Notes under the pieces: model-generated
The model's database searches: none
What the model saw: the letters and a program-made list of their open reading frames with translations, nothing else
What the model was told of the DNA's origin: nothing
Assembly: GCA_028825265.1 (NCBI GenBank)
Contig: JAPKAM010000008.1
Span: 1 to 52,462, forward strand
Direction: 5' to 3'
DNA length: 52,462 bases
From: Planctomycetota bacterium
GTDB taxonomy: Bacteria; Planctomycetota; UBA8108; UBA1146
Made by a program: the position numbers and the translations under genes
In this document: positions 1 to 52,462 of the stretch, piece by piece
How the letters are laid out: every line of letters begins with the position of its first letter
Numbering within the stretch: the first letter of the stretch is position 1

Positions 1-156
1 GCACAGGCTTCTGCGGCACAGGCTTCTGCAGCACAGGCTTCTGCGGCACAGGTTTCTGGACGCCCGCCTGAGGCGGCCCCGTCTTCAATTCGGGCCACGG
101 CTTGGCCGAGGGAGACGGCTTGGCCGAGGGGGCAGGCTTGCTCTTTGGAGTGGGCC
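1..156 (-). repeat. Pro-rich short tandem repeats in the Sec-DUF1573 tail
   Basis: Bases 1-60 hold about four copies of a 15-bp unit (GCACAGGCTTCTGCG and variants), encoding QKPVP-type pentapeptides on the minus strand. A second imperfect repeat around GGCTTGGCCGAGGG encodes 'PSAKP' units. This gives a flexible tail, perhaps a spacer to the peptidoglycan or outer membrane. The repeat continues past the window edge. Confidence 0.75.
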
Positions 157-1279
157 GTGGGGTCGCGCCACCACGAGCGGGAGTGGCTGCAAACTGTGCA
201 TACAGACGTGCGGTGACCTCTGGCATCCCCTCGAGATCGGTTTGGATCCGCAAGGTGCCTCGAATCGACCGCTCTGGTCGGCTCTGCAATACCTCGACCG
301 AGATCACGTAACGCTCCGATTCGCGAATCACCCGCTGGGTGACACCGAACACGCCCTCCGGCACATCCTCGATGGAGATGCTGGTGATATTGAACCGGGT
401 TCCGGGAGCGGTGGCAAAGACCTGGATGTCTTTCTTCACCACTGCGGCACGCGAATCGTATACGGGTGCCGAGAGTCGGTCGGTATCCTTGCGCTGGAAC
501 ACGATGTTGCCGCGGGGAACGATGGTGATCGGTGACTGGTGGTCGAGGGTCAGGGGAACGGTGGTGGTGCGGATTTCTCCGTCACTACAAACCACCTCCA
601 CAGTGACAATATCCCGGGTCATGCCGGCGACTAGCGCTGGCGGTGCAGTGAGGTGGATCTGGTACTTCTCACCCTCCACCAACTCGACGATCTGATGCAG
701 ATCGGCCTGGTTCTTGTTGACGGTCACCTCGGTGACGGTGATTCCCAACTCGGTACCCATCGAGACCTCGAACATACCGGTGAGAGTCTCTCCCACCGGA
801 CCCTTGAGGATCAGAGCATTGGGAGATGCCTTGATCACCTGGCGCAAGATGCCGTTGATGTTGAGTCGCACATTGGGCTGCCGAGGATCGTTACAACTGA
901 CGGTCGCGTACTTCCGAACCGTTTCTACTCGCAATTTTGAGGTGTCGACGCTGAGCGTGATTTCGCCCTCCCCACCGGGGAGAACTTCGCGGGTAAAGGT
1001 CCCGCGACTGCAGCCTCAGCCAGGCTTTACATTGGTGATGCGAAGTACCGACGAACCGGTATTCCGGAACTTGTAACTGTGCACCACTTTGGTGCCCTGT
1101 AAAACGGTGCCCCAGTCATGGGATATCTGGTCGAAGGAGATTCGTGGACCCGCCTCTGCCGGGGGAGGGGGAGGACCGAGGTCATCATCTCCCAGTTGAA
1201 AGGCGGACAGCGGAAAGCCCACGGCTAAGGCCAGGAAGACTCCGAGGATTGCATTTTTCACCAGTTCTCTGCCTCTCAT
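1..1279 (-). CDS. Predicted Sec-containing DUF1573 protein (UGC motif), partial at 3' end
   Basis: Secreted DUF1573-family protein of unknown function. The 426 visible codons start with a hydrophobic signal segment (about residues 8-26), followed by the family block 'HDWGTVLQGTKVVHSYKF'. Codon 88 is TGA (bases 1018-1016), in the context 'KPG-TGA-GC'. In the neighbouring paralogue the same place reads 'TSTCGCT', so TGA replaces the first Cys of the CGC motif. After the TGA the frame stays open for 338 codons and keeps matching the paralogue, for example 'EDVPEGVFG' against 'IDAPEGLFG'. TGA ends many other genes here, so I infer selenocysteine (U88-G-C90). The C-terminus is a Pro/Lys/Gln-rich tail of short repeats running off the window. 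The ATG has no clear SD; an in-frame GTG at codon 7 lies 10 nt after AGAGG and is an alternative start. An automatic caller would stop this protein at 87 residues. Confidence 0.85.
987..1007 (-). promoter_or_regulatory. Candidate bacterial SECIS hairpin downstream of TGA88
   Basis: On the mRNA, nine nucleotides after the in-frame UGA, there is a perfect 7-bp stem UCGCGGG/CCCGCGA closing a 7-nt loop (ACCUUUA). Bacterial SECIS elements lie inside the coding region just after the UGA, so the position is right. The loop begins about 16 nt after the UGA, at the short end of the known range. The loop lacks the usual G in its first two positions unless the top G-C pairs open. Supportive, not proof. 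Confidence 0.5.
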
Positions 1280-1280
1280 T

Positions 1281-1292
1281 GAACGATCGTTC
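1281..1292. promoter_or_regulatory. Palindrome GAACGATCGTTC next to the Sec-DUF1573 start
   Basis: Perfect 12-bp palindrome ending two bases before the ATG. It has the GAAC-N4-GTTC layout of the boxes upstream of dnaE2 and dinB in this window, but its flanks differ (TA/AA rather than GC/GC) and it sits downstream of the predicted promoter. It could be a weak LexA-type operator or an RNA hairpin hiding the translation start. Confidence 0.35.
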
Positions 1293-1300
1293 TACGGGTA

Positions 1301-1349
1301 GGATCGCCGCTTCGGATCGCCGCTTCGGATCATCGTGCGGATTTCCGCA
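1301..1349 (-). promoter_or_regulatory. Leader repeats and hairpin of the Sec-DUF1573 gene
   Basis: The predicted 5' leader contains GGATCGCCGCTTC twice in tandem plus a partial third copy (1301-1331), and an inverted repeat TGCGGA-TT-TCCGCA (1336-1349). Together with the 1281 palindrome this makes a structured leader of roughly 110 nt. No known riboswitch was recognised. Confidence 0.4.
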
Positions 1350-1397
1350 TAGTTCTGCGAGTCGAGTCGTCATGGAATTGGCGACGATCACCCTCAA

Positions 1398-1426
1398 AGA
1401 TAACTGGAAGATGCGGTTTTGGTCAA
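1398..1426 (-). promoter_or_regulatory. Predicted sigma70-like promoter of the Sec-DUF1573 gene
   Basis: Reading the minus strand: TTGACC, 17-bp spacer, TTATCT. It lies just after the stop codon of the upstream Cys-DUF1573 gene, so the selenoprotein gene can be transcribed alone as well as by read-through. Confidence 0.55.
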
Positions 1427-1444
1427 GTGATCATGGACTCCCAA

Positions 1445-2605
1445 TCAGGGAGAATCGGGCTTCCTGAGCCGGAACTGTGCGATGATCGCTTTTTCCCGCA
1501 CTTGATCTTCTCCCTCGCCCAGGCGAATTCGAAGAGTGCCCTTGGCCTGGGAGAGGGGATGGGTTTTCAGAACATCGATCCGCAACTTGTAATGATGCCC
1601 GGGGAGTACTTCGGTGATGGTGAGGCCAAAAAGCCCCTCGGGGGCATCGATGATCTGCGCCGAGAGGATCTCGATGGGGAGATCGTCACGAACCGAGCGG
1701 ACCTGCACCTCTTGCTTCACCTCACGTCGGACCGGCCCATCGAGGGGGGCGGTATGACGTCGATAGAACACGACATTGCCATTGGGAATCAGTTGGACCC
1801 GATCTTGGTGTATGACCACCACCGGCACCGGAATCTGCAACTCTTTCCCTTCGTCGACCTGGACAAATAACTCCAGGTCATCTCGCAGGCTTCCCATCGT
1901 CTCGGATGGACCTGCATGGAGGGTGAGGCGCCAGCCCTTCTCGAGCGGGTCGATCGACACCACCGAAAAGGAGCCATTCCTGGAGCGGGCGCGGGTCACC
2001 TGTAGAGGAATCTCGGTGGCGGGCAGAATTGTGGTGGTGAGATTCTTCGATTCGAAGGAGAGCCCCTCCAGTTTCAGCACCTTTTTTTCAAACTGGAGTA
2101 ACGGATCGACGAGCCCAGTCATCCACAACTGGACCTCGGGAGACTCCGGGTCATTGGTTTTGACCAGCGCATTCTTGCGTGGCCGACCGCCGCTGAAGTC
2201 GGTGGTGTCGACTTGCAATTCGATGATGCCGACCGCGCCCACCTCGATCACCTGGTCAAAGCGAGTCGAGGTACAGCCACAGGTGGAAGTGACCTTGAGG
2301 ATTCTGAGTGGTGCCTGGCCATGATTCTCGACCTGAAAGGAGTGCTTGACCAAGGCTCCCTGGAGCACCTTCCCCCAGTCGTGTTCCGTCACGCCGAGGT
2401 GAATCACCGGAGCCGGGCCGATCGGAAGAGGGGCGGGTGGGTCCTGCTGCTGAGCAGCGGTCGGGGACCACAGCAGGAGCAAGAGGATGGAGACGCTCCA
2501 GATCGAGTGACGAGATCTCGATCTGCCGCCGATCGGGACTCGATTTGCGGTAGAGGAGGCGCATTCCGGCTGGATCGGAGGGGCAAGATCGGCTCTGGAA
2601 GACAT
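1445..2605 (-). CDS. DUF1573 protein, all-cysteine paralogue (CGC motif)
   Basis: 386-residue secreted protein and paralogue of the next gene downstream, with the same direction. Start chosen at the ATG preceded by AGGAG at 10-nt spacing; the ORF-track start at 2806 lies upstream of the predicted promoter. A hydrophobic segment 'SVSILLLLLWS' near residues 38-50, then Ala-Gln, looks like a signal peptide or anchor after a long polar N-terminus. The first DUF1573 unit carries 'TEHDWGKVLQGALVKHSF' and 'TSTCGCTSTRF'; a second Ig-like half contains 'NVVFYRR' and 'DAPEGLFG'. Family function is not established. The adjacent gene has TGA in place of the first Cys of CGC, so this copy shows what residue is expected there. 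Confidence 0.88.
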   Translation of the reverse strand: MSSRADLAPPIQPECASSTANRVPIGGRSRSRHSIWSVSILLLLLWSPTAAQQQDPPAPLPIGPAPVIHLGVTEHDWGKVLQGALVKHSFQVENHGQAPLRILKVTSTCGCTSTRFDQVIEVGAVGIIELQVDTTDFSGGRPRKNALVKTNDPESPEVQLWMTGLVDPLLQFEKKVLKLEGLSFESKNLTTTILPATEIPLQVTRARSRNGSFSVVSIDPLEKGWRLTLHAGPSETMGSLRDDLELFVQVDEGKELQIPVPVVVIHQDRVQLIPNGNVVFYRRHTAPLDGPVRREVKQEVQVRSVRDDLPIEILSAQIIDAPEGLFGLTITEVLPGHHYKLRIDVLKTHPLSQAKGTLRIRLGEGEDQVREKAIIAQFRLRKPDSP

Positions 2606-2658
2606 GTTCGGAAAACTCCTGATTCCCCTCGAAGAGTGGCATTTGACGAGGAAACTCG

Positions 2659-2687
2659 ATGCTAGGAGTGCAGCGGTGAATACGCAA
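2659..2687 (-). promoter_or_regulatory. Predicted promoter of the Cys-DUF1573 gene
   Basis: Minus strand: TTGCGT, 17-bp spacer, TAGCAT, about 50 bp upstream of the start at 2605. It forms a divergent pair with the plus-strand promoter at 2748. Confidence 0.5.
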
Positions 2688-2747
2688 CCCCTGATTGAAT
2701 TGGAGGTATCTGGAACCAATATCTGCAGCAGACCGTTGTGGAGGAAG

Positions 2748-2776
2748 TTGCACTGAAGTGTATTTGGCGATATTTT
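2748..2776 (+). promoter_or_regulatory. Predicted promoter of the Sec-thioredoxin-like gene
   Basis: TTGCAC, 17-bp spacer, TATTTT, about 50 bp before the ATG at 2825. A palindrome TGCGATCGCA lies between this promoter and the gene and could be an operator. Confidence 0.55.
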
Positions 2777-2824
2777 GGCAAGTAGTGCGATCGCAGTGCG
2801 ATTCACGGGCCCGAAGGGAGACCA

Positions 2825-3820
2825 ATGTTAAAGAGAATCATGACTCGTAGTGGGGGGCTGGCGATCGCCATCCTCTTGCTTGCGAGTATCCAAGTTGAGG
2901 CAGGTTCTGAGGTGGGGGATACAGCTCCGGCCTTGAACGCAGGGGGTTGGATCAACATCGATGCCAACACCTCTTGGGATTCCCTTCAGGGGAAGTTGAT
3001 CCTGATCGAGAAATGGGCCACTTGGTGAGGACCTTGCAAGGGCCAGATTCCGCACTTGAACCAATTCCACAAGGAGTTCAAGGATCGCGGCCTGGTCGTC
3101 ATCGGGGTCACCGATGAACCGGAAAGCAAGGCGAAACCCTACATCGATCGTAACAAGATGCTGTATCCCATCGCCTACGGTGGTGGGGCCAGCGGGTACA
3201 AGACTCGCGGGATTCCTCACTCCTGGTTAGTGGGTCCGGGCGGAAAGATCGTCTGGAAGGGCCATCCCGGAGGACTCAACGCGTCCATCATCGAGAAACA
3301 CATCGAAGGTGCCCGCGTCGGTCCGAAGATCAGCCTTCCCCCGCAACTGGTGAAGTCCGAGAAGTACCTCAAGGCCGGTCAGTTTGGTCGGGCCTACACC
3401 GATCTGGAGAAGCAGGCGGGTCGGGCCAAGGATCCAGAAATCGAGAAGGCGGCTCGTGACGCGATGAAAAAGATCGCTGAGTTTGCGTCCGTTGAACTGG
3501 CCCGAGTGGCCCAGTTCAAGAAAGAGCAGAAGTACTCGGCGGGCTTGCAGGCACTCCAGCGTGGTTCCGTCTCCTTCAAGGGAATGGCGATTGCCAAGGA
3601 GTTCACCAAGGAACTGAAGGCGTGGAAGAAGGATAAGTCCATCCAGGCGGAGATGGCTGGAGGCCAGTTACTCGTCGATGCCCAGGATCTGGTCAAACGA
3701 GGCAAGTACGAAAAAGCGGCCAAGATCTATGCGACCCTGGTCAAAAGCAAGAAGTACGCCGGTTCGTCAGCCCAGAAGGAAGCGGAAATTCGCCTCCAGG
3801 AGATCAAGAAGTACCTCTAG
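2825..3820 (+). CDS. Predicted Sec-containing TlpA/thioredoxin-like protein (UGPC active site)
   Basis: 331-codon secreted thiol-disulfide oxidoreductase-like protein. The ATG follows GGGAG at 4-5 nt. Residues 1-26 form a signal peptide ending 'VEA'. A redoxin domain covers about residues 29-165: 'EKWATW', then TGA (3026-3028, codon 68), then 'GPCKGQIPHL'. A normal TlpA-like protein reads WCGPC here, so the TGA stands for the N-terminal active-site Cys: U68-G-P-C71. The cis-Pro loop 'RGIPHSW' (P131) follows in frame, which shows the halves belong together. Residues 170-331 are Lys/Ala-rich helical segments resembling TPR-type repeats. The ORF track splits this gene at 3028/3056. A genuine nonsense mutation is less likely because a second neighbouring gene has the same substitution. 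Possible partner: the DUF1573 proteins encoded beside it. Confidence 0.88.
3055..3082 (+). promoter_or_regulatory. Candidate SECIS-like hairpin after TGA68
   Basis: CTTGAAC (3055-3061) pairs perfectly with GTTCAAG (3076-3082); inside, TCC/GGA closes an ACAA loop. The stem begins 26 nt after the UGA, so the apical loop is somewhat far for a bacterial SECIS. A closer, weaker alternative uses CAAG/CTTG at 3037-3058. Which one forms cannot be decided by eye. Confidence 0.35.
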
Positions 3821-3850
3821 TACACGAGTCAGATAGTACACGAGTCAGAT
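3819..3850 (+). repeat. 16-bp tandem duplication
   Basis: AGTACACGAGTCAGAT is present twice back to back, starting inside the TAG stop codon of the Sec-thioredoxin-like gene. No function recognised. Confidence 0.8.
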
Positions 3851-3862
3851 CTCAACATTGAA

Positions 3863-3896
3863 AGCAGCCCCGCAGGTCACGACCTGCGGGGCTGCT
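3863..3896. terminator. Bidirectional hairpin terminator between convergent genes
   Basis: Perfect 16-bp inverted repeat (AGCAGCCCCGCAGGTC and its complement) with a 2-nt centre, between the convergent selenoprotein and GAPDH genes. The T-tract is weak on both sides, so termination may depend mainly on the stem. Confidence 0.7.
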
Positions 3897-3927
3897 CTCA
3901 TGATGACCGATGTACTGGAGGAGAGTC

Positions 3928-4920
3928 TCAGGAACTCACGCGGTCGATCAGGTCGACCACGCGGCTCGAGTATCCCCATTCATTGTCGTACCAGGAGAGG
4001 ACTTTGGCGGAGTGAGTTCCGATGGTCGTCGTCAATTGCGAGTCGAAGATCGATGAATGGGGGTTTCCGATGATGTCAGAGGACACCACTGGGTCGGTGC
4101 AGTACTGGAGTACCCCTCGCATCGGACCCTCGGCTGCCTTCTGCATCGCCGAGTTGATTTCTGCGACGGTGACCGGGTTCTCGAAGGTGGCCACGAGATC
4201 GACGATCGAACCATCGATCACCGGCACACGCATCGCCATACCGTCGAGCTTTCCCTCCAACTGGGGGAGCACTTTACCCACCGCACGGGCCGCCCCTGTC
4301 GAGGTGGGAATTACGTTCTCACCGGCAGCACGACTTCGACGAAGATCCTGGTGATACCAGTCCGCCAGACTCTGATCATTGGTATAGGCGTGAACCGTGG
4401 TCATCACTCCACGGATCAGACCAAACGTATCGTCCAGCACCTTGGCCATCGGGGCCAGGCAGTTGGTCGTGCAGGAGGCATTCGAGATGATTTGGTGTTC
4501 CGGTTCTAGAATCTCGTCGTTGACTCCCAGTACCACTAACGCATCGATGGCGTCCTTGGGAGGGACGGTCAAGATGACCTTTCTTGCACCTGCGTCGATG
4601 TGCATCTTGCACTCCTGACGCGAGCGGAATCGTCCGGTGGACTCGACGACCACATCGACTCCGAGGTCTTTCCATGGTAGTTGAGCCGGATCTTTTTCCG
4701 CCAGCATCTGGCAGCGCTGGCGTCCTGCAGAGAGGACTCCAGATTCGAGGGTGACCGGTTCAGGAAAGGGCCCCATCACCGAATCGTAGCGCAGCAAGTA
4801 GGCCAGAGATTCGGGATCGGAGATGTCATTGATGGCAACGACATCGATGTCTTCACGACCGGCTGCGATTCTAAAGACACTTCTTCCGATGCGCCCGAAT
4901 CCATTGATGGCAATCTTCAT
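3928..4920 (-). CDS. gap: Glyceraldehyde-3-phosphate dehydrogenase, type I
   Basis: 330-residue cytosolic glycolytic/gluconeogenic enzyme: oxidative phosphorylation of glyceraldehyde 3-phosphate with NAD(P)+. Rossmann motif 'NGFGRIGR' at residues 6-13, catalytic Cys150 in 'SNASCTTNC', base His in 'TTVHAYTNDQ', and the C-terminal 'WYDNEWGYSSR' are all intact, as is the family length. It is the second gene of a two-gene operon: its ATG overlaps the TGA of the upstream GAPDH-like gene by 4 nt, implying translational coupling. It is followed by the strong hairpin at 3863. Confidence 0.95.
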   Translation of the reverse strand: MKIAINGFGRIGRSVFRIAAGREDIDVVAINDISDPESLAYLLRYDSVMGPFPEPVTLESGVLSAGRQRCQMLAEKDPAQLPWKDLGVDVVVESTGRFRSRQECKMHIDAGARKVILTVPPKDAIDALVVLGVNDEILEPEHQIISNASCTTNCLAPMAKVLDDTFGLIRGVMTTVHAYTNDQSLADWYHQDLRRSRAAGENVIPTSTGAARAVGKVLPQLEGKLDGMAMRVPVIDGSIVDLVATFENPVTVAEINSAMQKAAEGPMRGVLQYCTDPVVSSDIIGNPHSSIFDSQLTTTIGTHSAKVLSWYDNEWGYSSRVVDLIDRVSS

Positions 4921-5951
4921 GAATCTCTCCTTTCGCCCTCGACAGCACTTCTGGATCCGATGCGAGCGGCAAGTTCGACGATCCTGTGGGAGATTCCGCC
5001 GCCCTGCTCGTACCAGCCGAGGACCTTGAGCAACACGCCATCGGTGACCAGGGTTGCGAGGCTATCGAAGACACAGGAGGAAGCGTTGCCTCCGATGTCG
5101 CTGGAGACGATCGGTTGATCGGTGTAGGAGAGATAGCCCTTGTGAATGCTGGCGGCTGCGCTGCGGAACACCTCGTTGACCTCGGCGGCTTCCACGGGTC
5201 TTTTCATCTGCACTGTCAGATCGGTGCAGGAGACGCCAGGAACAGGTACGTTCAACTTCATCCCCTTGAACTTCCCCCGCAGGTGAGGGAATAACTGCTC
5301 AATCGCCTCGTCGGTCCAGGTGGTCTGGGGGACGATGTTCTGCATCGCTGCGCGGGATCTTCGTAGATCTCCCCGAGCGGGAACATCGGTAAGACTCTGG
5401 TCGGCAGTGTATGCGTGTACCGAGGTGAAGGAGCCCTCTTCCACTCCGAAGGCATCGTCGAGAACCTTGACCATTAGCGCAGTGGCATTGGCGGTCGATG
5501 ATCCGCACGAGATGATCCGGTTCGATCGATCGACTTCGGAGGAGGTGACCCCCTGGATGTGCAGGTGGTCGATATCATCGGTCGGTGGAGTCGAAAGGAT
5601 GACTCGATCCGCACCCTGATCGAGATGTTTCTGCAGTTCGTGGCGTGCTCGAAACTTGCCTGTGGCTTCAACCACGACATCGACGCCATGTTCGTACCAG
5701 GGGATTTCGCCCGGTTCTCGGTGATGCAGCACCTGGATCTGTTTGCCACCGGCATAGATGGAATCTTCGAGGATCCGGATCGGTTCCTCAAAGGGGCCCC
5801 GCAGGGAATCGAATCTGAGCAAGTATTCCATCGCGTGGGTTTCCGCCAACTCGTTAATGGCGACGATCTCGATGTCCTTGCGGCCATACACCGCTCGAAA
5901 CACATTTCGACCGATTCGACCGAATCCCATCAGTCCAACTCGAACACTCAT
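4917..5951 (-). CDS. GAPDH-like protein with catalytic Cys replaced by Ser
   Basis: 344-residue GAPDH homologue, clearly paralogous to the downstream gene (NAD motif 'MGFGRIGRNVF', 'TSVHAYTADQSL'). The active site differs: 'IISCGSSTANA' aligns to 'IISNASCTTNC', so the nucleophilic Cys becomes Ser152; the nearby Cys149 is three residues upstream of that position. The nicotinamide-contacting 'WYDNEWGY' is changed to 'WYEQGGGI'. A normal thiohemiacetal mechanism is therefore not expected. It might be a pseudoenzyme regulating or forming hetero-tetramers with the active GAPDH, or an enzyme with a changed reaction. AGGAG precedes the ATG. The 4-nt overlap with gap argues for matched production. 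Confidence 0.88.
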   Translation of the reverse strand: MSVRVGLMGFGRIGRNVFRAVYGRKDIEIVAINELAETHAMEYLLRFDSLRGPFEEPIRILEDSIYAGGKQIQVLHHREPGEIPWYEHGVDVVVEATGKFRARHELQKHLDQGADRVILSTPPTDDIDHLHIQGVTSSEVDRSNRIISCGSSTANATALMVKVLDDAFGVEEGSFTSVHAYTADQSLTDVPARGDLRRSRAAMQNIVPQTTWTDEAIEQLFPHLRGKFKGMKLNVPVPGVSCTDLTVQMKRPVEAAEVNEVFRSAAASIHKGYLSYTDQPIVSSDIGGNASSCVFDSLATLVTDGVLLKVLGWYEQGGGISHRIVELAARIGSRSAVEGERRDS

Positions 5952-6113
5952 CGCAAGACTCCTGTCGGGAGATCCGGAACCTGAATGGCATTTGCTACCT
6001 AGCAGACGCCAGTGGGTTCCCGGTAGCGGTAGTCGCGATCCCCCGACAGAATAACGCCAACAAGAAAAAGGTCGAGTGATCTGCGATCAACTCGCTAGCA
6101 AATAGGACTCGAG
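5952..6113. other. Divergent intergenic region, GAPDH-like/RuBisCO-like
   Basis: 162-bp divergent spacer. It has an imperfect inverted repeat around CGAGTGATC/GATCAACTCG near 6079-6100 that could be an operator. No convincing promoter hexamers were picked out by eye. Confidence 0.4.
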
Positions 6114-7238
6114 GTGACCGTGAATCGAATCTTGGCGACCTACAGGGTCGCGGGTGATCGACTGCAATCTGCCGCCCTTGCCAGGGAAATGGCGGTCGAA
6201 TTGACGGTCGAGGTCCCCGAGTCCTTGATCGATCGGTATCCCAGAATAGCGTCAGAAATCGTCGCCGAAGTGCGGCATGTCGAGGAACTGGCACCCGGTA
6301 TTCAGCAGGTGACGCTGGCGCTGAACGGAGACCTGGCCCGGTCCAATTTGAATCAACTGCTCAACCTGTTGCTGGGAAACTGTTCGATGATGACCTCGGT
6401 CCAACTCACTCGCCTGGAACTGCCGGATGAAGTTCTGGGTCGGTATTCGGGCCCGAGGCACAGTATCGAGGGCGTTCGCAAGTTGACCGGGGTGGTCGAC
6501 CGGCCGCTGGTGGCGACGGCACTGAAACCGAGGGGGGCGCCGCTTTCAGACCTGGTGAATATCTGTAGAGAGTTCACCATCGGGGGTGGGGATCTGATCA
6601 AGGATGATCACAATCTGATCGATGACGATCTCGATCAATTTCGCGATCGGGTCGAGCGCTGCACCGCCGCCATCCGTGAGGAACAGGGGGATCGACATCG
6701 ACTCTACCTGGTCAATCTGATCGCCCCCTCCGAGCAACTGGATGCCCGGATGGAGATCGCCCTCGAAGCGGGAGCCGATGGAGCTCTGCTGGCACCGTGG
6801 GTGATCGGACTCGATCGAGTGAGAGAACTGACCGGACGCTGGCCTGCGGTCTATCTGGGACATCCCTCGATGAGCGGAGTTCTCACCAGCGGCTCTGGCA
6901 TCGCCGCGCCGATTGTTCACGGAACGTTGGCGCGGTTGGCTGGACTGGATGGCTCGGTGTTCGTCAATAGCGGTGGTCGCTTCCCGCTGACCCGACCGCA
7001 GGGAAGAGAAATCGCTGAGGCGTTACGGTGTCCGCTCGCTGGCGTGGCTCGTGGCTGGGCGGTTCCAGCAGGGGGCATGCGGCCCGAGGGCCTTCCCGAG
7101 TTGGTCGAGGATTTCGGCCCCGAGACGATGCTGCTGATGGGCGGCGCAATCCTGGTATCTGAACTGGGAATCGCAGCCGAGACTGCTCGGATCCGCCAAC
7201 TTCTTCGACAACAATTTTCGAGTCATCTGAAGGAATGA
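6114..7238 (+). CDS. RuBisCO-like protein (form IV)
   Basis: 374-residue RuBisCO large-subunit superfamily member. The N-terminal part has 'ILATYRV' and 'AVELTVEVPE'; the barrel has 'KPRG' (K138), 'GGGDLIKDDHN' (K163, D165) and 'GGRFPLTRP'. The carbamylated-Lys position K163 is kept, but the metal-binding Glu of KDDE is His166, the second Lys of KPK is Arg, and the loop-6 Lys motif is absent. CO2 fixation is therefore not expected. Characterised form IV members act as enolases, isomerases or decarboxylases on phosphorylated sugar-like substrates; which applies here cannot be told. GTG start; an alternative GTG lies 6 nt downstream behind GAGG. NamZ-like gene follows 55 bp later on the same strand. 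Confidence 0.87.
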   Translation: MTVNRILATYRVAGDRLQSAALAREMAVELTVEVPESLIDRYPRIASEIVAEVRHVEELAPGIQQVTLALNGDLARSNLNQLLNLLLGNCSMMTSVQLTRLELPDEVLGRYSGPRHSIEGVRKLTGVVDRPLVATALKPRGAPLSDLVNICREFTIGGGDLIKDDHNLIDDDLDQFRDRVERCTAAIREEQGDRHRLYLVNLIAPSEQLDARMEIALEAGADGALLAPWVIGLDRVRELTGRWPAVYLGHPSMSGVLTSGSGIAAPIVHGTLARLAGLDGSVFVNSGGRFPLTRPQGREIAEALRCPLAGVARGWAVPAGGMRPEGLPELVEDFGPETMLLMGGAILVSELGIAAETARIRQLLRQQFSSHLKE

Positions 7239-7293
7239 GACCGCTGATCAACTCTCTCCAGCGAAGCCACAAATTGGTGGGCAAGGCGATCGG

Positions 7294-8472
7294 ATGGCGA
7301 TGATTTCAGTGCAATGTGGACTGGATCGATTGCGGGATGAGAACTTCGAATCACTTCGGGGTCGCCGGATCGGGGTCTGTTGCAATCGGTCGGCTATCGA
7401 TGGTCACGGAACCCGCCTAGAGGAGTGGCTTGTCGCTGCGGGCATCGAGGTGGTGCGCTGGTTTGAACCGGAGCACGGGATCGCGGCGACTGCCCAGGAT
7501 ATGGAGACGGTGGTCTCGAATCGACCTGAGGTGATCAGTCTCTACGGCGCTGACGAGGCTTCGCTAAGACCCGCTTCGAGTACCTTGGAGGATCTCGATC
7601 TGCTGCTTTTTGACATCCAGGACATCGGGAGTCGCTATTACACCTTCGGCGCGACGTTGAGATACATCCTGGAGGTGGCAGCGCTCACCGGCACCCGGGT
7701 GATGGTGCTCGATCGCCCCAATCCGATCGGCGGCATCGCCGTCGAGGGGGGCACGGTACATCAGGGATTCGAGAGTTTTGTCGGAGCTTCTCCGATCAGC
7801 ATCCGTCATGGACTGACGATGGGGGAGTTGGCATTACTGTTGGTCGGCCCTTTGGGAATCGATGCCGACCTTCAAGTGATTCCCTGCCAGGGTTGGTCGC
7901 GCGAGATGTTGCAGCCCGATGGCCCACTTCCCTGGGTGGCCCCTTCACCAAACATGCCGACAGCTGAGACCGCCCTCATCTACCCAGGAATCTGCCTGGT
8001 CGAGGGTACCGTTCTGTCGGAGGGGCGTGGTACCGATGCTCCTTTTCATCGGGTCGGAGCTCCGTGGATCGATGCCGATCGTCTCGCTGAAACCATGAAA
8101 CTACGCTCGAAGCAGATGGGATTGCTCGGCGTGAGCTTCTCACCAGTACATTTCGTTCCTGAGTTTCAGAAGTTTGCCCGCCAACAATGTCACGGGATCG
8201 AGATCAAGGTCATCGATGCCTCGGCAGTCGATGCACTGCTGCTAGGAGTGATCACGCTGGAACAGGCACGCGCTCAAGATCCAGAACTGTTTCGCTGGCG
8301 AACGGATCGATACGAGTTCATCGAGGATCCGCTCGCCATCGACTTGCTGTGGGGTGGTGATGATCTTCGGCTGGGACTGGAGCAGGGCATCTCGCCGCGC
8401 GATCTCATCTGGGCGCGAGAAGAGGAGCGTTGCCAATTTCTGGCCTTGCGTCAGGAGATCCTGCTCTACTGA
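7294..8472 (+). CDS. DUF1343/NamZ-family exo-beta-N-acetylmuramidase-like protein
   Basis: 392 residues without a signal peptide. It shows the family signatures 'FEPEHGI', 'DIQDIGSRYYTFGATL', 'VLDRPNPIGG', 'SPNMPT' and 'LSEGRGTDAPF'. Characterised members (NamZ, GH171) remove N-acetylmuramic acid from the non-reducing end of muropeptides, so a cell-wall recycling or scavenging role is plausible. Many planctomycete genomes carry several copies, so substrate assignment is open. Probably co-transcribed with the RuBisCO-like gene. It ends 11 bp from the convergent dnaE2 stop. Confidence 0.88.
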   Translation: MAMISVQCGLDRLRDENFESLRGRRIGVCCNRSAIDGHGTRLEEWLVAAGIEVVRWFEPEHGIAATAQDMETVVSNRPEVISLYGADEASLRPASSTLEDLDLLLFDIQDIGSRYYTFGATLRYILEVAALTGTRVMVLDRPNPIGGIAVEGGTVHQGFESFVGASPISIRHGLTMGELALLLVGPLGIDADLQVIPCQGWSREMLQPDGPLPWVAPSPNMPTAETALIYPGICLVEGTVLSEGRGTDAPFHRVGAPWIDADRLAETMKLRSKQMGLLGVSFSPVHFVPEFQKFARQQCHGIEIKVIDASAVDALLLGVITLEQARAQDPELFRWRTDRYEFIEDPLAIDLLWGGDDLRLGLEQGISPRDLIWAREEERCQFLALRQEILLY

Positions 8473-8483
8473 GGGGGCTCGTG

Positions 8484-11400
8484 TCAGGATGTCGGTTGTT
8501 GTGCCACGAGTTGCGTGACCCGGTGGGCGATCACCGAGACGGCTCCCAGTCGTTCTTCGACCTGTCCTTCGACCAGCAGGGGACCCCTTCCATCGAGTAG
8601 GACTCGACGTACCGAGGGCCAGATCGAACTGAAGCAACTGACCTCACAGGTGCCGTGTTCATCTTCGAGGGTGATGAAACCCATCGCACCGCGGGCACTG
8701 GGGTGATGTCGAGAGGCGATGCGGATGCCGCTGATCCGGACCTTGTCGCCTGCTTTTCTTGGCACGTCGATCAACGAGATGCAGCCGAGACGCTGCCGGA
8801 TGTCACGGTGGAACTGCATCGGATGAGCCGTGATCCCTGCTCCCAGCAATCGGATCTCGTGTTCGAGCAATTTCTGTGGCGACAGTTCAACGAGGGGGGG
8901 GCCCTCGTCGACGATGCCTGCCAGGTCTCCGGTGGTCGCCTGTCCCCTGGATGCGCCCAGTGAACGGTATCGGGTCCGCATACGCCATAGCAGTCGGGTA
9001 CGGGGGATCTCGAAGTGGTCGAGTGCGCCGACCAGGATCCACTCCTCCAGTTCCGACATTCCGATCCGGGTGCGGCGTATCAGATCCTCGGGAGAATCAA
9101 AGGGTCGACTGGCGAAGACCGATTCGATGCTGGTCTGGCGTGATCCGAGGATCATCGTCAACGGCATGCGAATCGATCCATCCGACTCCAGGGTGAAGGT
9201 CTCTGCGGAGCACTCGACGCATGGTAAACGCAGCGCCACTCCCCGTCGCCGCGCCTCGGCGACGAAGGCGGCGAAGGGATACATGCCGGCGTGATGTCGA
9301 AACAGCGCGCACAGGAACTCGGCCGGGTGGTGGGCCTTGAGCCAGGCACTGCGCCAGGCGAGTAACCCGTAGGAGGCCGCGTGCGCCTTGTTGAAGGAGT
9401 AACTGCCGAAGCGCTGCAACTGTTGCCACAGTTGACGGGCTTCCCCGGCGCCGAAGCCGTGGCCGATGGCGTCGGCGATGAACTGGTCTTCCAGTCGTTG
9501 TATTTCTGCGTGGGAATCGCTGCGTACCGCACGAGCCAGGGCTCTTCGCAGCAGGTCCCCGGCGGCGAGGCTCTGGCCGGTGACGAGGGCGACCAACTCC
9601 ATTAAGTTTTCCTCGTAAAGGAGCAGCCCGCGCTGCTGCCCGAGTAACGAGGCGAGGGCCGGATGCGGCGGATCAGGGGCTTCCAGCCCCCTTGCCCGGC
9701 GGCAGAAAGCGTCCTTCAATCCGCCGGCAGAGGGTCCAGGGCGGATGAGGGCGACCGCTTGGATCGTCTCCTGTGCATTGCCCGCCTTCATCTGGATCAG
9801 CAGTGATCGCATCGCCGGACTCTCCAGTTGGAAGCAGCCGAGGGTGTCGCCACTTTGCAACAGTCGTGCGGTTCGTTCGCATCGTTCCGGGATGGCCGCG
9901 ATGTCGAGACGCTTGCCACTGCGCTGCTCGATCAGGTCGCGAACCGTTCCGATCTCCGAGACACAGCGGTTGCCGAGCAGGTCGATTTTGATCAACCCAG
10001 TCTCCTCGATGGAGTACATGTCGAGTTGGGTGATGATGATTCCCCGTGCTGCTCTCTCGACCGATGCGATCTGCTGGATGGGACGATCGGCGATGCAGAT
10101 GCCACCTGGGTGTACCGATCGATGGTGTGGTCGACCCAGTAACCACTGAGCATCTTCGAGCAGTTCCCGGCGAGCCGTTGCAGGAATTCCGATGGCTGCA
10201 ACGACGGGATCGTTACGGAGAAATTGCGGGATCGAATCAGGGGCACTGGATCCACCGAGGCGATGGGGCAATCGACGAGAGATGCGATCGACATCGGCGG
10301 GGGAGAGACCGTGAGCCCGGGCCGCTTCTCGCACGGCAGAGCGAGGCTGTAGCGTGGTCCGGGTACAGATCATCGCCGTTCGGTCCTTACCGTAGCGCTG
10401 GTAGACGTGATCGATGATGCGATCTCTCCCCTGCCAGCACAGGTCGATATCGATGTCGGGAAGGTCCTTACGATCCGGGTGCAAGAATCGTTCGAAGCGA
10501 AGACCGTGGGCGAGGGGGTCGACCTGGGTGATTCCGAGGGCATAGGAGACGATGGAAGCGGCTCCGGAACCGCGGCCTGCACATTCGATTCCGAGCCGAT
10601 GTGCCTCCGAAACGATGTCGCCGACTACCAGGAAGTAGGGGACGAATCCCATCGAGTCGATGACTTGCAGTTCGGTGGCGAGGCGTTCGAGGGCGGCGCG
10701 GGTGATGCTGCCGTAGCGGCTCACTAGGCCTCGATGGCACTGTTCGTACAGGAGCCCGAAAGGGGTCTGCCCGGGCGCGATCGGAAAGGGCGGGAAGATG
10801 GTTGGAGTCGCAGAGTGATCGAAGTTCGATGCCTCCTTCTCGATGCGGGAGGCGGATTCGAGAGCGGCGGGTAGATCGCGGTACAGTTGTTGCCACCGGG
10901 CTGGAGTGGGAATCGGGGCGAGCAGGGGAGAGATTTCCGGATCACGCTGATCGATTCGATCTCGAGCGACCCGTTCGATGGTCGAGACTCGGCGTACCGC
11001 TTCGAGCAAATCATGTCTCGGTTGCGTCACCGGTTGTAGCAACCCGATCCGTGATGAGGCGATGACCGCGAGTCCCAGTTGATCTGCGGCATCGAGGGCC
11101 CGATGTTCTCGTGCGATGGGATCGCGCAGGCGGTCGATCTCGAGCAGTACTCGATGCCGTGCCGACGGACCGAGTTGTTCGACCAATTGCCGTGCCAGCG
11201 ACAGGTCGCGTACCAGGATCAGCAGGGAAGGGGCATTGCAAACCTCATCGACCAGGTCAAAGGGAATCGAAGTTGAAGTTGGATTTGGATCGGTTGCGAT
11301 CGGTTCGGACAGACGTCGACCGCTGACCAGTGAGTGCAACTGCTTGCGGCTTGCCGGGTCCCTGGCGATGGCGACCACCGATCGACCGCAATTTCCATCG

Positions 11401-11609
11401 ACCTCGGCGGCGGCCAGCAACTTGAGATCGACCGATCGAGCCGCTCGGGTGGCTTCGACGATGGTACCGAGATCGACCTGTTCTGCGACCACAGCACTGC
11501 GCCAGCCGAGCCGGGCGGTTTCCTCGATGAGGGTGGAGATCGGCTCCATCCCTCTGAGCAGGGAGCCCCAGGAGCGCAGTGAGAGAAGCAATGGAGAGTC
11601 AGCAGGCAC
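8484..11609 (-). CDS. dnaE2: Error-prone DNA polymerase III alpha subunit, DnaE2
   Basis: 1041-residue C-family polymerase used in SOS-induced translesion synthesis. I chose the GTG at 11609 (GAGG six nt before) because it lies just downstream of the SOS promoter; the ORF-track start at 11921 would run through that promoter and an upstream terminator. Order: degenerate PHP domain (the usual LHxHS-like metal site reads 'LSLRSWG'), polymerase core with 'FLVVGDIVSEAHRLGI', 'GRGSGAASIVSYALGITQVDP' and catalytic 'PDIDIDL', a helix-hairpin region, and a C-terminal OB fold ('GDKVRISGIRIASR'). Most cassettes place imuA/imuB before dnaE2; neither is next to it here. Confidence 0.93.
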   Translation of the reverse strand: MPADSPLLLSLRSWGSLLRGMEPISTLIEETARLGWRSAVVAEQVDLGTIVEATRAARSVDLKLLAAAEVDGNCGRSVVAIARDPASRKQLHSLVSGRRLSEPIATDPNPTSTSIPFDLVDEVCNAPSLLILVRDLSLARQLVEQLGPSARHRVLLEIDRLRDPIAREHRALDAADQLGLAVIASSRIGLLQPVTQPRHDLLEAVRRVSTIERVARDRIDQRDPEISPLLAPIPTPARWQQLYRDLPAALESASRIEKEASNFDHSATPTIFPPFPIAPGQTPFGLLYEQCHRGLVSRYGSITRAALERLATELQVIDSMGFVPYFLVVGDIVSEAHRLGIECAGRGSGAASIVSYALGITQVDPLAHGLRFERFLHPDRKDLPDIDIDLCWQGRDRIIDHVYQRYGKDRTAMICTRTTLQPRSAVREAARAHGLSPADVDRISRRLPHRLGGSSAPDSIPQFLRNDPVVAAIGIPATARRELLEDAQWLLGRPHHRSVHPGGICIADRPIQQIASVERAARGIIITQLDMYSIEETGLIKIDLLGNRCVSEIGTVRDLIEQRSGKRLDIAAIPERCERTARLLQSGDTLGCFQLESPAMRSLLIQMKAGNAQETIQAVALIRPGPSAGGLKDAFCRRARGLEAPDPPHPALASLLGQQRGLLLYEENLMELVALVTGQSLAAGDLLRRALARAVRSDSHAEIQRLEDQFIADAIGHGFGAGEARQLWQQLQRFGSYSFNKAHAASYGLLAWRSAWLKAHHPAEFLCALFRHHAGMYPFAAFVAEARRRGVALRLPCVECSAETFTLESDGSIRMPLTMILGSRQTSIESVFASRPFDSPEDLIRRTRIGMSELEEWILVGALDHFEIPRTRLLWRMRTRYRSLGASRGQATTGDLAGIVDEGPPLVELSPQKLLEHEIRLLGAGITAHPMQFHRDIRQRLGCISLIDVPRKAGDKVRISGIRIASRHHPSARGAMGFITLEDEHGTCEVSCFSSIWPSVRRVLLDGRGPLLVEGQVEERLGAVSVIAHRVTQLVAQQPTS

Positions 11610-11644
11610 GGAAAACCTCGGATCGGTGGGGACGGAGCGGTCGC

Positions 11645-11673
11645 AGGATAGCGAACATCTGTTCGCCATCCAA
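11645..11673 (-). promoter_or_regulatory. LexA-type SOS box inside the dnaE2 promoter
   Basis: Minus strand: -35 TTGGAT, 17-bp spacer, -10 TATCCT. The spacer is almost entirely the palindrome GCGAACAGATGTTCGC, of the GAAC-N4-GTTC type used by Gram-positive-style LexA. Bases 11644-11670 are identical to 39733-39759 upstream of dinB. Repressor bound here would cover both promoter elements. Confidence 0.85.
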
Positions 11674-11791
11674 GGGGTGATCACCGAAGAGATTTGGTCG
11701 TCACCGGATGGGCTGAGAAAGCCCTCAAAAGATCGATGCGAGGCAGGAGGGCAGAAGGGCAGAAGGTGGAGGTCGGAAGGGCAACGCAGAC

Positions 11792-11831
11792 AAAAAAAAG
11801 GGGCCGGGGAAGGAGTTTCCTTCCCGGCCCC
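11792..11831 (-). terminator. Intrinsic terminator of the large protease gene
   Basis: GC-rich stem of about 14 bp (GGGGCCGG...CCGGCCCC with one bulge) followed on the minus strand by eight T residues, 30 bp after the stop of the protease gene. Strong rho-independent signal that also insulates dnaE2. Confidence 0.9.
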
Positions 11832-11860
11832 TGGCACTGCGATCACCGCCCGATGAGAGA

Positions 11861-14800
11861 TCAGGGGCAGGCGTCGTAAGTTGTACAGTCGAGCGCATCG
11901 GAGGTCGGATCTGCACCGCACACGGGAGCGGTTGGGGCCGGCATGTTGGGCCCACCCGAGAACAGATTCGACAACTCGTACACCGCATCGGCGATGTTGA
12001 CCAGGCCGTCATCGTTACAGTCTGCTGCATCGTCGCAGTTGATGGCGCCGCCGCTGAAGAGGCCCGCTAGCAGCGAAACGGCATCGGCGATGTTGATCGC
12101 ACCGTCCGAGTTGATGTCGCCGCGCATGAAGCCACCGGTCGAAGGCTGAAGGGTGACGGTACCGTTGGCCAGAGCTGCGGGATTCGCCTGTCCATCGACG
12201 ACGACAATGTTGACCACCGAGGGAGAACCGAGCGAACTACTCCAGCTCAGAGGGGTCGTGGTTCCGGCGCTGTTGCCGATGAGGCCAGACGGCACCGTAT
12301 CGTAAGCGACGCTTCCCACCGAAGTACTGCTGGAAAACAACAGGAAGACAGTGTTGGAGAAGCTGTAGACACAACCCACCGTGAGACCATCGACATAGAA
12401 GTTGATATCGATGAAGTCCGGTCCGCTGTTGCCGTTGAGACCGTCGAGAGCCGCAGCAGCAGTCCAGGTGGTGGCCGTGATCAAACTCGGGTTGTTGGCG
12501 ACGCCTAGGGAGAAGCCCTGGGTCTGGTTGGGGTACCCGGGCGCAGTGGCATCTTCCTCGATCGACAAGGATGCTGAGAAACTGCCATTTCCGGTCGCGG
12601 GCGAGTAACTGGCCAGCACATCGGAAGCAATGAAGGTGAATCCATCGAGCGGCAGCTGGCACGACGGCAAGGAGGAGCAGTCCGGATCGTCGCAGTCGAT
12701 CAGTCCATCGCCATCATCGTCTGTACCATTGGTGCAGTTCTCGGGCGGGGCACCCACACAGGCCGGGTCGAGGTCGCAATCGGTATCTTCGCAATCGATC
12801 AGGCCGTCACCGTCGTCATCCACTCCATTGGTGCAGTTCTCCGGCGTCGGGGCACCCGCGAGGGTGATCTCGAGAATTCCGGTTCCTGAATCTCCCTGGG
12901 CCCAACTGCCGACTCGGATGAAGTAGGTCGTCCCACCCGTCATGCTGACATCGAGGATCGAGGTGAACGAGCCGCAGCCGATGCCATCTCCGTTGCAGGC
13001 GATCTGTGTCAGGGCGCCACAGGTTCCCTGGTAGATCACCACATCGCTGTCGAAGGTGATGGAGTCGCAAGTCGAGATGGTCGCGGTTCCCGAGGTGGGA
13101 GCCGTGAACTGGTACCACGCGTCCGATCCCATGTCGCCGAGAGCGGAAGTGGCACACTGACTATTGTCGTAAGGATCGGCACTGGTGGTCATCGCCGTGG
13201 TGTCGACTGCATTCGATCCGACCACTGCCACCAGCGGATCGGCACACTCGTCACCGGTACCGCCGCTACCGCCACAGGCGGGGTTGGGGGTGCAATCGGG
13301 GTCTGCGCAATCGACCAACCCATCGCCGTCATCGTCGGTTCCGTTGGTACAGTTTTCGGTCACTGGTCCACCGCCCCCGACGCTGATGGTGAGGGTTCCA
13401 GTTCCTGAAGTACCGATCGCCCAACTACCCACTCGAATCATGTAGGTGTTGCCCGCCGTCATGCCCACATCGAGAGAGGATGTGTATGCGGTACAGGCAG
13501 GACCATCTCCGTTGCAGGCGATCTGGTCGAGGGCGCCACAGGTGCCCTGGTAGACGACGAGGTCGCTGTCAAAATCGATGGCGTCACAGGTCGAGATCGT
13601 GGTGATTCCCGTAGTGGTTGCAGTGAATTGATACCAACCATCGGAAGCCATGTCGCCGAGGAAGGAACCGAAACACTGGGCATCGCTGTAGGGCTCGGCA
13701 CTGGTGGTCATCGCGGTGGTGTTGATGGGGTTGGCCCCCTCCACCACAGTCAGTGGGTCAGCGCATTCATCTCCGGCTCCACCGCCGCCGCCGCCACCAC
13801 CGACGGTGATGTTGAGGGTGCCGGTCCCGGAATCACCATTGAGCCAGCTTCCGACGCGGATGTAGTAGCTGTTGCCTGCCGTCATACCGACATCGAGTGT
13901 CGAGGTGAATCCGATGCATGCTGGACTATCGCCGATGCAAGCGATCTGGGTCAGAGCCCCGCAAGATCCCTCATAGACGACGATGTCACTGTCGAAATCG
14001 ATGCTGTCACAGGTCGAGACGGTCGTGGTTCCTGTGGTGTTCGCGGTGAACAGGTACCAGGCGTCCGAGCCCATGTCACCGAGTGATGTTCCGACACATT
14101 GAGCGTCGTTGTAGGGATCCGCGCTGTTGGTCATCGCAGTGGTGTCGACTGGATTGGCCCCTTCCACCGCAGTGAGGGGATCTGCACATTCATCGCCGGA
14201 TCCGCCACCACCACCGCCACAAGCGGGGTTGGCGCTGCAATCGGGGTCGGCGCAATCGATCATTCCGTCGCCGTCATCGTCGGTTCCATTGGTGCAGTTC
14301 TCGGTTACCGGACCGCCTCCGCCGACTGTAATGGTCAAGGTGCCGGTTCCCGATTGGGTGGCATCCCAGCTGCCCATGCGGACTAGGTACTCGACTCCAG
14401 CAGTGACGGGAACCCCGGTGATCAGGGAAGTGAATGCGCCGCAGCTGCTTCCATCGCCGTTGCAGGCGATCTGGTCGAGGGCGCCACAAGCACCGACGTA
14501 CACCGCAAGGTCGGAATCGAAACTGATGGAGTCACAGGTACTCACATCCATCGATCCGCTGGCGGTGGGGGTGAAGGAATACCAGGCATCCTGACTGAAG
14601 ACGCCCAGGAAACTACCGGGGCACTGGGCCTCACTGATCGGGTCTGTTCCGGTGGTCATCGTCGTGTTGTCGACCGCATTGGCCCCTTCGATCAGGGCGA
14701 TGGCGGTACTGCACTCATCACCGGCACCTGCGGGAAGGCAGGCGGGACTCGTGAAGCAGTCTGGATCGATGCAGTCGATCAGCCCATCGCCGTCATCGTC

Positions 14801-16153
14801 GGTTCCGTTGGAGCAGAGTTCGACGTTGCCACCACCACCCGCGGGAAGAGTATCGATGGTCAACTGGCCGGTGCCGGCGGAATCGAGCCAGGCTCCAAGG
14901 CCCAGACCCCAGGAACGAGAGAATCGTCCGTAATCGTCGGAGAAGTTGTTGCCGCACGCCGCAGCGCCACAGCACAGTTGACCGATGACGCGGTGATCCT
15001 GATCAAAAAGAGGTGAACCGGACGATCCCGGTTCGGTGGTTCCCAGGTCCCAGTCATTGACCGTGACGTAGTTGGTCGAGAGGGTCGGCGCCTGGTTCTC
15101 AAAGGAGATTCGCTTTTCCTCGACGTTGGGGTGATGAATGCCGGCTGCACTGGTCGGCTGCGAAGTCGATGCGTTCCATCCGCAGAAGGAGACGCCATAG
15201 GCGGGATTGGGAGGGCTGGTCAACTCGACCAGCGTGTAGTCGGAGGTGCTGGAACCAGAACGGTAGATGGCACCGCTGCTGAACTGGTTCAAGGTGCCAT
15301 TTCCGGGCCCACCACTGGCGCCGGATCCTGGCGCTCGACAGGTCGAGTTCTCGTAGTTCCAGTACACCACCAGTGAGCCAGCGTTGCCGCCGGTGACACC
15401 GCAGTGATCGGCAGTCATGAAGAAGGGAGTGCCATCCTGGGCGGTGTTATTGACCATGAATCCGGTGCAGAAGAGCGATCCCCCGGTGGAGATGACCCCG
15501 ACGCAATCGATCTCGTTTTCCCAGCCGGCCGATTGCGGGCAAACCACGTCGACATTGCAGGAACCAGACATCGACGGGCCGGTGTTGGTGGAAGAAGGCA
15601 CACCAAAGAACTCATGAAATCCACGGTATCCAGGATTGATGGAAGCCAGTTCCACCTCCTGGTCGATCAACCAGCGATCTTCGAGTGCGCAGGTGATTTC
15701 GATGACCACATCATTCCCTGCGATGGCGGGAGTCCAGAGTACGCCGGAGTCCTGGATGTCATCGACGGTGAAGGGGCGGGCCCGGTGGGTCCGATCGATG
15801 TTGTAGAGATTCATCTGACCCTCGACCGGCACCAGCCAGCGGCTGAATCCGAAGTTCATGCTGATGGCATTCTTGCAACGAGCTCGAAGACGCCACACTG
15901 CAGTCTGGTCATCCAGTTTGCTCCATTGTCCGTGGGTCGATGGACGGATGTCGACCGGCTGAGGTACGGCATAGCGAGGAGCCATCCCGGCTCGGTCGCG
16001 ATCGATGTCCTCCAGGTTCAGCGCCTCGAGTTCTAGGGCCGGAACCTCGACCACTGGCACATCCTTTAAGGAGATGTCAGCGCTGGCCAAGGTGGGGCCG
16101 AAGCCGACAAGGGAGAGAAGCGTAATGAACGCTGCAAGAGATCGAACTAGCAT
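11861..16153 (-). CDS. Secreted trypsin-like serine protease with four tandem domains and dockerin-like C-terminus
   Basis: About 1430 residues. Start set at the second ATG of 'ATGATG', six nt after AGGAGG; the ORF-track start puts that SD inside the gene. Signal peptide ends near 'TLASA'. The catalytic domain resembles lysyl-endopeptidase-type proteases: His in 'TADHCG', Asp in 'SDYTLVEL', Ser in 'EPGSSGSPLFD', with many cysteines. Then come four repeats, each beginning 'DEC' and containing 'STCDSIxFDSD' and 'GSW...SGTGTL' (jelly-roll-like pre-peptidase look), joined by Ca-binding-like 'NGTDDDGDGLIDC' linkers. A separate beta domain follows, then two dockerin-like repeats ('DINSDGAINIADAV', 'DCNDDGLVNIADAV'). 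Probably an exported or surface-displayed protease. It follows the DUF1080 gene on the same strand with about 220 bp between. Confidence 0.88.
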   Translation of the reverse strand: MLVRSLAAFITLLSLVGFGPTLASADISLKDVPVVEVPALELEALNLEDIDRDRAGMAPRYAVPQPVDIRPSTHGQWSKLDDQTAVWRLRARCKNAISMNFGFSRWLVPVEGQMNLYNIDRTHRARPFTVDDIQDSGVLWTPAIAGNDVVIEITCALEDRWLIDQEVELASINPGYRGFHEFFGVPSSTNTGPSMSGSCNVDVVCPQSAGWENEIDCVGVISTGGSLFCTGFMVNNTAQDGTPFFMTADHCGVTGGNAGSLVVYWNYENSTCRAPGSGASGGPGNGTLNQFSSGAIYRSGSSTSDYTLVELTSPPNPAYGVSFCGWNASTSQPTSAAGIHHPNVEEKRISFENQAPTLSTNYVTVNDWDLGTTEPGSSGSPLFDQDHRVIGQLCCGAAACGNNFSDDYGRFSRSWGLGLGAWLDSAGTGQLTIDTLPAGGGGNVELCSNGTDDDGDGLIDCIDPDCFTSPACLPAGAGDECSTAIALIEGANAVDNTTMTTGTDPISEAQCPGSFLGVFSQDAWYSFTPTASGSMDVSTCDSISFDSDLAVYVGACGALDQIACNGDGSSCGAFTSLITGVPVTAGVEYLVRMGSWDATQSGTGTLTITVGGGGPVTENCTNGTDDDGDGMIDCADPDCSANPACGGGGGGSGDECADPLTAVEGANPVDTTAMTNSADPYNDAQCVGTSLGDMGSDAWYLFTANTTGTTTVSTCDSIDFDSDIVVYEGSCGALTQIACIGDSPACIGFTSTLDVGMTAGNSYYIRVGSWLNGDSGTGTLNITVGGGGGGGGAGDECADPLTVVEGANPINTTAMTTSAEPYSDAQCFGSFLGDMASDGWYQFTATTTGITTISTCDAIDFDSDLVVYQGTCGALDQIACNGDGPACTAYTSSLDVGMTAGNTYMIRVGSWAIGTSGTGTLTISVGGGGPVTENCTNGTDDDGDGLVDCADPDCTPNPACGGSGGTGDECADPLVAVVGSNAVDTTAMTTSADPYDNSQCATSALGDMGSDAWYQFTAPTSGTATISTCDSITFDSDVVIYQGTCGALTQIACNGDGIGCGSFTSILDVSMTGGTTYFIRVGSWAQGDSGTGILEITLAGAPTPENCTNGVDDDGDGLIDCEDTDCDLDPACVGAPPENCTNGTDDDGDGLIDCDDPDCSSLPSCQLPLDGFTFIASDVLASYSPATGNGSFSASLSIEEDATAPGYPNQTQGFSLGVANNPSLITATTWTAAAALDGLNGNSGPDFIDINFYVDGLTVGCVYSFSNTVFLLFSSSTSVGSVAYDTVPSGLIGNSAGTTTPLSWSSSLGSPSVVNIVVVDGQANPAALANGTVTLQPSTGGFMRGDINSDGAINIADAVSLLAGLFSGGAINCDDAADCNDDGLVNIADAVYELSNLFSGGPNMPAPTAPVCGADPTSDALDCTTYDACP
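12655..14719 (-). repeat. Four tandem coding repeats within the protease gene
   Basis: Units begin at 14719, 14194, 13771 and 13252 (minus strand), roughly 420-600 bp each. Three carry a DDDGDG Cys-rich linker at the end; unit two ends in a poly-Gly run instead, and the last has two linkers. High similarity indicates duplication and makes this stretch prone to recombination or misassembly. Confidence 0.85.
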
Positions 16154-16375
16154 CATGATCCTCCTGAAGGACATGTATTTGGATCGAATCGGTCGATAGT
16201 CATCGCAACCCGACCCGATCCCCTGCCGGGTACCCAGCGGGTATCGGAAGGAAAAAGTTGGACAGAAATTACACCTGAGTCACCCCGAATCGTGATTCCG
16301 GTTTCGAACGATGATCGAACGATGTTTGAACATCGAGCGGCACATCACTGGATTCATCGGATTTCAAAGCCGTCT
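16154..16375. other. Intergenic spacer with palindrome CGATGTT-TG-AACATCG
   Basis: A spacer of about 220 bp between two minus-strand genes. It contains a 16-bp inverted repeat at 16320-16335, with GAACGATG-type half sites just beside it (16306-16323). It may be an operator for the protease gene; no regulator is encoded nearby. Confidence 0.4.
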
Positions 16376-19300
16376 CTATTGTCCTTGTTGCTCGTTTTCT
16401 CGCAAGTGGCTATTTGCCGAGGATGGTCGGGATGTCTTGCCGAGATAGGCCCAAAGATCTCGTACCTGACCCTCATCGAGGGTCTCGATCAGTCCCTTGG
16501 GCATCGGAGAGTCGGGCGATGCTTCGATGGAGATGACGGTTCCGGTCAGGACCAGCGGCTGGTATCCAAATGGATCGGTATTGAGGACCAGAGAATCCGC
16601 ATCTTTGCGCAGGATTCGGCCCACTGCCAGATCGTCCTCGGTGGTGACGATGCTCCAGTGGTACTGGTCGGAGATATCGCGGGATGGGGTCAGAATTGCC
16701 CGCACCAGGTCGAGGTCGGAGAAGCGAGCCCTGACCCCGGTCAAATCGGGTCCGGCGCCACCGCCTAGTTGTTGAAAACGATGGCAGCGGCTACAGAGGG
16801 CCTTCTCGAAGGCGAGTTGTCCGCGCTTGGCATCGCCACCCGGCAGGCGCGCTGCAGCGAGCAGCGTGCTTTCGGTCCAGCGGGTCACTGGATCGGGAAG
16901 GACCGGGGGGGCCATTTCTGGCGGCGTGAGCACTCCAGAACCGTCATCGAGTTGCCGTACCATCTGATCGGCAAAGCCACGCAAACTGTGACCTCCGCTA
17001 CGGCCGCGGATCACCTTCAAAGCCGCGGCGATGCGCAGTTGCTGCCCCTCGTCCGGCTTCATGAATCGAAGCAGCCGAAGCGCCGCCAGTCCCTCCGCCG
17101 AATCGGCTTGGGCGGCCATCCAGTCGAGGATGCGCTCGGTCAAAGCGGGGGCGGAGAGGCGCACCAGCAGATCTCCTCGGAGTCGATTTTCGGCCAGATC
17201 GGGCCCCGGGAAGTTCACGTCAAAGCGCGCCAGAAGTCGCTGACGGGTCGCTCCCCCAGGGTCTCCCTGACGGGCGATGGCGACGGTGGCGATGCGGAGT
17301 TCCTCCAGTTGCTGGCGCCGATCAGTTGCGGGTGGGAGGTCGCACAGTCGTTCCAGCAGAGGGTCTCGATCGATTTTTTCGCCGACTCGCGCCAGCGTCA
17401 ACAGGCCGATCCGTCCCGCCTTGGAGGCGGGGTCGAGAGCCCACTCTCTCCAGCGTGACGGGGGAAACTGCTCGATCGCCACTCGTGCGGCATAGCCGAT
17501 CGTCTGGTCCCGATGAGAGAGGTGACTCCAGGCGTGGGTCAACAACTCCTCGACCGGTTGTAGATGGCCGCTTTCAAACTGCTTCTTGAGTGCCCTGGCG
17601 TGGCGCCCCTGCTCCGTGGTGGGGGGCGAGATGGGATCACGGTCGCCACCCTCCGCTCGGATACGAAAGAGAGTGCTGGCGGTCCCGCGTCCACCGGTCA
17701 CCCCGTAGAGGGCGCCATCGTCACCGAACACCATGTCTGCGACATTGAATGCGGTCGCGGCGGCAAACGGTTCGACTCGACCGCGCCAGCCGGCGCCGTG
17801 CTCGCGGGGGAAGTACGCCAGGATGCGACCGTAGGCCCAGTCTGCGATGTAGATCGCATGGCGCCAGCGACCGGGAAAGTTCCCTTCGAGTCCGGAGGAG
17901 ACGCCGGTCGGAGAGGACAGGTCGGTCTCGACCGATGGCATCACGGCATCGGGGATTCCATCGGGCCATTTGCCATCGCCGCCGCGCCATCCCGCCTCGC
18001 CACCGGAGACCACCTCGACCACTCTCGGAGAACGGTACCAGGGTGTGCCGATGTCCCATTCCATGTCGGCATCGTAGGTGAAGAGCGATCCATCGTGGTG
18101 GAACGCCAGGTCGTAGGAGTTGCGAAAGCCGCCCGCGACTCGCTCCCACTCGAGGGTCTTCGGATCGATGCGAAGCACCTGTCCGGCAGGGGCGAGATGG
18201 CCGACTGCATGACCATTGGGATCCCACAGTCGTGGCAGGATCAGATCCTCTTGCCAGTGACGATAGCGATCGCGGGTCAACAATGGCTCTGGCACATCGA
18301 TGTGATTGCCGACCACGGTCCAAATATCTCCACCGGGACCTCGAACCAGCGCGTGAACCCCATGCTCGCCACCGGGGCCCATCGCGGACAGGCGCTTTTC
18401 TTGATCGAAGAAGCCGTCTCCATCGGGATCGGAGAGGATCCACAGTCCACCCCGATCCTTGCGATGACCGGCGACATGAACCCACAAATCTCCATCGACC
18501 AGCAACAGGCCCTGGGCGTCGCCGAAATTGGCGCAGTCGCTGACCGTCACCCCGGCCTCGTCGATGACCACTCGCTTCAGCACTCCTCGTTGCGGAGATG
18601 TGATGAACTTTCCTGGACCTTCGCTGGCGATACACACCCAGGAGCCATCGGCTTGGTCGACATGGTGCAGGATCTCCGCTTGAAATCCCTGAGGAAGGCT
18701 CCAGCGCGTGACCGAACCGCCAGGGGTGAGTCCGATGTCTCCCCAGGGAGCGGTCCCTGCGCCGACATCTCCCAGCACCCGCACCTTCTTCTCGGCTCCA
18801 TCCTCGAGATGATGCCACTGCGAGTCGGTGACGATGGAGACCACGCTCCCATCCACTTTGGTCCAGGCGAGAATTCCCGCCAGTGCTGCAGGACCTCCAT
18901 CATTGATGCAGCGGATCCGCAACTGGTGACGACCCGCGGTCAACTTCTCGACGATGGTACGAGCCGGCTTCGACCAGTCATCACCCTTTAGGATCGGCTC
19001 TCCATCGAGGAACGCCACGAAGTGGTTATCGCCACTCATCGTCAAGGAGGCCTCGACCGATTGCTCGACGTCAAAATTGCGAACCAGGTCGATCGGCTGC
19101 TGGTCCGGACTCTTGCCCTCGGCCCAGATCCAGCGCGGCGGCCGCTCCTCGAGTGGGCTGGCGATTCGAGCACAGTCGAGCACCGGGTCGCCGTCGAGCG
19201 GTTGCCAGCGCCTGGCCCGGATCGACTTCCACTCGATCTTCATCGGCCCACCGGCATGGATCTGCAGTCCGAACTGGCCCGCGGTCACCGCATCGGTGGC

Positions 19301-19894
19301 CGCATCGGTGAAGGCACAGACGGGAGTGCCATCGATCTCATGACGAATCGACTGGCCGTGAGCGATGATTCGCATCTGGTGCCAGTTCCCATCGGAGAGA
19401 GTTTCGATGACGGTCTCGGCATCGGGATGGAAACCGATCACATCTCGAGAGCCATCGGCAGCGAGGGTGGCCACTTCTCCACGCGGTACTGCAATCCCTC
19501 GGCCGCGGGATTCGTAGAGCATCCCCGAGTATCGTTGGGCGGCGTCGAGGTCTGCCTGGTATCCGATCGCCTCGCCATCATCGGCGCGACGGCTGCGATA
19601 CTGGATGCCGCTGTTGCCGCCCTCGAGGCGAAAGTGGGCCTCCAGTACGAAGTCATTCCAGGTCGACTCGTGCCACAGATAGTCGCTGTGCGGCACCGGA
19701 CCTGCGGCGGGGCCTTGGCCGATGATCACTCCCTCTTCGACCTGCCACAACTTCGCATCGCCACTCCAGCCCGACAAACTGTGGCCATCGAACAGGTCGG
19801 TCCAGCCTAGGTCCTGGGCTGCGACTGCGGTCGTGAACGCCATCGAGATGGACAGCAACAACCATCGAGGCAGGGTGCTGTGCAAAAATTCCAT
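16376..19894 (-). CDS. Secreted DUF1080 / PVC-type propeller / cytochrome c fusion
   Basis: 1172 residues. Start at the ATG following GGGAGG; signal peptide 'PRWLLLSISMAFTTAVAAQ'. Domain order: 3-keto-disaccharide hydrolase (DUF1080; 'DLFDGHSLSGWSG', 'GGNSGIQYRSR'), a lectin-like insert, a PVC-type beta-propeller ('VTRWSLPQGFQAEIL' onward), HEAT-like helices, and a C-terminal heme domain with 'CSRCHRF' (CxxCH) and a distal 'MPKGL' Met. Such fusions are typical of planctomycetes and are thought to oxidise or hydrolyse glycans in the periplasm, passing electrons to the heme. The exact substrate cannot be assigned. D-glycerate kinase lies just upstream on the same strand. Confidence 0.88.
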   Translation of the reverse strand: MEFLHSTLPRWLLLSISMAFTTAVAAQDLGWTDLFDGHSLSGWSGDAKLWQVEEGVIIGQGPAAGPVPHSDYLWHESTWNDFVLEAHFRLEGGNSGIQYRSRRADDGEAIGYQADLDAAQRYSGMLYESRGRGIAVPRGEVATLAADGSRDVIGFHPDAETVIETLSDGNWHQMRIIAHGQSIRHEIDGTPVCAFTDAATDAVTAGQFGLQIHAGGPMKIEWKSIRARRWQPLDGDPVLDCARIASPLEERPPRWIWAEGKSPDQQPIDLVRNFDVEQSVEASLTMSGDNHFVAFLDGEPILKGDDWSKPARTIVEKLTAGRHQLRIRCINDGGPAALAGILAWTKVDGSVVSIVTDSQWHHLEDGAEKKVRVLGDVGAGTAPWGDIGLTPGGSVTRWSLPQGFQAEILHHVDQADGSWVCIASEGPGKFITSPQRGVLKRVVIDEAGVTVSDCANFGDAQGLLLVDGDLWVHVAGHRKDRGGLWILSDPDGDGFFDQEKRLSAMGPGGEHGVHALVRGPGGDIWTVVGNHIDVPEPLLTRDRYRHWQEDLILPRLWDPNGHAVGHLAPAGQVLRIDPKTLEWERVAGGFRNSYDLAFHHDGSLFTYDADMEWDIGTPWYRSPRVVEVVSGGEAGWRGGDGKWPDGIPDAVMPSVETDLSSPTGVSSGLEGNFPGRWRHAIYIADWAYGRILAYFPREHGAGWRGRVEPFAAATAFNVADMVFGDDGALYGVTGGRGTASTLFRIRAEGGDRDPISPPTTEQGRHARALKKQFESGHLQPVEELLTHAWSHLSHRDQTIGYAARVAIEQFPPSRWREWALDPASKAGRIGLLTLARVGEKIDRDPLLERLCDLPPATDRRQQLEELRIATVAIARQGDPGGATRQRLLARFDVNFPGPDLAENRLRGDLLVRLSAPALTERILDWMAAQADSAEGLAALRLLRFMKPDEGQQLRIAAALKVIRGRSGGHSLRGFADQMVRQLDDGSGVLTPPEMAPPVLPDPVTRWTESTLLAAARLPGGDAKRGQLAFEKALCSRCHRFQQLGGGAGPDLTGVRARFSDLDLVRAILTPSRDISDQYHWSIVTTEDDLAVGRILRKDADSLVLNTDPFGYQPLVLTGTVISIEASPDSPMPKGLIETLDEGQVRDLWAYLGKTSRPSSANSHLRENEQQGQ

Positions 19895-19968
19895 GTGACC
19901 TCCCGGATCAGTGGTGCGGCTAACGATCATCACGGCGGCTCTTTTCTAGGCTGAATTTAATCAGTTCA

Positions 19969-20883
19969 TCATCGAGTTTGCAGGTCGGTCTGGATCGACA
20001 CGATCGATCGGTCTTCGGCGATGTCGGCCACGAAATCCGCCACTGCAGGGAGGGTCTCGATGGTCCAGCGAGTCAATCTTTCGTAGTGATCGAGGAATCG
20101 TTGCAGTGCCGCCGCATCCATCGAGTGGCTGGCGTCGTGGCCGCGGTCGGCTCGCAGGCGCGCCTCCTGCTGGCCACGCCACACCGCCACCGTCTCCCAG
20201 GATGGGACCTTCAGCATCGCCAACTGATCGAACTGTTGGAACAGTTGTTGGTACGGTCCTGCGAGTTGGTCGCGGATGCGATTTCTCCAGCCCATTTCGG
20301 CATCTTCGATCTGTTCCAGCCGGTTGACCGGGGTTTCCCAGTCGAACTGGGAGCAGGGCCCGAGGCCGGTACACCAGCCCTCGAAGATCACCACGTCAAA
20401 GGGACCGCTCAGGGTACTCGACATCGAGCCCGGGAGCCGATCATCGATGCCCTTGTCGAAGCGCGGAATGGTGGCCGTCTTTCCGTGCGGATCGGACAGT
20501 GCGCGGATGATTTCGATGGCGAGTTCGGTGTCGTGAGTTCCGGGGACTCCGCGAGTGATCCAGAGGGGGTGATCCTGATCGGCGAGGTGTTGTCGTTGCT
20601 GAAGTGGAAGATAGACATCATCGAGGGCCACGACGACGACCTTTAGATCGAACAGCTCCTTCGCCAGCGGCACCACCAGATCGCACAGGGTGCTCTTGCC
20701 TGCCCCCTGACAACCCTGTAGTCCGACCACCACCGGACCCGACTTGCGCTGATGCCAGCGCTGGAGCGATTCGGTGAAGGGGAGGTGCAGTTGATCGAGC
20801 AATCGAGTGGCACTCTCGGGAAGACCGAGCCGCTGCCGTTGCCGATTCCAGCGCTGTCCGATATCTGTCTCGAGAATCGACAT
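19969..20883 (-). CDS. D-glycerate 3-kinase-like P-loop kinase
   Basis: 304 residues. The ATG is preceded by GGAGG at six nt; the ORF-track extension to 21132 overlaps the divergent gene and is rejected. Walker A 'GLQGCQGAGKST', 'VVVALDDVYL' and 'VVIFEGWCTG' match the GLYK/uridine-kinase-like family that phosphorylates D-glycerate to 3-phosphoglycerate in photorespiration-like and glycerate-salvage pathways. It would feed glycolysis. A pantothenate- or uridine-kinase relative is less likely given these signatures. Confidence 0.82.
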   Translation of the reverse strand: MSILETDIGQRWNRQRQRLGLPESATRLLDQLHLPFTESLQRWHQRKSGPVVVGLQGCQGAGKSTLCDLVVPLAKELFDLKVVVVALDDVYLPLQQRQHLADQDHPLWITRGVPGTHDTELAIEIIRALSDPHGKTATIPRFDKGIDDRLPGSMSSTLSGPFDVVIFEGWCTGLGPCSQFDWETPVNRLEQIEDAEMGWRNRIRDQLAGPYQQLFQQFDQLAMLKVPSWETVAVWRGQQEARLRADRGHDASHSMDAAALQRFLDHYERLTRWTIETLPAVADFVADIAEDRSIVSIQTDLQTR

Positions 20884-21057
20884 TTGCACCCTCCAGCGAC
20901 AGAGGATACCCCAGGAATCGGACGTGTGAACGGGACAGACAGCGATGGATGACCACTTCGGGATCGCCAGCCGTTGGAGGAACCCGCATACGTCTATTGC
21001 GAGCCTAGTCAAGTCGGGGCACGATCCTGTGCGAGAGATCAAACTGAATTCATCGGT

Positions 21058-21099
21058 TCCCGAAGGAGAGTTCGCATGTCCCGAAGGAGAGTTCGCGTG
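21058..21099 (+). repeat. 21-bp duplication carrying SD and start codon twice
   Basis: TCCCGAAGGAGAGTTCGC followed by ATG, then repeated and followed by GTG, in frame. Each copy has its own GGAG at good spacing, so translation could start at 21076 or 21097, giving products seven residues apart. Confidence 0.8.
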
Positions 21100-21696
21100 G
21101 CAGCCCGGAAATTCACAACGTGGAGCCCACACTGGTTTTCAAGTTGGGTGTGTTTGCTGCTCATCACGAGCGGCTGCCTGTCTGGTTGCCTGGTTCTACC
21201 CGTGGCTGGCGGCGAGCAGGCGGGTGTATTCCAGGTCTTCGAACCGAAATCTAAGGTGGAAGACACTGGAGTCGGACTGTCGGGATACTGGTTTCGAGAT
21301 CAGCAACCTGGATTGTTCTTGCAGTTGCAATCCGCCTTCAGTGGAGCGGTCTCGGGGGTCGAATATGCGAGCCTTCCAGTGGGCTCTGACGGAGATCCCG
21401 TCACCGCGAGAGAGCGGCACGGAGTGACCATCGCAGCGGGACCGACCTGGAAATTCAATCAATATCTGTCGGTTTACGGCGGTCTCGGAGTCGGCAGCGT
21501 GTCGCGTTGGGAAGAACGATGGGATGCAGATCTCGTGTTGAGTCCGACCGGTTATTACCACACCGATGCCGGGACCACTTCAGAACTGCACTGGACCTTC
21601 GGGTCCTTGATACAAATCAGCGATGGCTGGGTCATCGATGTCGGTTATGGCACCTTCAGCGATTCGGTCCACGTCGGACTGGGCTACCGCTACTAG
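21076..21696 (+). CDS. Small outer-membrane beta-barrel-like protein
   Basis: 206 residues from the ATG within the duplicated SD element. A hydrophobic export segment 'SSWVCLLLITSGCLSGC' is followed by cysteines that could be lipidated, although the lipobox is not canonical. The rest consists of alternating Gly/aromatic strands ('GVGLSGYWF', 'YLSVYGGLGVGSV', 'VIDVGYGTF', C-terminal 'GLGYRY'), as in small OmpA/OmpW-like barrels ending in an aromatic residue. No named family recognised. It is 16 bp upstream of hemH on the same strand. Confidence 0.65.
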   Translation: MSRRRVRVAARKFTTWSPHWFSSWVCLLLITSGCLSGCLVLPVAGGEQAGVFQVFEPKSKVEDTGVGLSGYWFRDQQPGLFLQLQSAFSGAVSGVEYASLPVGSDGDPVTARERHGVTIAAGPTWKFNQYLSVYGGLGVGSVSRWEERWDADLVLSPTGYYHTDAGTTSELHWTFGSLIQISDGWVIDVGYGTFSDSVHVGLGYRY

Positions 21697-21712
21697 ATCT
21701 CGATGAGGAATC

Positions 21713-22780
21713 ATGATGTCTTCCACCCGATCGCAGGGATTGTTGCTCGTCAATCTGGGTTCTCCCGATGATCCGACCGTTCCTGCGGTGCGGAGGTATC
21801 TCGACCAGTTTCTGATGGACGAGCGCGTGATCGACATCCACCCGCTGCTGCGCAACTTGCTGGTGCGGGGCATCATCCTCAACACCCGCCCGAAGAAGAC
21901 CGCCGCAGCGTATCGCAAGGTGTGGTCTGAAGAGGGCTCCCCGCTGATCGTGACCTCGAAAAAGTTGACTGAAGAGGTCCGCGCCCTCTGGCAGGGCCCG
22001 GTGGCGCTGGGAATGCGTTACGGTAACCCTTCCATCGCCAGTGCCCTCGATGAACTCGGGCAGGCGGGTGCCGATGAGGTGATCGTCGTGCCGCTCTATC
22101 CCCACTACTCGATGAGTTCCTACGAGACGGCGGTGGCCAAGGTGCTGGAAGACTTGTCCAGGATGGCCGATCCCATCCAGGTCCACTTCCTGCAACCGTT
22201 CTACGATCACCCGATTTATCGTAAGGTGATTGCCGAGGTGACGGCGCCCTATCTGGAGGGGCAGTGGGATCACCTGCTCTTCTCCTTCCACGGTTTGCCG
22301 GTGCGTCACATCGAGAAGCGAGATGTCAGTGGTTGCTACTGTCTCAAGACCGATGACTGCTGCTTCACCGATCACCCGGCGACACCGATGTGTTACCGCG
22401 CCCAGTGCCGTCGCACCGCTCGCTATCTGGCCGAGGATCTGGGCCTGGCGGCAGACCAGTGGTCGGTGGCGTTCCAGTCGCGCCTCGGCAACGACCCGTG
22501 GCTCGAGCCCGCCACCGAGCCGACCATCGAGCGGCTCGCCAGGGAGGGCATCAAAAACCTCAAGATCATCTGCCCCGCCTTCGTCGCCGATTGTCTCGAG
22601 ACGGTTGAGGAGATCGATATGGCAGCGCGCGAGGTCTTCATGAAAGCGGGCGGAAAACAGTTCGAGACGATCCCGTGTCTCAACGCCGATCCACGCTGGG
22701 CGCAGGCGATCGTCGAGATGGCACCGGAGGCGCTGCAACGCCGAGCGGCTGCCGGTGCTGACGGAGTGATTTCCCAATAG
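21713..22780 (+). CDS. hemH: Ferrochelatase with Cys-rich insert
   Basis: 355 residues. Inserts Fe2+ into protoporphyrin IX, the last step of protoheme synthesis, at the cytoplasmic membrane. 'LLLVNLGSPDDP' at the N-terminus and the catalytic His in 'FSFHGLPVRHI' are clear. After this comes 'GCYCLKTDDCC' and 'MCYRAQC', a cysteine-rich insert also found in Bacteroidetes-type enzymes; it may hold a [2Fe-2S] cluster or structural metal. SD GAGG precedes the ATG. Heme supply fits the cytochrome c domain encoded nearby. Confidence 0.93.
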   Translation: MMSSTRSQGLLLVNLGSPDDPTVPAVRRYLDQFLMDERVIDIHPLLRNLLVRGIILNTRPKKTAAAYRKVWSEEGSPLIVTSKKLTEEVRALWQGPVALGMRYGNPSIASALDELGQAGADEVIVVPLYPHYSMSSYETAVAKVLEDLSRMADPIQVHFLQPFYDHPIYRKVIAEVTAPYLEGQWDHLLFSFHGLPVRHIEKRDVSGCYCLKTDDCCFTDHPATPMCYRAQCRRTARYLAEDLGLAADQWSVAFQSRLGNDPWLEPATEPTIERLAREGIKNLKIICPAFVADCLETVEEIDMAAREVFMKAGGKQFETIPCLNADPRWAQAIVEMAPEALQRRAAAGADGVISQ

Positions 22781-23038
22781 GGTGAGATTTTAAATCTCAA
22801 AATTCAAGTCTCAATTCGAGGCTCAATTCTGAGATCATCGGCAAAGAACCAGAGTCGCTCCAATCCGCTCCCATCGACCACTTTCATAACAGCGGGACTC
22901 CGGCATCGATCGCACCTGCATCGGCATCACTGCATCATGAATCGATGCGCGATCAAGAGCGGTGGTAGTTCTCACAACTCCGTGCGTCGGCGGTGCGATC
23001 GTTGCCATGGTCAGGCAAAGGGGCTGGCGGTTTCTGCT
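22781..23038. other. Convergent intergenic region with AT-rich palindrome
   Basis: 258 bp between hemH and the end of the antiporter operon. GAGATTT-T-AAATCTC (22784-22798) lies directly after the hemH stop, then several CTCAATT-like repeats. No GC stem with T-tract and no ORF that looks real. Confidence 0.5.
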
Positions 23039-24736
23039 TCACTGAAAAAGATGAGAAAAGAGGAAGGTGAGCAATGCGAGCAACAGCATCAGTCCCGGCA
23101 ACACCATCTTCCACTGCAGCGTCGTGGAAGATGGGATCTGATCGACCAGCGCGACGATCTTCGCAGGGATCCGGTCGAGGACTGTATGGGAAAGCGCGCC
23201 GGCCCCACGGGCGATGGGATTGTGGACGATCCAGCCGAGCAGGCGGCCGCCATTGCGGTAGACGACGTCGAAGTCGAGGTTCTCACGCCTCAGTTCCGGT
23301 GGATAGATGCCGGACTTCATTAGCACCACCACCGACAGCGAGGCAAAGAGCAACAATTGCATCTGCGTCAGCACATGAGTGGTGGTGTAGGGCACGTAGT
23401 CGACGCTGTAGGGCAGCAGGTTGTAGAGGAGATCGGGGCGACAGCCGATGAAGATGCACAGCGCCGCACCGATGGTCATCGCCAACAGCATGTTGATCGG
23501 TGGTTCCTTCGCTTCCAGTTTAGAGTCGTGGGCGAAGAAGGCGAAGTAGGGGATCTTGATGCCGGCGTGTTCGAGAACTCCGGCAGAAGCAAACAGCAGC
23601 AGGAACCACAGCCAGGTGTGCCCTTCCTGCAGTGCCGCGGCCATCACCATCGACTTGCTGACGAAACCGCTGAAGAGCGGTACCGCTGAGATGGATGCCG
23701 CACCGACGAGGCACAAGACGGTGGTGATCGGCATCTTGCGCCACAGGCCGCCGAGTTCGGTGCCACGGGTGGTGCCGGTGACGTGCAGTACCGCACCCAT
23801 CGACATAAACAGCAGTCCTTTGAAGAGCACGTCGTTGAAGGCGTGGGAGATCGCACCGTTGAGCGCCAACTCGGTACCGATCCCGATGCCGATCACCATG
23901 AAACCGATCTGGTTGATCATGCTGTAGCAGAGCACCTTGCGCAGGTCGTTCTCGATGACCGCATAGAAGATGGGGAAGAAGGTCATCACCGCACCGATGG
24001 TGATCAACTCCTCGGTGCCGGGGAAGAATCGTGCCAGTGCGTAGACTGCGGTCTTGGTGGTGAACGCCGACAGGAAAACCGCGCCGGTGGCACTGGCTGC
24101 CGGGTAGCTGTCGACGATCCATGTGTGCAACAGCGGGAAGCCGGCCTTGATGCCGAAGGCGAGGAAGATCCACAGCACACCGGGGGATGCCAGATCGAGC
24201 ACACCCAGTTCAGCGATGGTGAGGGAGCCGCCCGCTTGGTGATGGATCAGTAGTCCCGCCAGCAACGACAGCCCCGACAGCACCTGGAAGATGAGGTAGC
24301 GGCTACCGGTGGCCAGCGATCGATGGTTGTTGGCGGCCCACACGATGAACGCCGAGGTCAGTGCCAGTAGTTCCCAGCCGACAAATAGGGTCACCAGATC
24401 GCCGGCCAGCACCGTGCCGATGGCACTGCCGGCATAGAGCAGCGCCGAGCCGATCTCCAGGCGATTCTTCACATGCAGTGCGTAGATGACGCCGATCAGT
24501 GCGGCGATGTGAAACAGCAGTGCAAAGAGGAAGGAGAGCCGGTCGACCTGGGCGAGGATCAATTCGAATCCGAAGAAGGAGATGGTGAAGGAAGTTCCAT
24601 CGGGAAGACCGAGCAAGGCCAGCAGTCCGACCACGGGGGTGGCTAGGGCGATGATCTTGCGCGGCAACCCGCCCACCAGGAAACAGAGGATGGCCCCTAC
24701 GATGAAGGGTAGGACCGGATAGAGCCCCTCAATCAT
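23039..24736 (-). CDS. Antiporter-like NuoL/MrpD-family subunit, third copy
   Basis: 565 residues from the ATG at 24736 (the upstream 54 residues of the ORF track overlap the preceding gene). Many TM helices with the proton-pumping family motifs 'FVGWELLALTSAFIVW', 'FGIKAGFPLLHTWIVDSYPAASATG' and 'TKTAVYALARF'. A soluble loop 'GIYPPELRRENLDFDVVYRNGGRLLGW' precedes a final TM segment, as in long NuoL-like subunits. Last gene of the operon; it overlaps the 79-residue small protein by 8 nt. Confidence 0.88.
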   Translation of the reverse strand: MIEGLYPVLPFIVGAILCFLVGGLPRKIIALATPVVGLLALLGLPDGTSFTISFFGFELILAQVDRLSFLFALLFHIAALIGVIYALHVKNRLEIGSALLYAGSAIGTVLAGDLVTLFVGWELLALTSAFIVWAANNHRSLATGSRYLIFQVLSGLSLLAGLLIHHQAGGSLTIAELGVLDLASPGVLWIFLAFGIKAGFPLLHTWIVDSYPAASATGAVFLSAFTTKTAVYALARFFPGTEELITIGAVMTFFPIFYAVIENDLRKVLCYSMINQIGFMVIGIGIGTELALNGAISHAFNDVLFKGLLFMSMGAVLHVTGTTRGTELGGLWRKMPITTVLCLVGAASISAVPLFSGFVSKSMVMAAALQEGHTWLWFLLLFASAGVLEHAGIKIPYFAFFAHDSKLEAKEPPINMLLAMTIGAALCIFIGCRPDLLYNLLPYSVDYVPYTTTHVLTQMQLLLFASLSVVVLMKSGIYPPELRRENLDFDVVYRNGGRLLGWIVHNPIARGAGALSHTVLDRIPAKIVALVDQIPSSTTLQWKMVLPGLMLLLALLTFLFSHLFQ

Positions 24737-24968
24737 CGTAGTACCCTTCCTTGCGCGACACCGCCGCTCGCAAGCCACGAGAACACAGCACCAGCAGTAC
24801 GATCCCGAGGAATCCGTAGATGGGATAGAAGCCGGGGATGCCTTCGATCGGTTCGACCGCCGCTTCTCGATGGCGGTGATAGAAGAAATCTGCGGCAAAG
24901 ACGATGATGCAGGCGATCACCAGCCACCAGTGGATACGCGAGGGAGCGGAGTGTGCCGGGTCGTTCAC
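24729..24968 (-). CDS. Small two-TM protein of the antiporter operon
   Basis: 79 residues, hidden inside a longer false ORF. GTG start in a GTGA overlap with the previous gene's stop. Two TM segments ('WWLVIACIIVFAADFFY' and 'YGFLGIVLLVLCS') are joined by the loop 'EPIEGIPGFYPIYG'. Family not recognised, but its place between two large antiporter subunits and the overlaps on both sides imply a small accessory subunit of the complex. Confidence 0.75.
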   Translation of the reverse strand: MNDPAHSAPSRIHWWLVIACIIVFAADFFYHRHREAAVEPIEGIPGFYPIYGFLGIVLLVLCSRGLRAAVSRKEGYYDD

Positions 24969-26446
24969 GGCTGACTCCCCTCGATCATTTGTGCCAACTG
25001 GTCGTAGATGCCGGGCCAGAAGAAGAGCACCAGGCAGGCGAGAGCACTGACCAACAACGGGATGCGACACGCCCACGGTGCCTCGCCATGATCCTCGTAC
25101 CCCTTTACTGCCGCCGCCGTACTTTCCTTGGCGAAGAAGGCGCGGATCGGGATCGGCAACAGGTAGCCGAGGCCGAGCAGGGTGGAGATGAGCAGGGTGG
25201 CGAGGAATGCCCATTGGTGCGCCTCGATCATGCCGACGCACAGTAGCCACTTGCTCCAGGTGCCGGCCAGCGGCGGCAGACCCAGCGTACTGAGACTTCC
25301 GATGAGGAATGCGGTCATCGTCCACGGCATGCGATGGCCGATGCCATCGAGTTGATCGACCCGGGTCTTGCGGCTGGCGACGTAGATCGCTCCGGCAGCG
25401 AAGAAGAGGGTGATCTTGCCGTAGGCGTGCATGGCGATGTGGAGTGCGCCGCCCTGCAGGGCGGCGGGAAAGGCAACCGCGGCCCCGAGCACGATGTAGT
25501 TGAGTTGGCCGATGGTCGAGTAGGCGAGGCGTGCTTTCAACTCCGGTCGCGACAAGGCGATCACCGAGGTCAGCAGGATGGTGCCGGCGGCAAACCAGGC
25601 GACCACCTCGGCGCCCCAACTTTGCTGCATCGCGGTGGGGCCGATGATGGAAGTCGATAGTTTCAGCACGGTGAAGACTCCCGCTTTGACCACCGCCACC
25701 GCGTGCAACAGGGCACTGACCGGGGTCGGGGCGACCATCGCGTTGGGTAGCCACTGGTGAAACGGGAAGATGGCGGTCTTGGCGGTTCCGAAGAAGAAGA
25801 GCAGGATCAGTAGCGAGATCTGGGTCGGGGATGCGGAGCCTGCGAGGATGCCACCCGCCTCGAATCGAACCGTGCCGGTGAGGACCCAGGTCCACACGAT
25901 GGCGGTCAGCAGCAAGAGAGTCGACGAGCCGACCAGGATGGCAAGATAGATCCGCCCGGAGCGTTTCGCTGCGGCGCTACGGTGGTGAGTGATGAGGGGC
26001 CAGGTACTGAAGGTCATCAACTCGTAGAAGAGGAACAGCGTCAGCAAGTTGCCACTGAATGCGATCCCCATCGCTGCCAGGATGGCCAGGGCAAAGCAGG
26101 ACCAGTAGCGCTCCTGCCCCTCGAAGTTCGCTCCGTACAGCCCGTGCATGTATCCGACCGAGTAGATGCTGTTGAGGATCCACAGACTGGAAGCGACCAG
26201 GGCAAAGATGAGGCCGAGTGCATCGATCTCTAGCATGAAATCGAGGCCTGGGGCGATCGATCCAAACACCACGGTGGAGGATTGACCCTGGAGAACCGCC
26301 GGGAGCAGTTGGATGACGGTGAGCAACAGTGCCACCGACAGCAACAGGGTGCCGCAGTTACGCAGGGTATGCTGACGTCGCAGCAACCACGGTAGAACGG
26401 CTCCGAAGAGTGGAAGAGCCAGTGCCAGCATCTCGAGGGGGATCAT
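24965..26446 (-). CDS. Antiporter-like MrpD/NuoL-family subunit, second copy
   Basis: 493 residues from the ATG in the ATGA overlap with the upstream gene (the ORF-track start 26554 would extend into that gene). Motifs 'FLFYELMTFSTWPLITHH', 'FFGTAKTAIFPFHQWLPNAMVAPTPVSALLHAVAVVKAG' style, with conserved Glu and Lys of the ion-pumping family. Closer in look to hydrogenase-4/NuoL-like subunits than to the copy before it. Confidence 0.88.
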   Translation of the reverse strand: MIPLEMLALALPLFGAVLPWLLRRQHTLRNCGTLLLSVALLLTVIQLLPAVLQGQSSTVVFGSIAPGLDFMLEIDALGLIFALVASSLWILNSIYSVGYMHGLYGANFEGQERYWSCFALAILAAMGIAFSGNLLTLFLFYELMTFSTWPLITHHRSAAAKRSGRIYLAILVGSSTLLLLTAIVWTWVLTGTVRFEAGGILAGSASPTQISLLILLFFFGTAKTAIFPFHQWLPNAMVAPTPVSALLHAVAVVKAGVFTVLKLSTSIIGPTAMQQSWGAEVVAWFAAGTILLTSVIALSRPELKARLAYSTIGQLNYIVLGAAVAFPAALQGGALHIAMHAYGKITLFFAAGAIYVASRKTRVDQLDGIGHRMPWTMTAFLIGSLSTLGLPPLAGTWSKWLLCVGMIEAHQWAFLATLLISTLLGLGYLLPIPIRAFFAKESTAAAVKGYEDHGEAPWACRIPLLVSALACLVLFFWPGIYDQLAQMIEGSQP

Positions 26447-27948
26447 CCGCCACCCCCCAGCAAGGCACGAGCAGCGTCGGTGGCGATTTCCACCACCGGG
26501 GCGGGATTCAGTCCGAGCCAGAGACTCGAGCCGATCAGCAGCCACACTGGCCACAGCATGTCGAAGGGTGCCTCGAGAATCTCTTCCGCATCCTCAGGAA
26601 CCGGTTTCAGGTAGGCGATCTCGACAAATCTCCAGGTGTAGATCGCAGCCATCGCTGAACCGAGCAGGACTAGCATCGCCAGGATCGGATAATCCGCCAG
26701 GAACAGACCTCGTAGTAGGTGTAACTTGCTGATGAATCCGGCGGTTCCAGGGATGCCGATCATCCCCAGTCCACCGAGAACCACCGCCGCACTGGTCCAT
26801 GGCATGCGCCGACCGATTCCCGCCAGCTGGGTGAAGTCATTGGTACCGAGCCGGTAGAGGAAGATTCCAGCACAGAGAAACAGTCCGCCCTTCATCAGAG
26901 CGTGGAACATCAGATGGAGGATCGAACCGGTCATGGCATCGATGTGACCCACCGCCAGTCCGAGGACGATGTAGCCGACCTGGGCGACACTCGAATAGCC
27001 GAGCAGCAACGACAGGGAAGGTTGACGGCTCGCCTGGATCGAACCGTAGAAGATGGCCCCTCCGGCACAGCCTCCCAGCAACCAGATGTTGGGATCGGTG
27101 AGGGTTCCTCCCTCGGTCGGAAGGACCGTGTAGAGGAACCGCATCGCCATGTAGATCCCGACCTTGGTGGCGGTGGCAGAGAGCAGCCCCGCCACCGCGG
27201 ATGGTGCGGTGGAGTAGGCCGCTGGCATCCAGAAATGGAGCGGGAAGAGCGCCATCTTGAGCGCGAGACCCACCAGCAGGAAGGCACGAGCGGTCAAGAC
27301 GGTGGCGCCGCCGTCATTCGCTTGCAGACGCTGATGCAGATCACTCATGTTGAGAGTGCCCGTGTGGGCGTACAGCAGTCCGATGCCGATGAGGATGAAG
27401 GATGCGCCGATCGATCCGAGGATCAGGTAGTTGAAGGCGGAAACGAGCGCCTTACGATCGCGCGATCGACCCATGGCGATCAGGCCATAGATGGTCAGTG
27501 AAGAGATCTCCAGCAACACGTACACGTTGAAGGCATCGCCGCTGACGACGATACCCAGCAGGCCTGTGATGGCGAGCAACCACACCGCCCAGAAGGGCCC
27601 GAGTCGATCCCCCGGAATCTCCATCTGAACACTGCGTCGCGCGTAGATGGTGACGATCCAACTGACCGAGGTCACTACCAGCGCCACGATGGCGCTGAGC
27701 ATATCCACTCGCAGTTCGATGCCGAAGGGGGGGGGCCAGCCACCCAGTGGATAGGAGATCGCTCCACCGGCGCGGATGGCCAGCAGCATCTCGATGGCGA
27801 TTAAGGTGGCGAATCCCATCGTCAGTACTGCCCAGGCCCAGCCCCTCGATCCACGGCCTAGGAGCGGTGCCAGCACGCCACCCAGCAGCGGGATCAGCAC
27901 CAGCAGCACTGGGAAGTGGAGCGACCATGGTTGCAGGAAGTTCAGCAT
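26443..27948 (-). CDS. mrpD: Na+/H+ antiporter subunit D (MrpD/MnhD)
   Basis: 501 residues with about 14 TM helices. 'NVYVLLEISSLTIYGLIAMG' holds the conserved Glu and 'LALKMALFPLHFWMPAAYSTAPS' the conserved Lys of proton-pumping antiporter subunits. Follows mrpC with a 7-nt overlap; overlaps the next gene by 4 nt. Confidence 0.92.
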   Translation of the reverse strand: MLNFLQPWSLHFPVLLVLIPLLGGVLAPLLGRGSRGWAWAVLTMGFATLIAIEMLLAIRAGGAISYPLGGWPPPFGIELRVDMLSAIVALVVTSVSWIVTIYARRSVQMEIPGDRLGPFWAVWLLAITGLLGIVVSGDAFNVYVLLEISSLTIYGLIAMGRSRDRKALVSAFNYLILGSIGASFILIGIGLLYAHTGTLNMSDLHQRLQANDGGATVLTARAFLLVGLALKMALFPLHFWMPAAYSTAPSAVAGLLSATATKVGIYMAMRFLYTVLPTEGGTLTDPNIWLLGGCAGGAIFYGSIQASRQPSLSLLLGYSSVAQVGYIVLGLAVGHIDAMTGSILHLMFHALMKGGLFLCAGIFLYRLGTNDFTQLAGIGRRMPWTSAAVVLGGLGMIGIPGTAGFISKLHLLRGLFLADYPILAMLVLLGSAMAAIYTWRFVEIAYLKPVPEDAEEILEAPFDMLWPVWLLIGSSLWLGLNPAPVVEIATDAARALLGGGG

Positions 27949-28313
27949 CCCACCTCCTGCGATGATTGGTCGATGGCGGCCACTTCATCCGCCTCGACGG
28001 TGCCGTAACTCTCGCGGATCCCGATGGCGAGGGCCAGTGCCACAGCCATGGTGCTGACGGAGACGACGATAGCGGTGAGGATCAGCACATGTGGCAGCGG
28101 ATTGGCATAAATGACCGCAGGATCATCCTGCAGGATCGGGGCGGTCGCGCCATCACGGACCCCCAGAGTGATGTACATCAGGAAGATCCCGGTCTGGAAC
28201 AGGCCCAGCCCGAGTATCTTCTTGACCATGTTGTTGCGCGCGATGATGGCATACAGACCGACCATCATGATGATCACGAAGGCCCAGTGGTTGAACAGTC
28301 CCAGTAAGGTCAT
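27942..28313 (-). CDS. mrpC: Na+/H+ antiporter subunit C (MrpC/MnhC, NuoK-like)
   Basis: 123 residues, three TM helices: 'FVIIMMVGLYAIIARNNMVKKILGLGLFQTGIFL' start region and 'HVLILTAIVVSVSTMAVALALAI', typical for the NuoK-like subunit. Start at the ATG in the ATGA overlap with mrpB; the longer ORF is a shadow extension. Confidence 0.92.
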   Translation of the reverse strand: MTLLGLFNHWAFVIIMMVGLYAIIARNNMVKKILGLGLFQTGIFLMYITLGVRDGATAPILQDDPAVIYANPLPHVLILTAIVVSVSTMAVALALAIGIRESYGTVEADEVAAIDQSSQEVGC

Positions 28314-28759
28314 CGGGTGCCTCCCTGGACCTTGCGGACGATGGTCAGGACCACCGAGGCGACGGTCAGCCCGACCCCCGCCTCGACCAGGGTCATGCCG
28401 AGCGCTTCCGCCTCGGCAGGGTGAGTCGGATCGAGTGCGGAGTAATCGAGGAAGTGTCCTCCCATCGCCATGCATGCCACTCCAGTTCCGGCATAGAGCA
28501 GCACCCCGAGGCTCATCGAGAGGTCGACCAGCCAGCGGGGCAGCCAGCGATCGGTTCCGCTGCGGCCGAAGAGGAGGAGGTGCAGGATGAACGCTGCCGC
28601 CACCAGTACTCCTGCCTGGAATCCTCCCCCCGGTCCGATCTCGCCGTGCATCTGCACGTAAAATCCAAAGATCAGAATGTAAGGGATCAGCATCCCTCCG
28701 ATGGTGCGGAGCACCACACTTTCACTCATCTCGTGGGACCGGCTACCGGAATCATGCAT
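28310..28759 (-). CDS. mrpB: Na+/H+ antiporter subunit B (MrpB/MnhB)
   Basis: 149 residues. 'MLIPYILIFGFYVQMHGEIGPGGGFQAG' start region is the family signature; four TM helices. Overlaps both neighbours by 4-8 nt. Start either 28759 or the second Met ('MSESVVLRTI'). Confidence 0.92.
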   Translation of the reverse strand: MHDSGSRSHEMSESVVLRTIGGMLIPYILIFGFYVQMHGEIGPGGGFQAGVLVAAAFILHLLLFGRSGTDRWLPRWLVDLSMSLGVLLYAGTGVACMAMGGHFLDYSALDPTHPAEAEALGMTLVEAGVGLTVASVVLTIVRKVQGGTR

Positions 28760-29363
28760 CGTCGGTCTCCTCCGGCGATCGCCTCTGGCTGGGACGGAGC
28801 AGCAGCAGCAGGCACATTCCCGCCGAGAAGATCACAGCGGTCTCAAACATCGTGTCGTAGCCGCGGTAGGAGGCGAGGACAGCAGTGACGGTGTTGGGAA
28901 CGTGGTGGCCAAAGTCTCCTTCGCCGTGGAGTGCATTCTGCGCCGGTACGGTGGCAGCGACCTTTCCGATGTCCTGGGCGAGGTAGCGGGGCGCGATGTG
29001 AAGATGGGCGGGGGCCTGTGCATCGCCGAAACGGGGTAACTCCGAGGTCCCGTACAGCAGTACCACACCGGTCAGCACCACCAGCACCAAGGCCGGCAGC
29101 GAATGATCCCCGCCGCGCCGCTCCTTGGTCCCGAGCCGGGTCAGTGCCATCAGCAGCAGCACCGTCGATGCGCCCGCTCCCACACTGGCCTCGGTGAAGG
29201 AGACATCCATGGCGAAGAGGTTCGCCCAGATCACGGCCATCAGCATGCTGTAGATGCCCATGAGCATCACCGATCCCAGTAGATCGCGTTGCAGCATGGC
29301 GGCGACCGCAGCGATGACCGCCAGGATCAGTAATAGAACATCGAGGAGCAGCACGGGATCCAT
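28752..29363 (-). CDS. MrpA C-terminal-like subunit: DUF4040 (MbhD) fused to MbhE
   Basis: 203 residues. The N-terminal half 'LQRDLLGSVMLMGIYSML' and 'TEASVGAGASTVLLLMAL' is MbhD/DUF4040; the C-terminal half 'HHVPNTVTAVLASYRGYDTMFETAVIFSAG' is MbhE-like. In standard Mrp these are the last parts of the long MrpA; here they are a separate protein, and the NuoL-like part of MrpA is presumably one of the later antiporter genes. TGATG overlap with mrpG. Confidence 0.88.
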   Translation of the reverse strand: MDPVLLLDVLLLILAVIAAVAAMLQRDLLGSVMLMGIYSMLMAVIWANLFAMDVSFTEASVGAGASTVLLLMALTRLGTKERRGGDHSLPALVLVVLTGVVLLYGTSELPRFGDAQAPAHLHIAPRYLAQDIGKVAATVPAQNALHGEGDFGHHVPNTVTAVLASYRGYDTMFETAVIFSAGMCLLLLLRPSQRRSPEETDDA

Positions 29364-29734
29364 CAGGGGGTCTCCTCGTCAGTTTCGAGATCGGCTGAAC
29401 TGCCAGTTGCTGAACTCCCAGTCGCAGATCTCCCAGTCCACGGAGCCAGCCCGCTCAGATGGGCGGCTCGTGAGATGGCATGTGTGGCGGTGGGGGTGGT
29501 CACCATCAGCAGCACCGAGATGGCGATCAGTTTCCCCACCACCACTAGGCTCTCCTCGGTGGCCTCGAGATTTCGCAGCACCAGCCCACTCAGCACGAGC
29601 AGTTGTGCCATCGTGTCGGCGGTTCCGGCGGGATGGAGACGGGAGTAGAAGTCTGGCATTCGCAGCACACCCAGTGCGCCGCTGAAGGCGACGAATCCAC
29701 CGAGTAGAAGCAGTCCATCACTGATCGTCTCCAT
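29363..29734 (-). CDS. mrpG: Na+/H+ antiporter subunit G (MrpG/MnhG)
   Basis: 123 residues. 'GVLRMPDFYSRLHPAGTADT' is the subunit signature, with three TM helices and a short Ser/Thr/Glu-rich C-tail containing a duplicated 'SATGSSATG'. One-base TGATG overlaps on both sides. Confidence 0.92.
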   Translation of the reverse strand: METISDGLLLLGGFVAFSGALGVLRMPDFYSRLHPAGTADTMAQLLVLSGLVLRNLEATEESLVVVGKLIAISVLLMVTTPTATHAISRAAHLSGLAPWTGRSATGSSATGSSADLETDEETP

Positions 29735-30012
29735 CAGGAGTTGTACCTTCCCGATTCAACGAATCGCAGCAGCGCGACCGTTGCGATGAAATTGATCAAT
29801 CCGTAGAGGATGGCGATGTCGAGGAATCCGCTGTCGATGAATCGGTTGTGGTCGCCGATGAATCCGATGATGGCCAGTAACATCACGGCCTTGGTTCCGA
29901 ACACATTGACCGCCAGCACCCGGTCGTAGAAGGTCGGGCCGAGCACCGAGCGGACGACGGCGAGGATGGCTCCCCCCAGAACCAGTAGTGCGGCCAGCAG
30001 TTCCGCATTCAC
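29734..30012 (-). CDS. mrpF: Na+/H+ antiporter subunit F (MrpF/MnhF)
   Basis: 92 residues, three TM helices. 'VLGPTFYDRVLAVNVFGTKAV' and 'DIAILYGLINFIATVALLRF' style motifs identify MrpF. Starts inside the end of mrpE (4-nt overlap). Confidence 0.92.
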   Translation of the reverse strand: MNAELLAALLVLGGAILAVVRSVLGPTFYDRVLAVNVFGTKAVMLLAIIGFIGDHNRFIDSGFLDIAILYGLINFIATVALLRFVESGRYNS

Positions 30013-30593
30013 CGGGAGACCTTCCCTTCTTCTTTATCTTCTTCTTCATCATCGTCCCGCTCCCAACGCTGTGGAATCATCGGGCCGATCCGTTTCTCCA
30101 TCGAGCCGTCGAGCACCCCCCGGGCAGACTTCTCCCCGAGGGCGTGGACCCGCAGTGACTCGTCGTCGATGTCGATCGTCACCGTCCCCGGCGTCAGGGT
30201 GATGGAGTTGGCCAGTAGCGTCTGGGCGAGGGGATGATCGAACGGGGTGGGGATCTCGACTAGTCGGGGTGAGATGTCGGGTCGCGGAGACCACGCCAAG
30301 ATGGTCACTTCAAAACTCGATCGAATGATCTGCACCAGTAACCATGGCAGGTAGAGGAAGAAGCGAGGTAAGGATTGCAGCGGCTGGTACTGGGGGCCGA
30401 TCAGATCGAGCCGCTGGCACAGCAGCACCGTCACGGCGCTGGCCACCAGGCCAGAGCCGAGCAGGAAAGGAGAATCAAACTGCCCCGAGAGGAGCAGCCA
30501 GAAACCGAACAATGCCAGAAAAAGCCAGAAAGAACGCAACGGAATCCCCCGATACCCCAACCGTCTGCCGGTTGCACCGCCAGAAGATGGCAT
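30009..30593 (-). CDS. mrpE: Na+/H+ antiporter subunit E (MrpE/MnhE), first gene of operon
   Basis: About 194 residues: two TM helices ('FWLFLALFGFWLLLSGQFD'), then 'YLPWLLVQIIRSSFEVTILAW' and the soluble 'NSITLTPGTVTIDIDDESLRVHAL' that typifies MrpE. The C-tail is very acidic and basic ('DDDEEEDKEEGK'). No strong SD at the chosen ATG; an upstream Met at 30659 is possible. Divergent from the EamA gene. Confidence 0.88.
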   Translation of the reverse strand: MPSSGGATGRRLGYRGIPLRSFWLFLALFGFWLLLSGQFDSPFLLGSGLVASAVTVLLCQRLDLIGPQYQPLQSLPRFFLYLPWLLVQIIRSSFEVTILAWSPRPDISPRLVEIPTPFDHPLAQTLLANSITLTPGTVTIDIDDESLRVHALGEKSARGVLDGSMEKRIGPMIPQRWERDDDEEEDKEEGKVSR

Positions 30594-30738
30594 GCACAGG
30601 TGCGGGTGTCCACCGTTGGAAACGGCGACGGCAAGTGAGCGCCAGCGCGAACGGTCCATTTCGATGCAAAGTTCCAAAGCGACTCGCTCCTCGGGTCGGC
30701 TACAGGTAGCCTTGATCGGGGAGACGGGGGATCGCCGG

Positions 30739-31650
30739 ATGCAATTTGAAGAACTAGCGGGATTGGCAGCGGCGGCCTGCTGGGCCAGTGGAAGTTTCAT
30801 CTACAGTCGCCTCGATGTCACGGCAGCCGCTCTGAATCTGGGGAAGAATATCATTGCTGGCGTGTTGTTGCTGGCCAGCGTCCCGATCTTCGGAGCCGGT
30901 CTCGATGTCTGGCTGTCGGCTCCCCCGATCGATTACCTGTGGCTGATTCTGAGCGGGCTGATCGGGATTCTCATCGGCGATTCGGCCTATTTCCGCAGCA
31001 TCCAGATTCTCGGACCGCGCAAGGCGCTGGTCCTGACCACCCTGACCCCTCCCATCTCCGCCCTGTTCGGTTGGTTCTGGCTGGCAGAAACGTTGGAAAC
31101 GGTACACCTGGTGGCGATGGCGGTGACGCTGGCAGGAATCAGCCTGGTGATCCGAGATCGTAACCTGGCTCAAGATCGTTCCGGCCATCACCAGGGCAGT
31201 GTCAGAGATGGAATCATGCTGGGAATCTTTGCCGCTTCCTGTCAGTCGCTGGGAATCGCCTTGTCGAAGGTGGTGATGGAATCATCATTTCCAGCACTGG
31301 AAGTCTCGGCGATCAGGATCGGTGTGGCGGTCCTCGGGGGGTTGTTGATGGCCGTGGTGAGTGGATCGCTACCCGGCTGGAAGAAGCAACTGATGCAGAA
31401 GGGGATTCCTGGACGCATCTTTGTCGCCAGTCTGGTGGGAACTTACATCGGAATCTGGCTCAGCCACGTCTCGGCGGAACATTTGCCGCTCGCCATCGCC
31501 ACGACTCAGATGTCGATGACACCCATCTTCATGGTGCTACTGGTGGGGATCTTCCTGAGACAGAAGATCTCGGCGATTGCTTTTGTGGGGATGATCTTGG
31601 CCAGCCTGGGAGTCGCGATCCTGATGGACCTCATCGTCTGGGGCTTCTAA
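30739..31650 (+). CDS. EamA/DMT-family transporter
   Basis: 303 residues with ten TM helices in two EamA repeats ('AAACWASGSFIYSRL' opening; 'GPRKALVLTTLTPPISALFGWFWLAETL' in the first half, 'LAIATTQMSMTPIFMVLLVGIFLRQ' in the second). Inner-membrane metabolite exporter or importer; substrate not predictable. I use the ATG at 30739 since the ORF-track extension lies under the divergent mrpE gene. Confidence 0.88.
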   Translation: MQFEELAGLAAAACWASGSFIYSRLDVTAAALNLGKNIIAGVLLLASVPIFGAGLDVWLSAPPIDYLWLILSGLIGILIGDSAYFRSIQILGPRKALVLTTLTPPISALFGWFWLAETLETVHLVAMAVTLAGISLVIRDRNLAQDRSGHHQGSVRDGIMLGIFAASCQSLGIALSKVVMESSFPALEVSAIRIGVAVLGGLLMAVVSGSLPGWKKQLMQKGIPGRIFVASLVGTYIGIWLSHVSAEHLPLAIATTQMSMTPIFMVLLVGIFLRQKISAIAFVGMILASLGVAILMDLIVWGF

Positions 31651-31666
31651 GCACCACTCGAGTGCG

Positions 31667-32071
31667 CTACTTCAACTTCTCCTTGTACACGAGAATCAGA
31701 TTTCTCGTATACATCACCAGCGCCAGCGATTGACCCAGCAATAACACCGGCTCGATCTTGGCGATGGCGTAGGCGAAGGTGATGCAGCCGCCGGTGATAC
31801 TGATCCACCAGAAGGCGATGGGGATTTCCGACTTCCCTGCTTTCTCACTGACCCACCACTGGACGATCCAGCGCATGAAGAAGATCGCTTGCCCACCGTA
31901 ACCGATCAGTACCCAGCGATCGGTGGTCAGCTTGGACCAGAAGGTCTCAAAGAACTCTTCGGTGACCTGAGGATCATGGCTGGCCAGCAGGTCGAGGGCA
32001 CTACACCACCCATCTCCCACCAGCGGCCACAGCATCGATGCGGTCAGTGCCAAATCTGATATCGCCATCAT
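31667..32071 (-). CDS. Lipid-A-disaccharide synthase N-terminal-like (LAB_N) membrane protein
   Basis: 134 residues. 'GQAIFFMRWIVQWWVSEKAGKSEIPIAFW' region is the LAB_N signature; three TM segments with a short acidic N-terminus. Stand-alone LAB_N proteins commonly sit next to a GT2 glycosyltransferase, as here (4-nt overlap), and are thought to act in lipid or undecaprenyl-sugar modification. Confidence 0.85.
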   Translation of the reverse strand: MMAISDLALTASMLWPLVGDGWCSALDLLASHDPQVTEEFFETFWSKLTTDRWVLIGYGGQAIFFMRWIVQWWVSEKAGKSEIPIAFWWISITGGCITFAYAIAKIEPVLLLGQSLALVMYTRNLILVYKEKLK

Positions 32072-32805
32072 CGGACCTCTTCTGCATGGTAGCGAAGGGC
32101 TCTCTTTTTCATCCGTCGAACCATCAACAGGTCGAGGAACGCCGGAATGCCCCTGCCGAGGGGAGAGTACTTGCTGGTGCCCAGTTGTCGGGCTCGATGT
32201 CGTACATCGACTTCCACGGTTCGACCACCTTGCATCTCGACGAGGTAGGGGAAGAACCGATGAAGACCGTTATAGAGCGTGAGATCCTGGATGATCTCTC
32301 GCCGAAACAATTTTAATGAGCAACCGACATCCTGGAATCGAGTTCCCAACAAGGTGTTGCGAACCGCATTGGCGATGCGCTGGGCAAACTTCCGAATCCA
32401 CGGGTCCTGACGATTCGCACGCACTCCCAGTACCGCATCTTGACCGGTACTCGCTTCGATCAACAGAGACATGTCGGCGGGATCATTCTGACCATCGGCA
32501 TCCATGGTGATGATCAGTTCCCCTCGGGCGGCATTGAATCCCGCCTCGAAGGCGGCACTTTGTCCACTGTTGGGGATCAGATTGAGGATTCGCAGGGTTG
32601 GCTGGGTTTCCTTGCGCCTACGCAGCAGCGTTTCGGTGCCATCGGTGGAGCCATCGTTGACGACGATCACCTCATGGCCGCCGCTCAATTCGCTGAGACT
32701 GGCGAACACTTCATCGAGCAGTGGCCCCAGTGCTTCCTCCTCGTTGTAGGCAGGGATCACCACCGAAATCATCGGTTCCATCGCTGAGGAATGATCGTCA
32801 TGCAT
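32068..32805 (-). CDS. Family 2 glycosyltransferase, dolichol-phosphate-mannose-synthase-like
   Basis: About 245 residues. 'ISVVIPAYNEEEALGPLL', 'VNDGSTDGT' and 'ITMDADGQNDPADM' give the GT-A fold with its metal-binding DAD. No C-terminal TM domain, so it likely works with the LAB_N partner that overlaps it. Start uncertain: TTG 32850, GTG 32817, ATG 32805 and ATG 32781 are all possible. Confidence 0.87.
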   Translation of the reverse strand: MHDDHSSAMEPMISVVIPAYNEEEALGPLLDEVFASLSELSGGHEVIVVNDGSTDGTETLLRRRKETQPTLRILNLIPNSGQSAAFEAGFNAARGELIITMDADGQNDPADMSLLIEASTGQDAVLGVRANRQDPWIRKFAQRIANAVRNTLLGTRFQDVGCSLKLFRREIIQDLTLYNGLHRFFPYLVEMQGGRTVEVDVRHRARQLGTSKYSPLGRGIPAFLDLLMVRRMKKRALRYHAEEVR

Positions 32806-32954
32806 GTTGGCGCTCACGTGGCCCCCGGATGGGTAACGAGTCTCGTTCAACAGACTCTAGGTTGGTTCTCTCGGTACCTTGGACATTTGGACATTGTAGA
32901 ACCTTGGCGGATGGCTGCAACGGAACCGCCAGAGGAGAGCGATCTCGGGGCGAG

Positions 32955-34118
32955 TCAGCGGCGCAGGGCATCGACGACCGAGCGATTGGCGGCGATCCAC
33001 GCAGGAATCGCTCCACCGATCAGTCCCAGCAGGAAGGAGAGTAAGACGGAGGTGAGGGCGATGGTGGGGGAGAGTTGGAATGAAAAGCTGATGTCGGTAA
33101 AGGTATTGAAATTGGCAGCACCGGTCTCCAGGCCGTGGAAGGGGGCCACTAAAAGCAGTCCGATCACGCCGCCGATCAGTCCTACCTGGGCAGATTCCAG
33201 CAGGAACGCGAAGAACACCTCGACCCGGCTATAGCCAATGGCCAGCAAGATACCGATTTCGTGAGTCCGAGATGCGACGGTGGCCAGCATCGTGTTCATG
33301 GTTCCGATCACGGCGGCGGATCCCATGATGATGGTGAGGAAAATCGACAACACCAGCAGTGAGGTGCTGAGCCCGCTGGTCTGGGCGGCGAGGTATTCAC
33401 TTTGACGAGTGATGGAGAAACTGAGACGGGGATCCGCCTCCAGTTGCTCGGTCACCCTTGCGAAATCGAGGTCGGGCTGAACCCGCGCAATGACCCGGTT
33501 GTAGACCGGGCGATCGAGAGCCTCGAGCATCCGTTCGACCGGCCCCCAAATCTCGCTGCCCTGGGAGTTGTCAAATTCGTACACACCGACCACCGCGAAG
33601 GGCGTGGTGTTGAGGATCAGAGTCTCTCCGAGGGAGCAGTTCTTCATCCGGTCGACCAATGGCCGGCCGACCACCACCTCGTCGCTGCCCCAGTCGGGCC
33701 AGCGACCCTCGAGCAAACGTGGCGCAACTGGATGGAGTTTCAGCGATGCCTTTTCGATGCCTCGCAGTGGAGCATTGACCAAGCCTCCATCGACCTTCTC
33801 CATGTACATCGCCAGGAAGCACTCGGCGGCTGCCAACGGATTCCCCTGCGAGTCTCGCAAGATCTCGGGTCGCTCCTTGATGATGATGCGGGCCGACTCT
33901 CTCGGGATTCCTGAGTCTCCCTCGGAGGTGGCACCGACACGCAAGTACACCGCAACTTCTTCGGCCCCGAGTGGGCGGAACAACTGCTCGAAACCGTTTC
34001 GAAGCGATAGGATTCCACACAGAACTGCCGTGGTGAAGGCGATGCCCATGGTAGTAAAGAGCACCTGAGAACGGCGTCTCATCAGGTTCTTGGTGGTGTA
34101 TCCAGTCGGTAGCGCCAT
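32955..34118 (-). CDS. ABC transporter permease, FtsX/MacB type (second of pair)
   Basis: 387 residues: N-terminal TM ('QVLFTTMGIAFTTAVLCGILS'), a large periplasmic domain and three C-terminal TM helices, with 'ASRTHEIGILLAIGYSR' typical of FtsX-like permeases. Last gene of a four-gene MacA-LolD-permease-permease operon, one base after the preceding stop. Type VII ABC systems work by mechanotransmission, exporting lipoproteins, peptides or antimicrobials; cargo unknown. Confidence 0.9.
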   Translation of the reverse strand: MALPTGYTTKNLMRRRSQVLFTTMGIAFTTAVLCGILSLRNGFEQLFRPLGAEEVAVYLRVGATSEGDSGIPRESARIIIKERPEILRDSQGNPLAAAECFLAMYMEKVDGGLVNAPLRGIEKASLKLHPVAPRLLEGRWPDWGSDEVVVGRPLVDRMKNCSLGETLILNTTPFAVVGVYEFDNSQGSEIWGPVERMLEALDRPVYNRVIARVQPDLDFARVTEQLEADPRLSFSITRQSEYLAAQTSGLSTSLLVLSIFLTIIMGSAAVIGTMNTMLATVASRTHEIGILLAIGYSRVEVFFAFLLESAQVGLIGGVIGLLLVAPFHGLETGAANFNTFTDISFSFQLSPTIALTSVLLSFLLGLIGGAIPAWIAANRSVVDALRR

Positions 34119-34119
34119 T

Positions 34120-35337
34120 TTATCCGCTGCTCCTCAAGGCTTCGGTCGGGCTCGACCTGAGGAATGGAATGCCGGCGGCCAACCCTGCCACGATTCCAAG
34201 CAGCGACGAGATGGCCAGCGCCAGCATCACCAGTGATCCACCGATATGATAATTTTGGATGTTCTGGGCGAAGATCCGGATCAGGCCACCTTCGGTGGCG
34301 ATGGCGAGCAGGATGCCGATGCTTCCACCCAGCAAGGAGATGATCAACCCTTCCCAGATCAGCAACATGGTGCTGACGATGGGACGAAATCCGAGGGCCT
34401 GTAGAATGCCAGATTCCTGCAGTCTTTGCCTTCCGCTGATCATCATGGTGTTGACCACAGAGAAGAAGATGGAGAAGAGTACCGCTCCGCCAATGGTGCC
34501 GAGGAACAGTGGCAAGTTTCCGATGGCGGAGACGAAGAATGAAGCAAAGGCCGCCTCGGTGATGGTCTGGGTGCGCTGGGGACCATTGGCAAAGAGTGCA
34601 TCGATATCCTCTGCGACCTGATCGATCTGAACATCCTCATCGGTGTTGACGTAGTAGACTCCGGCCCCGTGAGTTCCGAGCGCTTCGCCATTATCGAAGG
34701 CCTCGTTGAGGTAGTCGGAGCGGAAGTACATCGTGGTTTCGGGGATCCGTGCCTTGAGTGGTCGGTAGACGCCGACGATGACGAACTCCCAGGCCCTTCC
34801 ATCTACACGGGGGTAGAGGGACGGAATCAGCGGGATCGTATCTCCCAGTTGGAAACCGAAGCGCTCATCATCGCGCAGGCCGATGCCGATGATGGCCGCC
34901 CGGCGATCATTGCTAAATGCCTTTTGTACCGCAGCCCTCGCTGCCGGGCCGGTGATTCCTCCGGGTGCTTCGATGATCTCGATATCCTTGGTGTACATGT
35001 CGAGGAATCGTTCATGATCGACGGCGAACTGAGCAAAGAAGTTTTTTCGATCCTGGTAGTAGGCGCCAAACCAGCGGAACTTGGTGGTCAGGTGCACGCC
35101 ATCGATGGTGTCGATCTTTTGCTGGTATGACGTTGGCAGGTCGACGAACAGGCTGACTGCGGACTGGGTCACCAGGCGGTGGGAGGAGGCGCTGCGGACC
35201 CCCTCTTCCATCCCCTGAACCACTGCGATCAGGAAGCAGAGCAAGAACACGGCGATGGAGATGGCCATGACGGTCAGGCCATTTCGCACTTTTCTGGCCA
35301 TCAGGTGGCGCAGCGCCAGTCGTAATGGGAATCGCAC
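34120..35337 (-). CDS. ABC transporter permease, FtsX/MacB type (first of pair)
   Basis: 405 residues with the same layout as its neighbour: TM1 'GLTVMAISIAVFLLCFLIAVVQG', periplasmic domain, then 'SGRQRLQESGILQALGFRP' and three TM helices. Directly abuts the ATPase gene (stop at 35338). Confidence 0.9.
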   Translation of the reverse strand: MRFPLRLALRHLMARKVRNGLTVMAISIAVFLLCFLIAVVQGMEEGVRSASSHRLVTQSAVSLFVDLPTSYQQKIDTIDGVHLTTKFRWFGAYYQDRKNFFAQFAVDHERFLDMYTKDIEIIEAPGGITGPAARAAVQKAFSNDRRAAIIGIGLRDDERFGFQLGDTIPLIPSLYPRVDGRAWEFVIVGVYRPLKARIPETTMYFRSDYLNEAFDNGEALGTHGAGVYYVNTDEDVQIDQVAEDIDALFANGPQRTQTITEAAFASFFVSAIGNLPLFLGTIGGAVLFSIFFSVVNTMMISGRQRLQESGILQALGFRPIVSTMLLIWEGLIISLLGGSIGILLAIATEGGLIRIFAQNIQNYHIGGSLVMLALAISSLLGIVAGLAAGIPFLRSSPTEALRSSG

Positions 35338-36033
35338 TCAGGCCTCCTGCTGCTGGTCTTCCACCAGCAGACCCTTGTCCAGTTCGAGCAATCTTTTGGC
35401 CTGCTTCGCCGCGATCAGATCGTGAGTCACCATCAGGATGGTTTTGCCCAGTTCACTGTTGAGACGACCGAGAATCTGGAGCACTTCATCGGCGCTGCTG
35501 CGGTCCAAATCTCCAGTGGGTTCATCGGCGATGATCACGTCGGGGTCAGTGGCGATGGCTCTGGCGATGGCCACCCTTTGCTCTTGTCCGCCCGAGAGTT
35601 GAGAAGGGAGATGCGACGCACGATCAGCAAGCCCGACGATGTCGAGGGCGAAATCGGCCTGCTTCCTTCGATCCGCGGCGGACAGGGGGGTCAATTGGAG
35701 CGGCAGCATGACATTTTCGAGGGCGGTCAGGACCGGTAGCAAGTTGAAGGACTGGAAGACAAATCCGACATGGCGAGACCGCCAGGAAGGAAGTTTGCTG
35801 CGAGACATCGAACTGACCTCGGAGCCCGCGACGTGGACCGATCCGGAGTCACAGGAATCGAGGCCTCCGACGAGATTCAGGATGGTGGTCTTGCCCGAAC
35901 CACTGGGCCCCATCAAGGCCACGAAATCACTGGTGGTGATGGTCAGGTCGAGTTGGTCGAGAACCGTGAGAGTTTCTCCTCCACGGGTGTAACTCTTGCT
36001 GACCTTTTTCAGGGTGATGAAATCGTCGGACAT
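35338..36033 (-). CDS. ABC transporter ATPase, LolD/MacB type
   Basis: 231 residues. Walker A 'GPSGSGKTT', Q-loop '[18 protein letters not shown]', signature '[14 protein letters not shown]' (family norm is LSGGQQQR), Walker B '[12 protein letters not shown]' and H-loop 'MVTHD'. Drives the two permeases encoded after it. Confidence 0.93.
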
Positions 36034-37239
36034 CTAGGGGCTCCTCACCTGGATACGGTCGCCGGATCGCAGTGCGGGATCGGGGTCTAGCACCACAGTT
36101 TCGCCTCCGATGAGTCCCGAGCCCACCTCGATGAAGCCATCTCCTACATCGTCTCGCAGGGTGATGGCACGCATTTCGATGATGCCATTGCGAACGACCA
36201 AGACTTGCGGTTGTTCGGTCGCCAGCAGCGCTCGAATCGGTAGTAAAACCTGTGGTGGAGTCGGATTGGCTTCCGATTCGGGCACAAAGACGACTCGAAC
36301 TCCCAGTTCTGGAAGTAGTTTTTCATCGCGATCGATGAATTCGGCTCTCAGTTCGACAGTCGCCTTGGATCGATTTGCGGTGGGCCAGATCTGGCGGATT
36401 CGACCGCGGTATCCCTTGTCGGGATACGCATCGAGGTAAATCAGCACCGGCGCACCGGTACGAGCCGCTTCGAGGGTGGTCTGGGCCAGTTCGATCTGCA
36501 CCTCGAGTGTCTCGAAATCGACCAGCGTGGCGACCGAGCCGCGAACGTTGACTCCTCCGCCGGTGGAAGCCACCACCTCACCGACCTCTGCGTTCTTCTC
36601 GACCACGATCCCCGAGAAGGGCGCATAGACGGTCGACTTGTCGATGCGAGCCTCGACCTCTTCGATGGAAGCATTGAGAGAAGCGACCCTTGCGGTGGCG
36701 GCGAGCGAGGTGGCCCGGGCCGTATCGAGTTCAGAGCGCGAAAGATCATCGGTACTGGAGAGAGACTGTTGTCGTTCGAGAGCCAGGCGAGCTCGCTCCG
36801 CTTCGGCCAGGCTACCGTCTCGGTCCGCCTGCAGCCGAGCCCGGGAAGCTTGCAACTCTCGACTATCGAGGCGCGCCACCACATCTCCGCGCTCGACCCT
36901 GGTGCCCTCCTCGACATTCAATTCGATGAGGCGCCCGGGGATGTCGGTGGAGAGGGAGGCTCGCCGTCGCGGGACGATGTAACCATTCGATGCGACGCCA
37001 GTGCGGTCGCTGGCCCCCCCTCGTCTTTGCACGCGTCCGGTGATCACCTCGGGATCCTGAGACTGGACGCTGGAAGGGATTTCTTTCCAGGCGATGTAAC
37101 CGACGACCAGCATCAACAGCAGGAGGATTGGCCAGCGGGAGTTCGAGGTCGGTGGGGTTCGATCGATCTTCAACTGAGAGAGATCGTGTCTGGGAGATCC
37201 ACCGTCGGAGGCGGGTGTGGTGTCAGGATTTGTCATCAC
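36034..37239 (-). CDS. MacA/HlyD-type periplasmic adaptor
   Basis: 401 residues: N-terminal anchor 'WPILLLLMLVVGYIAW', lipoyl-like 'GRLIELNVEEGTRVERGDVVARLDSRE', alpha-helical hairpin rich in Arg/Ala/Glu, second lipoyl half 'APFSGIVVEKNAEVGEVV', then beta-barrel and membrane-proximal parts. First gene of the exporter operon; the adaptor would link the permeases to an outer-membrane channel not encoded here. Confidence 0.9.
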   Translation of the reverse strand: MMTNPDTTPASDGGSPRHDLSQLKIDRTPPTSNSRWPILLLLMLVVGYIAWKEIPSSVQSQDPEVITGRVQRRGGASDRTGVASNGYIVPRRRASLSTDIPGRLIELNVEEGTRVERGDVVARLDSRELQASRARLQADRDGSLAEAERARLALERQQSLSSTDDLSRSELDTARATSLAATARVASLNASIEEVEARIDKSTVYAPFSGIVVEKNAEVGEVVASTGGGVNVRGSVATLVDFETLEVQIELAQTTLEAARTGAPVLIYLDAYPDKGYRGRIRQIWPTANRSKATVELRAEFIDRDEKLLPELGVRVVFVPESEANPTPPQVLLPIRALLATEQPQVLVVRNGIIEMRAITLRDDVGDGFIEVGSGLIGGETVVLDPDPALRSGDRIQVRSP

Positions 37240-37311
37240 ATCCTCGCTGGTTTAGGGGATCTGAGGTCTCGAAGGGCAGGATGCCAGATCGAGGTCTACT
37301 TTCCAGCGCTT

Positions 37312-38301
37312 CTACCAGCCGATCCTCCTCTTGGCGTCCTCGATGCCATGTTCGAGAGATTCGCTGGAGGAGGATCCCGTAGGACGCTGCGGAGGGAAGA
37401 TTTCCTCTCGCTGGCGTGGATATGCAGACGACCTCAGATGCGCGGGCATCGCATGACCGGAGCGTCGGCGCCGCTGTTGGCGGATGTTGTCGAGAGAGAT
37501 GGGAGCGACCACCGTCGCCTGGCCCGGTCCGCTCGCCGCCTGGGCCAGGATGCGTCCGTCTGGATCGATGACCATGCTGGCACCGGGCCACGAGAAGGGG
37601 GGGTAATGACTCGCCGATGCCCCCTGGTTACAGGCGACCACCGCTGCCAGGTTCTCGATGGCACGGCAGCGGTTGATCACCGTCCACCAGTCCATCGGTT
37701 CGGCAGCTCCCCACGGGTCCATGTAGGCGCTGATGCGAATCAGTACTTCGGCTCCTCCCAGGGTCAACTCGCGGCAAGTCTCGGGAAAGAGCCAGTCGTA
37801 ACAGGTCGCGACCCCCAGTCGGCCGATCTCGGTCTCGGTGACGGGGAACAGTTCTTCGTCGTAGCCCTCGATGTCGTGGGGACTGGTGTGAACCTCCCAC
37901 GGGATCCATGGATTGACCTTGCGGTAGCGGCTGACGATCTCGCCATCCGGATCGATCAGCACCGTCGTGTTGAAGAGTGCATCGCTCCAGCGTGGGTCGC
38001 TCTCGAGAAAGGAACCACTCTGGATCCACACGCCATGTTTTTTTGCTGCGGCTGCCAGTCTGTCGCTGTGCTGATTGGGAAACTCGACCGCCAGTTTCTC
38101 GCTCAGTTCCTCGACACTCTCGTAGATCGGTGCCGCATGCGCGAACTCGGGAAAGACCACCAGCTTGATGTCATGAAAGGGACGGTATCCGATCACCGCC
38201 TGTTCCAACTGTTCGATGATGCGAGTCGTGTTGTCGGTCATCTGTTCCCGATCGCGAGGGTTCGGCTGATCGGTCTGGCAGCAAGCGGCATAGTAGTTCA
38301 T
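37312..38301 (-). CDS. Nitrilase-superfamily carbon-nitrogen hydrolase
   Basis: 329 residues from the ATG following GGAGG. Catalytic triad visible: Glu in 'LVVFPEFAH', Lys in 'RYRKVNPW', Cys in 'VATCYDWLF'. The position before Cys and the overall layout resemble aliphatic amidase or N-carbamoyl hydrolase branches; the substrate cannot be fixed from sequence. Its C-terminus is Arg/Ser-rich and of low complexity. 72 bp upstream of the adaptor gene start on the other side, no overlap with dinB. Confidence 0.87.
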   Translation of the reverse strand: MNYYAACCQTDQPNPRDREQMTDNTTRIIEQLEQAVIGYRPFHDIKLVVFPEFAHAAPIYESVEELSEKLAVEFPNQHSDRLAAAAKKHGVWIQSGSFLESDPRWSDALFNTTVLIDPDGEIVSRYRKVNPWIPWEVHTSPHDIEGYDEELFPVTETEIGRLGVATCYDWLFPETCRELTLGGAEVLIRISAYMDPWGAAEPMDWWTVINRCRAIENLAAVVACNQGASASHYPPFSWPGASMVIDPDGRILAQAASGPGQATVVAPISLDNIRQQRRRRSGHAMPAHLRSSAYPRQREEIFPPQRPTGSSSSESLEHGIEDAKRRIGW

Positions 38302-38365
38302 CGAGTTCCTCCGGTGACTGGGCACCCCGATGGCTGGAGTGCAGGTCGCCCAATGGTAACCGTTG

Positions 38366-39691
38366 TCAGCGGGTCAGGCACGAGGTGCGCAGGATGAGTC
38401 CGTGCCGATCGCGTTCGAGACCGGTTCTGGCTCTCTTCTCATCACCCTTCTCGTCACCTCTGTTGTGGCCCGATTGCAGGGTCAGGGCACTGCCGCGTAG
38501 TAAAGCGCCATGGCCGTGGCGCATGCGGATTTGATCGACCTGCTCGAGGATCTGTTTCCAGCGCTGACCCGACTGCGAATCAGCCTGCGAATCAGCCTGC
38601 GGCGCGTCGATGTCAGCGGCGAACAGGTCTCCTTGTTGAAACGTGGGGGCGAGGCGAATGCGGTCGAGTTGGATCCCGACAAAGCGGATGGCGGTGCGAC
38701 GCCCCTCCATCGAAAGGCGCAGTTCGAGAGCGGCCTGGATGATGAAAGGATCGAGGGCGGTTGGAGCGGCCAGCACGATGCGGCGACGATCGCGGCGGTG
38801 ATCACTATGAGTGACCTGGAGCGAGATCCCCCCCGCTTCCAGACCTCTCTGGCGCAGATATCTGGCGGCTCGTTCCGCCAGATATTCGATCATCGCATCG
38901 AGGGTGCGGGGGCAGGTGACATCTTGATCGAAGGATGTCCCACGCTGAATCGATCGTGGGATCTCGCGACCACCGATGGGACGATGATCTTCGCCTCGGC
39001 AGCGCTCGTAGAGGGACTCGCCATGACGGCCGAGGATTCCGGCGAGAGCGGGTCGCGAGAGTTCTCGCAGCTGTTCGATCTTGTCGATGCCGAGATTCGA
39101 GAGGATCTCGACGGTACGAGGGCCGACCCCGGGTAAGTGTTCTATCGGCAATCGTAATAGAAAAGTTTCCTCTTGTTCCGGTTCCAGGTATCCGAGGCCA
39201 TTGGGTTTGTGGAACTTGCCGATGAGTCGGGCGAACATTCGGTTACGCCCGAGTCCCGCGGTGACGGTCAGTCCAGTACTGGAGTGAATCGCATCGCGTA
39301 GCCGGGCGATTTCTTTGGCGGGATCCGGATAGATTTGCTCGGTTCCGGTCAGGTCGCAGTACGCCTCGTCGAGGTGTTCTTCGACTAGCGGTGACCAGTT
39401 CTGGCAGATCTCAAACATACGGGTGGCGTAACAGCGATAGATCGATTCGTGACCGCGTACGATCACTAGTGGCGGACATTTCCGGAGCGCCAGGCCGAGC
39501 GGCATTCCCGCCTTCAACCCGTGACTTCTCGCCTCGTAAGAACAGGAAGCGATGACGCCACTCCCGACCGCAACCGGCTGTCCGGCGAGACGTGGATTGC
39601 GCAACTGTTCGACCGAGGCGAAGAAGGCATCGATGTCGAGGTGAAGGATCAGCGGGCGCAGAATCTTCGAGGGGGAAAATGATGGAGACAC
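38366..39691 (-). CDS. dinB: DNA polymerase IV (Y family, DinB)
   Basis: 441 residues. GTG start with AGGA at good spacing. Metal site Asp19/Asp21 in 'LHLDIDAFFASVEQ' and Asp108-Glu109 in 'EEHLDEAYCD'; helix-hairpin-helix 'LPGVGPRTVEILSNLGI'; little-finger domain; a clamp-binding-like 'QGDLF' at 353-357, followed by 'DSQADSQS' repeats. Translesion polymerase, here preceded by the same SOS box as dnaE2. Confidence 0.94.
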   Translation of the reverse strand: MSPSFSPSKILRPLILHLDIDAFFASVEQLRNPRLAGQPVAVGSGVIASCSYEARSHGLKAGMPLGLALRKCPPLVIVRGHESIYRCYATRMFEICQNWSPLVEEHLDEAYCDLTGTEQIYPDPAKEIARLRDAIHSSTGLTVTAGLGRNRMFARLIGKFHKPNGLGYLEPEQEETFLLRLPIEHLPGVGPRTVEILSNLGIDKIEQLRELSRPALAGILGRHGESLYERCRGEDHRPIGGREIPRSIQRGTSFDQDVTCPRTLDAMIEYLAERAARYLRQRGLEAGGISLQVTHSDHRRDRRRIVLAAPTALDPFIIQAALELRLSMEGRRTAIRFVGIQLDRIRLAPTFQQGDLFAADIDAPQADSQADSQSGQRWKQILEQVDQIRMRHGHGALLRGSALTLQSGHNRGDEKGDEKRARTGLERDRHGLILRTSCLTR

Positions 39692-39732
39692 GGGTCTTCC
39701 TTTCTCTTTTTTCGGGCGGCAACGGGGTGGGA

Positions 39733-39759
39733 CAGGATAGCGAACATCTGTTCGCCATC
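39733..39759 (-). promoter_or_regulatory. LexA-type SOS box upstream of dinB
   Basis: 27 bases identical to 11644-11670, centred on GCGAACATCTGTTCGC. On the minus strand it is followed by the -10 TATCCT; the -35 position reads GTAGAT. About 42 bp upstream of the dinB GTG. It also lies about 80 bp upstream of the divergent enoyl-CoA hydratase gene, which it might affect. Confidence 0.85.
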
Positions 39760-39837
39760 TACCCTTGACTTGTGTTGTGGGTTGCTGGACAGCACCATGC
39801 GCCCCGTCTCGTGAAACACGTCGATGAGAGGAATGAA

Positions 39838-40656
39838 ATGGAAACGCTCGAATTGAGAGGTCCCGACGCCAGCGGCCTCGCGACGCTGACGCTCAATCGG
39901 CCCGGTCAGTTGAACTCCCTCGACGGCACGATGGTCGAGGAGTTGGAGGCGGCACTCACCGAGGTGGCTGCGAATCGCGAGATCCGGGTGCTTCGACTGA
40001 TGGGAGCGGGTCGAGGATTCATGGCCGGTGGCGACCTGCGCTGGTTTGCTGGCATGTTTGGCCGCTGTTCCGACCCGGACCAGCGGCGTGAGCTGGTCGC
40101 CGAGGAGATTCGCTCGGTGCACCGCACCATCACTGCCATCGATCGACTGGCGGTTCCTGTGGTGGCCCAGGTTCACGGAGCGTGTGCTGGATTTGGACTG
40201 AGTCTGGCACTGGCTTGCGACTTGGTGATCTGCGCCAGAGACAGCAAAATCACCCTCGCCTACACCGGCATCGGTACCAGTCCCGATGGTGGATCGACTT
40301 ATCAGTTGAACCGTTTGATCGGCCGTCAGAGAGCGATGCAGATGGCGCTACTCAACGAGCGCATCGATGGAGACACCGCCTGTTCCTGGGGGCTCTTCGC
40401 ACGTGCTGTGGATCGGGATCTACTGGAGGAAGAGACGCTGCGAGTCTGCATGCAACTTGCAGATGGACCGTTACAAGCGCTGGTTCGTACTCGTAAACTA
40501 CTTCGCGATGACTCAGGAACCCTGGAGCAGGTGCTGGAGGCCGAGGCGATTTCGTTCGCAGAATGTGCCGCAGGAGAAGAGTTTCCAGAGGGGGTGCAAG
40601 CCTTCATCGATAAGCGTCCCGCAGATTACAGATCAGCGACAGGAGGTGCGTCTTGA
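39838..40656 (+). CDS. Enoyl-CoA hydratase/isomerase family protein
   Basis: 272 residues from the ATG after GAGAGG. Crotonase fold: oxyanion-hole 'GRGFMAGGDLRWF' and 'VHGACAGFGLSLALACDL', then 'TGIGTSPDGGSTYQLNRLIG', of the PaaG-like type. Hydrates or isomerises enoyl-CoA thioesters in beta-oxidation-like pathways. Its stop overlaps the TTG start of the next gene (TTGA). Confidence 0.9.
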   Translation: METLELRGPDASGLATLTLNRPGQLNSLDGTMVEELEAALTEVAANREIRVLRLMGAGRGFMAGGDLRWFAGMFGRCSDPDQRRELVAEEIRSVHRTITAIDRLAVPVVAQVHGACAGFGLSLALACDLVICARDSKITLAYTGIGTSPDGGSTYQLNRLIGRQRAMQMALLNERIDGDTACSWGLFARAVDRDLLEEETLRVCMQLADGPLQALVRTRKLLRDDSGTLEQVLEAEAISFAECAAGEEFPEGVQAFIDKRPADYRSATGGAS

Positions 40657-41516
40657 ACGATCAATCTTCTTCAGAAAAGCCGCTCGCAGGCAAGGTGATG
40701 CTGCTGTCCGGCGGAAGTCGGGGAATCGGCCGTGCGATTGCCCTGCGTGCCGCACGTGACGGGGCCAAGGTGGTGATTGCAGCGAAGACGGATCAGCCGC
40801 ATCCACAACTGCCTGGAACGATTCACGAGACCGCTAAGATGGTCGAGGAGGCCGGCGGTGAAGCGCTCGCCGTCAAGATGGATATTCGAGATGATGAACT
40901 GGTCGAGGCGGCGGTTGCTGCGGCGGTGGATCGCTTTGGCAGAATCGACATCCTGGTCAACAATGCCAGCGCCATCTCCCTGACACCGGTGAGCCAGACT
41001 CCGATGAAACGCGTCGATCTGATGTTCGATGTCAATGTCAGAGGGACCTACACCTTTACCCGAGCCGCCATCGAAGCGATGAGTCATGGCGATGGCGCTC
41101 ACGTGGTGAATCTCTCGCCACCGCTCTCGATGCGACCCGTCTGGTTCGCGCGGCATACCGCCTACACCATCTCCAAGTACGGAATGAGTCTGTGCGTACT
41201 GGGGATGAGCGAAGAACTGAAACCGTTGGGCATCGCCGTCAACGGTCTCTGGCCCCGTACCGTCATCGATACCGAAGCACTACGATTGATTCCGGGAATG
41301 GATCGCAGAGCGACTCGCAAGCCTGAGATTGTCGCAGATGCCCTGCATGCCATCGTCACGCGAGATCCGGCAGAGGTCACCGGTCACTTCTTCCTCGACG
41401 AGGATGTGCTGCGAGAGCAGGGGATCGATCCCGATTCCTATGCCACCGTCGCGGGGATCGCACCGATGCCAGATCTGTTCGTCGATGGTCCCGGATCGAT
41501 GTTCTCGGACTCCTGA
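40653..41516 (+). CDS. Short-chain dehydrogenase, HSDL2-like
   Basis: 287 residues, TTG start six nt after AGGAGG. NAD(P) motif 'LLSGGSRGIGRAIA', 'LVNNASAISL', Ser in 'VVNLSPP' and Tyr/Lys in 'AYTISKYG'; the long 'TDQPHPQLPGTIHETAKMVE' loop marks the hydroxysteroid dehydrogenase-like 2 branch, associated with fatty-acyl or sterol oxidation. Coupled to the hydratase gene. Confidence 0.9.
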   Translation: MNDQSSSEKPLAGKVMLLSGGSRGIGRAIALRAARDGAKVVIAAKTDQPHPQLPGTIHETAKMVEEAGGEALAVKMDIRDDELVEAAVAAAVDRFGRIDILVNNASAISLTPVSQTPMKRVDLMFDVNVRGTYTFTRAAIEAMSHGDGAHVVNLSPPLSMRPVWFARHTAYTISKYGMSLCVLGMSEELKPLGIAVNGLWPRTVIDTEALRLIPGMDRRATRKPEIVADALHAIVTRDPAEVTGHFFLDEDVLREQGIDPDSYATVAGIAPMPDLFVDGPGSMFSDS

Positions 41517-41963
41517 TCAGCGCAACTGTTCGAGTTGGGCCAGCACATCGCGACTGAGGGCAACTTTCTGGCCACTTTGATAATTGATCTGGACGATGCG
41601 GGAAGTGCCGAGAGCGACCACTTTGCCCTGTTGTTGCGATTCGAGGCGGTGTTCCAGGGTATACCGATCGGTGCCGATGTCGGCGGTCCGGATCATCGAT
41701 GTGATGGTATCGGGATGCAGTACCGGGCTGCGGAAGATGCACTCGATTCGGGCCAGAATCGGCCCGCTGCAACTGTCAGGACCCAATTCTCTCGATCCGA
41801 TCCGTTGAAACACCTCGAATCGGGCATCCTCGAACCAGCGCAAGAATCGGGTGTTATTGACATGGCCGAGGGCATCCATATCACCCCAGGCGACCACGAT
41901 GGGAATCTTTAAGGGCCAGTAATCTGGCACTGGATCATGATTCTGGCCATTTCCATTGTTCAT
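41517..41963 (-). CDS. Acyl-CoA thioesterase, 4HBT hotdog family
   Basis: 148 residues from the internal ATG at 41963. 'VVAWGDMDALGHVNNTRFLRWFEDAR' region has the catalytic Asp of 4-hydroxybenzoyl-CoA-thioesterase-like enzymes. Likely hydrolyses acyl-CoA. Stop abuts the convergent SDR gene with no spacer. Confidence 0.88.
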   Translation of the reverse strand: MNNGNGQNHDPVPDYWPLKIPIVVAWGDMDALGHVNNTRFLRWFEDARFEVFQRIGSRELGPDSCSGPILARIECIFRSPVLHPDTITSMIRTADIGTDRYTLEHRLESQQQGKVVALGTSRIVQINYQSGQKVALSRDVLAQLEQLR

Positions 41964-42279
41964 CCTGGAGCCCCTGTCGGCAGATCTGCAGCGTTTTTGC
42001 ACTTCGCCGACACTTTGAACCAGAAGAGTTGAGATTGCCAGAGCAGATGTTGCTTGTCTGATACCGGGTCAATCCCGTATCTTCCCCTCTCGTAGACGCT
42101 TCGGTCCTGAGGAGATTGTGGAGTCTGTGGTGATGAGGGAGAGGGGATCCTCTCTCTTGCAGTCGTGACGACTCGATCATGACGACTCAGTCATGACGAC
42201 TCGGTGATGACGACATCGGTGATGGCACCACTCCTCGGGATTCATCGGAGCGTCCAACTCAGCAAGGAGGTACACCAGC
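41964..42279. other. Divergent regulatory region with four 14-bp direct repeats
   Basis: 316 bp without a gene. TGACGACTC starts at 42166, 42180, 42194 and (as TGACGACATC) 42208, an exact 14-bp period, with spacers such as GATCA, AGTCA and GGTGA that make each junction semi-palindromic (GTCATGAC). An imperfect inverted repeat ATACCGGG/CCCGTAT lies at 42061-42080. The array is 60-115 bp before the DUF1302 start and most likely binds a regulator of that operon. Confidence 0.65.
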
Positions 42280-44094
42280 ATGCGAGGATCTCTTTCCCCG
42301 CTAGGATCACGGGCGCGGCTTCAAGCGGCGCTATTCGTGGCCATTTTTACCCTGGTTCCGGTGATTGCCGGAGCCATCGAGTTTGATCTGATCAATGGAC
42401 GGGTCTCGGGTCACTTCGATACCACCGTCTCTGCAGGACTTTCCTGGAGAGTCGCCGACCCTGATCTGAGCATCATCGGAACCACCAATGGTGGTACCGC
42501 ACACTCCCTCAACGGAGATGACGGAAACCTCAACTATGATGCAGGGGATATCTTCTCGGAAAACCTCAAGGTGTTGCACGAGATCTCCTTCGATTTCGAC
42601 GAATACATGGTCTTCGTGAGAGGGTTTTACTTCACCGATTTTGCCGTCCGTGAAGGCGATGTTGTGGCTGAAGGGCGACCCGCATTGAATGGCACCGCAG
42701 AGCGATTTGCGGGTCAGAATGCCGTCTTGCTCGATGCCTGGATTCGCCGTGATTTTGGCAGCAACGACAATCCCTTGACGGTGACCCTGGGAAGTCAGGT
42801 GATCAACTGGGGAGAGAGCACCTTCATCCAGAATGGTCTCAACACTATCAATCCGGTCGACCTGTCGAAACTGCGTGCTGCCGGTTCCGAGATCAAGGAA
42901 GCGCTGGTCCCGATTCCCGCCGCGAAGTTCGACTACGACATCTCCGACACCTTCTCGTTCCAGGGCTTCTACCAGCTCGGCTGGCGCCCGACCCGCCTCG
43001 AACCGCTCGGCACCTACTTCTCGATTACCGATATCGCCAGTCCTGGTGGAAACGACGTGTTGCTGGGCTTCGGTGTGGATGATCAGATCGTCGATACTCC
43101 CGTTCCAGGGGCGATCGGCACCAATCCCAACTATAACTCTCCGATCGGTGTGGGGGTGCATCGCAGCGGCGACAGGACTCCGGATGACCTCGGCCAGTTC
43201 GGCCTTTCGGCTCGCTGGTTCCTCGAGGAACTGGGCGGAACCGAGGTTGGATTCTTTTACACTCACCTGCATAGTCGACTGCCCATCATCAGTGCCGTGA
43301 CCGGAACTGCAGCAGGGGTCGCAGCAGGGAACTACGGCGATTCTGCCGAGTACTTCCTCGAATATCCGGAAGATATCCAGACCTTCGGAATCGCTTTCAA
43401 CTCCGACCTAGGAAATACCGGTATCGCCCTTCAGGGAGAGACATCCCTTCACATCGACCAGCCGTTGCAAGTCGATGATGTGGAAATCCTCTTTGCTGCA
43501 CTGTCTCCCCTCAACTCGGTCTTCGGTCAGAGCACCATCGGTGCGTTTGACTATGGCGAGACGATACATGGCTTCAATCGCAAGGACGTCGCCCAGGCTC
43601 AGTTCAGTCTGACCAAGGTGATGGCGGGCTTGCTCGGTTCCGATCAGGCCGCAATGGTCGGTGAATTCGCAGCGACCTACGTCAACGAGATGGAAGATCA
43701 GGCCAACTTCCGCTACGAGGCGACAGGAACCTACACCAGTGGTACCGATCTCTTCACCGACTTGGGAATCCAGCCCGGTACCGAGCCGCTGTCGGCGTTC
43801 CCCGACGCCCTATCGATGGGATACAAGGCGCTGATCAAGTTGACCTACTACAACGCCATCGGATCGCTGGCGGTCTCTCCGATCATCGCATTTTCCCATG
43901 ACATCGAGGGAACTTCACCGGTACCGGTGGCGAACTTCATCGAGGGGCGCAAGGGAATCAGCACCTCGGTGACGGTCGGAGCCCTCGGATTGTGGGATGT
44001 GAAACTCGGTTACTCCAACTCGTTTGGTGGCGGTCGATACAACCTGCGAAACGACCGTGATTTCATGTCCCTCACCGCCAGTTACTCATTCTAG
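42280..44094 (+). CDS. DUF1302 outer-membrane protein
   Basis: 604 residues, GGAGG nine nt before the ATG. Signal peptide 'AALFVAIFTLVPVIAGA', then 'IEFDLINGRVSGHFDTTVSAGLSWR', the DUF1302 opening, many amphipathic strands and C-terminal 'LTASYSF' ending in Phe, as in outer-membrane beta-barrels. Genes of this family are usually followed by DUF1329, as here, and linked to uptake or export of hydrophobic compounds. Confidence 0.9.
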   Translation: MRGSLSPLGSRARLQAALFVAIFTLVPVIAGAIEFDLINGRVSGHFDTTVSAGLSWRVADPDLSIIGTTNGGTAHSLNGDDGNLNYDAGDIFSENLKVLHEISFDFDEYMVFVRGFYFTDFAVREGDVVAEGRPALNGTAERFAGQNAVLLDAWIRRDFGSNDNPLTVTLGSQVINWGESTFIQNGLNTINPVDLSKLRAAGSEIKEALVPIPAAKFDYDISDTFSFQGFYQLGWRPTRLEPLGTYFSITDIASPGGNDVLLGFGVDDQIVDTPVPGAIGTNPNYNSPIGVGVHRSGDRTPDDLGQFGLSARWFLEELGGTEVGFFYTHLHSRLPIISAVTGTAAGVAAGNYGDSAEYFLEYPEDIQTFGIAFNSDLGNTGIALQGETSLHIDQPLQVDDVEILFAALSPLNSVFGQSTIGAFDYGETIHGFNRKDVAQAQFSLTKVMAGLLGSDQAAMVGEFAATYVNEMEDQANFRYEATGTYTSGTDLFTDLGIQPGTEPLSAFPDALSMGYKALIKLTYYNAIGSLAVSPIIAFSHDIEGTSPVPVANFIEGRKGISTSVTVGALGLWDVKLGYSNSFGGGRYNLRNDRDFMSLTASYSF

Positions 44095-44106
44095 GAGGAG
44101 ACCTCA

Positions 44107-45489
44107 ATGTTGAATCGAAAGATCATCCTCGGTGCCTTGCTACTAGGAGCTGTTGTGCTGGTCGCAACAGTTCCATCGGCAGCAGTACCATCATCAGCAG
44201 ACGGTCCTGAACTGGGCAAGGAACTCACCGCCATGGGCGCCATCCAGGCGGGCAATGGCAGTGGATCGACCGCCGGCACCATTCCTCCTTGGACCGGCGG
44301 ATACAACGCCATTCCGAATGGTTGGAAACCCGGTGACCATTACGTCGATCCCTTCGCCAGCGACAAACCGCTGTACAAGATCGATCACTCGAACTACCAG
44401 AAGTACTCCCAGTACCTCTCTGCCGGGCAGATGGCGATGTTCGAGCGCTACCCTGATACTTGGTTCATGAATGTGTACCCTTCGCGACGCAGTGCTTGTT
44501 ACCCGGAAGACATCTACAAGGCTTCACTTGAAAATGCCCAAACGGCTTCGTTGACCGCCGACGGCAATGGCGTCAAGGACTGCCGCCGCACCTCTCCCTT
44601 CCCGATTCCCGAGAGTGGACTGGAAGTTCTGTGGAATCACATGCTGCGCTACCGTGGCGAGGTGATGTCCCGCACCATCGGCCAGGTGGCCCCCGCTCCC
44701 AATGGGAAGTTCGTAATGGTGCGAATCGAGGAGCAGGTGCTGTGGCGTTACAATCGCGAGGGGATGACTTCGGCCGATTCGGACAATGTTCTGGCCAAGT
44801 TCTACCAGGGAGTGCTCTCCCCGCCGCGACTGGCGGGCACCAAGTTGCATGTCCATGAGACTCTCGATCAAGGTCAAGATCCTCGTCAGGCCTGGGTCTA
44901 CAGTGCTGGCCTGCGGCGTGTACGCCGTGCACCACAGGTGGCCTTCGATAATCCTGGAACCGCCAGCGATGGCCAACGGACCAACGACCAGTTCGACATG
45001 TTCAATGGCAGCCCGGAGCGCTACGACTGGAAGTTGATCGGTCGTCAGGAGATGATCGTTCCTTACAACTGCTACAAGTCTCACAATGCCGAAGCCGATC
45101 CGGATCAGCTGATCCGAGCCGGACACCTCAACCCGGACCTGCTTCGCTATGAGCACCACCGGGTCTGGAAGGTGGAGGCGACGATCAAGTCGGGTACTAG
45201 TCACCTCTACGCCAAACGCGTCATGCACTTCGATGAAGATTCGTGGCAGCCGCTGGTCGTCGATCAGTACGACAACTCCGGCAAGATCTGGCGAGTGTCC
45301 GAGGCGTATCCCATCGTCTACTACGACATTCCCATCTTGTACGACTCCCTGCTGGCGCACTATGATCTTCAGAATGGTCGATACCTCGCCATCGGATTCA
45401 ATGCCCCTGGCAAGGTGGAACGATTTGATGTGACCCTGCGTGACAAGGACTTCTCTCCTGCGGCACTTTCGCGGCGTGGAAGAAGATAA
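44107..45489 (+). CDS. DUF1329 periplasmic LolA/LolB-like protein
   Basis: 460 residues, SD AGGAGG. Signal peptide followed by 'GKELTAMGAIQAGN' and the family hallmark 'IPPWTGG', with C-terminal motifs 'YDIPILYDSLLAHYDLQNGRY'-like. The LolA/LolB-like fold suggests a periplasmic lipid shuttle between the RND pump and the DUF1302 barrel. 12 bp after DUF1302. Confidence 0.9.
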   Translation: MLNRKIILGALLLGAVVLVATVPSAAVPSSADGPELGKELTAMGAIQAGNGSGSTAGTIPPWTGGYNAIPNGWKPGDHYVDPFASDKPLYKIDHSNYQKYSQYLSAGQMAMFERYPDTWFMNVYPSRRSACYPEDIYKASLENAQTASLTADGNGVKDCRRTSPFPIPESGLEVLWNHMLRYRGEVMSRTIGQVAPAPNGKFVMVRIEEQVLWRYNREGMTSADSDNVLAKFYQGVLSPPRLAGTKLHVHETLDQGQDPRQAWVYSAGLRRVRRAPQVAFDNPGTASDGQRTNDQFDMFNGSPERYDWKLIGRQEMIVPYNCYKSHNAEADPDQLIRAGHLNPDLLRYEHHRVWKVEATIKSGTSHLYAKRVMHFDEDSWQPLVVDQYDNSGKIWRVSEAYPIVYYDIPILYDSLLAHYDLQNGRYLAIGFNAPGKVERFDVTLRDKDFSPAALSRRGRR

Positions 45490-45519
45490 TCGCGTCTGAC
45501 GCCTAGGCGCAGACCAGCT

Positions 45520-45562
45520 GCCGGGCGGGCGGGGAACAGACCCCACCCGCCCGGCTTCTTTT
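45520..45562 (+). terminator. Intrinsic terminator/attenuator inside the operon
   Basis: Stem GCCGGGCGGG/CCCGCCCGGC plus four further G-C pairs after one mismatch, AACAGA loop, then TTCTTTT. It lies 31 bp after the DUF1329 stop and before the YCF48 gene, so the two downstream genes are likely transcribed at a lower level. Confidence 0.85.
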
Positions 45563-45580
45563 CATCTGGGAAGGTTCATC

Positions 45581-46606
45581 ATGAATCGAGCGGTGGTGAC
45601 GATGCTGACAGACCAGCGCATTCTGGTACTGGTACTGGCTCTGGTCGGAGGATTCCTCCTGTCGGTTCGCATCGACCGGGCAGAAGCGAGAGTGGGGGGG
45701 GATTCCACCATCGATGATCGCTCGCATCGAGCGGCCAAGGCGCCAGCGGCTTTGCTGGTCGGAGCGACCTGTGTGGGGGATGTGGTGCTGGTGGCGGGGG
45801 ATCACGGTTTGATCCTCCGTTCCGGGGATGGTGGAAAATCATATGACCAGATCGTAACCCCGACTCGTCGCATGCTGACGGCGATCATTCTCGATGATCA
45901 GGGGACCTCCTTTGCGGTCGGCCACGACACCACCGTGCTGCGATCCCGCGACTCAGGACTCAGTTGGCAATCGGTGTACTGCGATCCAGAAGTGGATCTA
46001 GGGCTCTTCTCGATCGTGGCCCTCGATGCTTCTCGAGTGATTGCGGTGGGAGCTTTTGGCACGCTACTGATCAGCGATGATGGCGGGGATCACTGGAAGC
46101 AGGAACTGATCTCTGAAGATGGCCCTCACCTCTATTCACTTCAGAAATCAGACGACCGACTGGTCGTCACCGGAGAGTTTGGTTCCATCTTCGAGAGTCG
46201 CGATGGAGGAGACGATTGGATTCCATTGGAGAGCCCTTACGACGGCACCTTTTTCCACGTGTTGATCGACAGCCCTGATTCCATCATCGTGATGGGTTTG
46301 CGTGGAAACCTGTGGGAGGGACAGCCGGGTCTGTGGAAGCGAATCGATTCCGGATCGGAAGCGGCACTGTTCGGCGGATGTCGAATCGGCCCGGATCAGG
46401 TGGTCGTGGTTGGAGATGAGGGGCGCGTCCTCCATCGTTCAGCAGATGGAACCTGGTCCGATATCTCTCCAGGGGAGCGAAGAATCATCAGCACCGCCAT
46501 CCTATTGCCGGATGGGAGCATCCAGTTGTTCGGCGAGAAGGGATACCGTGGTATCGATCGACCCTCACCTGTGAAGTCGCAGGGATCGGGGAAGGCTGGC
46601 CAATGA
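45581..46606 (+). CDS. YCF48/BNR-repeat beta-propeller protein
   Basis: 341 residues with N-terminal export signal ('ILVLVLALVGGFLLSV'). Repeated 'GDHGLILRSGDGGKSY', 'GAFGTLLISDDGGDHW', 'GEFGSIFESRDGGDDW' blocks are YCF48/BNR-type blades. In DUF1302/DUF1329 clusters such propellers accompany the RND pump, probably as a periplasmic partner. Overlaps the RND gene by ATGA. Confidence 0.88.
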   Translation: MNRAVVTMLTDQRILVLVLALVGGFLLSVRIDRAEARVGGDSTIDDRSHRAAKAPAALLVGATCVGDVVLVAGDHGLILRSGDGGKSYDQIVTPTRRMLTAIILDDQGTSFAVGHDTTVLRSRDSGLSWQSVYCDPEVDLGLFSIVALDASRVIAVGAFGTLLISDDGGDHWKQELISEDGPHLYSLQKSDDRLVVTGEFGSIFESRDGGDDWIPLESPYDGTFFHVLIDSPDSIIVMGLRGNLWEGQPGLWKRIDSGSEAALFGGCRIGPDQVVVVGDEGRVLHRSADGTWSDISPGERRIISTAILLPDGSIQLFGEKGYRGIDRPSPVKSQGSGKAGQ

Positions 46607-48951
46607 CCGCATGGCTTGAAAAACTGATCTTCGAGCACCGGAGACTGATGCTGTGGCTGTTGGCTGTCGTCTCGGTACTGCTGACGGTCCAGGCCGCTCG
46701 GTTGGCAATCGATGCTGGATTCGAGAAGCAACTACCCCTCAGCCACCCGTACATGGAAACCTTCGTCAAGCATCGTGAGCAATTCGGCGGCGCCAACCGC
46801 TTGTTGATCTCGGTCCGTGCCAAGGACGGAGATCTGTTCGATCCGGTCGCGCTGGAGCGGGTCCGTGATGTGACCCGGGCTCTCGCCGAGGTACCAGGCA
46901 TCGATCGCACTTCTGTGAAATCTATCTTCACTCCCAACGTTCGATTCGTACGAATCGTCGAGGGAGGATTCGAGGGCGGGAATGTGGTGCCTGCGGAATG
47001 GCAACCGACCACAGAGATGGCCGATCAGGTCAGGGAGAATGTGCTCTATTCGGGCCAGGTCGGAAGACTGGTGGCCAACGATTTCTCCGCAGCGATGATC
47101 ACCGCAACGCTGGTCGAACAGGATCCCTTCACCAAGTTGAAACCGGATCCGATCGTGGTGGGGAATTTCCTCGAGGAGATGGTGCGTGCACCCTTCGTCG
47201 ACGAGGACATCGACATTCACATCATCGGATTCGCGAAAGCGATTTCAGACATCGCGGGTGGCGCGGTACAGGTGGTCGGGTTCTTCGCCATCGCTTTGTT
47301 GGTGACGGCATTCCTGGTGCGCTCCTTCTCCGGATCATGGCGACTGACTCTGCTCCCGATGGCTTGCTCCTTGCTGGCAGTGATCTGGACTCTCGGCACC
47401 GTCACGACCCTGGGATATGGACTCGATCCGATGTCGATCCTGGTGCCCTTCCTCATCTTTGCCATCGGGATGTCACATGGGGTGCAGATGACCGGTGCCT
47501 TCTCCGGCGCCATCGTCGAGGGTGCGGATGCAGTCTCGGCAGCGCGGACCGCCTTTCGTCAACTACTCCTTCCTGGCAGTGTGGCCCTGTGTAGTGATTC
47601 TGTCGGGTTCCTGACTCTGCTCTTCATCGAGATCGGTGTGATCCAGCACCTAGCCGTGATGTCTGCGGTGGGGGTGGTCCTGATCTTTGCCACCGGATTC
47701 GTGTTGCTGCCACTCTTACTCGGTGGGATGAAGGTGGGAGACTCCTTTGTGGAGCGGATGGCTAAACCGACGCCGCTGCGAGATTCGCTGTGGAATAAGC
47801 TCGCCGCTTGTACCCGTGGACCGGTGGCGGTGGTGCTGGTCTTGGCCTCCATCACTGCGGTGTACTGGGGCTGGAACCGCGCAGATGAAGTCATCATTGG
47901 TGACGCCAATGAAGGACTTCCGGAGTTGCACTTCGAATCTCGATACAACATCGATACCCGCAACATCGCTCATTCCTTTTCCATCGGAGTGGACCTGATC
48001 ACAGTGATCGTCGAAACGGTTCCCAACGCGAGTATCGATCATGCCGTGATGGATCGGATCGACGAGTTCCAGTGGAAGATCTCCAACATCGATGGAGTCC
48101 GCTCGACCATCTCCTTGCCGCAAGTCGCCAGAATCCTCGCCGCCGCCTGGAGTGAGGGCTCGCCCAAGTGGCGGGAGTTGCCAAGAAATAGTGAGATCCT
48201 GGCGCAGGCACTGAGCAGCATCGAGACATCCACCGGACTGTTGAACTCGGATGCGAGCGTGTTGCCGGTGTTGATCTTCACCGAGGATCACAAGGCAGAA
48301 ACGATCAATCGTGTGACCGAGGCGGTCGAGAAGTACGGGAAAGAGTTACAATCGGAGAAGGTTCATTTTCGCCTGGCGACCGGCAATGTCGGTGTGATGG
48401 CCGCTACCAACCAGGTGGTGGCCGCCGCCCAGATGGAGATGCTCATCACCATCTACTTGGTGGTGATCGCCCTCGGACTGCTGGCATTCCGGAGCATTCG
48501 GGCGACTCTTTGTGTGATCCTGCCGTTGATTCTGGTGAGTATTCTCTGCTACGCACTGATGGTGATCTTCGACATCGGTTTGAAGGTTTCGACCTTGCCG
48601 GTGGCCGCTCTGGGGGTCGGGATCGGAGTCGATTACGGCATCTACATCACTACTCAATTGATGCGAGCGCGTCGCAAGGGAGCCGATCTGGAGAGTGCCT
48701 ATCTGGTCTCCCTCAAGCGCACCGGCAATGCAGTTCTGGTGACTGGACTGACGCTGGCACTGGGCGTGGCCACCTGGATCTACTCCGACCTGAAATTGCA
48801 GGCGGACATGGGCTTGTTGCTGTGCTTCATGTTCGCAGGAAACATGATCGGAGCGCTGGTGCTGTTGCCCGCCCTGCAACGGGTCTTGCCCGGTGGGGGA
48901 GGCGAAGGTCGTTCGACTGACAGCAAGGGGCAATCTGCCTCGAAGCAGTAG
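46603..48951 (+). CDS. RND/MMPL-family transporter
   Basis: 782 residues with two repeats of TM1 + periplasmic loop + five TM helices. 'FLIFAIGMSHGVQMTGAF' and 'ALGVGIGVDYGIYITTQL' are the paired TM4/TM10 regions of the lipid-exporting MMPL/HpnN group. Likely uses proton motive force to move a hydrophobic substrate between the inner membrane and the periplasmic carrier. Short polar Ser/Lys-rich C-tail. Confidence 0.9.
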   Translation: MTAWLEKLIFEHRRLMLWLLAVVSVLLTVQAARLAIDAGFEKQLPLSHPYMETFVKHREQFGGANRLLISVRAKDGDLFDPVALERVRDVTRALAEVPGIDRTSVKSIFTPNVRFVRIVEGGFEGGNVVPAEWQPTTEMADQVRENVLYSGQVGRLVANDFSAAMITATLVEQDPFTKLKPDPIVVGNFLEEMVRAPFVDEDIDIHIIGFAKAISDIAGGAVQVVGFFAIALLVTAFLVRSFSGSWRLTLLPMACSLLAVIWTLGTVTTLGYGLDPMSILVPFLIFAIGMSHGVQMTGAFSGAIVEGADAVSAARTAFRQLLLPGSVALCSDSVGFLTLLFIEIGVIQHLAVMSAVGVVLIFATGFVLLPLLLGGMKVGDSFVERMAKPTPLRDSLWNKLAACTRGPVAVVLVLASITAVYWGWNRADEVIIGDANEGLPELHFESRYNIDTRNIAHSFSIGVDLITVIVETVPNASIDHAVMDRIDEFQWKISNIDGVRSTISLPQVARILAAAWSEGSPKWRELPRNSEILAQALSSIETSTGLLNSDASVLPVLIFTEDHKAETINRVTEAVEKYGKELQSEKVHFRLATGNVGVMAATNQVVAAAQMEMLITIYLVVIALGLLAFRSIRATLCVILPLILVSILCYALMVIFDIGLKVSTLPVAALGVGIGVDYGIYITTQLMRARRKGADLESAYLVSLKRTGNAVLVTGLTLALGVATWIYSDLKLQADMGLLLCFMFAGNMIGALVLLPALQRVLPGGGGEGRSTDSKGQSASKQ

Positions 48952-49045
48952 CGCCGATGCGGACTACAGCACCGGGTCCCGATCAAGGAGATGACTTGTC
49001 ATGGCCCTTCTGAAGCACGGATGCCGCAGCGGACTCGGTCGAGAA

Positions 49046-51496
49046 TCACTCGGTCGGGTATCGCTCGGTTGCAGGGCAAGTACCCGCTGGGAATGAATCG
49101 ACCGCAATCGCTTCGCGACGGGCCAGATCTGCTTCACGGAGGCGACGCTCCCCCTCCTCATCGATGACTCCTGCTGCCAGTCCTCTTTGTACTAGGGTCG
49201 AGGACGGATGCTTGTCGAGACGCTTGGTGCGGATGGCATCCTTCAAAGCTTCGGTATCGCCACGGGATACGACAATTTTTTCCAGTGCCGCTTCCAGGGT
49301 CGCCAATCCGGGGCTGCCGGCGGGGCGCGTGATGACATCCTTGGTGAGGCTGAGAATCAACGGCGCTCCATCGAGTAAGTCGGCGGCGATCCGGTCGGCG
49401 AGTTGATCGGAGGGGCCGTGCGTGATCGTTCGACCCGGCACACCCAGAAGACGAAGAGCCGACGCCGCAGGACGGTGTGGAAGATTCTGGACGAAACCCG
49501 CCAGTGCCTCTTCGGTACGAAGAACACAGGTTTCCATCAGGTACTGGACCAGTTCTGCATCTCGGGCGGGCCGGCCATCGTCGTGAAACTTCTTCAACGC
49601 TGCCGAGCCGACGGTGATCCAGGAGAGCGCGTCGGCGAGTCGACCGGTCAGGTGTTCTTTACGCTTGAGAGACCCACCGAGAGTGGCCATGGCGATGTCT
49701 GAACTGAGTGCGAAGTGAGCCGACAAGCCGGTGAGTCGCTGTTGGCAGCGGCCGATGGTGGAATCGAAATTACGGCTGGTCAGTCGATAGAAGCTGAGCC
49801 TGTGGAACAGTGAGCGGGTGGCATTGGATATGACGAAACCGACGTGTCCCCAGAATGCGCGGTCGAAGGCGGCCAGGTCACCCTTCTCTACCGCTTCCAG
49901 TTCGGCGGTGACGAATGGATGACAGCGAACAGCACCCTGGCCAAAGATGATCATGGTGCGGGTCAGGATATTGGCTCCCTCGACGGTGATCCCGACTGGA
50001 ACTGCGGAGTAGGCGTTGGCGAGTTCGTTACGAGGACCGCGGCAGATGGCATTTCCTGCGACCACATCCATCGAGTCATTGACCACCTCGCGCAGTCGTT
50101 CCGTGGCAAATGCCTTGGCGATGGCACTGATGACCGCTGGTTTCTCGCCGAGATCGACCGCCAGGGTGGTGATTCCTCTTAGCGCATCGAGGGCATAGCT
50201 GCTAGATGCGGATCGGACCAGAGGTTCCTGGACTCCTTCGAAGCGACCGATGGGGAGTCCAAATTGCTCGCGGACCGAGGCGTGAGTCGTGGCGACTCGC
50301 AGGCACACCTGTGAGCCGCCCACCGAACTGGAGGGAAGTGAGATGCCGCGTCCTGCCGAGAGACATTGCATCAACATCCGCCAGCCCTTGCCGCACCCCT
50401 CCTCGCCGCCGATCACTGCATCGATGGGGACCCACACGTCGCGACCTCGGGTCGGGCCGTTGAGGAAGGGGACCCCGAGTGGGTCGTGGCGCTCACCGAT
50501 TTCCACGCCCTCCAGGTCGGCGGAAACCAAAGCACAGGTGATGCCCAGATCATCCTTTTCTCCAAGCAGGTGATCCGGGTCATAGAGGCGGAAGGCGACC
50601 CCGACCAGCGTCGCGCGCGGTGCCAGTGTGATGTAGCGCTTGTCCCAGTTGAGCCGGATCCCGAGTTTCTTCTGACCCTCGACTTCTTGTTCGACCACGA
50701 CTCCGTGGCTCGACATCGATCCTGCCGCATCCGATCCGGCACCAGGTTCGGTCAGCGCGAAGCAGGGAATCTCCTGCCCGCTGGCCAGCAGTGGTAGCAA
50801 GCGGTCCTTTTGGGAGTCGGTTCCGTAGTGCAGCAGCAATTCTCCGGGCCCCAGGGAGTTGGGAACCATGACCGTGATGGCCAATGCATTGCTTAGAGTT
50901 GCGACATGGGAGATCACCGCTGACATGGCGGCGGCGGAGAATCCGAGCCCGCCATAACTTTCGGGGATGATCATGCCGAAGAATCCGCGCGAGGCGAGGT
51001 AGTCAAACGCTTCATCGGAGATGGAGCCGTCCTGACGGTCCTTCCAGTTATCGACAAATTGAGTCAACTCTGCGACCGGTCCTTCGATGAATTCTCTCTC
51101 CCGTGAGGTCAGTTGTGCCGGACCAAGGGAGAACCAGCGCTTCCAGTTCGGGGCTCCGGAGAAGATCTCGCCGTCCCACCAGACGGTTCCCCCTTCCAGT
51201 GCTTCCCGTTCGGTTTCACTGATGGCGGGAAGGATCTTCTTGACGATTCCCATCACCATCGAGGTGATCCACCAGCGCCGTAGCGGAGCGATGAAGCCGA
51301 TCACCAGCAGCACGGAAAATCCGATCAGGATCACTCGATCGGTGAGGGTCGGTGTTTCGCCGGAGAGCAGCGGAAGAGCACAGATCATCGCTCCTGAGAC
51401 GGTCCAGGCCCAGCGCACCTTTCCCGCTAATAGCAGCCACAGCGCAGGGATTCCGATCAATAACCACGGCAGGACTTGTGGAACATTTTCGAGCAT
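49046..51496 (-). CDS. fadE: Acyl-CoA dehydrogenase, FadE type
   Basis: 816 residues, the length of the E. coli FadE branch. Two N-terminal TM segments, then the ACAD core: 'IPCFALTEPGAGSDAAGS' (FAD site), 'GWRMLMQCLSAGRGISLPS', 'VEGANILTRTMIIFGQGAVRCHP' region, and the DUF1974-type C-terminal extension. First step of fatty acid beta-oxidation, membrane-associated. Its ATG overlaps the stop of the upstream lipoprotein gene (TGATG). Confidence 0.92.
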   Translation of the reverse strand: MLENVPQVLPWLLIGIPALWLLLAGKVRWAWTVSGAMICALPLLSGETPTLTDRVILIGFSVLLVIGFIAPLRRWWITSMVMGIVKKILPAISETEREALEGGTVWWDGEIFSGAPNWKRWFSLGPAQLTSREREFIEGPVAELTQFVDNWKDRQDGSISDEAFDYLASRGFFGMIIPESYGGLGFSAAAMSAVISHVATLSNALAITVMVPNSLGPGELLLHYGTDSQKDRLLPLLASGQEIPCFALTEPGAGSDAAGSMSSHGVVVEQEVEGQKKLGIRLNWDKRYITLAPRATLVGVAFRLYDPDHLLGEKDDLGITCALVSADLEGVEIGERHDPLGVPFLNGPTRGRDVWVPIDAVIGGEEGCGKGWRMLMQCLSAGRGISLPSSSVGGSQVCLRVATTHASVREQFGLPIGRFEGVQEPLVRSASSSYALDALRGITTLAVDLGEKPAVISAIAKAFATERLREVVNDSMDVVAGNAICRGPRNELANAYSAVPVGITVEGANILTRTMIIFGQGAVRCHPFVTAELEAVEKGDLAAFDRAFWGHVGFVISNATRSLFHRLSFYRLTSRNFDSTIGRCQQRLTGLSAHFALSSDIAMATLGGSLKRKEHLTGRLADALSWITVGSAALKKFHDDGRPARDAELVQYLMETCVLRTEEALAGFVQNLPHRPAASALRLLGVPGRTITHGPSDQLADRIAADLLDGAPLILSLTKDVITRPAGSPGLATLEAALEKIVVSRGDTEALKDAIRTKRLDKHPSSTLVQRGLAAGVIDEEGERRLREADLARREAIAVDSFPAGTCPATERYPTE

Positions 51497-52176
51497 CAGG
51501 CTTCCTCTTCTCCGACAGTGGGTGCGGGCACTTGGCGGCGCAGATCATCTTCCATCAGATCGACTCCGAACCAGCCCAGCAAGGCATCGAGCACTTCCAG
51601 TGGATGGATTCCGACGTCGATGGTCACCACACCCAGTGTACCCGAAATGGCAAACCAGGTGTTTCGGCTACTGCGCTGAGCCTCCGACAGTTGAGCCAGC
51701 GAAGGGGCCTCGATGAGCCAGTCATGATGGATTTTTCGGTGCCACTGCATCAGCGAACACGATTGTCCCTCGACGTGGTGATTCCCCCTCAGCATACAAG
51801 CGTTGAGCCAGCCCTTCAGTGCTGGACTCGTGGCCGAATCGTCGGTTGTTCCTGACGGGGACTTCTCGAAGGGGAAGGCGACTAGCATCGTCGGAAAAGA
51901 TGCCGAGCGCAGCACTCCGGCGGGTTGGCCCGGTCGCGGGTCATGGCCGATGGTGAAGCGTGGTGAGAGATTGGCATCGACAAAGCCGATCGCCGGGTGC
52001 AACCAGCCGGTGGCCTCGATCTCACCGTAGAGCCCTAGCCCCGCGCCGACGCGTGCACGCACTGTATCGGTCAGATCATCGATTCTGGCCGGGATGTCGA
52101 TAGATTTGCAGCCGCAGGGGAGGAAGCCCAGCAGCACCAGCAGAACGATTGCGCCACTTCTCGACCAGAACCTCAT
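51496..52176 (-). CDS. Putative lipoprotein of unknown function, coupled to fadE
   Basis: 226 residues from the ATG preceded by AAGGAG. Signal 'SGAIVLLVLLGFLPCGC' could be lipidated at one of the two Cys, although the lipobox is not canonical. Then 'RVGAGLGLYGEIEATGWLHPAIGFVDANL', suggestive of a membrane-associated Gly-rich stretch, and a C-terminal hydrophobic segment 'GTLGVVTIDVGIHPLEVLDALLGWFGVDL'. No family recognised. The one-base overlap with fadE implies a linked role at the membrane. Confidence 0.72.
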   Translation of the reverse strand: MRFWSRSGAIVLLVLLGFLPCGCKSIDIPARIDDLTDTVRARVGAGLGLYGEIEATGWLHPAIGFVDANLSPRFTIGHDPRPGQPAGVLRSASFPTMLVAFPFEKSPSGTTDDSATSPALKGWLNACMLRGNHHVEGQSCSLMQWHRKIHHDWLIEAPSLAQLSEAQRSSRNTWFAISGTLGVVTIDVGIHPLEVLDALLGWFGVDLMEDDLRRQVPAPTVGEEEA

Positions 52177-52376
52177 CGACTTCTCCTTCCGGGTCGCAGT
52201 CGACCCATGCCCGCAGCATGGACCATCGAGCCTACATCTTGAAGGTGTCCGGTTACGGATTGTGCAACACTGGCACGGCTTGAAGATCCTATTTATCATT
52301 CTCGTTCGGGATGGCCGTGTCTCATCGATGGGCCACCGCTTCGGAGAGGTACTTTTGCGATGAAAAGGGTGTTCTG

Positions 52377-52462
52377 ATGCGATTCACTGCTTTGCCGAGC
52401 GCTGTATTTTCTCTGCCGAGAGCTGTGTTTCCTCTGGCGAGAGCTGTGTTTCCTCTGGCGAG
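52377..52462 (+). CDS. Start of an ORF built of heptapeptide repeats, partial
   Basis: ATG preceded by AAAAGG. The visible 28 codons read 'MRFTALPSAVF' followed by repeats of 'LPRAVFP/LARAVFP', encoded by a 21-bp tandem unit (GAGAGCTGTGTTTCCTCTGGC) present about three times to the window end. Could be a short repeat protein or simply a non-coding 21-bp repeat; the window ends too soon to tell. Confidence 0.35.
   Translation, partial: MRFTALPSAVFSLPRAVFPLARAVFPLA

Follow-up and report, generated by a model that had tools for sequence, protein, structure and literature searches.

Why should two genes for error-prone polymerases, about 28 kb apart, carry the same 27 bp in front of them? The block, CAGGATAGCGAACATCTGTTCGCCATC, occurs exactly at 11644-11670 and at 39733-39759 of the window, by which we mean the whole 52,462-nucleotide stretch analysed here, taken from a Planctomycetota MAG (2.98 Mb in 200 contigs, ~90% complete, 4% contaminated). 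Read on the minus strand, both copies give GATGGCGAACAGATGTTCGCTATCCTG, and both have the same orientation relative to the gene concerned, dnaE2 in one case and polY in the other. The answer we favor, with a probability of roughly 0.9, is that the block forms the core of two SOS promoters, in which a predicted LexA operator, GCGAACA-N2-TGTTCGC, lies in the spacer between the -35 and -10 hexamers and abuts the -10. The features on which the argument rests are as follows.

8484-11609, minus strand: predicted dnaE2-type C-family DNA polymerase gene, 1041 aa, GTG start (Pfam DNA_pol3_alpha, finger and HHH_6)
11644-11670, minus strand: 27-bp block, first copy, comprising the predicted LexA box and the -10 of the dnaE2 promoter
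11645-11650, minus strand: predicted -10 of dnaE2, TATCCT; hexamer positions 2 (A) and 6 (T) nearly invariant across 38 distinct sites
11651-11666, no strand: predicted LexA box of dnaE2, GCGAACATCTGTTCGC (palindrome GCGAACA-N2-TGTTCGC); profile match in its own genome, E=1.1e-8
11668-11673, minus strand: predicted -35 of dnaE2, TTGGAT; the 17-bp spacer holds the box, and the equivalent place in relatives is TTG-rich
38366-39691, minus strand: polY, Y-family polymerase gene by Pfam, GTG start, active site intact
39733-39759, minus strand: 27-bp block, second copy, upstream of polY
39734-39739, minus strand: predicted -10 of polY, TATCCT; conserved hexamer positions as at dnaE2
39740-39755, no strand: predicted LexA box of polY; profile match, E=4.0e-7

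The shared block and the lexA promoter

The first-pass annotation had reported a 27-bp block common to both polymerase genes and, at dnaE2, a palindrome filling the 17-bp spacer; both descriptions held, with the exact copies found at the two coordinates and the palindrome flanked by TTGGAT and TATCCT. The palindrome itself, GAACATCTGTTC, of the GAAC-N4-GTTC type, is present at both window sites, with 41 bases between box and GTG start at dnaE2 and 48 at polY, where the -35 is poor (GTAGAT). No further match to the 16-mer GCGAACATCTGTTCGC was found in the window at up to three mismatches (0.71 expected from shuffles). The shorter GAAC-N4-GTTC pattern, which had been put forward for scanning the genome, occurs in the window at chance level when one mismatch is allowed (24 found, 22 expected) and in 39 places in the whole genome, and is therefore too loose for that purpose. 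A third window site of this pattern, at 1281-1292, was rejected; it carries no GCGAACA/TGTTCGC extension and is absent from the profile matches. The remaining direct repeats of at least 18 bp in the window have partners no more than 2 kb apart, most within one repetitive gene at 12.7-14.8 kb. As a separate observation, several exact repeats of 18-32 bp at 12726-14808 lie inside one large gene (11861-16174), which has four matches to a galactose-binding-like domain.

A single LexA was detected in the host genome, on contig C191 (138 bits with TIGR00498, for which the cut-off is 111), and alignment to E. coli LexA structures indicated that its self-cleavage residues are intact (AAGEP site, GMSM serine, and TLK lysine). 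The first-pass annotation had proposed looking for the motif upstream of lexA and recA, and for lexA the proposal was borne out: its promoter holds the box with one change, GCGAACATCTGTTCAC, within TTGACC-N17-CATCCT. In a 16-mer search of the genome, which is independent of profile training, matches with no mismatch were limited to the dnaE2 and polY promoters, the sole one-mismatch match to GCGAACANNTGTTCGC lay immediately upstream of lexA, and the next weaker sites, at two mismatches, lacked the conserved -10 context. Because C191 (37-4687) and the right end of the window (47103-52309) both align with a single contig of a close relative, with 247 bp between the matches, lexA is very probably on the same strand as polY and ~15 kb upstream of it, the adjacency of the two contigs being a prediction from synteny.

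A profile search of the host genome gave E values of 1.1e-8 at dnaE2, 4.0e-7 at polY, and 1.3e-5 at lexA, scores that are not independent because the training set included these sites; the next independent match had an E value of 0.53. Only the dnaE2, polY, and lexA sites stood above noise in this search, in whose first pass 150 of 1411 candidates (about 1400 per genome) were scored, so that weak sites may be missed.

Conservation, rival readings, and the position of recA

Across relatives the box lies upstream of dnaE2 in ten loci, upstream of polY in all family members with a readable promoter, and upstream of lexA both in the family and in several further families of the class; at all three genes the combination of box and -10 recurs throughout the family. 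A footprint was compiled from 38 distinct promoter sequences of lexA, polY, or dnaE2, drawn from members of the family and of the class (one, from G038, is doubtful). In it, CGAAC/GTTC and positions 2 and 6 of the -10 were nearly invariant and the flanks were free to vary, giving a layout of palindrome followed directly by (T/C)A(T/C)NNT, with a TTG-rich -35 also kept; some lexA promoters of the class have two boxes ~34 bp apart. The exact pattern was found in 21 of 40 relatives, and the reversed control pattern in none of them. Outside G018, the boxes whose neighbors were checked by tblastn mostly had dnaE2, polY, or lexA downstream; one box, at a contig edge, adjoined the counterpart of the window gene that diverges from polY.

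Twenty-seven identical bases at a distance of 28 kb are far beyond chance, and a few of them (GATG) lie outside the box and -10, as might be expected had a recent duplication, gene conversion, or mobile repeat copied one promoter to the other site. However, the flanks are particular to each promoter and are conserved at the orthologous promoter of other species, most close relatives' orthologous promoters share no more than the LexA box and -10, and within the genome the exact 16-mer is confined to these two genes. In seven relatives, the longest block common to dnaE2 and polY measured 25, 18, 18, 22, 21, 16, and 8 bp. As relatives keep just the box and -10 between the two genes, duplication is not needed, and we regard such copying as very improbable. 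Exactness over 27 bp is in part luck: the conserved part is essentially the box plus -10, and the additional matching bases are incidental to this genome and are not kept in relatives. Less probable still is that the box at 39740 serves the enoyl-CoA hydratase gene (39772 onward, plus strand) rather than polY. It does sit between polY and this divergent gene, likewise in one relative, but the orientation of the -10 and the distance to the start suit polY, and dnaE2 and lexA show an equal arrangement without such a neighbor.

The palindrome could also be the operator of another dimeric repressor, since its size fits many repressors. One candidate would be a second LexA paralogue, which has self-cleavage residues and is encoded by most family relatives and several class relatives. 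Against this, the C191-type lexA has the box in its promoter in every family member for which that promoter was found, the second paralogue had no GAAC-N4-GTTC box in its upstream 250 bp in the relatives examined, and the host genome keeps its boxes although no second paralogue was detected there. We consider control by a repressor other than the C191 LexA improbable, if slightly less so than promoter copying, and retain the reading of the palindrome as the operator of the C191 LexA. The earlier proposal that it represents the LexA motif of this lineage is likewise supported by its place in lexA's own promoter, kept across the family. By its sequence, the operator is of the GAAC-N4-GTTC ("Gram-positive") class, placed in the promoter spacer. 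Since lexA, polY, and dnaE2 carry one box across the family, a joint LexA-controlled mutagenesis regulon, suggested at first from the two polymerase genes, is well supported at the level of sequence.

For recA the corresponding prediction failed. No match closer than four mismatches was found in the 500 bp upstream of recA (less at contig ends) in the host genome and 29 relatives, so the classical recA-lexA pair was not seen in these 30 genomes. An operator at recA is common among LexA regulons but not universal. By eye, an inverted ATTCC...GGAAT is retained within the genus in the sequence upstream of recA, close to the start.

Given an operator in the promoter spacer, bound LexA would be expected to repress by blocking RNA polymerase. 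As in the LexA family generally, RecA filaments on damaged DNA would trigger LexA self-cleavage, which would relieve three promoters at once, those of lexA (followed by an ImuB-C-like gene), polY, and dnaE2, and we infer that all three are damage induced. The encoded proteins probably make up a translesion mutasome; PolY would bind the clamp and RecA, and DnaE2 would copy past lesions.

Polymerase types and a proposed dispersed operon

The nearest relatives of the window dnaE2 are from Planctomycetota MAGs, with a few records bearing another or no phylum label. The host encodes a second C-family polymerase on contig C119, 32% identical to the window product, and NCBIfam models do not tell DnaE1 and DnaE2 apart in this case (562 versus 547 bits, both below the cut-off). 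A Pfam search of the window protein did not match the PHP domain; by eye, its N-terminus also lacks the HxH start usual for that domain. Both features are in line with the report that the PHP domain is inactivated in most DnaE2 (PMC12926913). The presence of a second C-family polymerase, the missing Pfam PHP match, and the polY neighbor in relatives together identify the product of 8484-11609, by sequence criteria, as DnaE2-type.

The gene at 38366-39691, labeled dinB in the first-pass annotation, is better described as a polY of the RecA-NT type. Its product has a clamp-binding-like QGDLF motif (QxxLF type) and a RecA-NT-like motif in a C-tail that aligns to RecA N-termini (hhalign probability 87%, E 4e-6, from a single comparison of hand-cut segments). 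A distinct and more canonical DinB (Pol IV) is encoded on contig C55, and no box at up to two mismatches was found in the upstream stretch fetched for that gene. Only two IMS proteins were found in the host genome, each with the active-site D and DE residues. In class relatives G019 and G017, the usual active-site motifs of the Y-family proteins were absent in a pattern search; these are perhaps inactive PolYs.

After lexA lies a small conserved gene of 86 aa, an ImuB-C candidate with weak similarity to DUF6504, the sole Pfam match common to most of its orthologs (8 of 11, best E 0.0012); for the first member this match fell below the curated cut-off. In G021 and G025, lexA, the ImuB-C-like gene, polY, and dnaE2 adjoin on one strand in the manner of a single operon, in G024, G026, and G039 polY adjoins dnaE2, and in these related orders the grouped genes sit behind LexA-like boxes wherever the upstream region is visible. 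The family of the window keeps the lexA-polY-dnaE2 order and strand, spread over about 45 kb, with gaps of ~15 kb between lexA and polY (9 kb in G007) and 26-30 kb between polY and dnaE2, and each split unit has its own box. In a PolY tree labeled by arrangement, the split family falls beside operon-bearing groups. An ancestral operon that was later split would be the simplest reading, short of proof because the tree needs three changes. We further propose, tentatively and at slightly less than even odds, that LexA in this family controls just its own mutasome (lexA with the ImuB-C-like gene, polY, and dnaE2), that the operon was dispersed over ~45 kb while every piece retained or reacquired the same operator, and that LexA does not control recA or error-free repair, which may instead answer to the second LexA paralogue.

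Relation to known SOS systems

In Gram-positive bacteria, including Bacillus subtilis and Mycobacterium tuberculosis, the LexA motif is GAAC-N4-GTTC (PMC3323433). The half-sites and the 4-bp spacing are identical here, and here too the box stands before lexA and error-prone polymerase genes. The present system differs in its Planctomycetota host, in the extended form GCGAACA-N2-TGTTCGC, and in excluding recA, which LexA does target in Streptomyces venezuelae (PMC9380542). Planctomycetes LexA is reported not to recognize the E. coli box (PMC3108266), and a limited literature search returned no earlier description of a planctomycete LexA motif. A concrete motif is now given for one Planctomycetota lineage, though the type of switch was already known.

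A close parallel in gene content is the lexA-imuB-C-polY operon of Geobacter sulfurreducens, as described in PMC6511836. The two systems appear to share a lexA beside an ImuB-C-like gene, a PolY that is active and bears a RecA-NT motif, the presence of two lexA genes in the lineage, and a recA that is not a LexA target. Unlike that operon, the set here includes dnaE2 and in the window's family is split into three units. ImuB-C with an active PolY has also been described in Planctomycetes (PMC6511836). A putative DnaE2B-PolY-[ImuB-C]-RecA mutasome was reported only in Actinobacteria (PMC12926913). An equal set of parts is predicted here, and no ImuB was found in the host genome (both IMS proteins have intact active sites), but in another phylum and with the genes dispersed under one common operator.

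The ImuA-ImuB-DnaE2 cassette would appear similar in pairing a LexA-controlled DnaE2 with a Y-family protein. ImuB of that cassette is a catalytically dead Y-family protein, whereas the active site of the window PolY is intact, so that PolY is not an ImuB, and there is no ImuB among the host's two IMS proteins. As for the RecA-like ImuA of the cassette, one RecA-family match was obtained in the host genome. The arrangement as a whole suggests that the SOS response has been reduced to induced mutagenesis and leaves out recA, and, with its operon split, the family provides a natural test of how a shared operator keeps the parts of a putative polymerase complex co-expressed. In the family relative G009, an exact LexA-type box (contig C25, 16560-16575) lies ~26 bp before an ATG of a DUF222/HNH-type gene (Pfam DUF222, 2.6e-8), and 13E12-like genes, which are of this kind, are SOS-controlled in mycobacteria.
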